64,000 nucleotides of DNA from Candidatus Bathycorpusculum hydrogenotrophicum (GTDB lineage Archaea > Thermoproteota > Bathyarchaeia > Bathyarchaeales > Bathycorpusculaceae), in assembly GCA_009783705.1 (NCBI GenBank), contig WRCX01000001.1:1-64000 (forward strand). Reading direction: 5' to 3'. Below the pieces are notes generated by a model. It saw nothing but the letters and a program-made list of their open reading frames with translations. It made no database searches and was not told the DNA's origin. The translations under genes were made by a program, and so were the position numbers. Position 1 is the stretch's first letter. The number at the start of each line of letters is the position of its first letter. Positions 1 through 64,000 of this stretch are shown here, piece after piece.

Positions 1-2139
1 GAAGCTGTTGGCTGTGTCGGTTGGGCAGGTGGTTTTGAGAACTGTTATGGATCCTGTTTGGGGTGCTTGTTCTGTGTTTTGATAGAGTATGGATATAGTT
101 TCTCCCTGATCTAGATTGATAAAGACGGTGCGTGTTGCTAAATCGACATATGAGTTGTTGGTGGGGTCGTTTATGATTATGTTGGTTAGGTCCCAGCCTG
201 CTTGTGCAATCTCAGTAACCGTATAACTACCAGGTGCTAGATTGCCGCTGTTCCAAGTCGTGCCATCAGTTAAGCTAAAGCTTCCTGGCGGTGCAGAGGT
301 GACGAAGTTAAAGGCTGTTGAGGCGCTACTGGGGTTGGTTAGTTTAGTGACGCTAAAAGAACCTTCGGGGGGTGCTGCTCGCCAGTTTGCTGTTACGATG
401 ACGTTGTTTGGGGGCATGGTAAAGGTTGCGGTTGGAGTATTGGGTAGGGTGATGCCGCCTTGGTTAACGGTCCAGCCGGTAAAGATGTAGCCGGGTCGGG
501 TTCCAGCATTTATGGTGACGGTGTCACCTTCTTGGTAGCTTCCTGCACCGGTTATTTGGGCGTAGCTGTCGATTACGGTTACGTTGTAGAGTATAAAGCG
601 TGTACCGTTTTTGTAGCTTATGTCATAGTTGTTGTATCCTTGGGTGAAGGGGACAGTCCAGACTACGTTGGCGCCTATTTGTGCGTGATATAGTGCATCA
701 TCTATGGGGTTTCGGTTGTATGCTACTGAGGCACGGTTATTTGCAAATACCATACCGTTATAGACAAAGAGATGGTTTAGGTTTGCATAGGCTACCCAGA
801 TACCACCGCCATCGTTTGAGGCAATGTTACCTGAGATTGTGCCGCTAAATAACTCCACAACACCTTGATTGATGTATATACCACCACCGTCTATGGCCAT
901 ATTGTTAGAAATTGTGCCGCCAAACATGGTAAAAATGTCATAAGAAAGGGTAGCGATGTATATGCCTCCGCCCTGGTTAGCGGTATTGTTGGAAATTGCG
1001 CCGCCAGTCATCGTAAGAGAACCCAAGTTTCCTACGCCTCCGCCCCAGTAGGCTTTGTTAGTAGAAATTTCGCCGCCAGATATTGTGAAAACGCCTAATC
1101 TGCTGTTGTATACGCCACCGCCATCAGTGGCTGTGTTATTAGATATTTTGCCGCCAGACAAACGGAAATCGTCACTGTTGTATACGCCGCCACCAAGAGA
1201 GGTCGCTGTGTTGTTAGAAATTGTGCCGCCAATTACAGTAAGGCTGCCCTCGTTGTATATACCGCCGCCTTCGTTGGCTGTGTTGTTGAAAACTAAACCG
1301 CCCGATATGGTAATGTTGCTATACAATCCGACGTATGGGTATGTCACGTAGTTGAATATGCCACCGCCAATATTGTCCGCTTTGTTGCCAGAGATTTCGC
1401 CGCCAGTCATCGTAAAGATGCCAAATGAGTTTTCTACTCCAGCGCCAAGGTTAGTCACGGTGTTACTCGAAATTTTGCCGCCTGACATTGTAAAGTTGCC
1501 GACGTTGCCTACGCCGCCGCTACGGTAAGCTGTGTTGCCAGAGATTTCGCCGCCATACATTGTAAAGTTGCCGCTGTTATAGACGCCGCCATCAGAGATA
1601 GTTGCGGTGTTGTCTAAAATTTTGCCGCCGGTCATAATGAATGTGCCATAGTTGTTTACGCCAGCGCCATAGTTGGTATATGTGTTGCCAGAGATTTCGC
1701 CGCCAGATAAGATCAGTGTGCCGCCTAGCGAAACACCTACGCCGCGGCCGGTAGAGCCGCTTGTATGAGTTACGGTAATGCCTGCTAGATCTAAAATGGC
1801 TCCATCGTTAACAGTTATGGTGAATGCTCCGGGTGCACCAATCAGTCTAAAATTACCTGCACCACTACTTGTTAATGTGATTGCTTTGCCTGTATCAATG
1901 GTGAGTGGAGCGCCTGTGAGGTGGATATCTGCGGTTAGTTCAATAATGGTAGGTCCTACAGCATTATTGATAGCGTTTCTAAGTTCGGTTTCAGTTGATA
2001 CGGGGACTGCTGCCGCTGTTAGTATACCAGCAGATAGAGCAGAAAACATCAACACAAAAATCAGAGAGAAAACAAAAAAATCTCTGCGTGAATGATGCCT
2101 AGATTTAGTTTTAAAATTTGGTTTAAAATTTTTTCTCAT
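1..2139 (-). CDS. Secreted beta-helix adhesin-like surface protein (C-terminus beyond window)
   Basis: The frame is open from an ATG at 2139 to the left edge (at least 713 codons), so the C-terminus is missing. A strong ribosome binding site (GAAGGAG, 2147-2154) precedes the ATG. The N-terminus is basic (MRKNF...RRD) and followed by a hydrophobic stretch ending in an Ala-rich segment, a Sec-type signal peptide. Residues about 110-470 are some 15 degenerate repeats of the type GGGIYN...FTMSGGEISNNTA, typical of right-handed parallel beta-helix surface proteins. A segment near 560-590 (GYIFTGWTVN..., TATFTMPPNN) resembles InlB B-repeats, and the following part (GSFSVTKLTNP..., GSYTVTEIAQAGWDL) resembles prealbumin-like SpaA domains. 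It probably acts outside the cell in adhesion; the ligand is unknown. The domain reading is from family knowledge, the repeats are seen directly. Confidence 0.85.
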   Translation of the reverse strand, partial: MRKNFKPNFKTKSRHHSRRDFFVFSLIFVLMFSALSAGILTAAAVPVSTETELRNAINNAVGPTIIELTADIHLTGAPLTIDTGKAITLTSSGAGNFRLIGAPGAFTITVNDGAILDLAGITVTHTSGSTGRGVGVSLGGTLILSGGEISGNTYTNYGAGVNNYGTFIMTGGKILDNTATISDGGVYNSGNFTMYGGEISGNTAYRSGGVGNVGNFTMSGGKISSNTVTNLGAGVENSFGIFTMTGGEISGNKADNIGGGIFNYVTYPYVGLYSNITISGGLVFNNTANEGGGIYNEGSLTVIGGTISNNTATSLGGGVYNSDDFRLSGGKISNNTATDGGGVYNSRLGVFTISGGEISTNKAYWGGGVGNLGSLTMTGGAISNNTANQGGGIYIATLSYDIFTMFGGTISNNMAIDGGGIYINQGVVELFSGTISGNIASNDGGGIWVAYANLNHLFVYNGMVFANNRASVAYNRNPIDDALYHAQIGANVVWTVPFTQGYNNYDISYKNGTRFILYNVTVIDSYAQITGAGSYQEGDTVTINAGTRPGYIFTGWTVNQGGITLPNTPTATFTMPPNNVIVTANWRAAPPEGSFSVTKLTNPSSASTAFNFVTSAPPGSFSLTDGTTWNSGNLAPGSYTVTEIAQAGWDLTNIIINDPTNNSYVDLATRTVFINLDQGETISILYQNTEQAPQTGSITVLKTTCPTDTANSF
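865..1730. repeat. Degenerate in-gene repeats encoding beta-helix rungs
   Basis: About 60-75 bp units share a core such as GTTAGAAATTGTGCCGCCA with variations. They are the coding repeats of the beta-helix protein, in frame, with the length of one or two rungs. Unit length varies by whole codons, as expected for protein repeats and unlike a CRISPR array. Confidence 0.75.
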
Positions 2140-2618
2140 AAAAAAACTCCTTCTAAAAAGCAATGCTAAAACGTAGATGCTAACGTGTATACGTCAACAG
2201 ATATAGCGTTAAAACATGCATAATTTTAGCAGTTAATCGCGTATATATGCGTTCTGTTTATTGATACTATAGGAAACAAGAGTTCATCCTTTGAGAATCA
2301 TCTGACACGTTACCAATAACCGTTTGGACGCTAATTTGCTAAATCCTAAACGACCTGCATCAGAGTTGAGCCGCCACAATACAAACCATCCCCAACCACT
2401 ACACTAGCATACATGCAACTAAGGGTTAAATAAAAAAACAAAAGGGATACTCCGATAAAAAACCAATTAAAGAAACACAGATAGCTAAACAGAGCAAGCC
2501 TCAAAGACGGCTCATCTAACTTTAGATAACACGGATTTTTATCGAAAACCCTTAAAGCTATAGCGGCCTAACTGTTGAGTCCCGCAAAGCAATAAGAGAT
2601 GTATAGAGGGACAAGGGT
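2140..2618. promoter_or_regulatory. Divergent intergenic region between adhesin and GINS genes
   Basis: No gene was recognised here. The region is AT-rich and must hold the promoters of both divergent transcripts. A TATA-like GCGTATATATGCG (near 2239-2251) and a palindrome ACGTGTATACGT (near 2182-2193) lie on the adhesin side. On the GINS side there is CCTTAAAGCTATAG near 2550-2563. Which of these are used is inference. Confidence 0.35.
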
Positions 2619-3182
2619 TTGATAACTAACAAAATCAACACAATGGATTTCTGCTACAAGAATTCCATGGTAAGAATTGTGGCAAATCGCAATTGCCCCG
2701 AAATCAAACTAGCAGGCTTAACTGTGGGTCCCTTTGATGAAGGAAATGAATATGAAGTTTACTTTTGGGTAGCTAAAGAATTAACCACTTTGGGTATGGC
2801 ACATTTTCGTGAAGATGACATCTTAGATGTCACAAAACTGTTCAAGATGCAGTGGAAAGAAGGCGTACAAATTCCCGGACAAATCAGTGAACTGCCCGGC
2901 GATTTTTATCCAAAACTGCGCAGATTTCTACAGGATCTAAAAGAACAAGCAACCCAAGCGCAACAATCTGAGAAATTTCATGAATACGACCGCGTCAAAC
3001 ATCTAGCCCGTGACATCACCAACTCACGGCTAAAAAAAATTATCGCCCTCGCCGCAGCCCCCGGACAGGGTGAACAAGTCCTCAAAAAATTAACCACCGA
3101 AGAAAAACTCATCTATGATCAACTGGTAAAAATAATCGCTGAATGGAAAACTAAAATCTTGGAACCCGGAGCAGATATGTAG
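2619..3182 (+). CDS. GINS complex subunit, archaeal replication factor
   Basis: 187 aa. GINS proteins bridge the MCM helicase and the replication machinery in the CMG-like complex. The first ~60 residues have a small beta-domain pattern (VRIVANRNCPEIKLAGLTVG, then GPFDEG...FWVAKEL..LG), followed by a helical part with the hallmark ELPGDFYPKLRRFLQDL. Beta-domain before helical domain resembles the Psf2/Psf3 (Gins23) order more than Gins51, but this is tentative. The TTG at 2619 is preferred because GAGGG lies just upstream (2606-2610); ATG 2643 has no such site. The stop codon is directly followed by the MCM start, so the two are co-transcribed. Confidence 0.82.
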   Translation: MITNKINTMDFCYKNSMVRIVANRNCPEIKLAGLTVGPFDEGNEYEVYFWVAKELTTLGMAHFREDDILDVTKLFKMQWKEGVQIPGQISELPGDFYPKLRRFLQDLKEQATQAQQSEKFHEYDRVKHLARDITNSRLKKIIALAAAPGQGEQVLKKLTTEEKLIYDQLVKIIAEWKTKILEPGADM

Positions 3183-5213
3183 ATGACGATTGAAATAAGT
3201 GATGCACAACAACGCTTCCAAGAATTTTTTAAGAAAGAAAAGTATAGACAGAGAATCGCTCAACTATCCATCAGCGGCAAAAACTCATTAGCTATTGACT
3301 TTGAAGAACTCTATGGCTTTGATCAAGCACTCGCTGAGCAACTCTTAGCCAAACCCGAAATATATCTTAAAAATGCTGCTGACGGCGCCAAGGAGCAACT
3401 CCGCATTGAAGATGTGGAGTATGCTGAAAAAGTCGAAAAACTCATTGTACGTGTTGTAAAGCTACTGGGCAAAGAGCAACTCCGCAGACTTGGTTCAAAA
3501 AACATGAGTAAAATGGTTATGGTTGAAGGAATCGTCGTCCGTGCTACACCCGTACGCCCTATGGTACAAGTTGCCGCATTCAAATGCAAACGCTGTGGAA
3601 CGATGAACTATATTGAGCAAACTGGACAGTTCCTCAAAGCCCCCGGCCTTTGTTTAGCAATTGACTGCGAAAAAGACGGCCCCTTTGAATTTAGTCAAGA
3701 AGATTCCACATTTATCGACTCGCAAGATCTGCGACTACAAGAAAAACCTGAAGATCTCCCCCCAGGACAGTTACCGCGAGTACTGGCCTGCAAACTCATC
3801 GGAGATGAAATTGTTGATGTTGCAAGACCAGGGGATCATGTTTCAATAGTGGGTATTGTGCGAGCATTTGCACCCTCGCTTATGGGGATGGGAAAACTCC
3901 GCACGTTTATCCTCCAGCTCGATGCAAACTCTACAGAGGTCTTGGGTAAAGAACCAGAAACTTCTCCACCTACACCTGAGGAAGAAGCTCAAATTCGCGA
4001 GCTATCCAAAGATCCATATGTGCATAAAAAAATCATTAGCTCCATTGCACCCTCCATCTTTGGAAACGAGCACCTAAAAGAAGCGGTTATGTATTTGATC
4101 TTTGGCGGAGTCTCTAGAAGCCTTCCAGATGTCAACATAAGAGGCGAAATAAACGCCCTTATCATTGGAGATCCAGGCACTGCCAAAAGCCAGATGTTGC
4201 AATATGTCTCGCGTTTAGCGCCAAGAGGGCTCTATACATCAGGCAGAGGCACCACCGCCGCTGGATTAACTGCGGCTGTTGTACGCGAGAAAGGCGGAAG
4301 CATGTCACTTGAAGCAGGCGCATTGGTATTAGCTGACAAGGGAATTGCCTGTATTGACGAAATGGACAAGATGCGGCCTGAAGACCGTGTTGCCATTCAC
4401 GAAGCCATGGAACAACACACCGTTTCAGTCGCAAAAGGAGGTATTGTCGCTACCCTAAACGCTCGAACTGCGGTGCTTGCAGCCGCCAACCCATCGCTTG
4501 GCAGGTATGAACCCAACCGTACTGTTGCAGAAAATATTTCTCTGCCAGTCACCATACTCTCCAGATTTGACTTGATTTTTGTTTTACGTGATGTGCCCAA
4601 CAAAGAGGCAGACGGGAAAATGTCGCGCCACATCTTGGAGATGCACAGACGCGGAGTGAGCCCGGTTGAAGTTCAAGTTGATTCTGAATTGCTTCGCAAA
4701 TACATCAGCTTTGCCAAGAGTATTAAGCCAGAACTCAGCGAAGATGCCCTAAAGCGGCTAAGCGAATTCTATTTAGCGATGCGTTCGGCCAGCGAATCAG
4801 AAGGTTCACCTGTTGCTATCACCGCTCGTCAGCTCGAATCACTGGTTCGCGTTTCTGAAGCCCGAGCACGTGTAGCCTTGCGACCCATAGTTACACCTGA
4901 AGATGCAGAGGCAGCCATAGCCATCATGAAACGCTCACTAGAGGAAGTGGGCATCGACATGTCTAGCTTTAAAGTTGATATTGATTTGATCATGACTGGC
5001 CGCCCCAAGAGCATCCGTGACCGCTTAGGCATAGTACTCTCAACCATTATGGACATGGAAAAATTAACAGGTATAGTTGAACGCGATGCACTGGTCAATG
5101 AACTTGAGACCAAACACAAGATTCCAAAAAACGAAATCGAACGCATGATTGGACAACTACTCCGTGAAGGCACAGTCTATGAACCCCGCGAAGGATGCCT
5201 AAAGAAGACCTAA
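3183..5213 (+). CDS. mcm: Replicative DNA helicase MCM
   Basis: 676 aa, full length for archaeal MCM, the hexameric 3'-5' helicase that unwinds DNA at the fork. The N-terminal domain has a zinc site (C135, C138, C157, C162; CX2C...CX4C). The AAA+ core shows Walker A GDPGTAKSQ (329-337), Walker B CIDEMDKM (390-397) and the arginine finger motif SRFDLIF (460-466). A winged-helix tail follows (about 595-676). There is no intein. The ATG follows the GINS stop with no gap, so translation is probably coupled. The GINS-MCM pair is a common archaeal arrangement. Confidence 0.97.
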   Translation: MTIEISDAQQRFQEFFKKEKYRQRIAQLSISGKNSLAIDFEELYGFDQALAEQLLAKPEIYLKNAADGAKEQLRIEDVEYAEKVEKLIVRVVKLLGKEQLRRLGSKNMSKMVMVEGIVVRATPVRPMVQVAAFKCKRCGTMNYIEQTGQFLKAPGLCLAIDCEKDGPFEFSQEDSTFIDSQDLRLQEKPEDLPPGQLPRVLACKLIGDEIVDVARPGDHVSIVGIVRAFAPSLMGMGKLRTFILQLDANSTEVLGKEPETSPPTPEEEAQIRELSKDPYVHKKIISSIAPSIFGNEHLKEAVMYLIFGGVSRSLPDVNIRGEINALIIGDPGTAKSQMLQYVSRLAPRGLYTSGRGTTAAGLTAAVVREKGGSMSLEAGALVLADKGIACIDEMDKMRPEDRVAIHEAMEQHTVSVAKGGIVATLNARTAVLAAANPSLGRYEPNRTVAENISLPVTILSRFDLIFVLRDVPNKEADGKMSRHILEMHRRGVSPVEVQVDSELLRKYISFAKSIKPELSEDALKRLSEFYLAMRSASESEGSPVAITARQLESLVRVSEARARVALRPIVTPEDAEAAIAIMKRSLEEVGIDMSSFKVDIDLIMTGRPKSIRDRLGIVLSTIMDMEKLTGIVERDALVNELETKHKIPKNEIERMIGQLLREGTVYEPREGCLKKT

Positions 5214-5535
5214 ACAATTGAAAACAACAAATAACCACACATACTAACGTGAATTAGATAAACATAATAGCTTAGCACACAGGTAACCGGGCTATCAAGA
5301 TTACTTGATACCGAAATACCACGGGCAATTCATTTAGAGTAGCCAAGAAACCACTTTGAAGGTGCTAATAGAGTATTTTTATCGATAACCTGCAAAGGGA
5401 AAAGATGCACAGGTTTGCACGGTTATCAGTCGACAATAAAGAATTGATCAGCTATATCTGAACAATAAATTGAAAAGAGATTGTTTTACCCTTTGACGAG
5501 AGGGTATCGTTGGGAACTGAGATATGGGAAAGGGA
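5214..5535. other. Convergent intergenic region with two hairpins
   Basis: No gene seen. It lies between the convergent MCM and PAC2 genes. A perfect hairpin TATCAAG-ATTA-CTTGATA lies at 5293-5310 and a second, TACCCT-N8-AGGGTA, at 5487-5506. They may aid transcript termination on either strand, but neither is followed by a clear T-run on the + strand. Confidence 0.4.
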
Positions 5536-6306
5536 TTAGGAGATGTAGGTTGTTTTTTTGTCTTCTTGTTTGCGGTTTTCCTCAGCTTCAAGCGCACGTT
5601 TGACTTCGATTTGTTGAAGTTTTGTGACCATAGTTTCTGCTTTGGCGATTTCGTCGTCTAAGTTTTTGAGGTCTAACTCGAAGTTAAAAGTGGATTTGAG
5701 GACTTCGAGCACACTTTTAGCAGCTAGGGGGTCTGGGAGATAGCCGCGGGTTTCACCTAGCAGACAGAGGGCTTCGATTTTTTTGAATTTAGCTAAGCCT
5801 AAAATTAGACCAGCGGTGCCTACAATGGGACTTCCAGCGGTGCTAAGTGTTGCGCCGCCATCGATTGCACGGTTTAGGATTGTTTGATCATTTGCAGCAA
5901 TGTAGACACGGGGTTTTTCTTGGGGTTCTATACGATAGCCACCGATTGTTGCAATGGCTTTTACGCCGTATTTCTCGCTAAAGTCCAGCATGCGATCAGC
6001 GATTTCGTATTGGCCTTCGATAGTTTGGGATTGACTGTCGCCTGTAAAGAGAATGATGTCATTGCCGTTGGGGTTTTGATAGTAGTAAAAACTACCCCTC
6101 AGGAGCCGTACGTTACCTTTTTTGTTAACTAGGACGAAGTAGGGAAAATGCGGTGAGTAGAGATAGGCAATTTTTTTGGCTTTGAGCTGTTTTATGAGGT
6201 AGCGCAATGCAATTTTACCAACCAGCCCCAATCCGGGGAGGCCTTCGATGAGCACGGGGTTGTTGGGTTGGATTTGGCTGAATTCTTTAATGTATGTTTC
6301 CTTCAT
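5536..6306 (-). CDS. Proteasome assembly chaperone family protein (PAC2)
   Basis: 256 aa. PAC2-family proteins are thought to help assemble the 20S proteasome. The family signature is clear: PVLIEGLPGLGLVGKIALRYLI (residues 17-38, Gly-rich nucleotide-fold start), GDSQSQTIEGQYEIAD near 90, IATIGGYR near 120, and GETRGYLPDPLAAK near 190. The last ~45 residues are a charged coiled-coil-like helix. The start is supported by AAGGAG six to eight bases upstream. It is the last gene of the L44e-S27e-aIF2alpha-Nop10 operon, two bases after Nop10, a grouping widespread in archaea. Confidence 0.9.
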   Translation of the reverse strand: MKETYIKEFSQIQPNNPVLIEGLPGLGLVGKIALRYLIKQLKAKKIAYLYSPHFPYFVLVNKKGNVRLLRGSFYYYQNPNGNDIILFTGDSQSQTIEGQYEIADRMLDFSEKYGVKAIATIGGYRIEPQEKPRVYIAANDQTILNRAIDGGATLSTAGSPIVGTAGLILGLAKFKKIEALCLLGETRGYLPDPLAAKSVLEVLKSTFNFELDLKNLDDEIAKAETMVTKLQQIEVKRALEAEENRKQEDKKTTYIS

Positions 6307-6308
6307 GT

Positions 6309-6470
6309 TTATTGGCTCCTTTTAGCGGCCATACGGTATTTGAGGTATTTATCGTCAGGGGAAAATTTTGCGGGATGTGGAATTCGCACGTTCCCTCCAC
6401 ATGCGGTACAATTTGCCTTGTTGAGTGTGTAGATGCCACATTTTTCGCATTTACGCAGCTGCCAGTTCAC
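6309..6470 (-). CDS. nop10: Ribosome biogenesis protein Nop10
   Basis: 53 aa, read directly from the sequence: MNWQLRKCEKCGIYTL..., NCTACGGNVRIPHPAKFSP and ending KYRMAAKRSQ. This matches archaeal Nop10, the small zinc-ribbon subunit of H/ACA RNPs that guide rRNA pseudouridylation with Cbf5 and Gar1. Two CX2C pairs bind zinc and HPAKFSP is the conserved Cbf5-contacting segment. It starts at GTG whose first base is the last base of the aIF2alpha stop (TAGTG), implying coupled translation. GGGAG within the end of aIF2alpha can serve as ribosome binding site. Confidence 0.93.
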   Translation of the reverse strand: MNWQLRKCEKCGIYTLNKANCTACGGNVRIPHPAKFSPDDKYLKYRMAAKRSQ

Positions 6471-7267
6471 TATTTCTCCCTTCTAAAACTGCCTTGGCCG
6501 CCTGCTTTAACAATATAGTTTACGATGTTATCTGCGGTTTTTTGCATGACATCTTCTGCACGCTTATAGTTTTCTGCTTGTACTTCCATACTGTATTTTG
6601 GAGCAGCTATGACATAGAAGGTAAGTTTGGCATCTTTGATTTTTTCAGTTTTAGCTTTTTGGAAGGCTTCTTTGATGACTCGTACACCATTGGGTTTTAC
6701 GACTCGGATTTCGAGCACTCCGCGGACTTTGACGAGTTTGACATGGATACGTTCCTGTGCGACTTCGCTGAATGCTTTGGCGATGTCTTCGGGGACACCT
6801 ATGTCGATTAGTGCGTCTGATCCTTCCACTGCAGCTTTCTCGAAGCCTTCGTATAGGTCATATTTTTGTTCGATTATAGTTCCGGCTTTTTGGTAGACTT
6901 CTTCGCTTGTCATACCGAGTTTTTCAGCGACACCGCGAAGCAGTGCGTCTGCTTTGCGCTCTTTTTTCCAGGACATGACTTTTTCTATGCGTTCGCGTTT
7001 GGTGACTCGACGCAGAGAGAGATCGATGTGGCCTTTATCGTGGTCTACCCGGAGAACTTTGAGGGTTACTTTTTGGCCTTCCCGTACGAAATCACGGATA
7101 TTGCGGATCCAAGATGAGGAGATTTCGGAGACATGGAGGAGACCTCGTTTGTCGTACTCGTCGAGTTTAGCGTAAGCGCCATAATCTGTAACTGTTTCGA
7201 TTGTAGCGATGACAAGGTCACCGACTTCGGGCCATTGCGGCTTACGCTCAGCCATTGGTTTTGACAC
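6470..7267 (-). CDS. eif2a: Translation initiation factor aIF2 subunit alpha
   Basis: 265 aa, the usual length. With aIF2-beta and -gamma it delivers initiator Met-tRNA to the small ribosomal subunit. The N-terminal S1 (OB-fold) domain spans about residues 12-83 (GDLVIATIETVTDYGAYAKL, then RGLLHVSEISSSWI). A helical middle domain (about 90-170) and an alpha-beta C-terminal domain (IHVKLVKVRGVLEIRVV...) follow. It sits directly after S27e and overlaps Nop10 by one base. Confidence 0.96.
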   Translation of the reverse strand: MSKPMAERKPQWPEVGDLVIATIETVTDYGAYAKLDEYDKRGLLHVSEISSSWIRNIRDFVREGQKVTLKVLRVDHDKGHIDLSLRRVTKRERIEKVMSWKKERKADALLRGVAEKLGMTSEEVYQKAGTIIEQKYDLYEGFEKAAVEGSDALIDIGVPEDIAKAFSEVAQERIHVKLVKVRGVLEIRVVKPNGVRVIKEAFQKAKTEKIKDAKLTFYVIAAPKYSMEVQAENYKRAEDVMQKTADNIVNYIVKAGGQGSFRREK

Positions 7268-7465
7268 CTACTCGAGAACCGAAAGAACTTCGCCGTTTAT
7301 TTTTGCTCTGCCGCCACTGGGTTCAGCTAAGGTTACACCGCATACATTGCAGGTTATAGTGTTGACGGCATTGCTGAAGAGAAGCTGCTCGTTGCCGCAT
7401 TTCTGGCATTTAACACGCAGAAAAACGCTACGGGGTTTTGGGATAAGTTTATTCCATTCAGACAT
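7268..7465 (-). CDS. rps27e: 30S ribosomal protein S27e
   Basis: 65 aa zinc-ribbon protein of the small subunit. Zinc ligands are CQKCGNEQ and CNVCGVTLAEP, with the conserved LAEPSGGRAKI stretch near the end. The length and order in the L44e-S27e-aIF2alpha operon are typical of archaea. A GGAG site lies upstream of the ATG at 7465. Confidence 0.97.
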   Translation of the reverse strand: MSEWNKLIPKPRSVFLRVKCQKCGNEQLLFSNAVNTITCNVCGVTLAEPSGGRAKINGEVLSVLE

Positions 7466-7488
7466 AATTTTTTCTCCTGTTAAATTAT

Positions 7489-7764
7489 TTATTGTATCTG
7501 GAGTTTTCTTAGGCGTATGCCGTCTTTATGATACATATAGTTACAGAGTTTACATTTCAAACGCAGAGTCTGCTTTTTGGTTGTTTTGGCAAACTCACGC
7601 TGCAACGGATACTTTTGACCACCATACCCTGTTTTTTCACGTGCGTGGGCTCTCTCGCCAGCGGCAAGTGCCCGGCGTTTACCCGCCTTATAGAGGCTGA
7701 CCGTGTGTACGGTGTGAGTTTTACATTTAGGACAGTACGTGTTGATTTCTTTAGGAACGTTCAC
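7489..7764 (-). CDS. rpl44e: 50S ribosomal protein L44e
   Basis: 91 aa. L44e binds near the E-site of the large subunit. It shows CPKCKTHTVHTV and C-terminal CKLCNYMY zinc ligands and the basic KTGYGGQKYPLQREFAKTTKK loop region (residues 44-64). It is first in the translation operon; a TATA-like element on the minus strand lies near 7805-7815 (AAAGTATAAGAA), a plausible promoter for the five-gene unit. Confidence 0.96.
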   Translation of the reverse strand: MNVPKEINTYCPKCKTHTVHTVSLYKAGKRRALAAGERAHAREKTGYGGQKYPLQREFAKTTKKQTLRLKCKLCNYMYHKDGIRLRKLQIQ

Positions 7765-7922
7765 GCTAATTCACTACCAGCTTCCCAATAAGGGGACACT
7801 CTTATTCTTATACTTTATGACCTGTCTTTTGCGCTAATGCATCTTTACTTATCAAAAGCCTAATTGATAGGTGATTTACAGATTGAAAACTCTTTTAGAC
7901 AGAACACCAAGTTATCTACCGG

Positions 7923-8047
7923 GCCGGGGTGGCGGAGTGGTTATCGCGCCAGCCTCGAGATCAAACAAAAGAGGGCAAGAGCCAGAAATGGCAAGACAGC
8001 TGGTGGGCTTCGCGCCCGCAGGGGTTCGAGTCCCTTCCCCGGCGCCA
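7923..8047 (+). tRNA. tRNA-Ser (anticodon CGA) with a 38-nt intron and encoded CCA
   Basis: The acceptor stem GCCGGGG (7923-7929) pairs with CCCCGGC (8037-8043); discriminator G and an encoded CCA (8045-8047) follow. The anticodon stem CCAGC (7949-7953) pairs with GCTGG (7999-8003). The anticodon loop reads C-T-CGA-G, so the anticodon is CGA at 7956-7958. The intron, 7960-7997, sits at the canonical archaeal position 37/38 and would be removed by the splicing endonuclease at a bulge-helix-bulge. A long variable arm with stem GGGC/GCCC (8005-8017) marks a class II tRNA, as expected for serine. The T-arm has GGTTCGAGT. Confidence 0.93.
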
Positions 8048-8098
8048 TCATTCTATCGCCAACAAAAATCACGCTAAACCTTTCACATGTTTGAAGCA

Positions 8099-8972
8099 TT
8101 ATTCCTCAGCCTTATCCGTTCCGTCAACCTTACTTTCAACTACATCCGCAAGAAGCCGTGTAAAATCAACTGCCTTCTTTGAAGTTATAACGGGCTTCCT
8201 GTTTGCGCTTCAATTTCTTTACGAGCATTTCCAGCAACACTCCCACCACGTTTCGCAACCTCCTTATTTTTTTCAAAAGTATTCGGTTTCTTCCTTTGAA
8301 ATCTCTGTGGTGGTCGCTTCAGCAAGCATATTTAGTACCAGCTCTAAAGTAGTCATGTTATCACGCAAGCCCTCTTTTTTTAAGCCTTTCACAGTTTTAT
8401 ACTATCTTGTCGTCAATCCCGACTATGCTTGAGTGATTTCATCAGTTAAAATGGCATATTCGCCGCCCTTTACACCCCGATCCGCCCATTCATCAACCAA
8501 TTCTTTTCGGACCTGTATTGCTTGTAATCTTTGATTGATCCATTCTCGGCTGTAGCCTTGTTTTAAATAAGTAACAAGAGCCCGATCAATCGACAACTCT
8601 GGATCAAATGTTTCCTCAATTCGGTCTTTTCCAACCGCGGCAAGCCATAACTTAAACGGCTCCGACTTAGGCGAAGGAATAGACTGAATTATGCGTAAAA
8701 TTTGTTCTGTATCAGCAGTATCGGTAAGACGCATTTTTCCGTCTTCGGCAGGCATTTTCAACTGCTGACATTTTATCAGCAGTTCATTTGCGCCCTCTGC
8801 ATTAAGTCGTTCCTTTAATTTAGCCCAATAATTACTTGCTCCGCGCGTTGCGTAACCTGGTCAGTCAATATACCTATACATCAACTATGGAAAAATACCA
8901 GTCTTCTTTTTCTTCATCCCAAACAGTACGAACCCGTTTATTCTCAAAGAGCTTAATATTTTTATCAACCAT
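8099..8972 (-). pseudogene. DinD/BRO-like gene relic (phage antirepressor/DNA-damage protein D type)
   Basis: Reading three frames restores one protein: start MVDKNIKLFENKRVRTVWDE at ATG 8972 (site AAAGGTGAG upstream), then VIGILTDQVTQR, GASNYWAKLKERLNAEGANE, and an intact 112-codon stretch (8423-8761) with KLWLAAVGKDRIEETFDPEL, GYSREWINQRLQAIQVRKEL and DEWADRGV. The tail contains GLKKEGLRDNMTTLELVLNM and KNKEVAKRGGSVAGNARKEIE. This is the DinD-like architecture of the BRO-N group. Damage: a frameshift near 8873, another near 8845, in-frame TAG at 8423-8425 and again about ten codons on, and frameshifts near 8270 and 8190. It lies 50 bp beyond the 3' end of tRNA-Ser, a common integration target, so it may be a relic of an integrated element. 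Confidence 0.85.
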
Positions 8973-9170
8973 AAACCCACTCACCTTTAACATCATAGCC
9001 CCGATTACACATTAACATATTTAACACAAAAATGTAAAATTTGGGAAGCAAAATGAAACTCGAGGATATTATTGTGGTGATTATTTTTTGGTTGTGTCTT
9101 CTAATGCATAGTTGATTATGTTTGACGTAGAGCTTTTATAACAATTGAACTGTTGTAGTTTGATCGATAA

Positions 9171-10415
9171 GTGTCAATTAGCTACGTTTGCAGGAAATGC
9201 AAAAAGAGTTACTCAAAAGAAGAGTATGTTCAAAGTAGATTCTGCACGATCTGTGGTTCTTTTCTGTTGGCGACTTTCAATAAAGAAGCGCCAGGTTTAC
9301 CATCAACTATTCCGGGGGAAATTCAAAGTGGGAGGGTATCTAAGGAAAGAATGGCGCTGTTTAGAGTTGCTGAGAGTCTGCGGAAAAGAGTCGGGCAGTC
9401 AAGAGAATTTAAGGTTGTGTCTGAAAAAGGACCTGAACCGCAAAAACCGCAGGTGTTTGAGAGCTGGATATGGAGCTCTGAATATGAACAGGCACTAAAA
9501 TTTGAGAAACAACTCCTTAGGCAGTATAGAGGTAAATCCCTTGAGGATGCATTGCCGGGTAAGATAGTTTCAAATGAGCAAGGACAATGCTATGAGATAT
9601 CCTCCTCCTGCTGTGCTAAATTCAAAACGGTGACCTATGAGCAAAGTCGTCAAGTTATGATCTCTGATCTTAAAGTACTTCCAGGTATAGGGCCGGCAAA
9701 TGAGCAACTGCTAAAAAACCAAGGGTATAAGACAGTAGAGGACTTGGAACGCCATCCCCGCTGGAAGATGCAAGCCTATGAATATATGAAATTGATTGAC
9801 AAAAAAGAGGTGAATTTAGCCCAGAAATGGCTCTGGCAACGACTTCCAAAATCTCATCCATTGTTACACTATTTAGCGGGGTTCTGTCAAAACCAAGATT
9901 TTGCCATTGTTGATATTGAAACCTTGGGGTTATCCGAGCGGCCTATAATTTTACTAGGTATAGCTAAACCAACAAAGAATCACATTTGTACAACCCAATT
10001 TCTGCTAAGAGATATCCCCGATGAACCCAGTGCCATATATGCATTAATCGCTCAACTCGATCCAAACCTATCGCTTATCACCTATAATGGAAAAAGTTTT
10101 GACATTCCCTACATTAAGCAGAGATTAGCCTACTATGGATTGGATGGTTACATAGATAACACAAATTTTGATATTCTACATTTTACAAGGCGCGCATTAA
10201 AACCCAAACTTACCGATTGCAAACTAGAAACAGTAGAAAAATATCTAGGAATCAAAAGAGACATCAATATTCCAGGAGCTTTGGTTCCTCACTTCTATGA
10301 TACCTATCTGAGAACAAAAAATGTGGGGCCGCTTGTGCCAATAGTTGAGCATAACCGGCAAGATTTACTAACCCTTGGGACTTTGTTTTCTAAGCTCTAT
10401 GAGGAATGGGCTTGA
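9171..10415 (+). CDS. RNase H-like 3'-5' exonuclease with zinc ribbon, MrfB/YprB-like
   Basis: 414 aa. The N-terminus has a zinc ribbon (CRKCKKSY...RFCTICGS). A helix-hairpin-helix follows near 165-195 (LKVLPGIGPANEQLLKNQGY), which would bind DNA. The C-terminal half is a DEDD-type nuclease fold: DIETLGLSERPIILLGI (motif I), TYNGKSFDIPYIKQRL (motif II) and EHNRQDLLTLGTLF (motif III). It overlaps the downstream DUF1998 helicase by 10 bp. In Bacillus the YprB-YprA (MrfB-MrfA) pair does a UvrA-independent excision repair of mitomycin-type lesions, so a repair role is inferred here. Start GTG 9171; no ribosome site, but TTTTATAA lies 35 bp upstream, consistent with a near-leaderless transcript. 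Confidence 0.85.
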   Translation: MSISYVCRKCKKSYSKEEYVQSRFCTICGSFLLATFNKEAPGLPSTIPGEIQSGRVSKERMALFRVAESLRKRVGQSREFKVVSEKGPEPQKPQVFESWIWSSEYEQALKFEKQLLRQYRGKSLEDALPGKIVSNEQGQCYEISSSCCAKFKTVTYEQSRQVMISDLKVLPGIGPANEQLLKNQGYKTVEDLERHPRWKMQAYEYMKLIDKKEVNLAQKWLWQRLPKSHPLLHYLAGFCQNQDFAIVDIETLGLSERPIILLGIAKPTKNHICTTQFLLRDIPDEPSAIYALIAQLDPNLSLITYNGKSFDIPYIKQRLAYYGLDGYIDNTNFDILHFTRRALKPKLTDCKLETVEKYLGIKRDINIPGALVPHFYDTYLRTKNVGPLVPIVEHNRQDLLTLGTLFSKLYEEWA

Positions 10416-12301
10416 TAGAGGAATTCATCAGAGGCATCAAGCAATCGCGTTCTTATAAAAAACAAATTGTACACCTAGAAGAGTTACCAGCACACAAAGC
10501 CGTCTGGGGTGAACTTGAAAAGCCACTGCCGGAGAATTTGCAGAAGGTTTTGTTAAATCGAAAAATTCAGCTGTATTCACACCAAGCTCAAGCGATTAAT
10601 GCGGCTAGATCTGGAAAAAATGTAGTTATAGCGACACCCACAGCTTCGGGTAAGACCTTAGCGTTCAATATACCAGTCTTTGAAGCCCTAACAAGGGATA
10701 GCAAAGCAACGGCACTCTACATCTACCCCGCAAAGGCATTAACAAATGACCAACTAAAAGTTCTAAAAGAACTAGAAAAAGAGAGCCAAATAAAAGTAGA
10801 CCCAAATATCTATGATGGAGATACCCCTCAGTATCAGCGAGCAAGCATAAGAGAAAACTCGCGAATCATCCTCACCAACCCCTATGGCCTACATCAATAT
10901 CTCCCCTGGCATTATAAATGGCGTAAGTTCTTTCAAAATCTCAAATTCATTGTAATGGATGAGGCTCACATTTACCGCGGAGTGTTTGGTTCAAATGTAG
11001 CTATGTTAATTAGGCGATTGCTAAGGATCTGCAATCATTATCATGCAACCCCTCAGATTATTCTTTCCTCGGCAACCATTGCAAATCCAGAAGAACACGC
11101 CAAAAGGCTCACTGGAAAAGACTTTGAGGTCATATCAAATGATGGCTCACCCAGAGGAAAGAAATCGTTTGTTTTTTGGAATCCACCCTTTGAAGATTCA
11201 ACCAACACCCTTCGAAGGTCAACTCATCAAGAAACAAAAGACCTCCTGACACTTAGCGTGTTACAAAATTTGCAAACGCTTTGTTTTACAACCTCAAGAC
11301 AGATGGCGGAGCTAATTACCCGATGGACCAAAACAGAACTCACCGCAAAGTCCAAGCCAACTAATGTCATTACGGCATATCGAGCAGGTTATCTGCCTCA
11401 AGAACGACGAGACATAGAAAACAGGCTGAAAAATAAAAATTTAATTGGAGTAGTCTCAACCAATGCATTGGAACTTGGAATAGACATAGGCTCACTTGAC
11501 TCAGTTATAATCTCGGGCTATCCGGGAACGGTCATTTCAACTTGGCAACAAGCAGGAAGGGCAGGCAGAAGCAACATGGATTCTCTTGTGATGCTTGTGG
11601 CTTATCAAAATCCACTGGATCAATATTTTATGAAGCATCCAAGTGACTTCTTTGGCAGACCGCATGAACAAGCAATAATTGGTTTGCACAATCACTACAT
11701 CACCTCAGGTCATATCATGTGTGCAACCAGCGAGTTACCGATAAATGAGGGAGATAAACAATTTTTTCCCGAATTGCTCTCAGCAAGCATTCAAGCATTA
11801 GAACAAGAAAAATTAGTCAAAAAAACGCCACATGGCTGGGTCTACTCAGGAACAGCACGAACAACCGAAGTGGTGAGTCTTGGAAATATTTCCGATAAAA
11901 CAGTCACCGTTTTTTGCAATGAGAACCTGCTTGAAACCCTAACGTTAAACAAAGCCTATGAAGAAGCACACACCGGCGCAGTTTTACTCCATCAAGGTGA
12001 AACCTACATCTGTGAAAGCTTAGACCTTAACCATTTAGTAGCCAAAGTAAAGCAGGAAAACGTCCACTACCATACAGAAGCACTAAAAGACGTTGAGGTA
12101 ACAATCAATAAAACACATGAAAAAAGCAACAAGAGCACAAAGATAGGATTAGGCGAGCTATCAATCACAGAAACATACCACACCTACATCACCAAAACAT
12201 ATGATACCGTTATTGAGAGAAGCACGCTTGATCTGCCGCCGCTGACGTTCTCAACGATTGGAGTATGGTTTAGCATTCCGACAAAGTTAGAGAGCTCATA
12301 G
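10406..12301 (+). CDS. DEAD/DEAH-box helicase, MrfA/YprA-like, main part before a frameshift
   Basis: 631 codons, the helicase part of a protein that continues in another frame to 12735. Motifs in order: Q-like YSHQAQAI (about 52-59), Walker A ATPTASGKT (about 75-83), DEAH box VMDEAHIYRG, SAT motif LSSATIANP, and motif VI QQAGRAGRSN. The reading ends with IGVWFSIPTKLESS then TAG, while the frame one base back continues VRELIENQSLDFAGGLHAVEHAM, exactly what follows in this family. Thus a single indel lies between about 12260 and 12300. The start ATG overlaps the exonuclease gene by 10 bp. Loss of the C-terminal zinc domain would probably inactivate it unless the indel is a sequencing error. 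Confidence 0.85.
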   Translation: MGLIEEFIRGIKQSRSYKKQIVHLEELPAHKAVWGELEKPLPENLQKVLLNRKIQLYSHQAQAINAARSGKNVVIATPTASGKTLAFNIPVFEALTRDSKATALYIYPAKALTNDQLKVLKELEKESQIKVDPNIYDGDTPQYQRASIRENSRIILTNPYGLHQYLPWHYKWRKFFQNLKFIVMDEAHIYRGVFGSNVAMLIRRLLRICNHYHATPQIILSSATIANPEEHAKRLTGKDFEVISNDGSPRGKKSFVFWNPPFEDSTNTLRRSTHQETKDLLTLSVLQNLQTLCFTTSRQMAELITRWTKTELTAKSKPTNVITAYRAGYLPQERRDIENRLKNKNLIGVVSTNALELGIDIGSLDSVIISGYPGTVISTWQQAGRAGRSNMDSLVMLVAYQNPLDQYFMKHPSDFFGRPHEQAIIGLHNHYITSGHIMCATSELPINEGDKQFFPELLSASIQALEQEKLVKKTPHGWVYSGTARTTEVVSLGNISDKTVTVFCNENLLETLTLNKAYEEAHTGAVLLHQGETYICESLDLNHLVAKVKQENVHYHTEALKDVEVTINKTHEKSNKSTKIGLGELSITETYHTYITKTYDTVIERSTLDLPPLTFSTIGVWFSIPTKLESS

Positions 12302-12351
12302 AGAATCAAAGCCTTGATTTTGCTGGCGGCCTTCACGCAGTTGAACATGCT

Positions 12352-12735
12352 ATGATAGCGATGTCTCCAATCTTTGCAATGTGTGATCGATGGGATATTG
12401 GAGGAGTATCAACCCCGCTACACCCAGACACTAAAGAGCCAACAATTTTTATCTACGATGGCTTTGAAGGAGGGATTGGCATCTCAGAAGCACTCTATGC
12501 AAAAATAAAGCCACTATGGGAAAAAACCTTAGACCTCATAGATAACTGTGAATGTAGAGAAGGATGTCCCTCATGCATATATTCACCAAAATGCGGTAAC
12601 GAAAATGAACCTTTAGATAAAAAAGCAGCCAGCATCATACTAAAGGAGCTACTGAAATTTTTTGCCGTCGACGATAATAATAGCAAAGAGCAAAAGTTTG
12701 ATGTGGCCAAGCGATATCAAAAAAAGATAAAATAA
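12352..12735 (+). CDS. C-terminal DUF1998 zinc-binding part of the MrfA-like helicase (separated by frameshift)
   Basis: 127 codons from the first ATG, but the homologous frame begins upstream of 12300 (…GGLHAVEHAM). It contains CDRWDIGGVSTPLHPDT, IYDGFEGGIG and the four-cysteine signature CECREGCPSCIYSPKCGNE, the metal-binding C-terminal domain of YprA/MrfA-type helicases. It has no ribosome site at the ATG and is best read as the detached tail of the gene starting at 10406. Together the two parts are about 776 aa, normal for the family. Confidence 0.8.
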   Translation: MIAMSPIFAMCDRWDIGGVSTPLHPDTKEPTIFIYDGFEGGIGISEALYAKIKPLWEKTLDLIDNCECREGCPSCIYSPKCGNENEPLDKKAASIILKELLKFFAVDDNNSKEQKFDVAKRYQKKIK

Positions 12736-12954
12736 GTTTCAAGTCTACAACATATCACACGATGCTAAACTAACAGTCACCAACACTACAGCCAGTGTCT
12801 GATTCTGCTAACCGGCCATGGAGTGTAAATGCAGTAAGCGAGTTAACAAAAAAGTACTAAAAAGGTCAACATGCGGCAAAGAAAATCAAGTTTTTGGAAA
12901 TATTGAGGCTACATAGGGGAATTTCTTTTAAGCGGGACTTTGCATATTTAGCAC

Positions 12955-13569
12955 ATGCCCTACAAATTTACGTTTGACTTGTCTAACGTTCCAAGGTTTT
13001 TCTTCACCGAGCTTGCAACAATTAGTTACCAAAAGGGCATGCATACAACCATTTTAAAAACCTCTAGTGATATTATAACAAAATTCAAAATTGAAGAACT
13101 AACAGGACTCAACATCAATGATGCCCTAGTCTTACTGCATGATTTAATTGACATGCAAGTAGCAAATCTAAATGAGCAAAACAAATTTTTAGAAAGCAAA
13201 AAAAGAGCCCTTTTGCTCCCGCATTGTTCAAGGAAATATTTAGATAATCGGTGCCAAGCAAGTTTTGATAGCAATATCCCAAGTTACATTTGTGCACACT
13301 GCGCTGAGGATTGTCTCATCAATAAAGCAGATAAAATAGCCAAAGAAAAAGGCTAGGATGTATATGTTTTAGCAGGAGGTAGCTGTATTCCCAAGATTTT
13401 TAATAACACAAAATATGAAGGCGTAGTAGGTGTAGCATGCGGTGAAGAAGCAAAAATGCTACGTTCACCATTAAGCAACAAAGGCCTAGCAGTACAAGCC
13501 ATACCATTGATAAAAAATGGCTGTGCAAACACAGTTTTTAACATAGAAACACTTGCAGAAATACTCTAA
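12955..13569 (+). pseudogene. DUF116 family protein interrupted by an in-frame TAG
   Basis: One frame spans 205 codons with a single internal stop, TAG at 13354-13356. Before it: YKFTFDLSNVPRFFF, LTGLNINDALVLLHDLIDMQVANL, and cysteine-rich LLLPHCSRKYLDNRCQA and CAHCAEDCLI. After it, in the same frame: DVYVLAGGSCIPKIF, GVVGVACGEEAKM, PLIKNGCANTVFN and ETLAEIL. This order matches DUF116, a cysteine-rich archaeal/bacterial family of unknown function. The TAG replaces a residue that is normally aromatic (KGY-DVYV), so a TAT/TAC to TAG change is enough. An in-frame TAG also blocks any earlier start at 12949. Pyrrolysine readthrough is the alternative and is considered unlikely because ordinary genes here end in TAG. 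Confidence 0.82.
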
Positions 13570-13589
13570 CATTATCATCCAAAAAACCG

Positions 13590-13608
13590 GACGGCTTTTT
13601 AAGCCGTC
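13590..13608. terminator. Strong stem-loop after the DUF116 gene
   Basis: GACGGCTT (13590-13597), loop TTT, AAGCCGTC (13601-13608): a perfect 8-bp stem 20 bases past the DUF116 stop. No long T-run follows, so it may stabilise or end the transcript. Confidence 0.5.
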
Positions 13609-13733
13609 AAAATCTTGGCAAACAAAATATAATTCAACAGACTTTTCACCTCAAAATCCCGAATACGAATTTAGTGGCAACTTCCTCTCGGCCACACCAT
13701 GAATATCGAGGAATCAGAAGCTTAGGTACGGGT

Positions 13734-13928
13734 TTAGGGGATTTCGGCCAGATTATCACGCAGTGCTAACCAGCGCTTAAACTCTAAGCCGGTACATTTA
13801 CCGCGTCCCAACCAGTTATCACCATATTTGAGTTTCAACTTTTCATTATAAGATGCAAAAGTTTCCGCTTCACTTACCTCTATACTTTCTTTCTTTGGCA
13901 CTATAGGGCCCCATGAGGGTATAGACAT
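13734..13928 (-). CDS. Small hypothetical protein
   Basis: 64 aa, not recognised. It is hydrophilic with a coherent composition (MSIPSWGPIVPKKESIE..., NEKLKLKYGDNWLGRGKCTG, EFKRWLALRDNLAEIP) and contains no membrane segment. A weak AAAGAG site lies just before the ATG and an AT-rich TTTAATTTAAA just beyond that. It lies in the decaying zone between DUF116 and the glucan operon, so it could be a fragment of a larger lost gene. Confidence 0.45.
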   Translation of the reverse strand: MSIPSWGPIVPKKESIEVSEAETFASYNEKLKLKYGDNWLGRGKCTGLEFKRWLALRDNLAEIP

Positions 13929-14051
13929 CTCTTTAAATTAAATCTTGGCCAAAATTAAGACCCAATCAGCAACAGATTAACTACTATAGAACAATATTTC
14001 CATCGCTAAGCGATTTAATTTTTGTTTATTTAATTATCATCGTCCTACCCA

Positions 14052-15551
14052 TCAAGCTCTGTTGGCGGTAACGGTAATATCGTAGAGTTCATCTATGCAC
14101 AGGTTTGCAAGTTGTTTTTCTGTTACCCGCCACTGCCAGTTGTCTTTTGGGTGACCAGGATTGTTCATTCGGGTTTTAGCGTCTAATCCCAAAACATCTT
14201 GAAGGGGAAAAATACACAACCCAGCTAAAGAGGAGATAACCAGTTTGATAGCTTCAAAACTGACATCACGTTTAGAAACTGGACGGCCAATTAGCTTGAG
14301 AAAGGCTTGGCGTTGTTTAGCAGTTGCTTCGGTGGTAAACCATCCGAAGACCGTGTTGGTGTCATGGGTGCTGGTGTATGCAACTGAATTTTTAGTATAG
14401 TTCTCTGGAGCATGAGGATTAGTTTTGGAACTGTCTAAGCCAAAGAGCAATACGCGCATACCGGGAATCCCCAGTTGCTTGATGGCCCGTTTAACCGGTT
14501 TGTCGATGTAGCCTAAATCCTCGGCTATGAAGGGTAAGGATGGAAAAGTCTGCGTTAGGGTCTCAAAAAATGCATTGACTGGTGTTTTGATCCATTGTCC
14601 GCTTTGGGCAGTTTTTGCTTTTGCTGATACCTGCCAGTAGGCTACAAACCCGCGGAAATGATCCAGACGCAATCTATCACATTGGGTTAGGGTATGTTTT
14701 ATGCGTTTTATCCACCATTCAAAGTTGGTGACTTGGTGGTTTTGCCAATTATAGACAGGGTTACCCCACAACTGCCCCAATGAACTAAAGTAATCGGGGG
14801 GTACGCCTCCAACGTATTTGGATTTGCCGTTTTGGTAGAGACTAAAGAGCTCAGGATGTACCCAAACATCGGCGCTGTCGTGCGCAACATAGAAGGGTAA
14901 ATCGCCAATGAGATTTATCTGGCGTGTTTTGCAGTATTTTTTTAGGCGGTACCATTGGTTAGAGAAGAGGTACTGTGAAAATTTTTCAGCTTCAATTTCT
15001 TCTTTTAGTTGTTGCTGTTTGTGGGCGATTGCATAGAGTTCGCGGTTTTTAATAGATAAGGGCCAGTCATACCATGGGATACCTGTTTTTTGTCTCAACG
15101 CATTGTAGAGTGCATAGTCACACAGCCAATGGTTATTTTGGCTACAAAAAGTTTCAAACTCGGAGGTAGCGTTGAGCTTTGATTTTTTGAAGTTTTGGTA
15201 GGCCGCTTTTAGCATGAGTTGTTTTTTAGAATAGATAGCTGCAAAATTCACTTTGGCGTTAGATGTTGAGAGATGTTTGATGTCTAGTTTAGATAAAAGG
15301 CCATCTTGAACAAGCAAATAAGGGCTGATTAAGAGGGGGTTTCCAGCGAAGGCGGAACTTGTTTGGTAGGGTGAATTGGAGTCTTCGAGCCGGGTTGGCG
15401 ATAACGGCAGAATACTCCAATAGTGTTGCTTACTGCTAGCAAGCAAATCAGCAAATCTATAGCTCTCAGGGCCCAAGTCACCGATACCAAACATCGAAGG
15501 AAGGGAAGTTATGTGAAGCAAAATCCCACTGGCACGCTGAGATTTAGCCAT
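14052..15551 (-). CDS. malQ: 4-alpha-glucanotransferase (GH77, amylomaltase)
   Basis: 499 aa from ATG 15551. It transfers maltodextrin segments between chains and releases glucose. GH77 signatures: SGILLHITSLPSMFGIGDLG at the N-terminus, LPLSPTRLEDSNSPYQTSSA, the nucleophile region DRLRLDHFRGF, acid/base region FIAEDLGYID and STHDTNTVFGW. An in-frame start further out (15599) exists, but ATG 15551 overlaps the treY stop by 8 bp and gives the family's N-terminus directly. It is the last gene of the treZ-GH57-treY-malQ operon, supplying or trimming the malto-oligosaccharides used by TreY. Confidence 0.95.
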   Translation of the reverse strand: MAKSQRASGILLHITSLPSMFGIGDLGPESYRFADLLASSKQHYWSILPLSPTRLEDSNSPYQTSSAFAGNPLLISPYLLVQDGLLSKLDIKHLSTSNAKVNFAAIYSKKQLMLKAAYQNFKKSKLNATSEFETFCSQNNHWLCDYALYNALRQKTGIPWYDWPLSIKNRELYAIAHKQQQLKEEIEAEKFSQYLFSNQWYRLKKYCKTRQINLIGDLPFYVAHDSADVWVHPELFSLYQNGKSKYVGGVPPDYFSSLGQLWGNPVYNWQNHQVTNFEWWIKRIKHTLTQCDRLRLDHFRGFVAYWQVSAKAKTAQSGQWIKTPVNAFFETLTQTFPSLPFIAEDLGYIDKPVKRAIKQLGIPGMRVLLFGLDSSKTNPHAPENYTKNSVAYTSTHDTNTVFGWFTTEATAKQRQAFLKLIGRPVSKRDVSFEAIKLVISSLAGLCIFPLQDVLGLDAKTRMNNPGHPKDNWQWRVTEKQLANLCIDELYDITVTANRA

Positions 15552-18126
15552 GTTTGTCACCATAGAGCAGGGCAACGGGAAAATCGTTGAGAACCACACT
15601 TAGGGGTAGTTGTCCGCAGTCAGAGAATAGAGGTTTTCCAGTGAATATATCAATCCATCTGGAGGGCAGACCTTCAGGAAGGCTTAGGCAGGTATCTGCC
15701 CAGTTAATATCGTACCAATTTTGGGGGTTAGACATTTGGGATTTGCTCAACTCTACAGAGAGCAACTCAGTAACAAATCTGGGTACAACAACCAACGCAT
15801 AATCGCCGCTACCGCTGTTGTTTATTCGGCAGAAAGCCACTACGTGATTAGATTGAGGGCCTTTGATGGTTATTGGCAAGTATTTGCCTTTCTCAAAGAG
15901 CAGAGGTTGGCTCTTTCGGAACTGAAGCGCTTTGTAGATTATGTAGAGTTTAGCTTTTCCATCGCTTGGAGTAGCCAAAAGAGTTATTGCTTTTTTGGGG
16001 TTTAGGGTTGCAACTTTGGATAGTAGCTTTTGTCTCAGCGCAAAATCTATGGGGCGGCGGTTGTCGGGGTCAACAAGGGTTAGATCCCACAGCTCAGTGC
16101 CCCAGTAAAAGTCAGGAATGCCGGGACAGACAATTTTTAGCAGGGTTTGGGTAAGTGAATTGAGAAGACCATAGGTAGCGATTTTTCTCTGGAGAGGCAA
16201 AAATGCATCCATAAACTCGGCGTCAGATAGAAGTGAGAGTGCAAAAGCAACCACTGTATCTTCATAGGGCAGGTTGGGTTCAATCCAGCAGGAATGCACT
16301 TTGGCCTCCCGCAGAGTCTTAATTATGTGCTGAGCTATGCGGTTGGGGAACTCTTGCTGTTCTATATCATCCCAGGGATAAGCGCCTAGGAGTGTTTGGT
16401 AGAGATAATAAGTTTCATTGTCGTCTGGGACGGCGGCACCGTTGATCTGCGTCTTTTTTGAGAAAATGATTTTTTGCCATTGCGCTATGTTGGTTTGGAA
16501 TTCATTGGGAATTTGGCTCAATATGTTAAGCCTTGCCCGTGTGTCCTCACCGCGTTTGGTGTCATGGGTACTTGTGGCGTTGAGGGTCAACGGCCAGGTC
16601 TGTTGTCGTAACTGGTTAAATTCATGGAACTGATCTGTGGATATGCCAAACTGAGCGGGATTTGAGCCTACTTCGTTTAGGGATAGTAACCTTACATAGC
16701 GGTAGAGCAGGGTGTCCTCAAAGCCTTTAGCCATAACAGCGCCTGTGAACTGTTGGAATCGTCTCAGCGCAAACAATGCATTGGGCGATGTCTGGCGCTT
16801 GTTTAACAATCGGGTCAGTACGGTGAGCTGAGTGGTAAGCGGGGGATTTCGCGTTTGGACTAATTTAATTGCAACTCTAAATGCTGAATCATCATCGCTG
16901 TTTGACCCGTCAATATAGGTGCGATAAGTAGGAAAGCAAGCCAGCAACTCCACAACCATTAGAAGCGTTTGGTCAAGCGACACATTATACATCGATTCAC
17001 CCATAGCGTTAGCAAACAATCTTGCCAAGTTTTGTGCATCTCCCAAAAAATAGGTCATCACAACGGCTTTCTTTGCTTGGTACAATAGGTCCTCAAAGGT
17101 TTGGGTGTTACCGGCGAAATTTTGGTAGAGGGTAGTAAATGTGGATTCATTAGCACTTTGTACCAAGAGCTTGTTGACATAGTTAAGAAAGTCATAGCCT
17201 GTGGTGCCTTCAATGGGCCAAGTTTTTGGCAGAGGTTCCTCACCTGTTAGGATTTTCTCCACCAATAGGTAAGATCTGGGACAGCGCACACGCAATTCTT
17301 TGAGGTAGGTTTTGGGATCATATAAACCATCGATATGATCGACCCTTAAACCGCCAATTGCATTGCGCTGCATCAACTCGAAAATGAGACGATGCCATTC
17401 CGCAAAAGCGGCGGGGTTTTCCATACAGGTACCAATTAAGCCGTTGATGTCAAAAAAACGACGATAGTTAATGCATCTATATGCAGTTTGCCAATGAGCA
17501 AAACGGTAGTATTGTTTGGATAGCAATGTGCTGAAGAGTTGGGGATTGTTATTATATTTATCAAGCACCTGCTGAATTGAACCCTCTAGGGTTAGATGCT
17601 GCTGAGTAGTATCGTTTAGTGGAAATGTGAGATTACCATAGACTATTTTGAAACCGGCATCATAGGCCAAACTTATTTGACCTTTTTTTAAGCATTGATT
17701 TGGGGGCTTTGCTAGGATGGGTAACAACAGTTTTCCCGATAGCTTCTTTGAGGGATAATTCCAGTCTATGTCAAAAAAACGGGCGTAGGTTGAGTTGGAA
17801 CCTTTGGTTAAAACGTCGTAGAGTTGTTTGTTTTGAGGGGTGCATGCGGCGTGATTTGGGACGATGTCTTGTAACCAGTCCAATCCGTAAGCGTTGAGCT
17901 CGTTTAGGAGGTCCTCAAGGTCGGCTCTGGTGCCGAGTTCTGGGTTTAGGGCGGTGGGATTGGTTATGTTGTAGCCGTGTAGACTACCTGGTTGAGCTTG
18001 GAAAATTGGTGAGGCATAGATGTGGGATATACCGAGTTTGCTGAGGTAGGGCACGATATCTCGCAGGCTACTAAAGGGGAAGGTTTGGTTTAATTGTATG
18101 CGATAAGTTGCTCGGGGGGCTTTCAT
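15544..18126 (-). CDS. treY: Malto-oligosyltrehalose synthase
   Basis: 860 aa GH13 enzyme that isomerises the reducing-end alpha-1,4 linkage of malto-oligosaccharides to alpha,alpha-1,1, giving maltooligosyl trehalose. The TreY start RATYRIQLNQTFPF, ISHIYASPIFQAQPGSLHGY, DIVPNHAA, nucleophile region GGLRVDHIDGLYDP, YLLVEKIL (acid/base) and NATSTHDTKRGEDTRAR are all present. It overlaps malQ by 8 bp and starts 2 bp after the GH57 gene. TreZ encoded upstream releases the trehalose. Confidence 0.96.
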   Translation of the reverse strand: MKAPRATYRIQLNQTFPFSSLRDIVPYLSKLGISHIYASPIFQAQPGSLHGYNITNPTALNPELGTRADLEDLLNELNAYGLDWLQDIVPNHAACTPQNKQLYDVLTKGSNSTYARFFDIDWNYPSKKLSGKLLLPILAKPPNQCLKKGQISLAYDAGFKIVYGNLTFPLNDTTQQHLTLEGSIQQVLDKYNNNPQLFSTLLSKQYYRFAHWQTAYRCINYRRFFDINGLIGTCMENPAAFAEWHRLIFELMQRNAIGGLRVDHIDGLYDPKTYLKELRVRCPRSYLLVEKILTGEEPLPKTWPIEGTTGYDFLNYVNKLLVQSANESTFTTLYQNFAGNTQTFEDLLYQAKKAVVMTYFLGDAQNLARLFANAMGESMYNVSLDQTLLMVVELLACFPTYRTYIDGSNSDDDSAFRVAIKLVQTRNPPLTTQLTVLTRLLNKRQTSPNALFALRRFQQFTGAVMAKGFEDTLLYRYVRLLSLNEVGSNPAQFGISTDQFHEFNQLRQQTWPLTLNATSTHDTKRGEDTRARLNILSQIPNEFQTNIAQWQKIIFSKKTQINGAAVPDDNETYYLYQTLLGAYPWDDIEQQEFPNRIAQHIIKTLREAKVHSCWIEPNLPYEDTVVAFALSLLSDAEFMDAFLPLQRKIATYGLLNSLTQTLLKIVCPGIPDFYWGTELWDLTLVDPDNRRPIDFALRQKLLSKVATLNPKKAITLLATPSDGKAKLYIIYKALQFRKSQPLLFEKGKYLPITIKGPQSNHVVAFCRINNSGSGDYALVVVPRFVTELLSVELSKSQMSNPQNWYDINWADTCLSLPEGLPSRWIDIFTGKPLFSDCGQLPLSVVLNDFPVALLYGDKHG

Positions 18127-18128
18127 GG

Positions 18129-20561
18129 TTATGTCAGCCGTATTCCGATTAATTCACATAGGCTAGTAAACGCTATAACCCAAGTCTGTGAGGTTGGATC
18201 TGTTTTGGTTTTTAGGGTTTGATACTGGTTCTGTGTGATTTTGAAGAGGATATTTTGGGATTGCCAAAGATTAAGGGGTAGAGAAAGCTCGTGGATCATG
18301 CGGATTAGGGTGGTTAGGTTGTTTAGGGTTTCGAGGGTTTGGGGTGTTTGGGCTAGTTTGTTGAATTCTTGGGTGATTTTTTGGCTAGCTTGGAACCCTA
18401 AGAGTTGAGAGTCCAAGGTGAGGGTGAGGTATTTGGAGTCATTGATGAGTTTTTGTAGTTTCTCTAAATCTATGGTTTGGGAGCGGAGTAGTTGTTCTAT
18501 TTCCATGTTGATGACAACTTCGGCGGCTGATTGCAGGGGCTTGGGTGGGAGGATGCGGTTTTCTTTCATGAATCGAAGTATTGCTGAGTTATCATGATAG
18601 ATGATGTCGTTGAGTTCTTTGGCTTTGTTTAAGCCATCAGCCACGATGTAGTCAAGGATGTAGTGTTGATCGTCTTTGAAGAGATCAGTTAGGGAATAGT
18701 TGGGTCCAAAATATTTTGATATATCTAAAAGTATTTCGTTGATCTGTTCTTTCTCAAAGGTTTCAATCAGCTTAGCAGATAGGGTGAGGAATTGATTTTG
18801 GGGCATGTTGGGTTGGGCTCCGCAGATGACATTGTGATCACCTAGCCAGAGGGCAGCGCAGCTAAAGGTTTGTTCATCAAGGGTTATGGAGGAGAAAACT
18901 GTGGAGCGGTTGAGGTGGAGACGGAATTTTCCGTCGTCTTGTTTTTCAATGTTTTCCATTTTTATGCTAAAACAGTTATTGGGTATCTGGGAGGCGGCTG
19001 AGGGGGGTTCTATGTTGTCAGCAAAGAGTTCGCGCATGGTGTTTTGGGCGCTTATCTTGGCAAAGTCTACTATGGCGGGTTTTACAAATATGTTATAGAT
19101 TTTTGCGCCGTTAGAGAATTCGGGTATGTTGCTGGGTGCGCCTTCAAGTATTTGGAGGTACTGGGTCTCTAGATCGAGGTTGAAGAGGTCTTTGGTTAGT
19201 TGCATCACCCGTGCGGCATACATCATGACCTGCACTGTTTCAATACCGCTGATTTCGTCAAAAAACCACCCGCAACTTGTGTACATAAGCATGGTGTGGC
19301 GTTGTAGTTCTAAGAGTTGGATAGCTCGACGTTTTTCATTTTCGTTTAGCGGCTGCTTTGAGTGATTTGAGAGAAACAGTTCAATGTTTTCTCTTGAGCG
19401 GTTTAGGACTACTTTGATGTAGTCGTTTCGGCTGACCCAGGGATCAGTTAGATACTGGGCAACTGCTTGTTCAAATTGGGGTATTAGAGTGTCTCTTAGC
19501 CAGTCCATGGCTTCTCGGAGGGGTTTGCGCCAGGTCTGATGCCAGCCGGCTCTACCCATGTTGTCACCACAATCAGCTCGCCATCGCTCAATGCCATGAC
19601 TGCAACTCCAGGAGGTGTTTTGGGCTATCTGTACTTCATGTCGCGGGGGATGCTTTTCGAGGAACTCTCCATAGTTTGTGAGTTTAACTGTTTCGTTAGA
19701 TACGATGGAGTAGATGCAGTATGCTAAAGTCATATCCCCGTGAGGGTGATGGTGTCCATAGAGTTCGCCGTCACTGGCGATATTTTCTATTTGTCCCTCG
19801 CCATCTTGGGGGTTTAGGGCGTCGATGAGACGTTTGGCGAAGGCTTCACCGTTTTCAAGCAAATGCCCAAAGGAGATATCAACAGCTGTACGCCGGTCAA
19901 AGAAAAACAATACGATTGTTTTTCCGGAGGGTAAATAACACAAGTAGGGGTAGCGGGGATCAATTTTGCCATCCGAAACATCAAACCAGTTGTCCTCGCC
20001 GATTTTGCGTATCTTTAGGGCTTGATGAGATGAGAGAATAGTGAATTTAATGTTGTTCTCTGCTAAAACCTCTAGGGTTTCTATATCTACCGCCGTCTCA
20101 GATAACCACATACCCTCAGGAAATCTCTCAAAGCGTAACTCAAAATCGTAAATAGCCCACTTTACCTGTGTTTCCTTGTCACGGCGATTAGCCAAGGGCA
20201 TAATCATGTGATTGTAGATCTGTGCTATAGCGGAGCCATGTCCTCCAAAATTAGTCAGGCTTTCTTTGTCAGCATCAAGGATGGCTTGATAAACTGGGGG
20301 TTTGTGTTTAGCTAGCCAATAGAGCAGAGTGGGGCCAAAGTTGAAGCTGATACGGCTGTAATTATTTATTAAGCCCATAATGCGCCACTCCGAGTCCATA
20401 ACTCGACTAACAGCATTGGGAGCATAACACTCAGCGGTTATACGTTCGTTCCAATCATGGTAGGGTTGGGCAGAGTCTTGAAATTCAACTTCTTCAAGCC
20501 AAGGGTTTTCACGGGGAGGCTGGTAGAAGTGCCCATGGATACAGATATAGCGCTCAGTCAA
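18129..20561 (-). CDS. GH57-type glycoside hydrolase with C-terminal DUF3536
   Basis: 810 aa. The N-terminal half is a GH57-like barrel: YICIHGHFYQPPRENPWL at the very start, WLSETAVDIETLEVLAENNI (a conserved glutamate in the catalytic region), ELYGHHHPHGDMTLAY and SCSHGIERWRADCG. The C-terminal half from about 480 is DUF3536-like. Family members lie in glycogen operons and are presumed to act on alpha-glucans, but the reaction is not established. Its ATG overlaps the treZ stop (ATGA, 20558-20561), so translation is coupled. Confidence 0.88.
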   Translation of the reverse strand: MTERYICIHGHFYQPPRENPWLEEVEFQDSAQPYHDWNERITAECYAPNAVSRVMDSEWRIMGLINNYSRISFNFGPTLLYWLAKHKPPVYQAILDADKESLTNFGGHGSAIAQIYNHMIMPLANRRDKETQVKWAIYDFELRFERFPEGMWLSETAVDIETLEVLAENNIKFTILSSHQALKIRKIGEDNWFDVSDGKIDPRYPYLCYLPSGKTIVLFFFDRRTAVDISFGHLLENGEAFAKRLIDALNPQDGEGQIENIASDGELYGHHHPHGDMTLAYCIYSIVSNETVKLTNYGEFLEKHPPRHEVQIAQNTSWSCSHGIERWRADCGDNMGRAGWHQTWRKPLREAMDWLRDTLIPQFEQAVAQYLTDPWVSRNDYIKVVLNRSRENIELFLSNHSKQPLNENEKRRAIQLLELQRHTMLMYTSCGWFFDEISGIETVQVMMYAARVMQLTKDLFNLDLETQYLQILEGAPSNIPEFSNGAKIYNIFVKPAIVDFAKISAQNTMRELFADNIEPPSAASQIPNNCFSIKMENIEKQDDGKFRLHLNRSTVFSSITLDEQTFSCAALWLGDHNVICGAQPNMPQNQFLTLSAKLIETFEKEQINEILLDISKYFGPNYSLTDLFKDDQHYILDYIVADGLNKAKELNDIIYHDNSAILRFMKENRILPPKPLQSAAEVVINMEIEQLLRSQTIDLEKLQKLINDSKYLTLTLDSQLLGFQASQKITQEFNKLAQTPQTLETLNNLTTLIRMIHELSLPLNLWQSQNILFKITQNQYQTLKTKTDPTSQTWVIAFTSLCELIGIRLT

Positions 20562-22435
20562 CTTGGATCATCCTGGGATTGCTTGAGAAATACGGCCAAA
20601 TTGAAGGCCCCAATAGTATGCGTGTCACCGCTATTAGCCAACGTTGGAAGCAGTGAGCCTAAACCGGCATAAGCAAAATCTGCTGAATCGAGCACTTTCA
20701 CATATGGACCGCCTTCAAAGGGGAAAGTATAGCGTGTTGGAGTGTTTGCACAGTTTGCAATGATACCGGCTTCTACTGCATTATCGCTTTGTTTATGCAC
20801 AAATAAAACAGGTTTCTTTATGTAGAGGTGTTTTATTTGCCGCTGGGTCTGGGGCTGAAAAAGCGGGTGTTTTCTTCGCAACTCAATTAAGGCATGGTAA
20901 TATGAGAGGATTTTTTGTCCCTGCTCGGTGTTACGGGTTTGCCAGCTAAGTGTGGATTGTTCAAAGGTTTGGGGGCTCTGGGGGTCAGGCACCTCCCCTT
21001 GCCAATGAAAAGATGCGAACTCTTTTTTTCGGCCTGTTCTGACCGCCTCAGAGAGGGTTTTGTTTTGGTAGTCGACAAAAAACTGAAAAGGAGCTGTCTC
21101 GCCATACTCTTCACCCATAAACAATAAGGGAACATAGGGTGAGAGTAACACAATACCAGCTGATAGTTTTGCGGCTTCAAATCCAGCTAAGGTAGCTAAG
21201 CGCTCCCCTAAGAGGCGATTACCCACTTGGTCATGGTTTTGGCTAAAGACGATGAATTGATCAGCCGCTAACCAGCGGTAGGATTCCTCGGGACGTTTGC
21301 GTTTGTAGTTGGGTTCATCTCCGACAAAGACAAAGCCCTCAGTTAGAGTCTCAGCTAGATCTTCAATACGGCCATAGTCGCCGTAGTAGCCTTCGTGTTC
21401 GCCTGTGAGCAGTGCAAAAACTGCATGCTGGAAATCATCGAGCCACTGTGCATCAAAGCCAAAGCCGCCCTTGTCTATGGGGGTGAGAACTTGAGGTATG
21501 TTGTAGCCACTTTCGGCTATGAGATATGTTTTTCTGCCCGTCGTTTTGGCGTATGCGTGGGTTTTTTCGTTGAGTTCAACTAGAAAGTGGCGGGGACTTT
21601 TATCGTGCATAGAGAGAACGGCATCGAGGCGTATGCCATCGAGGTGGTAGTGGTTTAGCCAGTGAAAGAGGTTTTCAAGAAAGTAGTTACGCACTCCCTC
21701 GCTTTGGGGGCCGTCAAGATTTATGCTTGCTCCCCAGCGACCGAGTTGTGTGCTGGGAAAGTAGGGTCCGTAGTTGTTTAGGCAACTGCCTTCAGGTCCT
21801 AGATGATTGTATACACAATCCACAAACAGTGCGACGCCTTGGTTGTGGCACTCATTAACTAGTGCTTTTAGGCCGTTGGGTTCCCCATAGCTGTTGTGCA
21901 CAGCAAAGGGAAAGACACTGTCATAGCCCCAGGTACGTTTGCCGCTAAACTGCATGATGGGCATAAGCTCCACCGCATTTATGCCCAATTCACGTAGTGT
22001 CTTGATGCGGTTTTGAACGGCTTGAAGAGTGCCCTCTTGAGTGAAGGTGCCCACGTGTAATTCATAAAATATCAAATCTTTGAGGTCTAAGCCACACCAT
22101 TGCTGGTCGCTCCAGCGAAAAACATCATGATCAATAACCTGTGAGGCACCAAAAACGCCCTCGGGCTGATAGTGGGAGGCTGGATCAGGGGTTTGGGTTT
22201 TGTTGTCTAGTTCGTAGAGATAGCGGGTGTCTGCTTCAAGACCCTCTATGGTAGTGGTCCAATAGCCGCCCGCTGATTTGTCCATGGAAAAATATTGGTT
22301 TTCTTTGGGCAACACAAGCGTAAGGCGTTTTTGGTTTGGAGCCCAGACTATAAAACGACAGGTCCCATCTTGAAAATCCGCTCCAACATACAACGCTTTA
22401 ACCCCAAAACTAAAACGAACAGAGACAAACGGCAC
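20558..22435 (-). CDS. treZ: Malto-oligosyltrehalose trehalohydrolase
   Basis: 625 aa GH13 enzyme that cuts trehalose from maltooligosyl trehalose. It has the N-terminal beta-domain (GTCRFIVWAPNQKRLTLVL), then IFYELHVGTFTQEGTL, VDCVYNHLGPEGS, nucleophile region GIRLDAVLSMHD, acid/base YLIAESGYN and SQNHDQVGNRLLGE. First gene of the operon. The GTG at 22435 has no convincing ribosome site; a start a little downstream (for example the TTG that encodes the L of ALYVGADF) is equally possible. Confidence 0.94.
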   Translation of the reverse strand: MPFVSVRFSFGVKALYVGADFQDGTCRFIVWAPNQKRLTLVLPKENQYFSMDKSAGGYWTTTIEGLEADTRYLYELDNKTQTPDPASHYQPEGVFGASQVIDHDVFRWSDQQWCGLDLKDLIFYELHVGTFTQEGTLQAVQNRIKTLRELGINAVELMPIMQFSGKRTWGYDSVFPFAVHNSYGEPNGLKALVNECHNQGVALFVDCVYNHLGPEGSCLNNYGPYFPSTQLGRWGASINLDGPQSEGVRNYFLENLFHWLNHYHLDGIRLDAVLSMHDKSPRHFLVELNEKTHAYAKTTGRKTYLIAESGYNIPQVLTPIDKGGFGFDAQWLDDFQHAVFALLTGEHEGYYGDYGRIEDLAETLTEGFVFVGDEPNYKRKRPEESYRWLAADQFIVFSQNHDQVGNRLLGERLATLAGFEAAKLSAGIVLLSPYVPLLFMGEEYGETAPFQFFVDYQNKTLSEAVRTGRKKEFASFHWQGEVPDPQSPQTFEQSTLSWQTRNTEQGQKILSYYHALIELRRKHPLFQPQTQRQIKHLYIKKPVLFVHKQSDNAVEAGIIANCANTPTRYTFPFEGGPYVKVLDSADFAYAGLGSLLPTLANSGDTHTIGAFNLAVFLKQSQDDPS

Positions 22436-22596
22436 TTTGTAAAACTATTAGGTTTAGCCGTTAAAACTCTATCAGCATTATAGGGGAGACAACTAAATAA
22501 TAATATTGGCTAGATTTTTGATGACTTTAAAAATAAGTGAGTAAAGGGAGATGAATTCTCCGAAAGGAATCTTCCTTTGGAGGGTTGGTTAGCGGA

Positions 22597-24045
22597 TTAG
22601 AGGCTGTCGCCAAAATCAGCTTTAAATTTAGCCACCAGTTTTTCCTGCCAGTCAGATACGGGAGCTAATTTACCCATAAAGAACCGTAAAACTTTGGGTT
22701 CTTCCACAAATTTCAATCCACCGATGAGTTTGCGGTTGTCGTAGAGCCAAACGATACGGTCGATTGCATATTTAATTTGTGAGAGGGTAAAGACTCTTCG
22801 AGGAACGGCCAAGCGTAAAAGTTCCATGTTGGAATAATGCTCAGAGCCATCAGCCTCACGATCTTCAGAGAGGGTACCACGTTCCATACCTCGGATGCCG
22901 CCGGCAATAAATAGAGCCGCACCCAACGCGCCTGCGGGATATTCGGATTGAGGAATATGGGAAACAAACTCCATGGCATTTAGGTGACAACCTAAACCGC
23001 CTGCGGGTGTAACGACAGGTACACCGCGTTGTTTTAGCTCATTTACCATATATTCAATAAACAATGGCCCTTGACTGATCATATCGTAATCCATTGTTTC
23101 ATCTAAACCAACAGTGATTGCTTCCATCTCGCGAACACTCATACCGCCATAGGTTAAGAAGCCTTCAAAGAGTGGGACTAGTTCGCGCATTTTCATATAC
23201 AATTCATGATTGCTTGTGCAAATGCCGCCGCCGCGAGCATGACCTAATTTTCGAGCGGAGAAATAAATAATATCAGCCTGATCAGCGATTTCGCGAGCAA
23301 TTTTTCTGATATCCACATTCTGATAAGCTGGTTCGCGCACTTTGATGAAATACAAGTTGTCTGCTAGGAGGCTTGCGTCAAGTACCAAGAGGAGGTTGTG
23401 TTGTTTGCAGATGTTATAAATTTCTTTTAGGTTTGCAAGAGAGAAAGGCTGGCCGCCGATTAGATTTGTACCGGCTTCTAGGCGCACAAACGAGATTCGC
23501 TCTACGCCATATTCAGCTATGGCTTTTTTTAGAAGCTCAGGAGACATATTGCCTTTGAAGGGGTTGTTGCTCTCAACGATCAATGCTTCAGGGTAGTGAA
23601 TTTCTAAAACGGTACCGCCCTGGAGGCATATGTGTGCTTTTGTAGTTGTGAAGTGATAATTTGTGGGCACGATGTCGCCTTTTTTTACAAACACTCGGGA
23701 GATGATGTGTTCGCATGCACGGCCCTGATGAGCAGGCAAGACATATTTTGTTCCAAAAATTTCTTCGAGTTTGTTTTCCAGTTTAGAGAAAGTTGCACTT
23801 CCGGCATAGCTGTCATCAGCAACCATCATGGCGCTAAGTTGAAGGTCGCTCATAGCGTTTACGCCACTGTCGGTTAGCATGTCTAGAAATGTGTCTTTAT
23901 TTCGGAGCAGAAAAGTATTGTTACCAGCTTCCTTAATGGCTTTTAATCGATCATCAATGGGCAGTAAATTTAATTTTTGTACAACCCGCACTTTGTGCAT
24001 TTCAAGGGGTACAGCGTTACCGGTATAGAATTTTAATTCGCGCAT
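22597..24045 (-). CDS. PLP-dependent beta-eliminating lyase, tyrosine phenol-lyase/tryptophanase family
   Basis: 482 aa, family length. These enzymes split tyrosine (to phenol) or tryptophan (to indole) plus pyruvate and ammonia. Landmarks: NTFLLRNKDTFLDMLTDSG, DDSYAGS (Y80), LPAHQGRACEHI, NYHFTTTKAH, and K266 in SARKLGHARGGG as the PLP lysine. R389 in GIRGMERGTLS and F456 in EPKVLRFF match the tyrosine phenol-lyase residues (Arg381 and Phe448/449 of the Citrobacter enzyme) rather than tryptophanase. But the arginine near PLP (TPL Arg217) is L226 here and the lysine motif differs from SGKKD. The substrate is therefore open. Start supported by GAGGAG; TATA-like DNA lies 36-50 bp upstream. Confidence 0.88.
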   Translation of the reverse strand: MRELKFYTGNAVPLEMHKVRVVQKLNLLPIDDRLKAIKEAGNNTFLLRNKDTFLDMLTDSGVNAMSDLQLSAMMVADDSYAGSATFSKLENKLEEIFGTKYVLPAHQGRACEHIISRVFVKKGDIVPTNYHFTTTKAHICLQGGTVLEIHYPEALIVESNNPFKGNMSPELLKKAIAEYGVERISFVRLEAGTNLIGGQPFSLANLKEIYNICKQHNLLLVLDASLLADNLYFIKVREPAYQNVDIRKIAREIADQADIIYFSARKLGHARGGGICTSNHELYMKMRELVPLFEGFLTYGGMSVREMEAITVGLDETMDYDMISQGPLFIEYMVNELKQRGVPVVTPAGGLGCHLNAMEFVSHIPQSEYPAGALGAALFIAGGIRGMERGTLSEDREADGSEHYSNMELLRLAVPRRVFTLSQIKYAIDRIVWLYDNRKLIGGLKFVEEPKVLRFFMGKLAPVSDWQEKLVAKFKADFGDSL

Positions 24046-24080
24046 ACTGGTCTCCTCATCTCTTCTGCTATCCTTTAATC

Positions 24081-24112
24081 AATATAATTTATATGCTTTA
24101 ATATAAAAACAG
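24081..24112 (-). promoter_or_regulatory. Promoter of the lyase gene and remaining gap to 24345
   Basis: On the minus strand the sequence reads TTTATATTAAAGCATATAAA then TTATATT, a strong archaeal TATA region about 36-65 bp ahead of the lyase ATG (24045). The rest of the ~300-bp gap up to 24345 holds no gene; a small hairpin ACGGT-TG-ACCGT lies near 24252. Confidence 0.5.
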
Positions 24113-24345
24113 GTAACATAAAGACAAACAACAAATTCTTTTCTTGATTGGGTATCCGCCGCTTGGAATATAACACATGTTAGGTAGTAAAAGAAAAAAC
24201 AATACAGACACACTCGGTTTTATTCGGAACCTCCATGCGGTATAAACTCACGGTTGACCGTAGTGGAAGTAGATTGAGAACCCTTTTGGGAATCAACCAG
24301 TTAAGATATTATCTGTACTCTTCAGCGGCTATTGGAGACACTGAA

Positions 24346-24645
24346 CTACATGCCCATCATGCCGTGTTCATGTTCACCTTCTTCGTTGATGTGGTGCATG
24401 ACATGGAGGCCTAAGCCTGTTGCGGCGCCTGCGGCTAATCCTATGAGCAGGTTGTTTAGCCACTCGAAGTGCCACAATAAGGCAATCACAACAAGGATGT
24501 CAAATCCAATGGCGACAACGAGGTAACCAGCACACCACATTTTAACGCTCATACCGCGGGGCTTGTTGATGCCTATACCGCCCAACACACCCAGCATAAT
24601 TAAGAAACCGACTAATGCGTAGATTAGATTAAAGTTGAAGTCCAT
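24346..24645 (-). CDS. Small membrane protein with His/Met-rich tail
   Basis: 99 aa, not assigned to a family. Three hydrophobic segments: about residues 5-25 (NLIYALVGFLIMLGVLGGIG), 37-60 (CAGYLVVAIGFDILVVIALL) and 66-82. The C-terminus, HVMHHINEEGEHEHGMMGM, has five histidines and three methionines and could bind a metal. ATG 24645 is chosen because AAGGGTG sits six bases upstream; a GTG nine bases earlier is in frame but too close to that site. Stands alone between divergent units. Confidence 0.7.
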   Translation of the reverse strand: MDFNFNLIYALVGFLIMLGVLGGIGINKPRGMSVKMWCAGYLVVAIGFDILVVIALLWHFEWLNNLLIGLAAGAATGLGLHVMHHINEEGEHEHGMMGM

Positions 24646-24766
24646 TTGGTGCACCCTTGCCTTTGGCTATGTTTCTTCGGGCTTAATTAGGCTATTGGGT
24701 CAACTAAAATTGATATCGTTGTTTAGCAAGGTTGCTAAGCTTTTTTAGGGTCACCATCAATCTCTA

Positions 24767-26857
24767 ATGCGTTTGGGTGAACAGATGGCAAACTTTGATG
24801 TTAGGCAATGCCATAAATGGGCACAATTACTAAATGATCGAAAGGCAAAACTTGACCAAGCATTGTGTGCCATTGATAAGCAAGATTTTGATGTAGCAAA
24901 AAAATTAGTTTCACAGATTTTTGCTGGTTTTATGGGTGGCAGACAAGCTGATCCAGGCATGGCGGGTTCGTTGCTCTATCACATGGCAATGATTACCAAA
25001 ATGGAAACAGAAACACAAGTACTCCTTGACGAGTTAGACATCAGTCAACCAGATGTTTCTGTTGTATTATCCAAGATTTATGGAGAATTCTATACCGATG
25101 CTCAAGAACTCGTCAAAGAATACATGGAACTTAACTTTGATTTCAAAAAAATCGTCTCCATCAAACACCCCGACAGTGAAGAAAAAATCAGTTTATTTAA
25201 CAAGCTAAAAGAACAACAAAAAAAGACAGAAACACTACTAGCAAGCAAAGACGCCCAAGCCGCACCGGCGTTAGAGAAATTGTTTAGAGATTGGGCCGAG
25301 CAGGTTATCTTGATGCGGCTTCTCCAAGAATACGAAACCATCCGAGGATTACTGGTTCTATCCGAACTTGTAAAGTCAGAAGGACTAGAGACTGTGGAGA
25401 AAGTGATGGAGCATGTGCGCGATACGTTTGGACAGGAAACGGTAAACATCGCCTTGGATGTAACCCTAAAAGTAGGCATGCGCAGAGAAAAACTCCAATC
25501 AGTCATGCTAAGTGATCACTTCATCAACATGAACATGGGTATGGAAAATCTGGATGGCAAGATGGAGTTTCTCAACTGTCCCATCTATGGCAGTCATCGC
25601 TTCGCAGAAGAAAAATATGGGGTCGACCCAAAAACTACGGCATTGTTCTGCAAACATTTCTGCTTTGCTCATGCCAAGGCCATGCTCGATACTGTTTTGC
25701 CGTTTCCCTTTACGCTATGGCAACCCAAACGTCTCGCCAGCGATGGTATATGTGAATATTACCTCAAACTCGCTTACTCCCCCCAAGCCCAAAAACCAGA
25801 GCGTTTTGTACCGCTGGTTATGTCTTGGAATGTTACCCGCGAATGTAATCTCAAATGCAGTCACTGCTACCTAGACGCGGATGGAAAGAAACTAGATAAT
25901 GAATTATCCACCCAAGAGGGCAAGCAACTGATGGATCAAATCCATGAAGTTAGTCGGCCTCTGCTTATTCTTAGCGGCGGGGAACCCATGTTGCGTCCCG
26001 ATATTTTTGAACTCATCGAGTATGGCTCCAAAAAAGGAATCAAAATGGGATTGGGAAGCAGTGGATATCTCATCGATGATGCTGTTGCAAAGAAGCTTAA
26101 AACGTCAGGTATTGCAACCGTTTCTATTAGTCTTGACTCACATATCCCTGCACAACATGATGATTTTCGCGGCGTAAATAACGCTTGGGAACGGGCGGTC
26201 AATGCCTGCAAGGCTCTGCGCAAAAACAATGTACTTGTTCAAGTCAACACCACCCTTACCCATGAAAACTATGATCAAATAGATGACATCATGAGTCTAG
26301 CCGAATCCATCGGGGTTGAAAATTTCCATCTATTCTTCTTGGTACCCACTGGGCGCGGCGTAAAACTTACCGATATTTCACCCCAAAAATACGAAGAGAT
26401 GATAACCACCACGTTTGCCAAAGTCCATCGCCACCGCCTAAACGTACGTCCCTCCTGCGCACCACAGTTTATGCGTATTGCCCAAGGCATGAACTTGGAT
26501 ATGAGACAGTGGATTCGAGGATGCATTGCAGGCATGTATTATTGCCGCATCTACCCCAACGGTGATGTAACCCCCTGCCCCTATATGCCAATCAAACTAG
26601 GCAATGTGCGAGAACAGAGCTTCAAAGATATCTGGTTTAACTCTGAAGTCTTTAAAAACCTCCGCAACCCCAACTGCCTCAAAGGCAAATGCGGCGCCTG
26701 CGAATACAAAATACAATGCGGCGGCTGCCGAGCCCGTGCCTATGGCTTATCCAGCGACTTTATTGATTACTGCGGCGATCTCCATGTACCATCTGAACAG
26801 AAAAAAGATTACCTAACCGAAGACCCTTGGTGCGTATATCAACCAAAAAACTACTAA
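24767..26857 (+). CDS. Radical SAM/SPASM protein, AhbD/NirJ-like core with large N-terminal domain
   Basis: 696 aa. The C-terminal ~350 residues are a radical SAM barrel: CNLKCSHC (CX3CX2C, the SAM [4Fe-4S] site), ILSGGEPMLRPD, SISLDSHIP, then a SPASM-type segment with CRIYPNGDVTPCPYMP, LGNVREQSFKDIW and GKCGACEYKIQCGGCRARAYG. That end resembles the heme-pathway enzymes AhbD/NirJ and related peptide-modifying enzymes. The first ~340 residues are a helical domain ending with a cysteine-bearing module (LNCPIYGSHRFAEEKYGV, LFCKHFCFAHAKAM) like that of L-2-amino-thiazoline hydrolase-related proteins. The fusion is unusual and the substrate unknown. Start TTG/ATG alternatives exist near 24767-24785 (MANFDV). 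Confidence 0.85.
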   Translation: MRLGEQMANFDVRQCHKWAQLLNDRKAKLDQALCAIDKQDFDVAKKLVSQIFAGFMGGRQADPGMAGSLLYHMAMITKMETETQVLLDELDISQPDVSVVLSKIYGEFYTDAQELVKEYMELNFDFKKIVSIKHPDSEEKISLFNKLKEQQKKTETLLASKDAQAAPALEKLFRDWAEQVILMRLLQEYETIRGLLVLSELVKSEGLETVEKVMEHVRDTFGQETVNIALDVTLKVGMRREKLQSVMLSDHFINMNMGMENLDGKMEFLNCPIYGSHRFAEEKYGVDPKTTALFCKHFCFAHAKAMLDTVLPFPFTLWQPKRLASDGICEYYLKLAYSPQAQKPERFVPLVMSWNVTRECNLKCSHCYLDADGKKLDNELSTQEGKQLMDQIHEVSRPLLILSGGEPMLRPDIFELIEYGSKKGIKMGLGSSGYLIDDAVAKKLKTSGIATVSISLDSHIPAQHDDFRGVNNAWERAVNACKALRKNNVLVQVNTTLTHENYDQIDDIMSLAESIGVENFHLFFLVPTGRGVKLTDISPQKYEEMITTTFAKVHRHRLNVRPSCAPQFMRIAQGMNLDMRQWIRGCIAGMYYCRIYPNGDVTPCPYMPIKLGNVREQSFKDIWFNSEVFKNLRNPNCLKGKCGACEYKIQCGGCRARAYGLSSDFIDYCGDLHVPSEQKKDYLTEDPWCVYQPKNY

Positions 26858-27051
26858 CCAACCTCCAAACCTGACGGACAGATATAGTTGGCAACCGTTA
26901 AGGCGGTGCTGTATGAATGCGGATACCAAAATGCGCAGAGAAAATAATAGTCGTATCACACAGCAACCGTTGAGGATAATTAGGATTTTGGCCTAGACAA
27001 CATTTAACTTAAGAACCTTCAACATACTAACACTATAGGAGGCCAGGGTAG

Positions 27052-28242
27052 ATGCACATGGGTAACTTTCAGAGTTTCCTTGGAACGTTTAAAGAGACCT
27101 CCCTAGCCTGTATTCTTGATTTAGGCGGTTTACTTGCGGGTTTTATGATTGCACTGCAACTCGGGGTTTTTGAGATTACCCCTTGGGCTATAGCACTCTA
27201 TCCTGCGATAATTAGCGTAAAAGCAATTATTACTGGGTTGCTTACAGGACGCTTAAGCACTGCGCTACACTTAGGAACAGCTTATCCGCGCTTTTTTGGT
27301 AACACTAAAAGTTTCTACAAACTGCTCAGTGCAATGGTTGTTCTAACCCTAACAACAAGTGCAACCATCAGCCTAGTTGCGATGTTGTTTGGTTCTCTGT
27401 TTTGGGGAGTTACAATCAGCGAGTTTCCAGCCATTCTAACAGTCATGGTTGCTACCCTCTCGCTGGGATTGCTAATTACGGTGATAACGATTAAATTCAC
27501 GTTTATCTCCTTTAAACGAAGTCTAGACCCCGACACAATTGTCTATCCTGCAGTTTCCATCTTGGCCAATATACTGATAACTTTTCTCTACATAGTGGTC
27601 CTTAATCTATACTTCTCAGTTGGGCAGTGGGCAATTGTCATCTTTGGTTTAATCAATGTAGGTTTAGTGTTGGCTGTTTTGCCCCTAAACGCTCGAGATA
27701 GGGAATTTCGACAAATCATCAAAGAATCTCTGCCCACCATACTCCTAGTTGCTTTTCTGGTAAACATTACAGGCACATTTCTAAAAGGCATAAGCAACAT
27801 TGTAAATGGCAACAGAACAATCTATACTGTTTATCCTGCCATGATTGATATGATGGGTGATGCAGGTTTGATAGTGAGTTCTGCGGCTACGGTAAAGCTT
27901 ACGCTGGGGGTTTTATCGCCGACCCTTGGTGCGATTAAAAATCATGCAAAAAGCATTCTGAGTGCGTGGGTATCGACATTTATGTTCTTTGTAGTCATAG
28001 CGGTAGTTGCATTAGCAGTCAATGGTCCCTTTACGGGGATAGCATTGGGTAATCTGTTGCTGATTCTTTTGGTTTCAAACGTGATTGCTTTTGCAGCTAT
28101 TGTGCTAGTGCTTTTTGCCATTTCGATTTTAACGTTTAAGTATGGTTTAGATCCAGACAATTTTGTCATCCCACTGGTAAGTGCTTTGGCGGATGCTCTA
28201 ACTACGATAGCGTTGTTTGTGGCGTTATTGTTGCTGTTTTAG
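27052..28242 (+). CDS. Magnesium/divalent-cation transporter, duplicated MgtE (SLC41-like) membrane domain
   Basis: 396 aa with about 10 transmembrane helices. The protein is an internal duplication: YPAIISVKAIITGLLTGRLS pairs with YPAMIDMMGDAGLIVSSAAT, and LDPDTIVYPAVSILANILIT with LDPDNFVIPLVSALADALTT. These are the conserved acidic motifs lining the MgtE/SLC41 pore. It lacks the cytosolic N and CBS domains of bacterial MgtE. The next gene encodes a PhoU/TrkA-C protein that probably gates it, a pairing known in archaea. AGGAGG at 27040-27045 supports the ATG. Confidence 0.9.
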   Translation: MHMGNFQSFLGTFKETSLACILDLGGLLAGFMIALQLGVFEITPWAIALYPAIISVKAIITGLLTGRLSTALHLGTAYPRFFGNTKSFYKLLSAMVVLTLTTSATISLVAMLFGSLFWGVTISEFPAILTVMVATLSLGLLITVITIKFTFISFKRSLDPDTIVYPAVSILANILITFLYIVVLNLYFSVGQWAIVIFGLINVGLVLAVLPLNARDREFRQIIKESLPTILLVAFLVNITGTFLKGISNIVNGNRTIYTVYPAMIDMMGDAGLIVSSAATVKLTLGVLSPTLGAIKNHAKSILSAWVSTFMFFVVIAVVALAVNGPFTGIALGNLLLILLVSNVIAFAAIVLVLFAISILTFKYGLDPDNFVIPLVSALADALTTIALFVALLLLF

Positions 28243-28300
28243 ATAGCATAATTAAAATATGCTAGAAGAGGTATTGATTGGTTGGAGCGCTCTTTAAAAG

Positions 28301-29521
28301 TTGCACAAGTTTGAGAAAGTAGAGTATAAACCGATCCCTGTCCGAGAACTACTTTTACAAATGAAGAACATCTCTGAATTAATGATAGACCTAGCCTACT
28401 CATCAGCCCTCTATAACGATAAAGATCTAGCCGAAGATGTACTGGCACTAGAAGATAGAGTGGATAACTTGGCTTATCTGCTAGAGATGGAAATTATGCT
28501 TGCCGCAAGAGACCCACGAGATGCGGAACAACTCATTGGGGTTTCAACGGTTGCGGCATCGGCTGATAAGATATCTGATGCAGCAGGAGATATAGCGGCC
28601 ATTGTTACCCGCAATATCGGCATTCACCCGATCATAGGTGAGATTTTTGAAAAAGTTGAAGAGCGCATCATGAAAGTTACCGTGCAACCCAATTCGAGTT
28701 TAATTGAAAAACAAATTGGTGAACTTGACCTAGCGGCGAGTATGGGTGTGGATATAATTGCTATCCGTCGTAACCATGACTGGATACTTAACCCCAACAA
28801 ACAGGAACGGGTTTACCAAGCAGATATTCTCATCACACGTGGTGCTCCCTCGGGTGTAGAGGAATTCAAGGATTTAGCAGAGGGCGATCTAACCACTATG
28901 GATGGGGAGAATCGGGTCAAGTTTGAGGAGATTGTTTCACGCTTTGTGGAATTGAAAGACACCTCAGAGTTGATGATGGATTTAGCATATTCTGCTTTGA
29001 TGCTTAACAGTAAAGAGCTCGCAGATGAAGTTGAGCGGCTTGAAGAGCGTATGGATGATATGCATACAGGCTTTGAGTTACTGGCTTTAACGAGCGGTTT
29101 TAAAAATGAAGAAGCCCCAGGTTTTCTGGGATTAATTCGTCTGGGGATGGCAACTGAGAAAATCGCTGATGCCGCCGCAGAAATAGCGGAGGTTGTGTTA
29201 CGGGGCATTGAACCGCATCCTATCCTCAAGTTAGCTATCCGAGAAGCTGAAGAAACCGTGATGCAAACCAAAGTCACGCTGGATTCGCCGCTGATAGGTA
29301 AGAGCTTAAAAGAGGCCCGTGTACACGATGAAACCGGTATGTGGGTACTGGTTATAAAACGTGATGACCTGTGTGTGCGTCCAAGACCCGACACAAAAAT
29401 ACGGGCAGGCGATATCCTAGTTGCCAGCGGATATACCGAGGGCACCGATGCCCTAAAGAGACTGGCCTCACCAAATCTAGAAGACGGCTCAGAAGCCACC
29501 GAGAACACCGATGATATATAG
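28301..29521 (+). CDS. PhoU/TrkA-C regulatory protein (duplicated), partner of the cation transporter
   Basis: 406 aa, an internal duplication. Each half has a PhoU-like helical part (ISELMIDLAYSSALY... and TSELMMDLAYSALML..., both with EDRVD/EERMD) followed by a TrkA-C (RCK_C) domain (SSLIEKQIGELDLAASMGVDIIA and SPLIGKSLKEARVHDETGMWV). It is cytosolic and presumably senses a ligand for the MgtE-type channel upstream, 58 bp away. Start TTG 28301 gives the usual family N-terminus (YKPIPVRELLLQMK) but has no good ribosome site. The stop overlaps a hairpin terminator. Confidence 0.88.
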   Translation: MHKFEKVEYKPIPVRELLLQMKNISELMIDLAYSSALYNDKDLAEDVLALEDRVDNLAYLLEMEIMLAARDPRDAEQLIGVSTVAASADKISDAAGDIAAIVTRNIGIHPIIGEIFEKVEERIMKVTVQPNSSLIEKQIGELDLAASMGVDIIAIRRNHDWILNPNKQERVYQADILITRGAPSGVEEFKDLAEGDLTTMDGENRVKFEEIVSRFVELKDTSELMMDLAYSALMLNSKELADEVERLEERMDDMHTGFELLALTSGFKNEEAPGFLGLIRLGMATEKIADAAAEIAEVVLRGIEPHPILKLAIREAEETVMQTKVTLDSPLIGKSLKEARVHDETGMWVLVIKRDDLCVRPRPDTKIRAGDILVASGYTEGTDALKRLASPNLEDGSEATENTDDI

Positions 29522-29560
29522 CCGCAAAAAAGCGGCACTATTTTTCCGCTTTATTTCTAC
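29521..29560 (+). terminator. Hairpin terminator of the cation-transport unit
   Basis: GCCGC-AAAAAA-GCGGC (29521-29536) forms a 5-bp stem that begins at the stop codon, followed by ACTATTTTTCC and more T-rich DNA. Good placement for ending the transporter/PhoU transcript. Confidence 0.6.
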
Positions 29561-29715
29561 GCAACACGATTTTGTTTATGCGTTAACATCTCACTCAAAG
29601 CAATGTTAGCGTTGGCAGGATATAATGGGTGTACAACACTACAGTTGAGGAGCTACTTTGATGGTTGTACGGGCAACAACAAAATCCTTAATTCTTATCA
29701 ACGGGTAATAGTTTG

Positions 29716-30594
29716 ATGTGGGAATGTCTGATATTTAAATTACAAGATAACTCTAGTTTATCATCATCACCGTCAGCACTATCTTCCGAGATTCAAAAAA
29801 CGCCCAAGAAACGTCATCAAATTTTTTATGCCATCATTGCGGTGTCGGTGGTACTTGTCGTGATATGCGCAACAGTTCTTTTGATTCCACTAAATGAGAG
29901 TTCACCTCGGGAGTTGAGCTTAAACTATGCTGTAGGTGAGCGTATGATTTATGAAAATACAAACATACTAACAAGCCAAATAGCAGAGGTAGAACGTTCT
30001 TTGTCAGATACGGCCACCTATAGGCATGACCAGAATTCAACCTTAATTATAGAGGTTCTAAGTGAAAACAGCGATAGCTACACAGTAAGACAAACAGGCA
30101 CCATGACCCCCGATGTAGGTATAACTATATCGCCACTCACGCGATCCATTGACAAAGCAAGTTATTACATTAACTTTGTTGAGCCGCAGGGACAATTTAT
30201 TTTCCACAACATCGACAGTAACCCAACATTTTTAGCCTACTTGGCCCAAGACAAAATTGCGGTGGGCGATGTCTGGACCATATCTGCAAACGTCGGTGAT
30301 GCAAGTTTGGGGAGGACAGGCGAATTCATACTAAAATTTGTAGGAATACAAGAAATAACAGTTCCAGCAGGTACCTTCCAAACCATGCGTATTGAAATAA
30401 CCAGTAAAGACCTAAGCTCTCACACACCCGACGTCAACATGACAATAAATAGCATTAATATGCAAATAAATGGCACCTCATATGTAGAGTGGGGGACCTT
30501 TCGCTTAATTAAAGCGGACCTAACACAAACGGAAGATGCGAGCAAAATAACGACGTATTCAGAGAGGACTTTGATTGAATTCACAAAACCCTAA
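29716..30594 (+). CDS. Membrane-anchored extracellular protein of unknown function
   Basis: About 292 aa. A cytoplasmic leader of ~35 residues (Ser-rich, then KKRHQ) is followed by one transmembrane helix (IFYAIIAVSVVLVVICATVLLIP, about 36-58). The remainder is a beta-rich outer domain with possible N-glycosylation sites (for example NMT, NGT). Sections such as KIAVGDVWTISANVGD and EITVPAGTFQTMRIEI recall DUF3108-like lipocalin-type barrels, but this is tentative. ATG 29716 follows an in-frame TTG by one codon and either may be used. A strong hairpin follows the stop. Confidence 0.7.
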   Translation: MWECLIFKLQDNSSLSSSPSALSSEIQKTPKKRHQIFYAIIAVSVVLVVICATVLLIPLNESSPRELSLNYAVGERMIYENTNILTSQIAEVERSLSDTATYRHDQNSTLIIEVLSENSDSYTVRQTGTMTPDVGITISPLTRSIDKASYYINFVEPQGQFIFHNIDSNPTFLAYLAQDKIAVGDVWTISANVGDASLGRTGEFILKFVGIQEITVPAGTFQTMRIEITSKDLSSHTPDVNMTINSINMQINGTSYVEWGTFRLIKADLTQTEDASKITTYSERTLIEFTKP

Positions 30595-30599
30595 TTTTG

Positions 30600-30627
30600 T
30601 TTGACGATTCCTCGTCAAAATTTTTTT
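30600..30627 (+). terminator. Intrinsic-like terminator after the membrane-anchored protein
   Basis: TTTGACGA (30600-30607), loop TTCC, TCGTCAAA (30612-30619), then A and seven Ts. An 8-bp stem with a T-run seven bases after the stop. Confidence 0.7.
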
Positions 30628-30830
30628 GACAATATTACCAGATCGTCTCATGATTTCTGGAAATTAAATTTTGAATAATCAAAGTAGTCTACAATGGGAT
30701 GGAAAGAATCTACTAATATCATAATAAAGAGAACAGTTTCTACTCAGCGGTTTATATTGATAGGGAGTAGAGCGCTAGTTTAATTAAAAAAATTTAAAGG
30801 AAAGAATAGAATTTAGAGAAAAAGGATAGG

Positions 30831-31187
30831 TTATTTCTTTTTCTTAACTGCTGGTTTTTCTTCGGTGTCCGCAGTTTCTTCAGGAGCAGATACGGTTTGT
30901 TCTGCTTCTTTTTTATCCTCTATTTCAGTTGTGATTTCTTCGATTGGTTTTGGCGGGGGTGTTGTTGCCATTGTCCAGCCTATCCATGCGCCTATGAAGA
31001 GTATGGCAACGAAAGCGATTAGAACGGGCAGGGCGATGAGCCAGTATCGAACAGCGTCAACAGAGCCAACGTCAAGCCATGGCTGGATAAGTTGGGCATA
31101 ACCGAAGAGTGCAACCAAATAAACGATAGCGACGACTGTGCAGACTAGGAGTATTGCTCCACCTATTGCTTGATCTTTGCTAACCAT
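30831..31187 (-). CDS. Small two-helix membrane protein with charged tail
   Basis: 118 aa, no assigned family. Two transmembrane segments (about 8-30, GGAILLVCTVVAIVYLVALFG, and 47-72, LIALPVLIAFVAILFIGAWIGW) followed by a proline-rich TPPPKP hinge and a tail alternating Glu and Lys (EEITTEIEDKKEAE... ending KKKK). A GGTGA site precedes the ATG at 31187. It lies between convergent or independent units, so the context gives no role. Confidence 0.7.
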   Translation of the reverse strand: MVSKDQAIGGAILLVCTVVAIVYLVALFGYAQLIQPWLDVGSVDAVRYWLIALPVLIAFVAILFIGAWIGWTMATTPPPKPIEEITTEIEDKKEAEQTVSAPEETADTEEKPAVKKKK

Positions 31188-31268
31188 TTAGTGATTCACC
31201 ACTTATTAGCCATTGTAGCCGATTAATCAATTTAAAGTTTGCCATGTTTTAGTGGGATACAACACTTG

Positions 31269-32525
31269 TTAGGTTGTTCCCATTTCCCATGTTGAGAGGT
31301 ATTTTTTTTGCTCTTCAGTCAACTCGTCGATTTTAACGCCCATGGTTTGGAGTTTAAGCTCAGCAATTTTTTCGTCAATGTCTTTGGGTACTACGTAGAC
31401 TTTGGTCTCAAGCTTGTCAGCTTTAGCGATGTATTCAGCACACAGGGCCTGATTGGCAAAAGACATGTCCATAACTTCGGAGGGATGACCCTCAGCTGCT
31501 GCAAGGTTTACGAGCCGTCCTTCTGCTAGGAGATAGAGGCGGCGTCCATCTTTGAGCGTGTATTCCTCCATGTTGGAACGCATCGTGCGATGAGAGCTTG
31601 ACAACGATTCCAACTCAGGGATATTTATTTCTACATTGAAGTGCCCGCTGTTGCACATAATCGCACCGTCCTTCATTTTCTCAAAGTGCTCCTTACGTAA
31701 AACATGAATGTCCCCTGTGGCAGTGGCAAATATGTCACCAATAACTGCTGCCTCAGACATGGGCATAACCCGTAGACCATTCATAACTGCTTCCAATGCA
31801 CGAGTTGGCTGTACCTCTGTGACTATGACGTTTGCACCTAAGCCTTGGGCGCGCATAGCGATGCCTCTGCTACACCAGCCATATCCGCCGACTACAAAGT
31901 TTTTGCCGGCTAAAAGAACAGAGGTTGCACGCAAGATACCATCGATGGTGCTTTGGCCTGTGCCGTAGCGGTTGTCAAAGAGGTATTTTGTGAGGGCTTC
32001 GTTGACGGCTACTATGGGATATTTGAGGCTACCGTCTTGTTCCATGGCTTTTGGGCGAACTACACCTGTGGTGGTTTCCTCAGAGCCGCCTTTGATATTT
32101 TTAATAAGGTCTTGGCGTTTACTGTGAAGCATGCCCACAACATCAGCACCATCATCCATAGTGATGGTTGGGCTGTATTCAAGGACCTTCTCGATGCATC
32201 TATAGTAGTCCTCGGTGTTTTGTCCTCGCCAGGCAAACACGTGTACGCCGCTATCTGCCAATGCAGCAGCAACGTCGTCTTGGGTTGAGAGGGGGTTTGA
32301 ACCGCATAATGCGACTTTGGCGCCCCCCGCAATGAGGACATTGATGAGAACCGCAGTTTCTTTAGTGACATGAAGACATGCGGCAAGAGTTTGACCGGTA
32401 AGAGGTTTTTCTTTTTCAAACCTTTGTTTGATGATATTTAGAACAGGCATGTTTTTGGCTGCCCATTCGATCTGTAAGTGACCTTGGGGGGCTAACTTTA
32501 TGTCTTTAACTTGAAAGTTTTCCAT
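31269..32525 (-). CDS. ahcY: S-adenosylhomocysteinase
   Basis: 418 aa, archaeal/bacterial length. It splits S-adenosylhomocysteine to adenosine and homocysteine and so keeps methyltransferases active. Landmarks: [34 protein letters not shown], the Rossmann NAD site [31 protein letters not shown] and the C-terminal [11 protein letters not shown]. The last residues lack the lysine-tyrosine end of eukaryotic forms, as usual in archaea. A single-gene unit with GGAACCG-type leader ahead of the ATG. Confidence 0.97.
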
Positions 32526-32673
32526 GAACGGTTCCTTCTTTAACGAATTGGGGCATTCGCCTTATTTAGAATTTACCTACAATTCATAAGGTGTATAGTG
32601 TGGTGCGCAGGGTTTTGCTGGAAAAGTTAAAGTAGATCAAACTGAGCTAACTCTAAGAGAGAGAGCATCGAAT

Positions 32674-33273
32674 TTGAAGGAGCCTTTTGCTGGTTTTATA
32701 GAAAAACTTGAACCCCGCACTTTGGTGATCACATGTGGTTTGCCTGCAAGTTTGAAAACCGGCGTGGCTGAGGAAATCTCAAAAATCAAAGGTTACCCTA
32801 TTTTGCACAGCGACACTATTCGACTTGAAGTCTTAAAAGATAAGGACATTTTTGATCCTCAAGTCGCGGGCAACATGAACAATAGGCTAGCAGTCTATGA
32901 AGAAATGTTTAGACAAGCAACCATATTAGCAAAAGAAGAAAACGGCGTCATTTTGGATGCTACCTTTATCACTCAGGCACTGCGGGAACGCGCCGCAGAG
33001 ATCGCTGTAAAAAACGGGTTGGCGTTTGCCATCTTTGAAACCAGCTGTACCCAAGAAACTGCTCTAAATCGAATCAGGGGCCGCAGTAGAGAAAAATATG
33101 AATCCAACGCACTGACCCAAGAAGCCTACTTGGCCAACAAAAACAAATTTGAACCTATAACTATAGACACCATAAAAACCAAGTTTCCAACCCTAGAAAT
33201 TGTGTATTTAACGGTTGATACCTGCCAGTACGGAATAAATAATTGGACCATAACTAAGCAAGAAAAAAGGTAA
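32674..33273 (+). CDS. P-loop small-molecule kinase-like ATPase (AAA_33 type)
   Basis: 199 aa. The P-loop is atypical, GLPASLKTG: the usual GxxGxGK[ST] has Ala and Leu in place of two glycines. The remainder follows the family: YPILHSDTIRLEVL, GVILDATFITQALRERAAE and a LID arginine pair (RIRGRSREKY). In many bacteria this domain is the C-terminal half of a single protein whose N-terminal half is an APH-like kinase; here that partner is encoded nearby at 34142-35149 on the other strand. The substrate is unknown. TTG start at 32674; the downstream PHP gene begins 5 bp after the stop. Confidence 0.75.
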   Translation: MKEPFAGFIEKLEPRTLVITCGLPASLKTGVAEEISKIKGYPILHSDTIRLEVLKDKDIFDPQVAGNMNNRLAVYEEMFRQATILAKEENGVILDATFITQALRERAAEIAVKNGLAFAIFETSCTQETALNRIRGRSREKYESNALTQEAYLANKNKFEPITIDTIKTKFPTLEIVYLTVDTCQYGINNWTITKQEKR

Positions 33274-33278
33274 CACAT

Positions 33279-34145
33279 TTGACTATTGATTTACATATCC
33301 ATTCATCGGCTTCCGATGGCAAATTTAGTGTTCAAGAAATTCTAAGGGAAGCCAAAGTCCGAGGCCTGAGCTTTTTATCGCTAACTAATCATGACAACAT
33401 TAGTGATCAAAACCAAGCTATCACCCAAGCAAAAAAAGCAGGTATTGATTATGTCAGTGGTGTTGAGTTAAATGTTACCTTCACTTACCAAAAATACAAA
33501 GAGGGTAAACCGTTCGCTCTGGATTTTTTGGGATACCAATTTAACCCCGCCAATCAAGCACTTCAAGACAAGCTTACGCTAATAGCACATTACCGTCAAG
33601 TGCGAGCAACAAAAATCTTGGAGAATCTTAATGCAGAATTCAAAAAAGAAAATATCCCAGCCTTAACAGAGGACGATCTGCACAAAATTGAGGAAACCGT
33701 TGAGGGGTCACTAGGGCGGCCACACATCGCGGATTATCTTATCAAAAAACAAATTGTAGCCAATCGACAGGAAGCCTTTGAGAAGTACCTCATGAAATGT
33801 GATGTCCCAAAGTATCCGTTGAACTTGGAGGAGGCCTCAAAGCTCATCCGAGATGCGGGAGGAAAACTTGTGCTTGCCCACCCAAGCGATATCTGTGGAA
33901 CTTCTCTACAACCCATAACATCGGTTCCACAGGAGCAGACCAAAATAATTCAAGAAACCATGTTGCACTATATTGATGGAGTAGAATGTTGGCATCCAAG
34001 CCATAGTGCAGAAACCACCAATCACTACATCAAATTCGCAAAAGAACACAACTTGCTTATGACAGGGGGCAGTGACTGCCACCAAAAACCCGTCATCATG
34101 GGCATCGTTGAAATTCCCAGCTGGGTAAGAGACCAGTTTTGTTAG
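33279..34145 (+). CDS. PHP-domain phosphoesterase
   Basis: 288 aa. PHP metal-binding motifs are complete: DLHIHSSASDGKFS (motif I, HxH), LTNHDNIS (HD), GVELNVTF (Glu), LAHPSD and GGSDCH near the C-terminus. Related proteins hydrolyse 3',5'-nucleotide bisphosphates or short RNA 5' ends; the exact substrate here is not clear. TTG start with AAAAAAGG eight bases upstream, 5 bp after the kinase stop, so the two are one unit. Its end overlaps the convergent APH-like gene by 4 bp. Confidence 0.85.
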   Translation: MTIDLHIHSSASDGKFSVQEILREAKVRGLSFLSLTNHDNISDQNQAITQAKKAGIDYVSGVELNVTFTYQKYKEGKPFALDFLGYQFNPANQALQDKLTLIAHYRQVRATKILENLNAEFKKENIPALTEDDLHKIEETVEGSLGRPHIADYLIKKQIVANRQEAFEKYLMKCDVPKYPLNLEEASKLIRDAGGKLVLAHPSDICGTSLQPITSVPQEQTKIIQETMLHYIDGVECWHPSHSAETTNHYIKFAKEHNLLMTGGSDCHQKPVIMGIVEIPSWVRDQFC

Positions 34146-35149
34146 AGACTCTGGGCATACCTGGCAGCTAACTGGAAATAGGCCGATGCTTCTTTGACTG
34201 CTAGGCGTTTATCTGCTACGACTATGTTTGGGTCGTCTAAGCGGAAACTGACTACTTTGCCTCGCACATAGGCACGATAGCATTTATAGAATGGTAACAT
34301 CTGCGCCAGCTGGGCGTCTTTTGAGTAGAGGATGTATTGTTTGATGAAGTAATTAGATAGGTCGTTTCGGTTTTGGTAGTCAAGATCCATAGCTAGAAAA
34401 GCTACATCAGAGGCTATGTCACTATAGCGGAAGCGATCGTTGAATTCGATGGCATCAAATATACAAATTGGGTCGGTTACAAAGATGTTACTGGAGTAGA
34501 GATCACCATGGCAGTCGCGCACCCGCCCATCCGCGATACGGCTCTCAAAAAGAGCAGAGTTTAGGTCCATAAAATCGGTTATTTTTTGTTGAATTAAATT
34601 GTAATCGGTTTGGGAGATGGTTTGGTCAATGTATTTTTGAGTTTGTGCAAAGTTTTCAACCCAATTTGTCTTTACGATTTCCAATCCGCCAAACGTATTT
34701 ATCTCTGGGCTGGTTTGTGCTTCGGAGTGGAATTTAGCGACTATAGCGGCGATTTCATCAATAGTTTTCTCAGTTATTTGGTTCTTCTGTAACAATTCGC
34801 TCATTAGTCGTTCTTGGGGTAGGCGTAGCATTTTGACTGCATATTCAACGGTTTCGCCGTCTCCACCTATGTGCAGTTTATCTGTTTTGTAGATGGGAAC
34901 TACGTCGAGGTATATGTGGGGACACAGTCGCCTGTTGAGCTGGAGTTCTTTTCGGCAGTAAATCTGTCGCTTCTCAAGGGTGGAGAAATCTCGAAATCCA
35001 AAGTTTACAGGTTTCTTAATTTTATAAACGTATTTTTCAGTGATAAAGACAAATGAGATATGGGTTTGGACGAGCTCTATTTTGTTGACTGGATCAGGGT
35101 AGGTCTCAGGCTTTAGCATAGCCTCAACTATGAGATTTGTGGACTGCAT
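34142..35149 (-). CDS. Aminoglycoside-phosphotransferase-like kinase (COG2187 type)
   Basis: 335 aa. Protein-kinase-like fold: ITEKYVYKIKKPVNFGF (ATP lysine region), RDCHGDLYSSNIFV (catalytic HGD and Asn) and IFDAIEFNDRFRYSDIASDVAFLAMDLD (metal-binding Asp and following helix). This is the N-terminal half of the widespread bacterial fusion 'aminoglycoside phosphotransferase/ATP-binding protein', whose other half is the separate P-loop gene at 32674-33273. Resistance is not implied; the natural substrate is unknown. Confidence 0.82.
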   Translation of the reverse strand: MQSTNLIVEAMLKPETYPDPVNKIELVQTHISFVFITEKYVYKIKKPVNFGFRDFSTLEKRQIYCRKELQLNRRLCPHIYLDVVPIYKTDKLHIGGDGETVEYAVKMLRLPQERLMSELLQKNQITEKTIDEIAAIVAKFHSEAQTSPEINTFGGLEIVKTNWVENFAQTQKYIDQTISQTDYNLIQQKITDFMDLNSALFESRIADGRVRDCHGDLYSSNIFVTDPICIFDAIEFNDRFRYSDIASDVAFLAMDLDYQNRNDLSNYFIKQYILYSKDAQLAQMLPFYKCYRAYVRGKVVSFRLDDPNIVVADKRLAVKEASAYFQLAARYAQSL

Positions 35150-35244
35150 TATTGATATCCCAAGTTATTCTGGAGCCGGCAACCAATAAACATAGGGTAC
35201 ATAGGGACAAAATGTCCCCTGTAAAATGACAACCGTATTGTTTG

Positions 35245-35874
35245 CTAGGTTGAGGTTGTCTTGAAGTTTTTTACGTAATCAAGAACGCTTGTAGCTTGTT
35301 CTTGGGTAATATGTTCATGTTTAACCAGTGAAGTGACTATGTCGGTGATTTTAGCTAAGGCGTGGATTTGATAGCCCAGGCTTTCGAGTTTTTCTTTACC
35401 GCCATGTTCACGGTTTACCACAACCAACATATGCTTAACAGATGCGTCCAGTGATACCAGGGGTTTTATGCCCTCAATTTTAGATAGGCCTTCACTGATA
35501 ACGTCATCAAAGAAGAGCACACTATCGCCTTTGACTATGTCGGCGCCGGCGGTTCTGCCTGTTACGCCATAGGCTTTCTCCTCTTTGCGTACAATAACAC
35601 AGGGCATAGCAAGTTTGATGGCAATGCTTGGGGCGATGAGAGCCCCTTTGAGTTCAATACTAGCCAGCTTGTCGATGTGCTCAGATGCGGCAATTTGGCG
35701 GATTTTCTCAGCTGCAACTTCGGCGATAATGTCGAGTTGTTTAGGTGCTGCTAGTACACGAGCTAGGTCTATGTAGTAGGGACTGACTGCACCGGATTTT
35801 ATTTTAAAACTTCCAAATTTTAGACACCCTGAGAGATAGAGAGCGTCTGCAATTTTATCGGTGACGGGAGACAT
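35245..35874 (-). CDS. pyrE: Orotate phosphoribosyltransferase
   Basis: 209 aa. Makes orotidine 5'-phosphate from orotate and PRPP in pyrimidine synthesis. Shows LKFGSFKIKSGAVSPYYIDLARVL, IELKGALIAPSIA, RKEEKAYGVTGR and the PRPP loop VLFFDDVISEGLSK, where the usual Thr-Thr/Thr-Gly segment reads Ser-Glu-Gly. Single-gene unit. Confidence 0.93.
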   Translation of the reverse strand: MSPVTDKIADALYLSGCLKFGSFKIKSGAVSPYYIDLARVLAAPKQLDIIAEVAAEKIRQIAASEHIDKLASIELKGALIAPSIAIKLAMPCVIVRKEEKAYGVTGRTAGADIVKGDSVLFFDDVISEGLSKIEGIKPLVSLDASVKHMLVVVNREHGGKEKLESLGYQIHALAKITDIVTSLVKHEHITQEQATSVLDYVKNFKTTST

Positions 35875-35991
35875 AGGCGTTCTACGATGTGAATGGGTAA
35901 CTAAGAATTTAACCCTTTACTGACAGCTCTAAACAGAGATACAAGTAACTAACTTACGATGAGAGAAACAAGATGCTCTTGTTTGTTGGGG

Positions 35992-36333
35992 TTATTTTGA
36001 GGATGTACAAACAACGATCCATTTGACGTTGTCAAAACCGTATTTGGTTATGAGAGGATCGAGAAAATCTGGAGCTAGGTCATCTTCGATTTCTGTGAAA
36101 ACCACAGTATCGCCGATGCGGTAGACAACTGCTATATCAGTGAGATCTTGTAGAGCAGAATATTGACCTTTGATTTCCCAATAGGTAGAATCTGATTTGA
36201 CCTCTTTCATAATCCAGGAGTACTTGTCACCTGGATGTTCGCCTTCTGTGTAGTTGAAAGCACAAACGATGTCGCCGACGGTTTTGGGATCATCAGATGT
36301 CTTTACATAAAACCAGACAGTCACATTTGACAC
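35992..36333 (-). CDS. Conserved-looking hypothetical protein
   Basis: 113 aa, family not recognised. A small acidic alpha/beta protein without membrane segments: starts MSNVTVWFYVKTSDDPKTVG, includes GDKYSWIMKEVKSDSTYWEI and ends KWIVVCTSSK. It lies between pyrE and the HemK2 gene, same strand, with its own upstream gap. Confidence 0.65.
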   Translation of the reverse strand: MSNVTVWFYVKTSDDPKTVGDIVCAFNYTEGEHPGDKYSWIMKEVKSDSTYWEIKGQYSALQDLTDIAVVYRIGDTVVFTEIEDDLAPDFLDPLITKYGFDNVKWIVVCTSSK

Positions 36334-36380
36334 CAGTAATAAAGTATTGGTGTACCCCCTTAAAAGCAGCTATTACAAAT

Positions 36381-37004
36381 TTAGACAGAGAAGGGTTTGG
36401 CTTCTATTAGTGTAAGGGTTTCAAAAAACGGAAGACTACGTTCTGCTGTTACGCATGCACTGAGGCCCTGTTGGTTAAATCCGCTGAGGGTTTTTTCAAC
36501 GCCAGTTAGTGTGGACTGCATAAGAAGAACTTTGCCAGAGGACGTTAGGTATTCAGAAACCTCGGTTATGAATCGATCAACCACTCCTCGACCGTCTGCA
36601 CCGCCGGCCCAAGATCGCCCAATCCAAGTTGTCTCTTCACCTTGTTCAGAGGGCAGGTAGGGTGCATTGAACAATACTAAATCAAATCGAACATTGTTTT
36701 GCAGTGCACAAAACAGGTCGCCTTGCAGAAAAGCGATTTTGTCGGTTATATGGTTGATATGGGCGTTTTCTTTGGCACATCGAATGGCATAGGGATTTAG
36801 GTCTATTGCTGTTACGTCACCGCTTTTTTTTGCCGCCAGCACCGCAAGGATGCCGCACCCAGTGCCTAGATCTAAAACCCGCATGCCGGGGGTTATATGG
36901 AGATTTTCAGCAAAGAGAAAGGAATCCTCGGCGGGTTCATACACATCTTCATAAACATTAAAAGAAAATCCGTTAAATGCTAGGCGTTTAGTTGGGTAGG
37001 GCAT
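36381..37004 (-). CDS. HemK2/Mtq2-like class I methyltransferase
   Basis: 207 aa. SAM motif I DLGTGCGILAVLAAKK (46-61), acidic loop TAIDLNPYAIRCAKEN and the substrate motif FNAPYLP, a variant of NPPY that binds a glutamine amide. Homologues methylate the release factor GGQ glutamine, so this probably modifies aRF1. It starts 17 bp inside the end of ksgA and ends the SRP54-to-HemK2 series. Confidence 0.9.
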   Translation of the reverse strand: MPYPTKRLAFNGFSFNVYEDVYEPAEDSFLFAENLHITPGMRVLDLGTGCGILAVLAAKKSGDVTAIDLNPYAIRCAKENAHINHITDKIAFLQGDLFCALQNNVRFDLVLFNAPYLPSEQGEETTWIGRSWAGGADGRGVVDRFITEVSEYLTSSGKVLLMQSTLTGVEKTLSGFNQQGLSACVTAERSLPFFETLTLIEAKPFSV

Positions 37005-37806
37005 TTAGGATGGCTCCGAAATCTTGGGGGGTCAGTTCTCGGGGGCGGCGCTCTGCGAAAGGAAAAGATTGGGCTATTTTTTCTGCGGCTTGTTTGTCAA
37101 GTTTTAGGTTGTTGCGTAAGAAGGGTGTGATGGCTTTGGAAAGTTTTTTGTTGCGTTCGCTAAACAGCCATTTGGTTAACTGGATAAAGAGGCCAGGGTT
37201 TTTTATTTCAAAGGGTTTTTTGGTCCAAGGTTTGAGGCAGAGAATAGTTGAGTCTACCTCTGGGGGTGGATAAAATTTATCTTTAGGTACCTCATTGTGG
37301 AGGGTGACGTTTGCTTGTTGGTGGACAGCCACGGTTAGCCAGCTGTATTCTTCGCTACCCACGGTTGCGATGAGGCGTTTTGCGAATTCTTTTTGTACAA
37401 TCATCACTGTTGCGTTGACGTTTTGTTCTATGGTCCACATGACCAGTTGGGATGAGAGGTAGTATGGGGGTATGGCAATTACTTTGTTAAATTTGGGTAA
37501 TTGTACTTTTAGAACATCACCCGCTACAATAACTATGTTTGGTAGGTCTTGGGTGTTTTTACGCAGTATGGGGACAAATTGGGGGTCTTTTTCTACAGCT
37601 ATTACGGTGTGGCATTTGTTGGAGAGAAAGCAGGTGAGAAATCCAAAGCCTGCGCCTACATCTAAAACTGTATCGGAGGGGTTTAGAGTTGCGTATTCGC
37701 AGAGTTTAGAATAAAGGGTGGGGTCAATCATGAAGTTTTGACCCAAGAGTTTGTTGGGGGTTAGGTGATGGGTTAATAGCAGGGTTTGGATTTGCTCTTG
37801 GCTCAT
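36988..37806 (-). CDS. ksgA: 16S rRNA dimethyladenosine transferase (KsgA/Dim1)
   Basis: 272 aa. Dimethylates two adjacent adenosines in helix 45 of 16S rRNA. LLGQNFMIDPTLYSKL, SAM motif VLDVGAGFGFLTCFLS, acidic AVEKDPQFVP and the catalytic IPPYYLSSQLVM (NPPY-type) are present. C-terminal helical domain with KLSKAITPFLRN and FAERRPRELTPQDFGAI. Follows DUF655 by 8 bp, the standard archaeal neighbourhood. Confidence 0.95.
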   Translation of the reverse strand: MSQEQIQTLLLTHHLTPNKLLGQNFMIDPTLYSKLCEYATLNPSDTVLDVGAGFGFLTCFLSNKCHTVIAVEKDPQFVPILRKNTQDLPNIVIVAGDVLKVQLPKFNKVIAIPPYYLSSQLVMWTIEQNVNATVMIVQKEFAKRLIATVGSEEYSWLTVAVHQQANVTLHNEVPKDKFYPPPEVDSTILCLKPWTKKPFEIKNPGLFIQLTKWLFSERNKKLSKAITPFLRNNLKLDKQAAEKIAQSFPFAERRPRELTPQDFGAILNALPN

Positions 37807-37814
37807 CGTTATCC

Positions 37815-38390
37815 TTACTGTGCCCGTGTGAACAGTCGATACTTGCTGTCGCCTTCAAGCTCTTCGAGGACACGTTTGGTAATTAGCTTGACAGGGTTGG
37901 GTAACTCGGTGCGTTTCTGCAGATCCTCAAAGCTTTCAAAGGGTTTGCGTTGGCGTTCGTTTATGACCTGCCACATGTATTTTTTGCCTATACCTGGAAC
38001 CAATTCTAGGGCGTGCATGCGGGGGGTTATGGCGCGGGCAGTGTTGAAGAAGTTAACGAACCATTTTTCACGATTCTGTACCACTTTGGTTATGACGCTT
38101 GGGAGTTCGGCTCTTGCGGCGGCTGTTAATTCTTCATAGCCAATGCGACCGATGATGTAGGTGACTTCTTCGCGGCTGTTTTTGCCCACATAGACACGGT
38201 CGCCGGGCTTAAGCATTAGAGTTTCTTTAACTAGGGCTTCCAAGACAGTGAAGAATTCTTCACCGACACATTGAATAAGGGCGCCTGCACGGTAACCTGC
38301 TCTGCCAGTGGGGCGGAACCCTGGTTTGCCATGCGGAAGGAAGTCTAATACGTAAGCATTCTCTTCATAGCGTTTTTCCATGACTGCCAA
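37815..38390 (-). CDS. DUF655 family protein (putative RNA-binding, HhH-containing)
   Basis: 191 aa. N-terminal part has an OB-like beta pattern (YVLDFLPHGKPGFRPTGRAGYRAGALIQC). The C-terminal part contains a helix-hairpin-helix, LELVPGIGKKYMWQVINERQR, and KRTELPNPVKLITKRVLEEL. The family is archaeal and nearly always lies between rpoF and ksgA, as here; a role in RNA metabolism is suspected but not shown. Confidence 0.92.
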   Translation of the reverse strand: MAVMEKRYEENAYVLDFLPHGKPGFRPTGRAGYRAGALIQCVGEEFFTVLEALVKETLMLKPGDRVYVGKNSREEVTYIIGRIGYEELTAAARAELPSVITKVVQNREKWFVNFFNTARAITPRMHALELVPGIGKKYMWQVINERQRKPFESFEDLQKRTELPNPVKLITKRVLEELEGDSKYRLFTRAQ

Positions 38391-38448
38391 CTCGTATATC
38401 CTATAGAGTATTCTCTAGTCTAGTTAAAAATACTTTAGCCGCTCAGAG

Positions 38449-38787
38449 TTACTTGAGCAGGCGGTTCTCGTTTAAGAGTTCGACGATTTGGTTTAGTTTT
38501 TGGGCTTCGATGATTTTTTTGCCGCCGGCTAAGAAGATGCGGAGTTCATCTACGGTTTGGGGCATACAGTTTATGATTTGGACCGCTTCGGATTCGTCGA
38601 GTTCGTACTCTTTGGTGAGTTTCTGCAAGAGTTCCTCAGCTGCTTCCGGCTCTGCTTTTGTAAATTTGCTTACATAGTCAAAGGTGCGGCGCTGGAATTG
38701 GTCAAGGTTTTCTTCACCGATTGTTTCCAGTACTTTTTTAACCTGTGGCAGAGTTAGACGGTTTTCGCTTACTTCGCTCTTGCTCAT
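38449..38787 (-). CDS. rpoF: DNA-directed RNA polymerase subunit F (Rpo4)
   Basis: 112 aa. Rpo4 pairs with Rpo7 to form the polymerase stalk. The helical HRDC-like pattern is visible: LTLPQVKKVLETIG, QRRTFDYVSKFTKAEPEAAEELLQKL and AVQIINCMPQTVDELRIFLAG. Lies between L21e and DUF655 as in other archaea. Confidence 0.93.
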   Translation of the reverse strand: MSKSEVSENRLTLPQVKKVLETIGEENLDQFQRRTFDYVSKFTKAEPEAAEELLQKLTKEYELDESEAVQIINCMPQTVDELRIFLAGGKKIIEAQKLNQIVELLNENRLLK

Positions 38788-38797
38788 ATTTGTTCAC

Positions 38798-39094
38798 TCA
38801 CTGACCTGTGTATGGCTCTAGATGATCTGGGCGGACAATTATGGTTTTGGTGGCTTCTCCCTGTGGAACACTAATCACATAAGCTCTACCCCGTTTCTCT
38901 ATGATTTGGCCGATTTTACCGTGGAAACGTTTGTGGGGCATGCTCTTTTGGACGCTGGAATTCATTTTTATGATAACTTGATTACCAGCTTCGTATGGGT
39001 GTAGTAGTTTTCCGATTTGGGGTTTGCCTCTGGCGCGGGTGGGTTTGCGCAGAAGACTGCGTGTACCCGAGTAGTAGCCTTTTGAACCTCTCAT
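38798..39094 (-). CDS. rpl21e: 50S ribosomal protein L21e
   Basis: 98 aa: RGSKGYYSGTRSLLRKPTRA, KLLHPYEAGNQVIIKMN, MPHKRFHGKIGQI and VISVPQGEATKTIIVRPDHL. ATG 39094 is preferred over the TTG one codon earlier because AGGTGA lies six bases upstream. Directly follows pus10 on the minus strand. Confidence 0.96.
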   Translation of the reverse strand: MRGSKGYYSGTRSLLRKPTRARGKPQIGKLLHPYEAGNQVIIKMNSSVQKSMPHKRFHGKIGQIIEKRGRAYVISVPQGEATKTIIVRPDHLEPYTGQ

Positions 39095-39107
39095 CAATTT
39101 TCACCTG

Positions 39108-40439
39108 TTATTCCATTATTACATTGAGAACGTCAAGCTTAAGCGTCTTCGCTGGATTATCGAGCAAAGCTGAAACATTTGGTACTGTACGTCCTTCATC
39201 TCCAGACACCAATTCTTTTACATAGAGCCCGCCCTGACAACGAATTAAGAGCAGGGCCCGCTTAAGCGTCACCTTCTTAACTTCAAGCTTATATATGTAC
39301 CTTTCTCGAACAATGTCTGCCCGACGATGCACAACCCTAAGAGGAGTCTGTTGTTTAATCACGGTTCCGGAGAGCTTTTGTTCAATCAATCGTAAACCCT
39401 CCTCAGTAAGGTCTTTTTCGAATTCAGCCAACAGTCGATACTCTTTTTGAGCACTTTCACCCTTTTTGAGGTGACGCACATCATCTTTAACAGCAAAATG
39501 CAACTCAGAAACCTCAACCTTTCCAACGGCACCCGCATTAACAGCCGCGGCAATTTGCTCTAGATCCACAGACCGTTTCTTTGGTTTAGAGATCTCCACT
39601 ATAAAGGGACGCCCAGTGCCCAGCATACGAGCATCAATGTCTTCTCGCCCAGAAGCATGGAAAAAAGATTCCGCACCCTCGGTGGCTTCAAGCAGGGGCT
39701 TAGATGTATAGGCCTCAACGGATTCAGGATAGAGTTTACCAGTACCACCGCATTTGGAGCATCCTCGACCGCGACAAGAGCAGAGCCATTCAGATTGGGG
39801 AATCGTGCGAACAAGTTTACGGTATCGGCCCCCGACAAATAAGGGGTTAATTTGGAGACGGATTTTTTCTTCAAACGGATTTATTATTGCAACAACATCG
39901 GGTTTGAGGTATTCTGCCTCTTTGCCCGCAGCCTTAGCAAGGGCTTTACCCAACACGCGCCCAAATTCATGACGTATGCTCTCGCCGTATTGGATGTCTT
40001 GAGTGGCTTTGAATTCGTCCTCACGTTCCTCCACCGTAGTAGGCAACTCGATACCAACTAGAAAAGTGGAGAATTCGTAGCCTTCAAGGGCGGTTTGGGT
40101 TTTCTCAACCAAGTTATCGACTAGGTCAAATTTACCGTCACAGAGATAGCAGGTAACATCAGCGGTTTGTTTAGGACTGCGTTTTTTTAGGTGTTTGAGC
40201 GTTTGTTGCGCAGTTGCTGAGAAGCCGCTGGTTGCCAAAATTTTGAGACGCTTTATACCCTCAAGGTCTTTTTCTGCGGCGGCTAACTCACTGGCTTGCA
40301 TGGTTAGGGTGGTTTTCAATACAGCGCCGCGTACATTGTTTTCCATGTTGTAGCCCAAAGAGGCAAACTGTCGACCCAAGCAGTGATCACAAAGCGGGTA
40401 TTTACTGAGCAAATCATAGGCTTTCTCTAAAACATCCAT
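39108..40439 (-). CDS. pus10: tRNA pseudouridine synthase Pus10
   Basis: 443 aa. Makes pseudouridine 54 and 55 in the tRNA T-loop of archaea. The N-terminal THUMP-containing region has zinc ligands CDHCLGRQF and CYLCDGKF. The catalytic domain includes WLCSCRGRGCSKCGGTGKLY, the active-site aspartate in SGREDIDARMLGTGRPF and the C-terminal GLYVKELVSGDEGRT. ATG 40439 is chosen because GGTG lies six bases upstream; an in-frame GTG nine bases earlier abuts the SRP54 stop. Confidence 0.94.
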   Translation of the reverse strand: MDVLEKAYDLLSKYPLCDHCLGRQFASLGYNMENNVRGAVLKTTLTMQASELAAAEKDLEGIKRLKILATSGFSATAQQTLKHLKKRSPKQTADVTCYLCDGKFDLVDNLVEKTQTALEGYEFSTFLVGIELPTTVEEREDEFKATQDIQYGESIRHEFGRVLGKALAKAAGKEAEYLKPDVVAIINPFEEKIRLQINPLFVGGRYRKLVRTIPQSEWLCSCRGRGCSKCGGTGKLYPESVEAYTSKPLLEATEGAESFFHASGREDIDARMLGTGRPFIVEISKPKKRSVDLEQIAAAVNAGAVGKVEVSELHFAVKDDVRHLKKGESAQKEYRLLAEFEKDLTEEGLRLIEQKLSGTVIKQQTPLRVVHRRADIVRERYIYKLEVKKVTLKRALLLIRCQGGLYVKELVSGDEGRTVPNVSALLDNPAKTLKLDVLNVIME

Positions 40440-40448
40440 AATTGACAC

Positions 40449-41795
40449 CTAGAAACCCATTGGAGACATGCCTTTGCCGCCGCCCAAGCCGAAAGGTAAC
40501 TTCTTTTTGCGTTTAAACATCTTTAGCATCTTGCGCATCATAATGTATTGCTTGAGGAGTTCTTTAACGTCTTTTTCGGTAGTTCCTGAACCGCGGGCAA
40601 TGCGGCGGGCACGGGAACTGTTGAGTATTTTTGGGTTTTCTTTCTCTGCGGGGGTCATGGATTGGATGATTATTTGCCAAGTGTCAAGGCGGCCCTCGGC
40701 GTTGTTAAGCATGTCATCAGGAATGTTTTGCTGAGACATACCAGGAATCATTTTCATGACTTTGCTAAAGGGACCCATGTTTTTGACTGCTGCGAATTGT
40801 TCATACATATCGGTTAGTGTAAAGTTGCCGCTTAGGATTTCTTTGGCTTTTTTGGGCGGTACTTTAATTTCGGCGTCATGAACTTTTTCAAGAAGGGTTT
40901 CAAGATCGCCCATACCAAGGAGGCGGCCAACAAATCGAGAAGGTACAAAGGCCTCAAGGTCTTCGATTTTTTCGCCTGTGCCGATGAATTTTATGGGGGC
41001 GCCTGTGGCTGCGACTGCGGAAAGAGCGCCGCCGCCGCGGCTTGAGCCGTCGAGTTTGGTAACTATAATAGCGCCGATGGGAGTGGCTTCATGGAATGTT
41101 TTGGCTTGTGCAAGTGCTTGCTGGCCAATAGTGCCGTCAATAACCATGATAATCTCGTTGGGCTGAATGCCTTTCTCGATATCTTTCATTTCTTTGATAA
41201 GGTCTTTTTCTTCTTTGTGGCGACCTGCAGTGTCAACGATGATCAAGTCGCGGTCAGCAAACTGTTTGAAGCCTTCTTTGGCAACTTTGACAGGATCTTT
41301 GGCTTTGGGGTCTCCATAAATGGGAACGTTAATTCTAGCGGCTAGTTGTTGGAGCTGGGCATAAGCGCCGGGGCGAAAAGTATCTGCGGCAATTAAGCCG
41401 ACTTTTAAGCCGCGTTTTTGGAAGTATCGGGCTAGTTTGGAGGCATGGGTTGTTTTACCGGACCCTTGAATACCTACCAGCATGATGGTTTTCTTTTTGC
41501 CTGGCTCCACTTTGAGGGGAACCGGCTTATCTCCTATAAAACGGGTGAGTTCTTCGTAGACCACTTTTATGACATGTTCACGTCTGGAAACTCCGGGCGG
41601 CACCTTTTCTTTTAGGGCGCGTTCCTCGATGCTTTTACTGATTTGGAGCACCAATTGTACATTAACATCGGATTGAAGCAGTGCGCGTTGGATGTCGCGA
41701 ACCAGTTCCTTCACTGCGGCTTCGTCGACTACGCCGGCTTTGAAGAGCTTTTTTATGGCGCCCGTTAGGGAGGAACTTAATTTGTCTAGTGACAT
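40449..41795 (-). CDS. srp54: Signal recognition particle protein SRP54
   Basis: 448 aa. NG domain GTPase motifs: G1 GIQGSGKTTHASKLA, DTAGRHKEEKDL, TKLDGSSRGGGALS. The M domain carries the methionine-rich signal-binding helices (GPFSKVMKMIPGM, MMRKMLKMF) and the RNA-binding RRIARGSGTTEKDV. Delivers signal-anchor proteins to the Sec translocon. First gene of the series running to HemK2. Confidence 0.97.
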   Translation of the reverse strand: MSLDKLSSSLTGAIKKLFKAGVVDEAAVKELVRDIQRALLQSDVNVQLVLQISKSIEERALKEKVPPGVSRREHVIKVVYEELTRFIGDKPVPLKVEPGKKKTIMLVGIQGSGKTTHASKLARYFQKRGLKVGLIAADTFRPGAYAQLQQLAARINVPIYGDPKAKDPVKVAKEGFKQFADRDLIIVDTAGRHKEEKDLIKEMKDIEKGIQPNEIIMVIDGTIGQQALAQAKTFHEATPIGAIIVTKLDGSSRGGGALSAVAATGAPIKFIGTGEKIEDLEAFVPSRFVGRLLGMGDLETLLEKVHDAEIKVPPKKAKEILSGNFTLTDMYEQFAAVKNMGPFSKVMKMIPGMSQQNIPDDMLNNAEGRLDTWQIIIQSMTPAEKENPKILNSSRARRIARGSGTTEKDVKELLKQYIMMRKMLKMFKRKKKLPFGLGGGKGMSPMGF

Positions 41796-41993
41796 TAGAG
41801 TCTCCAGTCCTTACATTCTGTTTCTCTTTTAGATAAAGATTACACACTAAACCGGGTAAATTTGAATTTGCCGCCATTGCGTTTCAGTGAAGCCTCAGTT
41901 AAATTTCCCCATTAGCTATTCTTCACAATTCAGACGGCTCTTCATGCATCATTGGCTTCAATGAGAAGGCATCAAGATAGAACATAAACATTG

Positions 41994-42254
41994 ATGGAAA
42001 ATCTTAAAACCTTATACAAACAAACAGTTACAACAGCAGGTGGAAACTTGGGCGCTGAACGTGTAATTCATGCAACCATATTCATATTGTTACTGGCGGG
42101 GCTGGCGGCTCTATGCCTCTGGACAGTCTTGGGTTATATCCCATTTGAAGATAACAAGATTTTATTTATTGCTATTTTGCCGCTTAGCTGGGGAATAATA
42201 CTGCTTGCTATGTATTTGAGTTTTAGTAAACTGGGCTGGAAATGGTGGAACTAA
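41994..42254 (+). CDS. Small two-helix membrane protein
   Basis: 86 aa, family not recognised. Two strongly hydrophobic helices (about 27-48, ATIFILLLAGLAALCLWTVLG, and 57-77, LFIAILPLSWGIILLAMYL) with a lysine/tryptophan end (KLGWKWWN). An in-frame TTG precedes ATG 41994 by one codon; no ribosome site is visible. Lies in the divergent gap between SRP54 and aIF5A, alone on the + strand. Confidence 0.65.
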   Translation: MENLKTLYKQTVTTAGGNLGAERVIHATIFILLLAGLAALCLWTVLGYIPFEDNKILFIAILPLSWGIILLAMYLSFSKLGWKWWN

Positions 42255-42301
42255 TAGCCAAGTATGAAAAAGAGCTGTTGATAAAAGAAATGTAGAGGCG
42301 C

Positions 42302-42694
42302 TTATTTTGCGCGTACGATTTTGACTTTGCCAAGAATTCGCCAGTATTCTATTTCTGTGCCGGGAACCAGCTTGGCTTTAAGGTCTTCTTCTTCGGGGAA
42401 GGGCGCGTCAATATATTCGTAGGATTCTAAGTCCATAATTTGGACACCGGTGGGGTTAACTGCGAAGACTTGACCGGGTCGTTTGTCAATTATGGGGATT
42501 TCTGCGGTTGCGTCAACAGGTTTAACAAACTGACGTTTCTGGTCATCAAATACGCCGATGGCAACGATTCTGGCTTTAGCTGCACCGTGTTTGCCGGGCT
42601 TGGATTTAGCTATATCGACAATACGGCAGGGCTCACCTTCAATCATCATGTAGCCGCCGACGCGTAATTCTCCGACATCTACTGGTCTGCTCAT
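42302..42694 (-). CDS. eif5a: Translation factor aIF5A (hypusine-containing)
   Basis: 130 aa. Helps stalled ribosomes form difficult peptide bonds. The hypusination loop SKPGKHGAAKA carries the modified lysine (about K37); the N-terminal SH3-like domain (GELRVGGYMMIEGEPCRIV) and OB domain follow. Start at ATG 42694. Confidence 0.96.
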   Translation of the reverse strand: MSRPVDVGELRVGGYMMIEGEPCRIVDIAKSKPGKHGAAKARIVAIGVFDDQKRQFVKPVDATAEIPIIDKRPGQVFAVNPTGVQIMDLESYEYIDAPFPEEEDLKAKLVPGTEIEYWRILGKVKIVRAK

Positions 42695-43327
42695 ATATAA
42701 TCACCAATTTTCTAACAATGCATTCTCAACATCGCCATATATAGATTAAGGTATCTCCGAAGTATTGTAGACACAATTATCGCTTAATTTTCCACTCCAA
42801 ATAAAATTTTGATCCAACTCAGAATTAAGCTTGAACTTTAGAGAAAACCCTGAAAACAAAAAACCGCAGATAACCCCTCAGTCAGGCAAAGTTTTAGAAA
42901 GTCACATCAAGTCAAGTTCAATTTAGCTTCACTCATTGACAAGCTATTTATAAATAGGCTGTCGATGTATTGACAAGCTATTTATAAATGAGCTGTCAGA
43001 TACTAACGAGAAAACATCACCATTATACCAATTTGGCTATTTTTACTACTGATTTGATTTATTAGCTAATTCTGTAAGCCATACTAATTTTTATTTATTT
43101 CAGCCACAAAATACTCAGCAGAACTACCACTAAATTTAGCCTTTTTATCACTATTTCTTTCCCCCGCATCTCAAAACTGCGTATACACATGCTTTAATCC
43201 TAAAGCTTTCGTTTCAACCAACAAACATTAAGTATTATTTTATGAAGTTTATTTAAGGGCAAAAGAGCTCTGGAATAACTAGCTAAATTTTAATAGTGCT
43301 GTTGGGTTCCATAGTGCCGACTGAAAA
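42695..43327. promoter_or_regulatory. Long divergent intergenic region aIF5A/DUF2070
   Basis: 633 bp with no recognisable gene, very AT-rich. Its main content is a pair of 26-bp dyad elements (separate entry, 42938-42997). It must also hold the promoters of aIF5A on the minus strand and DUF2070 on the plus strand. Confidence 0.5.
42938..42997. repeat. Two 26-bp imperfect palindromes in direct repeat, 34 bp apart
   Basis: Copies at 42938-42963 and 42972-42997. Both begin GACAAGCTATTTATAAAT and end GCTGTC; they differ only at the two bases after TAAAT. Each is a near-perfect dyad (GACA-GC arms around TATTTATAAATA) and contains a TATA-like TTTATAAAT at its centre. A spacing of 34 bp is about three helical turns. 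This looks like a double operator or a pair of palindromic promoters. Confidence 0.75.
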
Positions 43328-45136
43328 ATGGAGACAGACCCTTCCCTTAGCAGCTCAATGTACAACGCTAAGAAGCATTATTCATCGTTGTTTAGTCTGC
43401 CCTCCTATGAGAAGTCTCTTCTCTACACTGCCGCTATATGTATCGTTGGCGCCAGCCTTGCTGCATACATATCTTCGGGTAGCGTTCTCAGTTTAGTTTT
43501 GGGCAGCATATTTTTTGTTGTAACAACGTCTACGGATTTGGTTATCAGCAAAGTTGTCCTAAGGGAAGATCCTATATTTATCCTGCGCAGAACCGCAGCG
43601 ACATCATTTGTTGGCTGGCTTATCTGGTTGGCGGTAATGGTATTAGGTGCGGTTTTAGGCTTGTTTTTTGACAGTATGTCTTGGACAAAGTTTGTGCTCT
43701 TAGGCTTCGCCGCTATTTTGACTCTGCGTTCGCTTGTGGTCATGGCAACCTCTGAGAGCACTCTATGGCGCCAGGTTATAGCAGTTTTGTTACAACCGGT
43801 TCTCTGTATTGTTGCTTTTTTGACTTTTTTGTGGGGTATCTCAGGGGGGCTTGGTTTGGGCGGTTTGTCGTTTATAGTCTTGGCACCAATCATCAGTTTC
43901 GGTGCAGTGTATCTGTTTTTGGGTTCCATTGATCGTTTGGGAAAGCCCTATGGGTTGGCATCTATGCCACTGTTTAAGGCGTTTATGCTTAATTGGACAA
44001 CGGGTCTTAATGCTCCGCTGGAGAAGCATCTTGAGGCTATGGGTGAGAATGCAGATATCGATGTAGCGTTGCTTAAATTTGAGGGTGCTAAGCCTAAAGC
44101 GGCGATCATTGTTCCTCAGGTGCATCCGGGGCCTTTCAAAAATATTGGCAGTAGTCTTTTGCCATCGATGCTTAAAAGTTGCTTTGAAGAAAAAGTGGGT
44201 GGTGTGGCCTGTACGCCTTTGGGTATTTTGGGGCATGAGTTGGATTTAGCGTCTCAAGCTCAAAACCAGCGGATAGTTAGTAAAGTAATATCTTCGGCCA
44301 AGTTTTCAGCGGGTTTGGATTTGGCCTCGCCTTTTGTGCGGGTTACTGATGGGGTTGCGATTGCATCTTGTCAAATTTTTGGTGATATGGCATTTCTTTC
44401 TTTTTCGCTTGCGCCCAAAACAACAGAGGATATGCCTCAAGAGTTGGGTCGGTTGGTGCGTGAGGAAGTCAAAAAGTATGGGCTTAAGCATGCGATGGTG
44501 GTTAATGCTCATAACTGTTTGGATGTAGTGGTGGATACTGAGGAGCACGTTGAAGAGCTTGGGCGGGCGGCAGTGAAGTGTCTTGAGCAGGTAGCACAGT
44601 TGGCGCGTAATCCCTTTAGAGTTGGCGCCGCTACGGTTTTGCCCAAAGAATTCACCTTAAAACAGGGTATGGGAACAGGCGGCATAACTGCTATTGTAGT
44701 TGAAGTTGAGAAACAAAAAACGTTATACATCGTTATTGATGGTAATAACATGATACCTCATCTGCGTGAAAAAATCCTTGCGGCCTTGGCGGCAGAGGGT
44801 TTTGCGCAAAGTGAAGTTTTCACCACCGATACCCATGCCGTTAGCGCGCTATCAACAGGCAGTCAAGGATACCATCCCGTGGGTGAAGCTATGGACCATG
44901 AGCGGCTTATTAAATACATAAAAAAGGCAGCCGAAAAAGCTGTGGCAAACTTGGAGGATGCTAAAGCAGGTTGTGTAGAGTTTGTTGTGCCGCAGGTTCG
45001 AGTCATTGGGGAAGAGCGGCTTGATGCCATAACAACACTTGTAGATAAGGCGATAGTACGGGCAAAAAAGGCAGCACCCATAGTTTTTGGTGTTGAGGGA
45101 CTGCTGCTTATTGTTTTGTTGCTGTTGTTGCTCTAG
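43328..45136 (+). CDS. DUF2070 family membrane protein
   Basis: 602 aa, archaea-specific. Several transmembrane helices fill about residues 30-215 (for example LYTAAICIVGASLAAYI, FVLLGFAAILTLRSLVV), followed by a large soluble domain with conserved AAIIVPQVHPGPFKNIGSSL, VVNAHNCLDVVV, TTDTHAVSA and GYHPVGEAM, whose histidines and acids suggest metal binding. A hydrophobic tail (VEGLLLIVLLLLLL) closes it. Function unknown in the literature I can recall. Its stop overlaps the convergent Nob1 gene by 4 bp. Confidence 0.92.
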   Translation: METDPSLSSSMYNAKKHYSSLFSLPSYEKSLLYTAAICIVGASLAAYISSGSVLSLVLGSIFFVVTTSTDLVISKVVLREDPIFILRRTAATSFVGWLIWLAVMVLGAVLGLFFDSMSWTKFVLLGFAAILTLRSLVVMATSESTLWRQVIAVLLQPVLCIVAFLTFLWGISGGLGLGGLSFIVLAPIISFGAVYLFLGSIDRLGKPYGLASMPLFKAFMLNWTTGLNAPLEKHLEAMGENADIDVALLKFEGAKPKAAIIVPQVHPGPFKNIGSSLLPSMLKSCFEEKVGGVACTPLGILGHELDLASQAQNQRIVSKVISSAKFSAGLDLASPFVRVTDGVAIASCQIFGDMAFLSFSLAPKTTEDMPQELGRLVREEVKKYGLKHAMVVNAHNCLDVVVDTEEHVEELGRAAVKCLEQVAQLARNPFRVGAATVLPKEFTLKQGMGTGGITAIVVEVEKQKTLYIVIDGNNMIPHLREKILAALAAEGFAQSEVFTTDTHAVSALSTGSQGYHPVGEAMDHERLIKYIKKAAEKAVANLEDAKAGCVEFVVPQVRVIGEERLDAITTLVDKAIVRAKKAAPIVFGVEGLLLIVLLLLLL

Positions 45137-45665
45137 TTTTGGCGTTTGGGTTTTCTTTTTAGATTGGTGCCGCAGATTTGGCATTCTTTAAATTTGCTAT
45201 CTGCGGGGTATTGTTTGTGGCAGGCGGGGCAGTATCGGATCCACTCAAGGAGACGTTTGATGCCAAAGGTGATTTGGGCGGAGAACTCTATACCCAGTTG
45301 TTTGGCGACGTTTTGAATAGAGTAGTCGTCTGTGACTATTTGTGGTGTTGTGCCTTGTTGTTTTAGTTCAAATGCCAGAGCTAAGAGTTGTAGATCGGTT
45401 TCGGAGAGTTTGTGGTAGTCGCCTGCTTTGCTAGCGGCTATTTTTGCTTCAGTTGCATATTGGGGGCTAGGTGTTCTAATTTGGACTTTGTTGCTTTCTA
45501 TGGCTGTTTGGAAACGCATTTTGACCATGCTGTTGCGCAGAATTTCTTCCTAACCTTGGGGACAGTTATCTGTTCGCAACTCATTGCAAAAGGATCAAAA
45601 CCCCCCAGAAACGCAGAGGTGTCTAACACAGCGATTTTTTTTGTGGTTGCAGGGGGTTGGGTCAT
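45133..45665 (-). pseudogene. nob1: rRNA maturation endonuclease Nob1, interrupted by a 1-base loss
   Basis: The gene begins at ATG 45665, overlapping the NAD kinase stop (ATGA), and reads KKIAVLDTSAFLGGFDPF (PIN-domain start with the first catalytic aspartate), SCEQITVPKV. From about 45550 the homologous sequence continues one frame over: EEILRNSMVKMRFQTAIES, SETDLQLLALAFEL, TDDYSIQNVAKQLGI and the zinc ribbon CPACHKQYP...CQICGTNLKRK. Total 533 bp is one base short of 178 codons, so a single-base deletion explains it. Nob1 makes the 3' end of 16S rRNA and is expected to be essential, so a sequencing or assembly error is likely. Confidence 0.85.
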
Positions 45666-46498
45666 TGGGTTCCCTTGAAGAGTAATCTGTTGCGTAGCCG
45701 ATCATAGAAACTGGTTTCAAAGCGTATAAAGGATGTTACGTTTTTTGATTTTGTTACGTTTAGGGTCAATTCATCGGTGGTTATCTGTTTGCGATAGTTG
45801 CCATCGATTAAGACTAGCATTTTTTCTTTGAGTACATTAAAGGTTAGGTTGGAATCTGCAGGGAACACTAGAGAATGAAACACTGTTAGAGAGCAAATGG
45901 GGGTTAGTACAAATGCATCAACTGTAGGATCTAGTACGGGGCCGCCTGCGGAGAGGGAGTAGCCGGTGGAACCTGTTTGGGTGCTTATGATTAGGCCGTC
46001 AGCTTGGCATTTTAGGAGGGGCTTGCCATCTTTGCAGATGTCGGCATATAGAATTTTGGAGGGTTCGCCTGTGGAGATGACAACATCGTTTAGGGCATCA
46101 GGGAGGATTTCTTTACCGGCGCATACAGCCATTTTTGCAGATTTTTCTATATGATAGTCACCATTTAGAATGCGGTCCACTGCGGCGCAGGCGTCTTGGG
46201 GCTCGATTTCGGCTAAGAATCCTCGAACACCCATATTGACAGTTAGAAGAGGCGTGTCGGGTTTTGGTGCGTTCATGGCAGCCCGTAGTATGGTGCCATC
46301 ACCACCGATGGTTATTATAAAATCGGTGTTCATGTCGGCGAGGGGGATGAATTGTTCTTTGCTTGTGATTTTACCGGCAAGGGAATCATCTATGTAGACC
46401 TTTAATCCCTTCTGGGCAAGGTACTCTGCCAGCGTATCAGAAAGTTTTAGCGCCTGATTTTTGTCATAGCGGGAGACTAAACCAACGCTTTTGAACAT
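45662..46498 (-). CDS. nadK: NAD kinase
   Basis: 278 aa. Phosphorylates NAD to NADP. The diagnostic ITIGGDGTILRAA (GGDGT, with the catalytic Asp), DALNDVVISTGEPSKIL (NE/D motif) and GLIISTQTGSTGYSLSAGGP are all present. ATG 46498 is preferred since GGTGA lies five bases upstream; the in-frame GTG at 46510 is within that site. Overlaps nob1 by 4 bp. Confidence 0.93.
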   Translation of the reverse strand: MFKSVGLVSRYDKNQALKLSDTLAEYLAQKGLKVYIDDSLAGKITSKEQFIPLADMNTDFIITIGGDGTILRAAMNAPKPDTPLLTVNMGVRGFLAEIEPQDACAAVDRILNGDYHIEKSAKMAVCAGKEILPDALNDVVISTGEPSKILYADICKDGKPLLKCQADGLIISTQTGSTGYSLSAGGPVLDPTVDAFVLTPICSLTVFHSLVFPADSNLTFNVLKEKMLVLIDGNYRKQITTDELTLNVTKSKNVTSFIRFETSFYDRLRNRLLFKGTQ

Positions 46499-46815
46499 AT
46501 TATTCACCACTGCTAAATACGGGTGAACCTATCTTATATTAACGTTCGTAAGAAAGGGGGGTTTTAGCCGTTAAAAATTTTCAGCCACACAACCGGTAGC
46601 GTTTCTAAGTAGGCACAAGTATTTGGGTTTTGACAGGAAATACATTGATAACTATAACCTAAAAAAGTCAACAACACTGTTTTAACATAAAAATGGCAAA
46701 GTTAACCGTAAATATTTGAAGGTTTGCTGGTTAGAGCCCTAAAACCAACATGGCCAAGCATAGATAGGGTTTTATCCCATAATCGCCATCAATACTATTC
46801 CCTGAAGTCTTATCT
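46499..46815. promoter_or_regulatory. Divergent gap NAD kinase/LSm-like gene
   Basis: About 317 bp with no gene I can support. AT-rich with several TTAAC/GTTAA motifs. It must contain the promoters of both flanking genes. Confidence 0.35.
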
Positions 46816-47121
46816 ATGCCCGAGCAAGAATTGCCCCCCTCCATCTTCTACATGCTGGAGCGAAATGTTGGCAAAAAAATTCAAGTTATTCTCGACCCCT
46901 CCTACGGTTTTGAAGGCACCTTAGTAGCGGTCACTCAAGGGCACCTCTCAGGCATTTGGCTCTCTGATACAGACGTAATTGTTCTGCGATCCACAATGGC
47001 ACAACCAGTTCCACAGGTAGCTAGCCGAGAAGAAAGAGGCGAGATGTACCTAAACCTAAACACCGTTCAAAGAATAGAAATCCTACCGCCCACCCAACCC
47101 CGAAGCAACAGAGAAAAATAG
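46816..47121 (+). CDS. Small LSm-like (Sm-fold) protein, putative
   Basis: 101 aa. The pattern FYMLERNVGKKIQVILD, GFEGTLVAVTQGHLSGIWLSD and MYLNLNTVQRIEILPP follows the five-strand Sm fold, including the internal 'GTL...D/G...' and the C-terminal NLN.VxRIEI strand, so RNA binding is possible. The match is by pattern, not certain. No clear ribosome site; a leaderless or short-leader transcript is possible. Confidence 0.65.
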   Translation: MPEQELPPSIFYMLERNVGKKIQVILDPSYGFEGTLVAVTQGHLSGIWLSDTDVIVLRSTMAQPVPQVASREERGEMYLNLNTVQRIEILPPTQPRSNREK

Positions 47122-47276
47122 AACATTATTCAAAATTGGATACATAACCATAGCTCAGTTAAAGCTAAGTCTGTGAGAAAGAATTACAAATTCAGATGTT
47201 AATTACCTCGAATTTGAGGCAATTAAAAAAGAACTAACAAAACGAAGTAGTTGTTAACAACAAGAAAGAAATTAGT

Positions 47277-47447
47277 TTAGAAGAAGATTTTTGCCAAGAC
47301 TGAAACAACAATCAGTGAAATTGCTAAAGCAACAAGCAGTTCAGGGCGGATTTTTATGCCTTCAGTTTCTTCTTCGAAGAACCTCAGCAAACCTGCACTT
47401 GCAGCAGGCATTGGTCCGCCTTCCTTCTTACGTTTTCTCATACCCAT
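47277..47447 (-). CDS. secG: Preprotein translocase subunit Sec61-beta (SecG-like)
   Basis: 56 aa, read directly from the minus strand: MGMRKRKKEGGPMPAASAGL, then LRFFEEETEGIKIRPELLV and a single C-terminal transmembrane helix ALAISLIVVSVLAKIFF. This is the classic archaeal Sec61-beta: Gly/Pro/Ala N-terminus, FFEEET-KI-P segment and tail anchor. It forms the Sec translocon with SecY and SecE. ATG 47447 or 47441 may start it; AGGAT lies upstream of the former. Confidence 0.92.
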   Translation of the reverse strand: MGMRKRKKEGGPMPAASAGLLRFFEEETEGIKIRPELLVALAISLIVVSVLAKIFF

Positions 47448-47699
47448 AGATATCGTATCCTAAGAGTGTAATACATGTCTAATACAGGCTTAAACTAATT
47501 AAGCTTATGCCAAAAATCCACAATCAAACAACCACAACCAGATGAAAAGAAAACAGCTTTGATCACACTTCAACAACTCCACCCGTCACAACCAGCCAGT
47601 CTACACGTTTAGTTTTTGGTTGGTATACAAAAGCATCAACCAACACAGAAAAACCATTTAACTCTAACCACCCACCAAATACTCTTGCGAGGTTACGCT

Positions 47700-47987
47700 A
47701 TGCAGATAAGTGAATTTCAAGAAATGATGAAGCGACTCTATTTTGAGCGCGATTGTGCACGTGGTACCCAGGGCACCTTTAACTGGCTGGTAGATGAAGT
47801 GCAAGAGTTAGGTGCAGAACTCAAAGGCAACGACCGCGAAGCGACCGAGAAAGAATTTGCCGATGTCATCGCTTGGCTGGCATCGCTGGCAAACATTATG
47901 GGCATAGACCTTGAAAAGGCAACGTTAGCAAAGTATCCAAATAAATGTCCCAAATGCGATTCATCGCCTTGTCAGTGTACATTTTAG
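47700..47987 (+). CDS. MazG-type nucleotide pyrophosphohydrolase
   Basis: 95 aa. Helical MazG fold with the metal site pattern FNWLVDEVQELGAEL...EKEFADVIAWLASLANIMGID (ExxE...ExxD). It hydrolyses (d)NTPs to monophosphates, probably for pool cleaning. The tail KCPKCDSSPCQCTF adds a small zinc-knuckle. ATG 47700 is chosen because GAGGTTA precedes it. The end overlaps the convergent wHTH gene by 4 bp. Confidence 0.88.
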   Translation: MQISEFQEMMKRLYFERDCARGTQGTFNWLVDEVQELGAELKGNDREATEKEFADVIAWLASLANIMGIDLEKATLAKYPNKCPKCDSSPCQCTF

Positions 47988-48244
47988 CCAAGACGTTTCT
48001 GTCCCAGACCAGAGGAGAGCCAAACGTAACGGCGGCTACCTCTGCGCTCTATTGTGCCTTCAGATTTTAGGAGCCGCAGATGGTACATCACAACACTATA
48101 GGTCAATTTGGATGTTTGAGCGAGTTTAGCAGCACTAAAGGGCTCTCTGTCAAGCAACACTAAAAGTTTAGTTCGAGCCGAAAGCCCGCTTCGAATATTT
48201 CGGATGCTTTTCAGATAAGCGTTGGGATGCCAAGTTTGCTTTAT
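47984..48244 (-). CDS. Small winged-helix DNA-binding protein, likely ATA start
   Basis: 86 codons, found by reading the minus strand. Sequence includes WHPNAYLKSIRNIRSGLSAR, TKLLVLLDREPFSAAKLAQT, SKLTYSVVMYHLRLLKSEGT and IERRGSRRYVWLSS: an ArsR-like winged helix with recognition helix TYSVVMYHLRLL and a wing rich in arginine. No ATG, GTG or TTG precedes the conserved part in frame; an upstream TAA directly precedes ATA 48244, and GGTGAG lies five bases before it. An ATA start is therefore proposed. Alternatively the N-terminus is damaged. It lies 47 bp after the PolD large-subunit stop, same strand, and could share its transcript. Confidence 0.72.
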   Translation of the reverse strand: MKQTWHPNAYLKSIRNIRSGLSARTKLLVLLDREPFSAAKLAQTSKLTYSVVMYHLRLLKSEGTIERRGSRRYVWLSSGLGQKRLG

Positions 48245-48290
48245 TTACCTCACCACACAATTAGTGCACAGCTATGCTTGAAAAACTTAG

Positions 48291-51200
48291 CTATTTGAAG
48301 TCAAAGAGAGTGGCCTGTTTGGGTTTTTTGTTATCAAACATCAAAGTAATTTCCTCTTTGATAAGGTTCATGCGTTGGGTGTAATAGTTGGGCAACCCAT
48401 ATTTATCGACTAGTTGTTGAGCGGCTTTAAGATATTTTTCAATGTTACCACGATAGACAGTTAGGGTAAGAGCGCCGCCGCATCGGGTGCATTTGCCGCC
48501 AAGCGGGAGACGACGGTATTTTGCGTTACAGGATTTACATCTAAATCCCTGAGTGGAAAAGGCACGCATGTTTCCAGCGATGTCACGCATCAGATGGGTG
48601 TTGAGGACTTTTAGAGCAACCCGTTTGGCATCAACAGCATCGATTTTTTCGCCCAACCCCAGCTGCATGTTGAGCTTATCAGTCATAGATTTGAATTCTT
48701 TGTAACTGCTATTGGCGTTGCCCAGATTAATATTGGTGCAAGGAGTGGTAAATTGGAAGCCTTCAAACTGGCCTTCAGTGCCTAGTCGATGGCTGACAAC
48801 ATCCATAAAGGTGCTAATGAGACGGGCTTCACCTTTGATTAGGGTTTGTTTGTAGAATTCCAGAGGATAGGTTATACTGACATCGAAATCGTGAGCTTGG
48901 CGTTGTACTTCTTTGGTGTTTACAAAGGGGATAAGCAGAATGGGTGCATCCATAATACCGCCTATTTGGGCGGGTAAAAAGTTGCGAGAGAAATTAATCA
49001 GTGTATCAAGAGCTAGCATGATGGCGTCTTCGTCACCGTCACAGTCTCGACGTTTAGCGGAGTGCCAGATGGGGTGGGCATAGATTAAATTGCGGCTTGT
49101 GAAACCCACCACTCGACCCAAGATGCAAGCACAGGTGTGGGGGGCTAAGCCAAAGATTAGGTGTCCAACCATGTCTTCGGGTTTTGTAACGTTGTAGAAA
49201 GCGGGGAGTTTGTAGACCCGGGTGAGGAGTTCGTCGATAAAGTTAGCGGTTTGCACCAGGTATGTACCGGCGCTCCAGGGGATAACGACGTCTTGGATTT
49301 TTAGTTCGCAAACTTGGTTGGGATCGGTTAGGGGTAAGCCGTGGGTGTCGGCATGATAGCCCATTTGGTGCATCTTTTCAATGGATACCCCGATTTCAAC
49401 CGGTGTGATATGAGTGAGAGGCGCGTTGGTACCGTCGAAGCGTATGGTACCATCCTTATAGGTGGATACGCCATGTTTTGCACGCAAAATACCTTTCTCT
49501 AAAATTTCAGGCATCTTGTCAGCGTTGGTTAGGCCCTTCACGCCTCGCAACATTTTAGGCGTTGAGCAACCAAGGTTGTTGCTTGCATTTGATAGCAGTT
49601 CTCTAAAGTTAAGGGGTTGGCGCTGATAGAGTACTGCATCGGCTTTGCAGGTGCCGCAGTAATCGTCTTTTAGGGCTCGACCGCATCTTGGGCAAACTTT
49701 TTCGGGAACCGTTGGAGCATCACAGGTGTCACATTTTATTTTTCGGGTGTAGGTTTTGCAATCGGGACATTTGCGCTTAGCTAAATCGACAAAAACGGGT
49801 CCTTTTTTAGCGGCTTCACAAAAGTCTCGATGGGAACCACCTGCTAGGCCTACAGGAAAAAGGACATGGACCATGGGACGCATTTCACGGTGTTTGGCTT
49901 TCTCGGGTCGACCCATACGACCACCCACATAGGTTGGAGCTTTATCTTTAACCTCAACACCGCACAATGCACTTAGCAATTCCAGTACAGTGGTTGCCTG
50001 CAGGGCTTCAGTTAGTCTAGGGGTCCCATAGCCAAGAGTAAAAGCCATCATCGCAGCATCTTCGCCGCTCATAACAAGTTTTCCATCAATGATGCTGTGG
50101 GGAGCGAAAATTTTGCGAAGCGACTTTATAGCATCCTCAGTTGCTATGCCGGTAATCATTGTGATGGTTGATGAATCACCATCAGCATCATCATTGTTGG
50201 TTAGGGTCACTTGGCTTGTTTGGAGCCATTGGCGTAACGGTTCTACTTCTTGAGGTGTTGAGAGGCTTGTCCAGTAGAAGGTTGCGCTGGGTGCAAGGGG
50301 AATACCAAAAGTTTGGCTAAGGGCAACGGCTTCTTTGGTTGTGGGTTTGTTTTGAAAGGGATCAGCTATGAAGTCTTCGAGACGTTCAGCTGGGATTTGG
50401 CAGTCTTGGGCGGCTTTTTGGTAGTTGCCGCTATATTTTGTGAGTGCATTTTGGAGGTCTTTTGTCCACCATTCCTCCACGTATCCTGAGGGAGGAAGTG
50501 CTTTGTTGCTGTAGAGAAAGTCTCCAAAATCAATGAGCATATCGCCTAGGAAGAGGATTTTTTGGATTTTGCCCTTAACGGTGGATTCATAGTTCTCAAG
50601 TGATACTCTAACGACCGAGTTATCTTTGAGCAACACCACAGGTTTCTCGATGCTGTCTACGGGCATGGTAACGCCGCCTTTGCCGGGGAGTTCTAGGCGC
50701 ATTTGGGTGCCAGCGGCTAGAAAGCTCTCCACAACAAGCATGGTGGCAGGATGGATGCCTACTGCTGAGAGTCCGGTGTTTCTTGATCGACCATATCGGA
50801 GTCTAAAACCGCCACGTGTTGAGGGGAATGCGAAGATGGGGCGCCCGGCAATTACGTCGTCCATAAAGCCGCCGGATTTTTTTTCAGATTTTTTCTTAAA
50901 GTTTTTGAGCCATTCCCAGCCTGAGAAGCCAAGTTTGTCGATGATGACATGGACTTTTAATGCGCGTCCGACGATACCGTCGTTTATTACGCGCAGAGCG
51001 CCGCCTCGGACGCGGTTAGTTTCGACTCGTTCGAGGTTACGATAAGAAGAGACCTCAACAGGGTCTGATTCTGTACCTGTGCATTCCACTGGTACAAGGT
51101 TGAGTGCTTTGCGGAGTTCTTCGTCGGGGATGTGATATTGGAAGCGGCCAACGGAGCGTTCGTAAAGTCTGAGTTCTTCTATGAAGCGAGAGATTTCTTC

Positions 51201-51737
51201 TTCGGTTGGCCTATAAACGTCTAACTCTAGTTCTCGTCGTACATAGTCGCCAACGACAAGGGTTAGAGCTTGATCGGTGCCTCCGGCTGAGCGTATAGGA
51301 CCGGCAAAATAGATGCCTAGATAGCGGGTTTGGTCAGCGTTTTTTTTGATTTTTACTTGTGCGATGCCCTGAATTGGTGCAGCGGTTAAACCTTCAGTAA
51401 AAATTGCTAATGCGGTACGGATAGCTTGCTCGGCTAGTTTTTCGGGTGATTTTTCTTCATCCGTTTGGGCGAATTTGCCTTGTGCGATTTCTTTAGCGGC
51501 ATAGAAAGCAATTTCTTCGCGGGGCATAGTTTTGCTGAGTTCGCGAATGCTAATAGCAACACCTTTGGGTCCAACCAGTCCCTCAACCAAATCGGCGATG
51601 TCTTGGGCTATGATGCACTCTGTTTTTAGTGCAGGATCTAAGCCTACTGATCGGGCGCTGTCGCTTATGGTGTAAAGATGTTTGAGTTCGGTTTCCATGG
51701 TTTGGATGTAGGTTTGGTAGTCCTTGCTTATGTTCAA
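48291..51737 (-). CDS. polC: DNA polymerase D large (catalytic) subunit DP2
   Basis: 1148 aa, full length and without an intein. The catalytic subunit of the archaeal replicative polymerase PolD. Landmarks: GIYFAGPIRSAGGTDQALTL near the N-terminus, FPSTRGGFRLRYGRSRNTGL, NDDADGDSS and the active-site loop KRRDCDGDEDAIMLALD with its acid residues. Zinc-binding clusters: CPDCKTYTRKIKCDTC, CPRCGRALKDDYCGTC and CKSCNAKY...CTRCGGAL. The last residues, KQATLFDF, form a PCNA-binding (PIP-like) motif. The small subunit is encoded at 58564-60174, beyond the putative origin. Confidence 0.97.
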   Translation of the reverse strand: MNISKDYQTYIQTMETELKHLYTISDSARSVGLDPALKTECIIAQDIADLVEGLVGPKGVAISIRELSKTMPREEIAFYAAKEIAQGKFAQTDEEKSPEKLAEQAIRTALAIFTEGLTAAPIQGIAQVKIKKNADQTRYLGIYFAGPIRSAGGTDQALTLVVGDYVRRELELDVYRPTEEEISRFIEELRLYERSVGRFQYHIPDEELRKALNLVPVECTGTESDPVEVSSYRNLERVETNRVRGGALRVINDGIVGRALKVHVIIDKLGFSGWEWLKNFKKKSEKKSGGFMDDVIAGRPIFAFPSTRGGFRLRYGRSRNTGLSAVGIHPATMLVVESFLAAGTQMRLELPGKGGVTMPVDSIEKPVVLLKDNSVVRVSLENYESTVKGKIQKILFLGDMLIDFGDFLYSNKALPPSGYVEEWWTKDLQNALTKYSGNYQKAAQDCQIPAERLEDFIADPFQNKPTTKEAVALSQTFGIPLAPSATFYWTSLSTPQEVEPLRQWLQTSQVTLTNNDDADGDSSTITMITGIATEDAIKSLRKIFAPHSIIDGKLVMSGEDAAMMAFTLGYGTPRLTEALQATTVLELLSALCGVEVKDKAPTYVGGRMGRPEKAKHREMRPMVHVLFPVGLAGGSHRDFCEAAKKGPVFVDLAKRKCPDCKTYTRKIKCDTCDAPTVPEKVCPRCGRALKDDYCGTCKADAVLYQRQPLNFRELLSNASNNLGCSTPKMLRGVKGLTNADKMPEILEKGILRAKHGVSTYKDGTIRFDGTNAPLTHITPVEIGVSIEKMHQMGYHADTHGLPLTDPNQVCELKIQDVVIPWSAGTYLVQTANFIDELLTRVYKLPAFYNVTKPEDMVGHLIFGLAPHTCACILGRVVGFTSRNLIYAHPIWHSAKRRDCDGDEDAIMLALDTLINFSRNFLPAQIGGIMDAPILLIPFVNTKEVQRQAHDFDVSITYPLEFYKQTLIKGEARLISTFMDVVSHRLGTEGQFEGFQFTTPCTNINLGNANSSYKEFKSMTDKLNMQLGLGEKIDAVDAKRVALKVLNTHLMRDIAGNMRAFSTQGFRCKSCNAKYRRLPLGGKCTRCGGALTLTVYRGNIEKYLKAAQQLVDKYGLPNYYTQRMNLIKEEITLMFDNKKPKQATLFDFK

Positions 51738-51850
51738 ACGGTCAGCAACTCACAGCCAAAATATACACTGAGAGTTATTTTGGTTTCGAATACAAATAGA
51801 AATAATATAAAAGAAGATCAAAGACCGAATTGATTGTTGCTGTTATATGT

Positions 51851-52111
51851 CTAGGGGTTTGTGGTGGAGGTTTTTTTTGTAGGGCCATAAATTCGATCGG
51901 TTAGCATACAGTAGACGTCAACTTCGCTCTGCGGTGCTTTGATTGTGAATTCTTCTTCGAGCCCACAACTACTGCATCTGGCAACGGAGCGTCCGCCTTC
52001 TTCTCTAAAGATTTCTACACGTACGGTTTCTTTTCCGCACATAGGGCAGGAGAAGAATTTTGGCAATTTTCTTCGTGGTATGTGAACAACTTTTTTGCGT
52101 CTTCGCCCCAT
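51851..52111 (-). CDS. Elf1-like zinc-ribbon transcription elongation factor
   Basis: 86 aa. A basic start MGRRRKKVVHIPRRKLPKFF and a four-cysteine ribbon FSCPMCGKETVRV...ARCSSCGLEEEF, then DVYCMLTDRIYG, as in Elf1/Spt4-associated factors of eukaryotes and TACK archaea. ATG 52111 is supported by AAGGATA upstream; the longer in-frame extension to 52186 is not. Lies upstream of DP2 on the same strand. Confidence 0.85.
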   Translation of the reverse strand: MGRRRKKVVHIPRRKLPKFFSCPMCGKETVRVEIFREEGGRSVARCSSCGLEEEFTIKAPQSEVDVYCMLTDRIYGPTKKTSTTNP

Positions 52112-52195
52112 ATAATATCCTTCTTTATTATCAAATGATGGTGGATAATATTTATGCCTGTCCTTAAATACTTGCCTACTCACCATGAATAGGAT

Positions 52196-53047
52196 GTGTA
52201 TATTGTGAAGTTGATGCCTTCTATATTGGAGATGGATTTTGGGGAGGTAGAGAAAAGAATCTGCCGCTTCATCAAAGAATATGTTGAAAACGCGGGAGCA
52301 GACGGCATCGTTTTGGGGTTAAGCGGTGGCGTAGACAGCGCAATTGCCGCGGCATTGGCAAGTTTAGCTGTGGGCGGCGAGAATGTCTTAGCGCTTATGC
52401 TTCCAGAAAAAGAAACCAACAAACAAAAAGATCTCGATGATGCCATCGCCATCGCGGATCAATTTCATATCCAGACACAGCTCTGTGACATAACAGAAAC
52501 CCTAAACGGCATCTACAAAAGTATCCCTGCCTTTGACCATGCCAATCGTCTCTGTAGAGGAAACATCAAAGCCAGGACGCGTATGATTTTTATCTACTAC
52601 TATGCTAACAATCAAAATCGCATCGTTTGCGGCACTTCAGATAAATCTGAAACTATGATGGGATACTTTACGAAGTGGGGTGATATGGCAGCCGATATCA
52701 CGCCAAACATTGATCTCTATAAAAGTCAAGTACGCAAGTTAGCCCTGCATCTGGGAATCCCAAAAGTGCTGGCACTAAAGCCTGCAACGCCTGCATTGTG
52801 GCCGGAGCAACTTGCGGAATCAGAACTGGAAATCAAGTATGAAACCCTGGATCTTATTCTCTATGGGCTTGAGCGGTTCATGAAACCTCAGGAAATCGCT
52901 GAAGAGCTAGAAATTGAGCAGGGTGCTGTTGATAGGATTAAGGCTCGATGGCTGGCAAATGAGCATAAACGCAGATTACCTCTTTCGCCTAAACTTGGTT
53001 TCCGAACGGTGGGAAATGATTTTAGGCTCCCAAGACACACCTACTAG
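52196..53047 (+). CDS. nadE: NAD synthetase
   Basis: 283 aa. ATP-pyrophosphatase fold: VLGLSGGVDSAIAAALA (PP-loop SGGVDS), GTSDKSETMMGYFTKWGDMAADI and PATPALWPEQLAESEL. Ligates ammonia to deamido-NAD. It lacks an amidase domain, but the next gene encodes a separate nitrilase-like protein 10 bp on, which could supply ammonia from glutamine. GTG 52196 or GTG 52205 may start it. Confidence 0.93.
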   Translation: MYIVKLMPSILEMDFGEVEKRICRFIKEYVENAGADGIVLGLSGGVDSAIAAALASLAVGGENVLALMLPEKETNKQKDLDDAIAIADQFHIQTQLCDITETLNGIYKSIPAFDHANRLCRGNIKARTRMIFIYYYANNQNRIVCGTSDKSETMMGYFTKWGDMAADITPNIDLYKSQVRKLALHLGIPKVLALKPATPALWPEQLAESELEIKYETLDLILYGLERFMKPQEIAEELEIEQGAVDRIKARWLANEHKRRLPLSPKLGFRTVGNDFRLPRHTY

Positions 53048-53057
53048 AGAAGTGATC

Positions 53058-53891
53058 ATGAAAACCAAAATCAAGCTTGCCCTCTGTCAAATCAGCAGTA
53101 AACGGGAAAACAAAGAAGGAAACCTTGCTCAGTTTGAAGAATTAATGTTTAAAGCAAAAGAGCAGGGAGCAGATTTAGCGATTTTTCCTGAAATGTCTCT
53201 TACAGGTTATGTTCTTCATGACCAGGTTTATGAGCAAGCTGAACAAATTCCGGGACCCTCAGTTCAAAGAGTTGAGGAACTAGCCAAAAAAACGGGTTTA
53301 CATGTGATTTTTGGGATGCCGGAGCTGAGCGAGAAAACACAGGCTACACTCTACAATACCGCTGTGTTTGTGGGTCCGGAAGGATATATTGGCAAATATC
53401 GCAAAATGTATTTGCCTACCCATAGTGCGTTTGAAGAGAAACGGTATTTCCGTCCGGGATATGAACCTGCGGTGTTCCAAACCAGTATCGGCAACATTGG
53501 TTTAACGATTTGTTATGATATTTTCTTTCCTGAGGTGTTTAGGTTACCCCGACTAAAGGGGGCACAACTTATTGTTTGTATTTCTGCTTCGCCGGCGATG
53601 CGTCGTGGCTATTTTGAAATCTTGACTTCTGCTCGAGCTTTGGAAAATACGGCATATTTGGCCTACGTTAACCTTGTGGGTGTGGAGGATGGTCTGCAGT
53701 TTTGGGGTGGGAGCCGTCTTGTGGGTCCTACGGGGGATGTTTTAGCTGTGGCCAAGTATAATGAGAAAGATCTTGTGATTTGCGAGGTTGATTTTTCGGA
53801 TTTGCGGATGGCTGAGGCGTTTATTCCTGCTTTGCGGGATTTGCGTCCGGAACTCTATGAAAAACTTAGGCAGTTTTCTGAGGAAATTTAG
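53058..53891 (+). CDS. Nitrilase-superfamily carbon-nitrogen hydrolase
   Basis: 277 aa. The Glu-Lys-Cys triad is visible: E in AIFPEMSLTGY, K in GKYRKMYLPTH, C in GLTICYDIFFPEV. Substrate could be glutamine (as an amidase partner of NadE) or another amide/nitrile. ATG 53058 with AAGTGATC just before it is preferred over a longer frame that would overlap nadE. Co-transcribed with nadE. Confidence 0.9.
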   Translation: MKTKIKLALCQISSKRENKEGNLAQFEELMFKAKEQGADLAIFPEMSLTGYVLHDQVYEQAEQIPGPSVQRVEELAKKTGLHVIFGMPELSEKTQATLYNTAVFVGPEGYIGKYRKMYLPTHSAFEEKRYFRPGYEPAVFQTSIGNIGLTICYDIFFPEVFRLPRLKGAQLIVCISASPAMRRGYFEILTSARALENTAYLAYVNLVGVEDGLQFWGGSRLVGPTGDVLAVAKYNEKDLVICEVDFSDLRMAEAFIPALRDLRPELYEKLRQFSEEI

Positions 53892-54384
53892 CTCGCATAT
53901 AAGGTTGATGCTTGGAAACTGCATCACAGGCGCATCACAGGGATGTGATGTCTGTGATTTAGGGTGAAATAAGCGTGATTTGGGCGTGATTAGGTGATGT
54001 CACGGCTGTTTTTACAATATCACCTGTGAGGTTTAGCATGTTGGCGTGTGTTTTGGTGCTAGTTCGGGGCTAAAAAAGTGTGTTTTATTTCGCTAGAGAT
54101 GTTAAAATTGGACAGGGATAGGCTTTAGGGCGTTTGCAAAAGTGCATTTTTTGTGTAAAGTTCAGGTGTAATGGCGTAAAAAAATACCGAGAAATTAACC
54201 TTTTCTATGTCAACTGGCATAAATCAAACGTTAAATACTAAATTATCAGATTTACAGAGTTATTTAGCTGAATAATGGTTGATTTAGTCATATTTAGAAC
54301 TCAAATATAGCTGTAATTTGGGTTTTTAGGGCTTTGAAAGGATAAAAACATGAGTTAGTATACAAATCTGTATCCATTTAGACT
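53892..54384. promoter_or_regulatory. Gap with TGTGA/TCACA cluster upstream of the orphan gene
   Basis: 493 bp without a gene. Its first ~140 bp (53921-54030) is a dense motif cluster (separate entry). The remainder is AT-rich with TTAAATACTAAATTATC-type runs and a TATA-like TATATAG-free stretch leading to the ORF at 54385. Confidence 0.5.
53921..54030. repeat. TGTGA/TCACA motif cluster A
   Basis: Within 110 bp: two tandem 11-bp units GCATCACAGGC/GCATCACAGGG (53921-53942), then GATGTGATG, CTGTGATTT, GCGTGATTT, GGCGTGATTA, GGTGATGTCACGG and ATCACCTGTGAG. At least eight GTGAT or ATCAC hits, in both orientations, at irregular spacing. Looks like a multi-site operator or iteron region, not a coding repeat. 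Confidence 0.7.
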
Positions 54385-54882
54385 ATGGAGGAATACTGTA
54401 ATTTGAAGCTAAAAGACGGTGTAACAGTCTGGTTAAATGGGGCATTAAATGACCCCATTGTCAAAATATTAGCCAAAAATAGCCAATTAACGAAAGTCCA
54501 GCTCGAAACTCTGCTTATTGACGTTTTATCCGAAAATATGTCGGACAAACAGCTAAAGTACGATGATAAAGCCGCATTACGACTAACAAAGGCGAAAATA
54601 AGCCGCGGTAGCTTTAATAGGACTTTAAAACAGTCCCGTGAAAACGTCATTAAATCCATCTATACAGTGTTACTTTTGGGGTATTTGGGTGTTTTTGAGA
54701 GTACAACTCTTGACCCGTATCTCGAAATAGCAAATAAACTACACGAATATGTCGAGGCGCACCAGAACGTACCAAGCAAAGAGGGGGAACTAAAAGACCA
54801 TCAAAAAGTCATAGAAATCATCAGAAATGAGCTAGAAACGAGCCTAAAACGGCTTTCTAGCACCTCAGAAGGCCCTTTGTGA
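54385..54882 (+). CDS. Orphan 165-aa protein next to the origin region
   Basis: 165 aa, family not recognised. Mainly helical and soluble: start MEEYCNLKLKDGVTVWLNGA, then VQLETLLIDVLSENMSDKQL, the strongly patterned SRGSFNRTLKQSRENVIKSI and YTVLLLGYLGVFE (about 72-112), and a C-terminal helix ending SSTSEGPL. The RGxFNRTLxQxRxNVIxSIYTVLLLGYLG stretch looks like a conserved, perhaps DNA- or membrane-contacting, motif. It is bracketed by TGTGA-type sites, and its own stop lies in a 16-bp perfect palindrome. A role in replication, partition or an integrated element is possible. Confidence 0.72.
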   Translation: MEEYCNLKLKDGVTVWLNGALNDPIVKILAKNSQLTKVQLETLLIDVLSENMSDKQLKYDDKAALRLTKAKISRGSFNRTLKQSRENVIKSIYTVLLLGYLGVFESTTLDPYLEIANKLHEYVEAHQNVPSKEGELKDHQKVIEIIRNELETSLKRLSSTSEGPL

Positions 54883-54891
54883 CGTCACAAA
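54876..54891. promoter_or_regulatory. 16-bp perfect palindrome, putative operator
   Basis: TTTGTGACGTCACAAA, a complete dyad of two TGTGA half-sites, overlapping the stop of the 165-aa gene and followed by another ATCACAG. It is the best-formed member of the TGTGA family here and probably a dimer binding site. Confidence 0.65.
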
Positions 54892-55042
54892 TCACAGTTT
54901 TTTCCCATCATTTTTTGCTTTTTTTAGGAAGTAAATAACCCTTCAAAAACAAGCTTTATCCAAGCGACAATTAACTAAAGAGACCTAATTTACAGACTTT
55001 TCAACCCATGGATACAGGCTGGAAGCGGAGCTTTAATACAAT

Positions 55043-55200
55043 TTGTGATGTGTGATGTCATACTTTCCATGAAAGGAATCACCGATAACCTTAAAAGTCC
55101 ATGGAGAATACTGTGATGTGTGATGCAACTGTTAAAATCACATAAAAATCACGGTTGAGTCACATTCAAATCACAGTTAAAGTCACGGAGGGAAAAATCA
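55043..55200. repeat. TGTGA/TCACA motif cluster B
   Basis: A 14-bp TGTGATGTGTGATG occurs twice (55044-55057 and 55112-55125). Then TCACATAAAAATCACGG, AGTCACATTCAAATCACAG, AGTCACGG and AATCACGGTTGA follow in close succession up to about 55200, running into the first codons of the coiled-coil gene. Half-site spacing is close to one helical turn in places. Confidence 0.7.
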
Positions 55201-56051
55201 CGGTTGATCTCACAATAGTAATCTTGGTCGTTTTAGCAACTGTCACTGTAGTAGCAGGATATCAGTACTATAAACACATCCGAATGGCACATCAAGAATA
55301 CGAGAAAGCCAATATGGAATATGAAAAAGCCAACATGGAATATGAAAAAGCCAACATGGAATACGAGAAAGCCAAAGATTTCCTCGAAGATATTGTGCTA
55401 AGTTTTGATCGTGAACTTAAACGTGAATCAGCAAAGTTTGACACAATGGTATCAAAGGTTGAAGGAAGCTATACGACTGCAGATGTGAGTTACAGAAAAG
55501 CAGAGACAATTGAGCGTAAAATAGAACCAATGGAAACTCAGTTAGATGTGCTCATCCAATCATATAATACTATATCGCAAGAGATCACAGATAGTCAAAC
55601 AGAGAGTATGCAGTATAATTCAAATGTGCTCTCAGGGTTGTCTGGTCTGGAAGTAAAACTAAAGGACATAGACGCTACACAGGGAGCGCTTAGAAGCAAA
55701 ATATCAGACCTTGAAGAACAATTCAAAAAGTTAGCCGCTACTCCACCGCCACAACCTCAGTTTGCAACTGAAGTCATGTTACCGCCTATACCTATCAAAC
55801 GTGATAAAGCACTAGCAGCATTAACAGATACTGAAATTCAAGTCTTAGAAATGCTCTCCAAAGAAGGATCGAAAACAGCACCAGAAATTAAAGAGAGGGT
55901 ACATCTAAGCCGGGAGCATACTGCACGCTTAATGAAGAAACTCTATGAGGACGGCTATTTAGAGAGAGAAGCAGGCAAACTTCCTTTCCGCTATAGTATA
56001 AAAAAAGAAATGGAAGCACTACTACAAAAAGTAGAAAATCCTGCGATTTAA
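55155..56051 (+). CDS. Membrane-anchored coiled-coil protein with C-terminal winged helix
   Basis: 298 aa. A single N-terminal transmembrane helix (18-38, LTIVILVVLATVTVVAGYQYY), a long coiled coil (42-192) that opens with YEKANME heptads, a Pro-rich hinge (TPPPQPQ, 196-202), and a MarR-like winged helix (219-285: LTDTEIQVLEMLSKEGSKTA, LSREHTARLMKKLYEDGYLE). A protein that links membrane and DNA, possibly holding the origin region at the membrane or acting as a membrane-bound regulator. The first ~15 codons consist of the TCACGG-type repeats, so the start is uncertain; TTG 55155 is one option, and GGAGGG at 55188-55193 suggests a start further in. Confidence 0.75.
   Translation: MSHIQITVKVTEGKITVDLTIVILVVLATVTVVAGYQYYKHIRMAHQEYEKANMEYEKANMEYEKANMEYEKAKDFLEDIVLSFDRELKRESAKFDTMVSKVEGSYTTADVSYRKAETIERKIEPMETQLDVLIQSYNTISQEITDSQTESMQYNSNVLSGLSGLEVKLKDIDATQGALRSKISDLEEQFKKLAATPPPQPQFATEVMLPPIPIKRDKALAALTDTEIQVLEMLSKEGSKTAPEIKERVHLSREHTARLMKKLYEDGYLEREAGKLPFRYSIKKEMEALLQKVENPAI
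55296..55377 (+). repeat. Four 21-bp tandem repeats coding for YEKANME heptads
   Basis: Units of 21 bp (GAATATGAAAAAGCCAACATG and variants) at 55296, 55317, 55338 and 55359; units two and three are identical. They encode heptads EYEKANM, lengthening the coiled coil by whole heptads. Such a minisatellite can change length by slippage. Confidence 0.85.
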
Positions 56052-56070
56052 TACACTACCTTGTTCTTAG

Positions 56071-56112
56071 AACTGTGTGAAGAACTGTGAACAGTTGTGA
56101 ACGGCTGTGAAG
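56071..56112. repeat. TGTGA motif cluster C
   Basis: AACTGTGTGAAG, AACTGTGAACAG, TTGTGAACGG and CTGTGAAG follow each other, four TGTG(A/T)-core units about 10-12 bp apart on the + strand, between the ends of the convergent coiled-coil and wHTH genes. Confidence 0.6.
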
Positions 56113-56114
56113 TG

Positions 56115-56546
56115 CTACTTTATGATGTGTTGTTTAATTGCTGGTGCAATATTTGGTGCTGCCTTATATTTGAGGCTGTTTGAATTGCCGGTTCTAAGCA
56201 ACATGCCTTTGTCGACCATACGTGCTAGATAAGTAGAGATGGTGCTTAGACTAACTGGTTCTTTGAGCTCTGTTTCATATATGGTTTGGATGTCTTTGGA
56301 AGTGAACCAGATCAATGGAAAATTTTTCTGGACAACATGTTGAACCTTTTCAAAACGTGATAGTTGCCGGTTAGGCATCGCTGGGCTGGAATTGACAACT
56401 GGGTTTTCGTTTGGTGCACCGCCTAACAACTCGACTAAATCAAGAAGACGCAGAGCTTTATCGCGGGTCACTTGACCCTCAAAAGCAATGGTATATCGAT
56501 TCCCATCGCTGTCGAAGAGCTCAACACGCATTTTACGAGCCGGCAC
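56115..56546 (-). CDS. Small protein with C-terminal winged helix, upstream of the origin
   Basis: 143 aa. Residues 1-45 form a small beta-rich unit (MRVELFDSDGNRYTIAFEGQ, TRDKALRLLDLVELLGG), then a variable linker rich in Asn/Pro, then a winged helix (about 66-135: FEKVQHVVQKNFPLIWFTSK, SLSTISTYLARMVDKGMLLR). Soluble. GTG 56546 has AGGTGA four bases upstream and the surrounding DNA again has TCACACC/GTGATGG motifs. It could bind the TGTGA sites and so regulate this locus; that is inference. Confidence 0.75.
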   Translation of the reverse strand: MPARKMRVELFDSDGNRYTIAFEGQVTRDKALRLLDLVELLGGAPNENPVVNSSPAMPNRQLSRFEKVQHVVQKNFPLIWFTSKDIQTIYETELKEPVSLSTISTYLARMVDKGMLLRTGNSNSLKYKAAPNIAPAIKQHIIK

Positions 56547-56729
56547 ACTTTCACCTATAGGTTGTTCACAATATCTCTACTTCACACCTTATAACTGTGA
56601 TGGTGAAACAAGCAATAAAAAAAAGTATAATTCAGACATAAAATCACTAATTAAGCTGTTTTTGTACTTATTTCAGAATTACCAGCTTCACAGAAAAACA
56701 GATTTGTGAAATAGCTAACTTGACGGTTT

Positions 56730-57320
56730 GGTTTAGGATTTCCAGTAGAAGTGTAGGGGTGCCTTGTTCACTGTAAACTGACCTAATTAGGATATTTTTC
56801 AACAAAACAGGCATATTAAAACGTCAGATTTACTACTGATTTACAAGCATTCACAGTTTTGTGAACAGAAAATCAGCTGTGAAGTTCGGTCAAACTTTAC
56901 ATGTTGATCATTAGGCAAAAAAATTCCAGACAGATCCAGTCCAAGCTGGCTAGCGTTACTTTTAGGCCGTTTTTCCATGGTTTTAGAACCACAGAGCCAC
57001 CCCTCCATTTCCGCTCGAAGATTTTTAGGCAAAAAAGAAGTCAGGCGAGGCAGAAAAAATATTCACAGCAGGTTTGTCTAAGTTTTTGGACAAGAAGAAT
57101 TAATATACATAATTCTGCGTTATTACAAAGAGTATAATCTTATTCATTATTATTATTACCAAACTACTTTAACGATTTTTTTCTCCAGTAGAAACTTTGG
57201 GGTGTGTGTTCTCTTGGTTGCTGTCTGTTTTCCTCTTCTTTTAGAAATGTTTTGTACTCAAACCAGTTTTTTGTACTGTATCCTTTATCTGTTCCACTCG
57301 AAATAACGGTTGTACCTCTG
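56730..57320. other. Candidate replication origin with ORB-like repeats and AT-rich core
   Basis: Directly upstream of orc1/cdc6. The motif TCCAGTAGAA-N5-GGGGTG occurs perfectly at 56741-56761 and 57184-57204 on the + strand, and in inverted orientation at 56998-57018 (TCGAGCGGAA-N5-GGGGTG). A weaker copy, TCCACTCGAA, lies at 57293-57302. Archaeal ORB elements have the same layout: a TCCA-TGGAAA dyad plus a G-string. Between the inverted and the second direct copy lies a strongly AT-rich stretch (about 57100-57180, with TCATTATTATTATTACC), suitable as the unwinding element. Additional TTCACAG/CTGTGAA pairs lie near 56851-56881. Confidence 0.78.
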
Positions 57321-57342
57321 TGGAAAAGGACGATAGGGCAAT

Positions 57343-58572
57343 ATGGGAAACTCAGTATTAGATGACGTATTTGACAGCTTTGTCAATGGCATACGGCTGT
57401 TTAAAGATCGTGAAGTTCTAAGACATGATTATCTACCAGACAAATTACCCCACCGAGAAGACCAAATCCGCCTCTTAGGTTCAACTGTTGCCCCTGTCCT
57501 AAAAGATGCCCGTTGTTCAAACATATTTATCTACGGCAAAACCGGCACAGGCAAAACTGCCGTCACCAAATACGTTCTGAGCCATCTAGAATCAAAAGCC
57601 AAAGAGTACGGCGCTCAAGTAAAATTCTGCTACATCAACTGCCGAATGGTCGGCTCAGAATACCGCGTGTTTGCAAGTCTTAGCCAAAGCGTAGGCCTAA
57701 GCATACCCTTCACAGGTCTCTCTGTTGGCGAAGTCTTTGATCGCTTCCGCTCCGGACTGGATCAATCCCGCATAATCTTCATAATAGTTCTCGATGAAGT
57801 AGACTCACTAATCAAAGACCGCGGCGACGCCTTTATGTACGAACTTACCCGCATCAATGAAACCCTAAATAAAAGTAAAGTTTCCATCATCGGAATATCA
57901 AACGACTTACGATTAAAAGAATTCCTTGATCCCCGCGTCTTTAGTTCACTTAGCGAAGAAGAACTAGTTTTCCGCCCCTACGACGCAGGCGAACTCCGCA
58001 ACATACTCCTCGAACGCTCCAAACTTGCTTTCCAAGACGGCGTGCTCTCTGACTCAGCCCTAAGTATCTCCTCAGCTCTAGCTGCCGCCGAACACGGCGA
58101 CGCCCGACGTGCCCTAGATCTATTGCGGGTTGCAGGCGAAGTAGCTGAACGCCAAGGTGCAAAAGGCGTAACCGAAGAACATGTACGCCAAGCCGAAAAA
58201 CACATCGAACACAACCGTGTCATCGAAGCACTCAAAAATCTAACTCTCCACTCAAAACTGGTGCTGTTAAGTGTATATCACCTAAACAAACCCAGCGCTA
58301 CCACAGGCGAAATCTATGATGTCTACAACGAATTATGCGGCGAAATGGGCGCAGGACTTCTGACACAAAGACGCCTAGGTACCCTTGTTAACGAACTTGA
58401 TTCCATGGGGTTGGTTAACGCCAAAGTTGTCAGCATGGGCCGCTATGGCAGAACCAAAAAGATCCGGCTTGAAATCAGTCGTGGTTTAATCCGCGATGTT
58501 TTTGGCGGCGATAACCGCTTTAGCCAATTGTTTGCCTCCTCTTCAAAAAATAGCAACAAAAACTCAGGATAA
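57343..58572 (+). CDS. cdc6: Origin-recognition/helicase-loading protein Orc1/Cdc6
   Basis: 409 aa, family length. AAA+ core: Walker A GKTGTGKT (65-72), Walker B VLDEVDSL, sensor-1 GISNDLRLKEFLDPRV (also the initiator-type DNA-contact region) and sensor-2 EHGDARRALDLL. C-terminal winged helix from about 320 (SATTGEIYDVYNEL, TQRRLGTLVNELDSMGLV), which binds ORB DNA. Lies next to the putative origin, as archaeal initiators usually do. The end overlaps the convergent DP1 gene by 9 bp. Confidence 0.96.
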   Translation: MGNSVLDDVFDSFVNGIRLFKDREVLRHDYLPDKLPHREDQIRLLGSTVAPVLKDARCSNIFIYGKTGTGKTAVTKYVLSHLESKAKEYGAQVKFCYINCRMVGSEYRVFASLSQSVGLSIPFTGLSVGEVFDRFRSGLDQSRIIFIIVLDEVDSLIKDRGDAFMYELTRINETLNKSKVSIIGISNDLRLKEFLDPRVFSSLSEEELVFRPYDAGELRNILLERSKLAFQDGVLSDSALSISSALAAAEHGDARRALDLLRVAGEVAERQGAKGVTEEHVRQAEKHIEHNRVIEALKNLTLHSKLVLLSVYHLNKPSATTGEIYDVYNELCGEMGAGLLTQRRLGTLVNELDSMGLVNAKVVSMGRYGRTKKIRLEISRGLIRDVFGGDNRFSQLFASSSKNSNKNSG

Positions 58573-60174
58573 CGGATTTATAAAATCTAGAACTGCAGTT
58601 TCTCTTGTTTGCAGATTTATCACTGGGACTTTTCCTGGGGTGGGAACTAGACCTAGTTTTTCCATATAATCAGTTTGTTCCTGCCAGCCGCCTGAATTCA
58701 CCACCAAAACTCCACGGTAGTTACAAAGACCATTGACATGAGTATGGCCGGCATGGAATATGTCTGGAACTTGGTCGACAACAAGATAATCACGGTTCTC
58801 AGGTGAGAGCATGGTTTTCCCACCATATACCGGTGCTAGATGGCGGCACTGTATCAGTAGTCGCATTGATTTTTCGGGATGCTCATTGTCCATGCCTGGT
58901 ACAACTCCAATTATGTCATTTAGACTCACACCATGAAACATCAAAACTTCAATGCCATGTAAACTGAGATAGCATGGACTTCCAACAGAGTGAATGTTTG
59001 TTTTGTTTTTGATAGATGTAAGATAACCCTCTGGGATGGCGGGTTGGGGTTGGGATTTGCGTGCGGCGTCATGGTTACCCGGTGAGAGCACAATTTCTAT
59101 ATAATTTGGAATTTTTTCTAAATATTTAGTTGCAAAATTATATTGTTTATGTATGTCACGGATGGTTAACTCTGTTTGTTGCCCTGGATAGATACCCACC
59201 CCATCCACGATGTCCCCAGCAATTAAGAGGTACTTTACTCTGCCTGCTATCTCTCGCATTGCAGGGGTTCCATATTTTCCTCTGAGCCAAAGTATGAAAC
59301 GTTTGAAGGCTTCTTTGTTGAACTTTGTACTGCCAACATGAATATCTGAGGTGAAGACTGCATAGACCGGTTCTTGTGCATGCTGAGGTACTTTTCTGCC
59401 CACTTCGGGAAAAATAATGTCCTCAACCATCAAGAGATTTGTTTTAGTCTTGATAACTGCCGCACAGAAAATAGTGTCGGGTAGAAGCATAAGCGCTTTT
59501 CTTTTAACTTCCTCGGGTGCCTTTTGTGGTACTAGAATAGTTGCACTGCCCCCCAGATCCTCTACAGAGAGTATAGTGCTATTTTTGGAGTCTCGCTTCT
59601 CAGTTAACATGCATATAACTTTAAGTTTGGATTGAGGCTGTGATTTGAGTGCTTCCACAATAGGTGTGGCGGCTCTAACATCCATTCGCTGTCTGAGTAT
59701 TTTCTCTAAGCGTTTGAAGCGGTCTTGGAAGAGCCCTTTGTATTCTTGAAGAGTACCATTGGAGGTTAGTTTGCCTGTGGCATCTTCGAGAATTTTGAGT
59801 TCTGAGGGGATGTCTTTGGCATAGGGATAAAAATCGCTATCTGAGCCGTTAAAGCGTACTACTGTTGATTCAGAATAGTTTGGTTCTGACGTGGGTGGTG
59901 GCGATGATGGTTGGATGTGTTTTTTGATTGTTTCTTCAACGGTTGCGGTCGCTTGTTGTATAATTGCTTCAAGAAACTCCCGTTCGATAAACATGGGTTT
60001 GTCTGTTAGTGCTTCAAGTTTTTGAATTGCCAGCGTCATAATTTCAAGGGGATCGTTGACTTCTGCGTTTTGGATGAGAAATTCAAAGGCTTCGCTGTTT
60101 AATTGGTAGCCTGCTGTTATAGTTGATTCGATGGCTCTTTGGAGTTTATCCTGTGCACTCATCATTCTGCCCAT
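58564..60174 (-). CDS. polB: DNA polymerase D small (exonuclease) subunit DP1
   Basis: 536 aa. The proofreading 3'-5' exonuclease partner of DP2. The calcineurin-like phosphoesterase site is intact: SDIHVGSTKF, AGDIVDGVGIYPG, SPGNHDAARKS, MFHGVSLND and HAGHTHVNG. N-terminal helical region (1-90), then an OB fold (about 180-245) before the catalytic domain. ATG 60174 or one of the near Met residues starts it. Both PolD genes lie within 10 kb of the putative origin. Confidence 0.95.
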   Translation of the reverse strand: MGRMMSAQDKLQRAIESTITAGYQLNSEAFEFLIQNAEVNDPLEIMTLAIQKLEALTDKPMFIEREFLEAIIQQATATVEETIKKHIQPSSPPPTSEPNYSESTVVRFNGSDSDFYPYAKDIPSELKILEDATGKLTSNGTLQEYKGLFQDRFKRLEKILRQRMDVRAATPIVEALKSQPQSKLKVICMLTEKRDSKNSTILSVEDLGGSATILVPQKAPEEVKRKALMLLPDTIFCAAVIKTKTNLLMVEDIIFPEVGRKVPQHAQEPVYAVFTSDIHVGSTKFNKEAFKRFILWLRGKYGTPAMREIAGRVKYLLIAGDIVDGVGIYPGQQTELTIRDIHKQYNFATKYLEKIPNYIEIVLSPGNHDAARKSQPQPAIPEGYLTSIKNKTNIHSVGSPCYLSLHGIEVLMFHGVSLNDIIGVVPGMDNEHPEKSMRLLIQCRHLAPVYGGKTMLSPENRDYLVVDQVPDIFHAGHTHVNGLCNYRGVLVVNSGGWQEQTDYMEKLGLVPTPGKVPVINLQTRETAVLDFINPLS

Positions 60175-60308
60175 GTGATGCTTAATTAGTGTTTAGCCAG
60201 TATTGTGTTTGAGTTATTTACTGTTTTGCGTTTGCCGATTCACTTTTAGGAGTCAGCGCTAAAACTATTAGGGCATGCGATAGGTTTAACTTACTTTTAC
60301 TGGGCTCT

Positions 60309-61218
60309 CAGCTGTTTCGATATGATCTCCTTACTGATTCTTGGGTTGAAAAAACCCAAATGCCCGCCAGTCCCCGGAGTTCCAGTTCGGTGCAGGGTCC
60401 GTATCCTGTTTTGTTTGTTATGGATGAAAAGCTTGTAGTTACAGCTGAATTCTATTTGGGGCCCCACCGTTATGAGCCGAAAGTTTTGGTTTATGATCCT
60501 AAGAAAGATGTTTGGAGTGATGAGTCAACGGGGCCTATGGTTATTTGTGATGGGCTGGGTTTGGTAACCTCAGGTGTTTTTGCTCCTCAAAGAGTCTATT
60601 TTGTGGGCTCGGCGCCGGGTAGTACTCGGGGGGAGGTGTTGACTAATCAGGCTTATAATTTTGCAGATATGGTGCTTGGACAATTGGTGAGGTATGCCTA
60701 TGCCTCGGTTAGATTTTGGTACGGTGGTTGTGGATGATATTTTATACGTAATTGGCGGGTATATACATGTTTCAGTTTATCCCTATACACATTATAGTGC
60801 TTTAGTTGAGGCGTATGTGCCGTTTGGTTATCGGTCTATACCAACCATTGGGATGGTTTCGCCGTTAGATGTGGTGTATAATGTGTCAGGTGTTGATTTG
60901 GAGTTTGTTGTGGATCGGCCATTTAGTTTGTTGTATTATTGTGTTGATGGAGGCGATAATGTGATTTTTGCTGGGAATACTGCTTTATCAGATTTGTCGG
61001 GTGGGGTTCATAATGTGACTGTTTTTGCGGAGGATTTTTTGGTAATGTGGGGGTTTCAGAAACTATTGTTTTTACGGTTGATTTTGAACCTGATTTCATA
61101 TTACCGGTTCCTGTTGTTTGTGGCATTAGTTGTGGTGCCTGTGTTAGTTGCAGTTGTTTTGTTTTTGTTTTTGTTTTTAAGGCGACACAGGGCTGGCAGT
61201 CTTTACAGGCGGATTTAA
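60309..61218 (+). pseudogene. Relic of a Kelch-repeat surface protein
   Basis: Frame pieces restore an incomplete Kelch-type protein: LFRYDLLTDSWVEKTQMPAS, YEPKVLVYDPKKDVWSDES, then after a frameshift near 60695 MPMPRLDFGTVVVDDILYVI (Kelch blade), DGGDNVIFAGNTALSDLSGG, and after another shift near 61045 NVGVSETIVFTVDFEPDFIL. A last shift leads to a hydrophobic anchor (ALVVVPVLVAVVLFLFLF) and basic tail RRHRAG, typical of such archaeal cell-surface proteins. No signal peptide or start is left, so the 5' end is lost. At least three frameshifts make it a genuine relic. Confidence 0.75.
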
Positions 61219-61382
61219 TACACCTGCGTTGGAATGTTTATGGGTTATATGCATCGGTAAAACTATTTAGCGTTTCTAGATAGGTTTAACTGATTGTATT
61301 TTTATCCTACCGATATATCAACTATAAAATAATTCATATAAGCCATCAAATGTTTAGATGAATTATATTGGTGGTTAATGTA

Positions 61383-62354
61383 ATGGGCGAACTACGTAAG
61401 GTTCAACAGACGCCAACCGGCACCTACTTTATCTGTCTGCCACGTGATTGGGCAAAAGAACACAATCTCCAAAAAGGTTCCCAAGTAAATCTAGAAGCCT
61501 CAACTGATGGTAAACTCTTAGTCGATACCCAATTTGACATAGAACCCCAGCCAAAAATAATCACCCTCAAAATAGGACCCTACTTGAGCCGCGAAATTAT
61601 TGGTCACTACCTCTTGGGTTATGATATAATCCGAGTAGAAGCCAAAGGCCGCATAGACCCCGCGGTGCGCAACCAAATCAAGTCCACTGCAAATTCTCTG
61701 GCGGGATTGATGATTGTTGAGGAAACTACCTCAATGATGGCCCTTCAATGCCTAATGCAGCAACCCTTCACCTCACCAAAAAAACTGCTCCAACGCAACC
61801 AAGGCAGCGCTGCCTCCATGATCCGAGATGCCGCCAGCTCATTTATCAACCGTGACACCGATATGGCACAAAACGTCATCGAACGCGACGTTGAAAACAA
61901 CCGATTCTACTTTTTGCTCGTACGAATACTACGTACCATAATCCAAAATCCCCGACAAGGCGAAAAATTCGAAATAACCCCCATCGAATGCATAGACTAC
62001 CGCCTAGCCGCAAGCCTAATCGAGGACATAGGCGATGTCTGCGTCCAAATTGCAACCACCACCCTAGCACTCAACGACGCCAAACTCTCCGACGAAGTAC
62101 GCAAACTCCTCGCAGAATTACAATACGCCTGCTTTGAAGCCAACGAACAAGCCTTCAAAGCCTTCTTAAACAAAGACATCTCCATAGCAGAAAATGTACG
62201 CGATATGCGTGCAAAAATCGAAGCCGCCTCACTAGAAATTGAAGATGCCGCAAAAAATTCCTCCGTGGATTTAATGCCCCAAATACTAGCTGTACGATCG
62301 TCTCTAAAACAAATCTATGAATGTAGCGTCGACATGGCTGACCTAGTCGTATAA
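61383..62354 (+). CDS. Phosphate-uptake regulator-like protein: AbrB-type N-domain plus PhoU
   Basis: 323 aa. The N-terminal ~45 residues are a SpoVT/AbrB-like DNA-binding unit (GELRKVQQTPTGTYFICLPR, LQKGSQVNLEAS). The remainder is a PhoU helical pair (about 105-320) with ENNRFYFLLVRILRTII and IEDIGDVCVQIATTTLALND. Likely a regulator of phosphate response or metal-linked transcription. ATG 61383 is preferred because GGTGG is eight bases upstream; the in-frame TTG 61368 is not. No pst transport genes are in the window. Confidence 0.82.
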   Translation: MGELRKVQQTPTGTYFICLPRDWAKEHNLQKGSQVNLEASTDGKLLVDTQFDIEPQPKIITLKIGPYLSREIIGHYLLGYDIIRVEAKGRIDPAVRNQIKSTANSLAGLMIVEETTSMMALQCLMQQPFTSPKKLLQRNQGSAASMIRDAASSFINRDTDMAQNVIERDVENNRFYFLLVRILRTIIQNPRQGEKFEITPIECIDYRLAASLIEDIGDVCVQIATTTLALNDAKLSDEVRKLLAELQYACFEANEQAFKAFLNKDISIAENVRDMRAKIEAASLEIEDAAKNSSVDLMPQILAVRSSLKQIYECSVDMADLVV

Positions 62355-62386
62355 CTCTCTTTAATATACAAAAATAATTTTTCTTT

Positions 62387-63301
62387 TTATTTTAAGATGT
62401 TAATGAGGTTTAGTGTTCCATCCGGTTGAAAGCTGGCAAAGAAAACATTTCGACCAAAAGGCGAATTGCTATAGTCATCTGATCCTAACAGGTCTAATGA
62501 TGGGCCTTCATAGATCCTGTCATTTGATTGTAAAGATCCATAACTGGAAAAAGATATGCGTAGTTCAGTTATTTCTGGAATTATTCCCGTTTTATTTTGA
62601 TAGGCCTCTATGGCACAGTTGCAGTACCACCGAAGTCCTAAATCATCAATTTGCTGAAGCGCCTTATCAGATGATTTTTGTTGAGGCGCTATTTGAGATA
62701 CTGCGAAGGTGTTATCATATGCTGAAACTATTGGAACATCATATACCTGATAAGCTTCACCACTTTTTGCACTAAAACTAATCGCATTGCTTCTCGGGGC
62801 GTTAAAGAAACTGTTAGATGACTGTTGAGACAGTACAAATTCAATTCTTCCTCCCATATAATCAACAGTATCTAATGAAATGCCGCCTATGATAGTTTCG
62901 CCCGGGTGTTCTAACATGAAAAGCTTGAAGGTAAGCGTGTTTTTGACACTTTGTGCCGCCTCAATTAATGATACGTCTAATATGTGAGGATAAGAAATGG
63001 TAACACCGGGTTGTGCGGTGCCAAAAGTTGGGGGATACTCAACATGTCCACGTGCGTAGCCTTCAAATGTTGCAAAGCTTAGAGAAAAAACTGTCACTGC
63101 GAGCAGTGTATATTTTAGTGTTCGTCGAAGTAAACCATGGGACACTAACCAACCAATGCTCATAACCACAATTAAACTAATTGTCACAATTTTTATCCAA
63201 GAATTACTGAGAAATATTATCGCAGAAAACAAACCCACCGCAGTCATTACGACCATAAACAAATTTTTACCGCTTGCATAGCTACTGTTCTTTGAGGTCA
63301 T
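62387..63301 (-). CDS. Membrane protein with large extracytoplasmic domain
   Basis: 304 aa, no known family. Three or four hydrophobic helices occupy residues 12-88 (NLFMVVMTAVGLFSAIIFLS, IVTISLIVVMSIGWLVSHGL, YTLLAVTVFSLSFATF). The remaining ~210 residues look soluble and beta-rich, with FGTAQPGVTISYPHI, GGRIEFVLSQQSS and EITELRISFSSYGS. No signal for a function. It lies alone, downstream-facing PhoU-like gene. Confidence 0.65.
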   Translation of the reverse strand: MTSKNSSYASGKNLFMVVMTAVGLFSAIIFLSNSWIKIVTISLIVVMSIGWLVSHGLLRRTLKYTLLAVTVFSLSFATFEGYARGHVEYPPTFGTAQPGVTISYPHILDVSLIEAAQSVKNTLTFKLFMLEHPGETIIGGISLDTVDYMGGRIEFVLSQQSSNSFFNAPRSNAISFSAKSGEAYQVYDVPIVSAYDNTFAVSQIAPQQKSSDKALQQIDDLGLRWYCNCAIEAYQNKTGIIPEITELRISFSSYGSLQSNDRIYEGPSLDLLGSDDYSNSPFGRNVFFASFQPDGTLNLINILK

Positions 63302-63524
63302 TTGTTTTACCCTTCACCGTTCGACCCTTAGTGTGGACGTTGCAATTTACACACATTTCCTATGTTTTAGCGTTATGTTCGATTTATGACAAACGTTGCA
63401 ACAATATTACGTATTGCCCATCTTTCAACATACTGAATATGTACCGTTCCTCTCTTTTGTATGCAACAATATCCAACGTACCTTCGGCCAAATGTTGCTT
63501 CTCAATAGATGCTGGCTTGAGGGG

Positions 63525-64000
63525 CTATTGTTTGTCGTATTTCATGATTTCGTCATTTATTATACAGAGTTCGATTCCTGCTTGTTTAAACATCTCGATA
63601 GTGTCTGCATCGGCGTGGTAACGTTTCTCACACACAACGCGTTTGATGCCCGCGTTAATTATCATCATCGCACAAGTACGACAAGGTGTCATCTTACAAA
63701 ACAACATAGCACCCTCTAAGGGAATCCCAAACCGTGCCGCTTGGAGAATCGCATTTTGCTCAGCATGAAGCGTACGCACACAATGCATACTTACTTCCCC
63801 ATTACCATTAGTCATCTGACGAATATCATGACCTGCCTCTGAGCAGTGTGGTAAACCCGAAGGAGAGCCAACATACCCTGTTGTCATAATACGCTTGTCT
63901 TTGACTATAACACAACCACACCGACCTCTATCACAGGTTGCACGTGCCGCTACAGCTTCACACATATCCAAAAAATATCGATCCCAATTAGGACGTAACT
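63525..64000 (-). CDS. dCMP/cytidine deaminase-family protein (5' end beyond window)
   Basis: The frame is open to the right edge (LRPNWDRYFLDMCEAVAARATC...), so a few N-terminal residues are missing; the TTG/ATG at 63971/63965 are internal. Zinc deaminase motifs are complete: HAEQNAILQAA (HxE) and TPCRTCAMMIINAG (PCxxC). The preceding GYVGSPSGLPHC with an extra CSEAGHDI stretch is the dCMP deaminase/ComE-type insertion. Deaminates dCMP to dUMP for thymidylate synthesis. Confidence 0.9.
   Translation of the reverse strand, partial: LRPNWDRYFLDMCEAVAARATCDRGRCGCVIVKDKRIMTTGYVGSPSGLPHCSEAGHDIRQMTNGNGEVSMHCVRTLHAEQNAILQAARFGIPLEGAMLFCKMTPCRTCAMMIINAGIKRVVCEKRYHADADTIEMFKQAGIELCIINDEIMKYDKQ

Follow-up and report, generated by a model that had tools for sequence, protein, structure and literature searches.

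A candidate chromosomal replication origin in Bathyarchaeia with ORB sites and a second, interleaved array of conserved hexamers

ORB-like repeats lie upstream of the orc1/cdc6 gene of Candidatus Bathycorpusculum hydrogenotrophicum, which raises the question of whether this locus is a chromosomal replication origin and which proteins would recognize it. Here, we analyzed the 64-kb stretch of DNA that holds the locus (the window) together with its home genome and related genomes. Our favored reading, to which we give a probability of about 0.7, is that positions 56547-57342 form a chromosomal origin with two layers of sites, one for Orc1 and one for a dedicated winged-helix (wHTH) protein that would regulate initiation or act as its architectural partner. 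This reading draws on the sites, their uniqueness and conservation, gene linkage, and joint loss; from these we infer binding and any effect on replication.

ORB sites beside orc1/cdc6

We scored 21-bp boxes against the pattern TCCAGTRGAA-N5-GGGGTG (Table 1). The initial annotation had described two identical direct boxes at 56741 and 57184, a third copy in inverted orientation at 56998-57018, and a degenerate fourth at 57293. Both direct boxes matched the pattern exactly. The inverted copy was present, but its two mismatches make it a degenerate rather than an identical copy. The fourth box was also present, with half of the core kept (TCCACTCGAA) and the G-string lost; it lies inside one of the most conserved blocks in an alignment of 29 regions upstream of orc1, and it may have a role in orc1 autoregulation. 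The AT-rich stretch reported between the inverted and the second direct copy was found at 57100-57183, where A+T content reaches 80%, compared with 56% across the window. Two further conserved blocks, TCTAAGTTTTTGGACAAGAAGAATTAATATA and AGAGTATA, occupy 57078-57108 and 57130-57140 inside the AT-rich DNA that separates ORB2 from ORB3, the position at which Sulfolobus carries ucm. A tRNA search of the window found none.

Table 1. Positions of genes, ORBs, and hexamer boxes in the window. Offsets are relative to ORB1.
Feature	Position	Strand	Remarks
DNA polymerase D large subunit DP2	48291..51737	-	
Four tandem TGTGAA	56076..56111	.	10-bp steps, at 3' end of wHTH gene; kept in some Bathycorpusculum-type relatives
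wHTH gene	56115..56546	-	143 aa; divergent from orc1; candidate binder of TTCACA boxes
TTCACA box 1	56565..56570	+	beside wHTH gene start; offset ~-175; 49/58 loci
TTCACA box 2	56581..56586	+	offset ~-159; 46/58 loci
TTCACA box 3	56687..56692	+	offset -53; 48/58 loci
Extra box TGTGAA	56705..56710	-	kept only in close relatives
ORB1	56741..56761	+	TCCAGTAGAA-GTGTA-GGGGTG; exact match; 57/61 Bathyarchaeia loci
Box 4	56767..56772	+	degenerate here (TTCACT); offset +27; exact TTCACA in 36/58 loci
Box 5	56840..56845	+	degenerate here (TTTACA); offset +100; exact TTCACA in 44/58 loci
Boxes 6+7	56850..56865	.	palindrome TTCACA-GTTT-TGTGAA; offsets +110/+120; 45/58 and 41/58 loci
Other extra box TGTGAA	56878-56883		
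ORB2, inverted	56998..57018	-	TCGAGCGGAA-ATGGA-GGGGTG; 2 mismatches; 60/61 loci
Other extra box TTCACA	57062-57067		
AT-rich stretch	57100..57183	.	candidate unwinding element between ORB2(-) and ORB3(+); 80% A+T
ORB3	57184..57204	+	TCCAGTAGAA-ACTTT-GGGGTG; exact match; 60/61 loci
ORB4, degenerate	57293..57313	+	TCCACTCGAA-ATAAC-GGTTGT; just upstream of orc1; 31/61 loci at tolerance used
orc1/cdc6	57343..58572	+	initiator, 409 aa; Cdc6_C, Cdc6_lid; TIGR02928
DNA polymerase D small subunit DP1	58564..60174	-	convergent with orc1

The adjoining gene at 57343-58572 was identified as orc1/cdc6, as first annotated, and the nearest solved structures to its product are S. solfataricus Cdc6-1 (2qby_A) and A. 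pernix 2v1u_A. The nearest named relatives are Candidatus Bathycorpusculum and further Bathyarchaeota assemblies, which places the window in Bathyarchaeia. A match of 100% identity to orc1 occurs in a metagenome-assembled genome recorded as Nitrososphaerota archaeon (L009), probably of termite-gut source, judging by its Bathycorpusculum neighbors. The home genome also encodes a second Orc1/Cdc6 paralogue (L110 6953-8152; G000 contig C12), and several further Bathyarchaeia likewise carry a paralogue of this kind. We considered the C12 paralogue as the site of a second origin and rejected this, as ORBs were looked for there and none were found.

Within the 64 kb, three matches with at most three mismatches were found against 0.69 expected, and 5 of 100 shuffles reached three; by itself, this count is only mildly significant. 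The genome-wide search suggested by the initial annotation was more telling. In the home genome (2.24 Mb in 107 contigs, ~96% complete), the only exact matches were those at 56741 and 57184, and one of the two matches with two mismatches was the inverted copy ORB2. The sites are thus clustered only at this locus.

Relatives were found to keep the sites, as the initial annotation had expected of an origin. ORB1(+), ORB2(-), and ORB3(+) were present in 57, 60, and 60 of 61 Bathyarchaeia loci, compared with 0, 1, and 0 for a reversed-motif control, and the layout upstream of the orthologous orc1 (direct ORB, inverted ORB, AT-rich stretch, direct ORB) had nearly constant spacing between loci. Moreover, across 13 relatives' genomes, all 25 matches to TTCCANTRGAA-N5-GGGGTG with at most one mismatch fell at the orc1-adjacent locus, and the reversed control gave 0. 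The earlier view that the TAGAA core is unusual concerns a minor point. The common archaeal ORB motif is TCCA[CG]T[TG]GAAA[TC][GA]AAGGGGT with a 5-bp spacer (PMC4164010), the spacer length also found in the boxes of this locus. TAGAA represents one substitution in that consensus, and relatives interchange TAGAA and TGGAA freely at equivalent sites. Therefore, we regard the TAGAA core as a minor, single-base variant.

The locus combines several ORB repeats (TCCA..GAA core and G-string) that are clustered and not scattered, inverted ORBs around an AT-rich element (57018 on the minus strand, 57100-57183, and 57184 on the plus strand), and an adjacent orc1/cdc6 of the ORB-binding type, and we accept it as a canonical ORB-type origin. 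Genome-unique clustering and conservation in relatives support the initial proposal of a chromosomal origin, and we consider it very probable that this locus is an origin.

A conserved hexamer array and its linked winged-helix gene

The initial annotation had seen the ORB sites and missed a second feature of the locus, an array of TTCACA/TGTGAA boxes next to a wHTH gene. In the alignment of 29 upstream regions, the non-ORB words TTCACA and TTCACA-N4-TGTGAA were as conserved as the ORBs. When hexamers were ranked with no prior choice in 18 diverse Bathyarchaeia origins, TTCACA/TGTGAA came first of 2080 (94 occurrences vs 9.2 expected), and ORB words ranked below it. The array comprises about seven boxes over 300 bp around ORB1. 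Counted in 58 loci anchored on ORB1, with a background of 0.00055 per position, the box offsets were constant to ~1 bp. At least four boxes were present in 57 of 61 origin segments compared with 4 of 1297 control segments, with means per segment of 5.9 and 0.30 (n = 1297), respectively. In the home genome, both the TTCACA-N4-TGTGAA palindrome and the three-box array occur once, at the origin. The tandem TGTGAA boxes at the 3' end of the wHTH gene number three to five copies in L009-L013, and their 10-bp phasing is suggestive of cooperative binding along a single face of the DNA.

The 143-aa product of the wHTH gene is predicted to consist of two strands, a helix, a linker, and a winged helix (model mean pLDDT 69, moderate confidence). 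Foldseek searches with this model returned MecI, BlaI, and RosR at E values of 3.5e-3 to 6e-3 (TM ~0.36-0.40). The Penicillinase_R (BlaI/MecI) score of 21.3 bits falls below the curated Pfam cut-off of 22.6, and weak matches were seen in 36 of 49 members of the wHTH family, the best with E 3.4e-05. The recognition-helix motif LS-T-STYL-R is nearly invariant in the 49 sequences. A phage origin of the gene was rejected, as PHROG gave no match. One copy of the family is present in 182 of 300 Thermoproteota genomes.

The wHTH gene adjoins the ORBs, transcribed divergently from orc1, in 60 of the 61 loci. Two Bathyarchaeia genomes, G002 (L064) and G035 (L269), have an intact upstream region with ORB2, ORB3, and the marR gene retained, and in both the wHTH gene and the array are absent. 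Other apparent losses in genomes where the orc1 orthologue was found were rejected: the contigs of G301, G305, G259, and G277 break just upstream of orc1, and the locus sequence of G051 ends ~250 bp upstream. Therefore, these cases are assembly gaps and not losses. Two further genes lie nearby. The gene at 55155-56051 (+) encodes 298 aa, with a hydrophobic stretch at the N-terminus that resembles a membrane anchor, a coiled coil, and a C-terminal winged helix (MarR/TrmB-like). The gene is conserved next to the origin in both Bathyarchaeia and AOA-like genomes, even where the wHTH gene is lost, and its product might hold the origin at the membrane. The gene at 54385-54882 (+) encodes a 165-aa protein that gave no match in Pfam, NCBIfam, or PHROG and is found near the origin across Bathyarchaeia, with 52-96% identity in most loci.

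We consider it likely that the wHTH protein binds the TTCACA boxes. The boxes could be transcriptional operators only, at an otherwise ordinary ORB origin, with the wHTH protein autoregulating, perhaps controlling orc1, and taking no direct part in initiation. Boxes 1-2 sit at the wHTH start, and the weak similarity to Penicillinase_R/BlaI-MecI points to repressors that bind short dyads. However, we find this explanation unlikely, given that boxes 3-7 surround ORB1 at constant offsets, at distances of 140-320 bp to the start of the wHTH gene and ~480-660 bp to orc1. Furthermore, in three loci where orc1 has moved away from the ORBs (L027, L074, and L075), the wHTH gene and its array stay with the ORBs and not with orc1. 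Most boxes keep to the ORBs, at a distance from either promoter, and we therefore favor direct participation in initiation over a purely operator function.

A related arrangement in AOA-like genomes

The gene order DP2, marR, wHTH, origin, orc1, DP1 is common to the Bathyarchaeia locus and AOA-like genomes (family f15, e.g., G124), which we infer to be ammonia-oxidizing Nitrosopumilaceae. In these, a wHTH orthologue is again divergent from orc1 across an interval that contains ORBs (GCCTGGAGTGGAAATAAAGGGGT) of the same polarity around an AT-rich stretch. The top hexamer of the interval was TTAACA/TGTTAA in 9 of 9 AOA-like genomes. In Bathyarchaeia, where the hexamer is TTCACA, the recognition helix has the sequence SLSTISTYL; in AOA, where it is TTAACA, the sequence is KLSVISTYL or KLSIISTYL. 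This change of helix effectively amounts to one evolutionary event, which counts against the two-layer reading. In N. maritimus, a single origin has been mapped, where ORB repeats adjoin cdc6 (PMC5333045, PMC5797428, PMC11005403).

Outside these two groups, wHTH homologues in f21, f25, f36, f47, and the other families checked were not beside ORBs, and the array was absent. The ancestral role of the wHTH protein may therefore not have been at origins, as other Thermoproteota families encode their orthologues at sites remote from orc1 and ORBs, where arrays are absent. One locus of family f16 (L222, genome G070) carries several ORB-like sites next to a wHTH orthologue, without the hexamer array and with orc1 absent from its 19-kb stretch; it is possibly an origin away from orc1 that is marked by the wHTH gene.

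The lineage comparison also bears on whether the TTCACA boxes have a different binder (the second Orc1/Cdc6, for example, or a general nucleoid protein), with the wHTH gene a coincidental or merely regulated neighbor. We judge this improbable: the gene and array were lost jointly in G002 and G035, the second Orc1/Cdc6 persists in G002, and the box sequence and the wHTH recognition helix change together between lineages. Such a candidate binder does exist in the home genome and several relatives, as the second Orc1/Cdc6 is without ORBs of its own in the former, and in Sulfolobus an origin motif is recognized by UBP, a nucleoid protein (PMC12141716). With the wHTH protein retained as the probable binder, we propose only tentatively, with the odds somewhat against it, that this protein and the TTCACA/TTAACA array form an essential second origin-recognition system common to Bathyarchaeia and ammonia-oxidizing archaea.

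Replication start, proposed mechanism, and known systems

The initial annotation had proposed GC skew as a further check, and the outcome was mixed. Cumulative skew on the home contig does peak at ~57-68 kb, where genes also switch strand, and third codon positions keep only part of the signal. The contigs of relatives showed no turn at the orthologous site (the 447-kb contig of L024's genome, G292, and G089). Since gene orientation contributes and relatives lack the turn, we rejected skew as proof of an origin and count it neither for nor against one. The "chromosome" CP070649.1 (G001) is a scaffold whose pieces are joined by many runs of 100 N, which makes it useless for analyses of skew or origins. 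A conserved regulatory region or dormant origin, with replication beginning elsewhere, would accommodate relatives' long contigs without a skew turn, and some archaea reportedly replicate independently of origins. This is the least probable of the alternatives, as the mapped origins of Pyrococcus, Sulfolobus, and N. maritimus coincide with ORB clusters next to orc1 (PMC4010727, PMC5333045, PMC5797428), and the cluster described here is genome-unique and kept across the class.

Under the two-layer reading that we favor, the first layer would consist of ORB2(-), the AT-rich element, and ORB3(+), plus ORB1 and ORB4, bound by the adjacent Orc1/Cdc6. By homology with Sulfolobus oriC1, Orc1/Cdc6 would open or license the AT-rich element and recruit MCM. 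The second layer would be the TTCACA/TGTGAA array around ORB1, whose most likely binder is the divergent 143-aa wHTH protein. This protein probably represses its own gene via boxes 1-2 and would load onto the origin via boxes 3-7; around ORB1, it could gate Orc1 loading, bend or organize the origin, or affect MCM.

The locus resembles Sulfolobus oriC1 and Pyrococcus oriC in its TCCA...GAA core and G-string, its inverted ORBs around an AT-rich element, and its adjacent orc1, but differs in the extra conserved hexamer array, the divergent wHTH gene, and TAGAA in two ORBs. With the Nitrosopumilus-type (AOA) origin, it shares gene order, ORB polarity around the AT-rich element, and a hexamer array, as seen in AOA-like genomes, although the hexamer there is TTAACA and two tandem ORBs lie upstream. 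The 143-aa protein is like BlaI/MecI/CopY (Penicillinase_R) in being a small, predicted winged-helix protein with a dyad of short half-sites and an alignable recognition helix, but it scores below the Pfam cut-off, has an N-terminal strand-strand-helix, and is encoded at an origin. WhiP is the winged-helix initiator of Sulfolobus oriC3, an origin without Orc1, whereas the present origin has ORBs and orc1. The ucm/UBP system of Sulfolobales and Desulfurococcales likewise adds a second sequence-specific protein and its motif to an ORB origin (PMC12141716). However, UBP is a strand-swapped dimer of ~111 aa with a beta-saddle fold, a single 11-bp motif between ORBs, and >300 genomic sites (PMC12141716), whereas the 143-aa protein is a predicted winged helix and not a beta-saddle, strand-swapped dimer, with a multi-box array unique to the origin; fold and layout are unrelated. 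A literature search, with most subscription journals outside its reach, found no Bathyarchaeia origin and no TTCACA or AOA TTAACA array. The conserved boxes next to the wHTH gene point to an apparently undescribed partner in replication initiation.

Bathyarchaeia are an abundant, largely uncultured class, for which this locus provides a concrete origin candidate. It offers a protein, a site array, a predicted lineage change of specificity, and two natural losses, and because the same gene and an array are present in AOA-like genomes, the proposal is testable in cultured ammonia oxidizers. The locus also serves as a sharper in silico origin marker for metagenome-assembled genomes, where skew fails. 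If the more tentative proposal of an essential second recognition system is true, the origin of Bathyarchaeia and ammonia-oxidizing archaea would be defined and controlled by two sequence-specific proteins and two interleaved sets of sites, and not by Orc1 alone.
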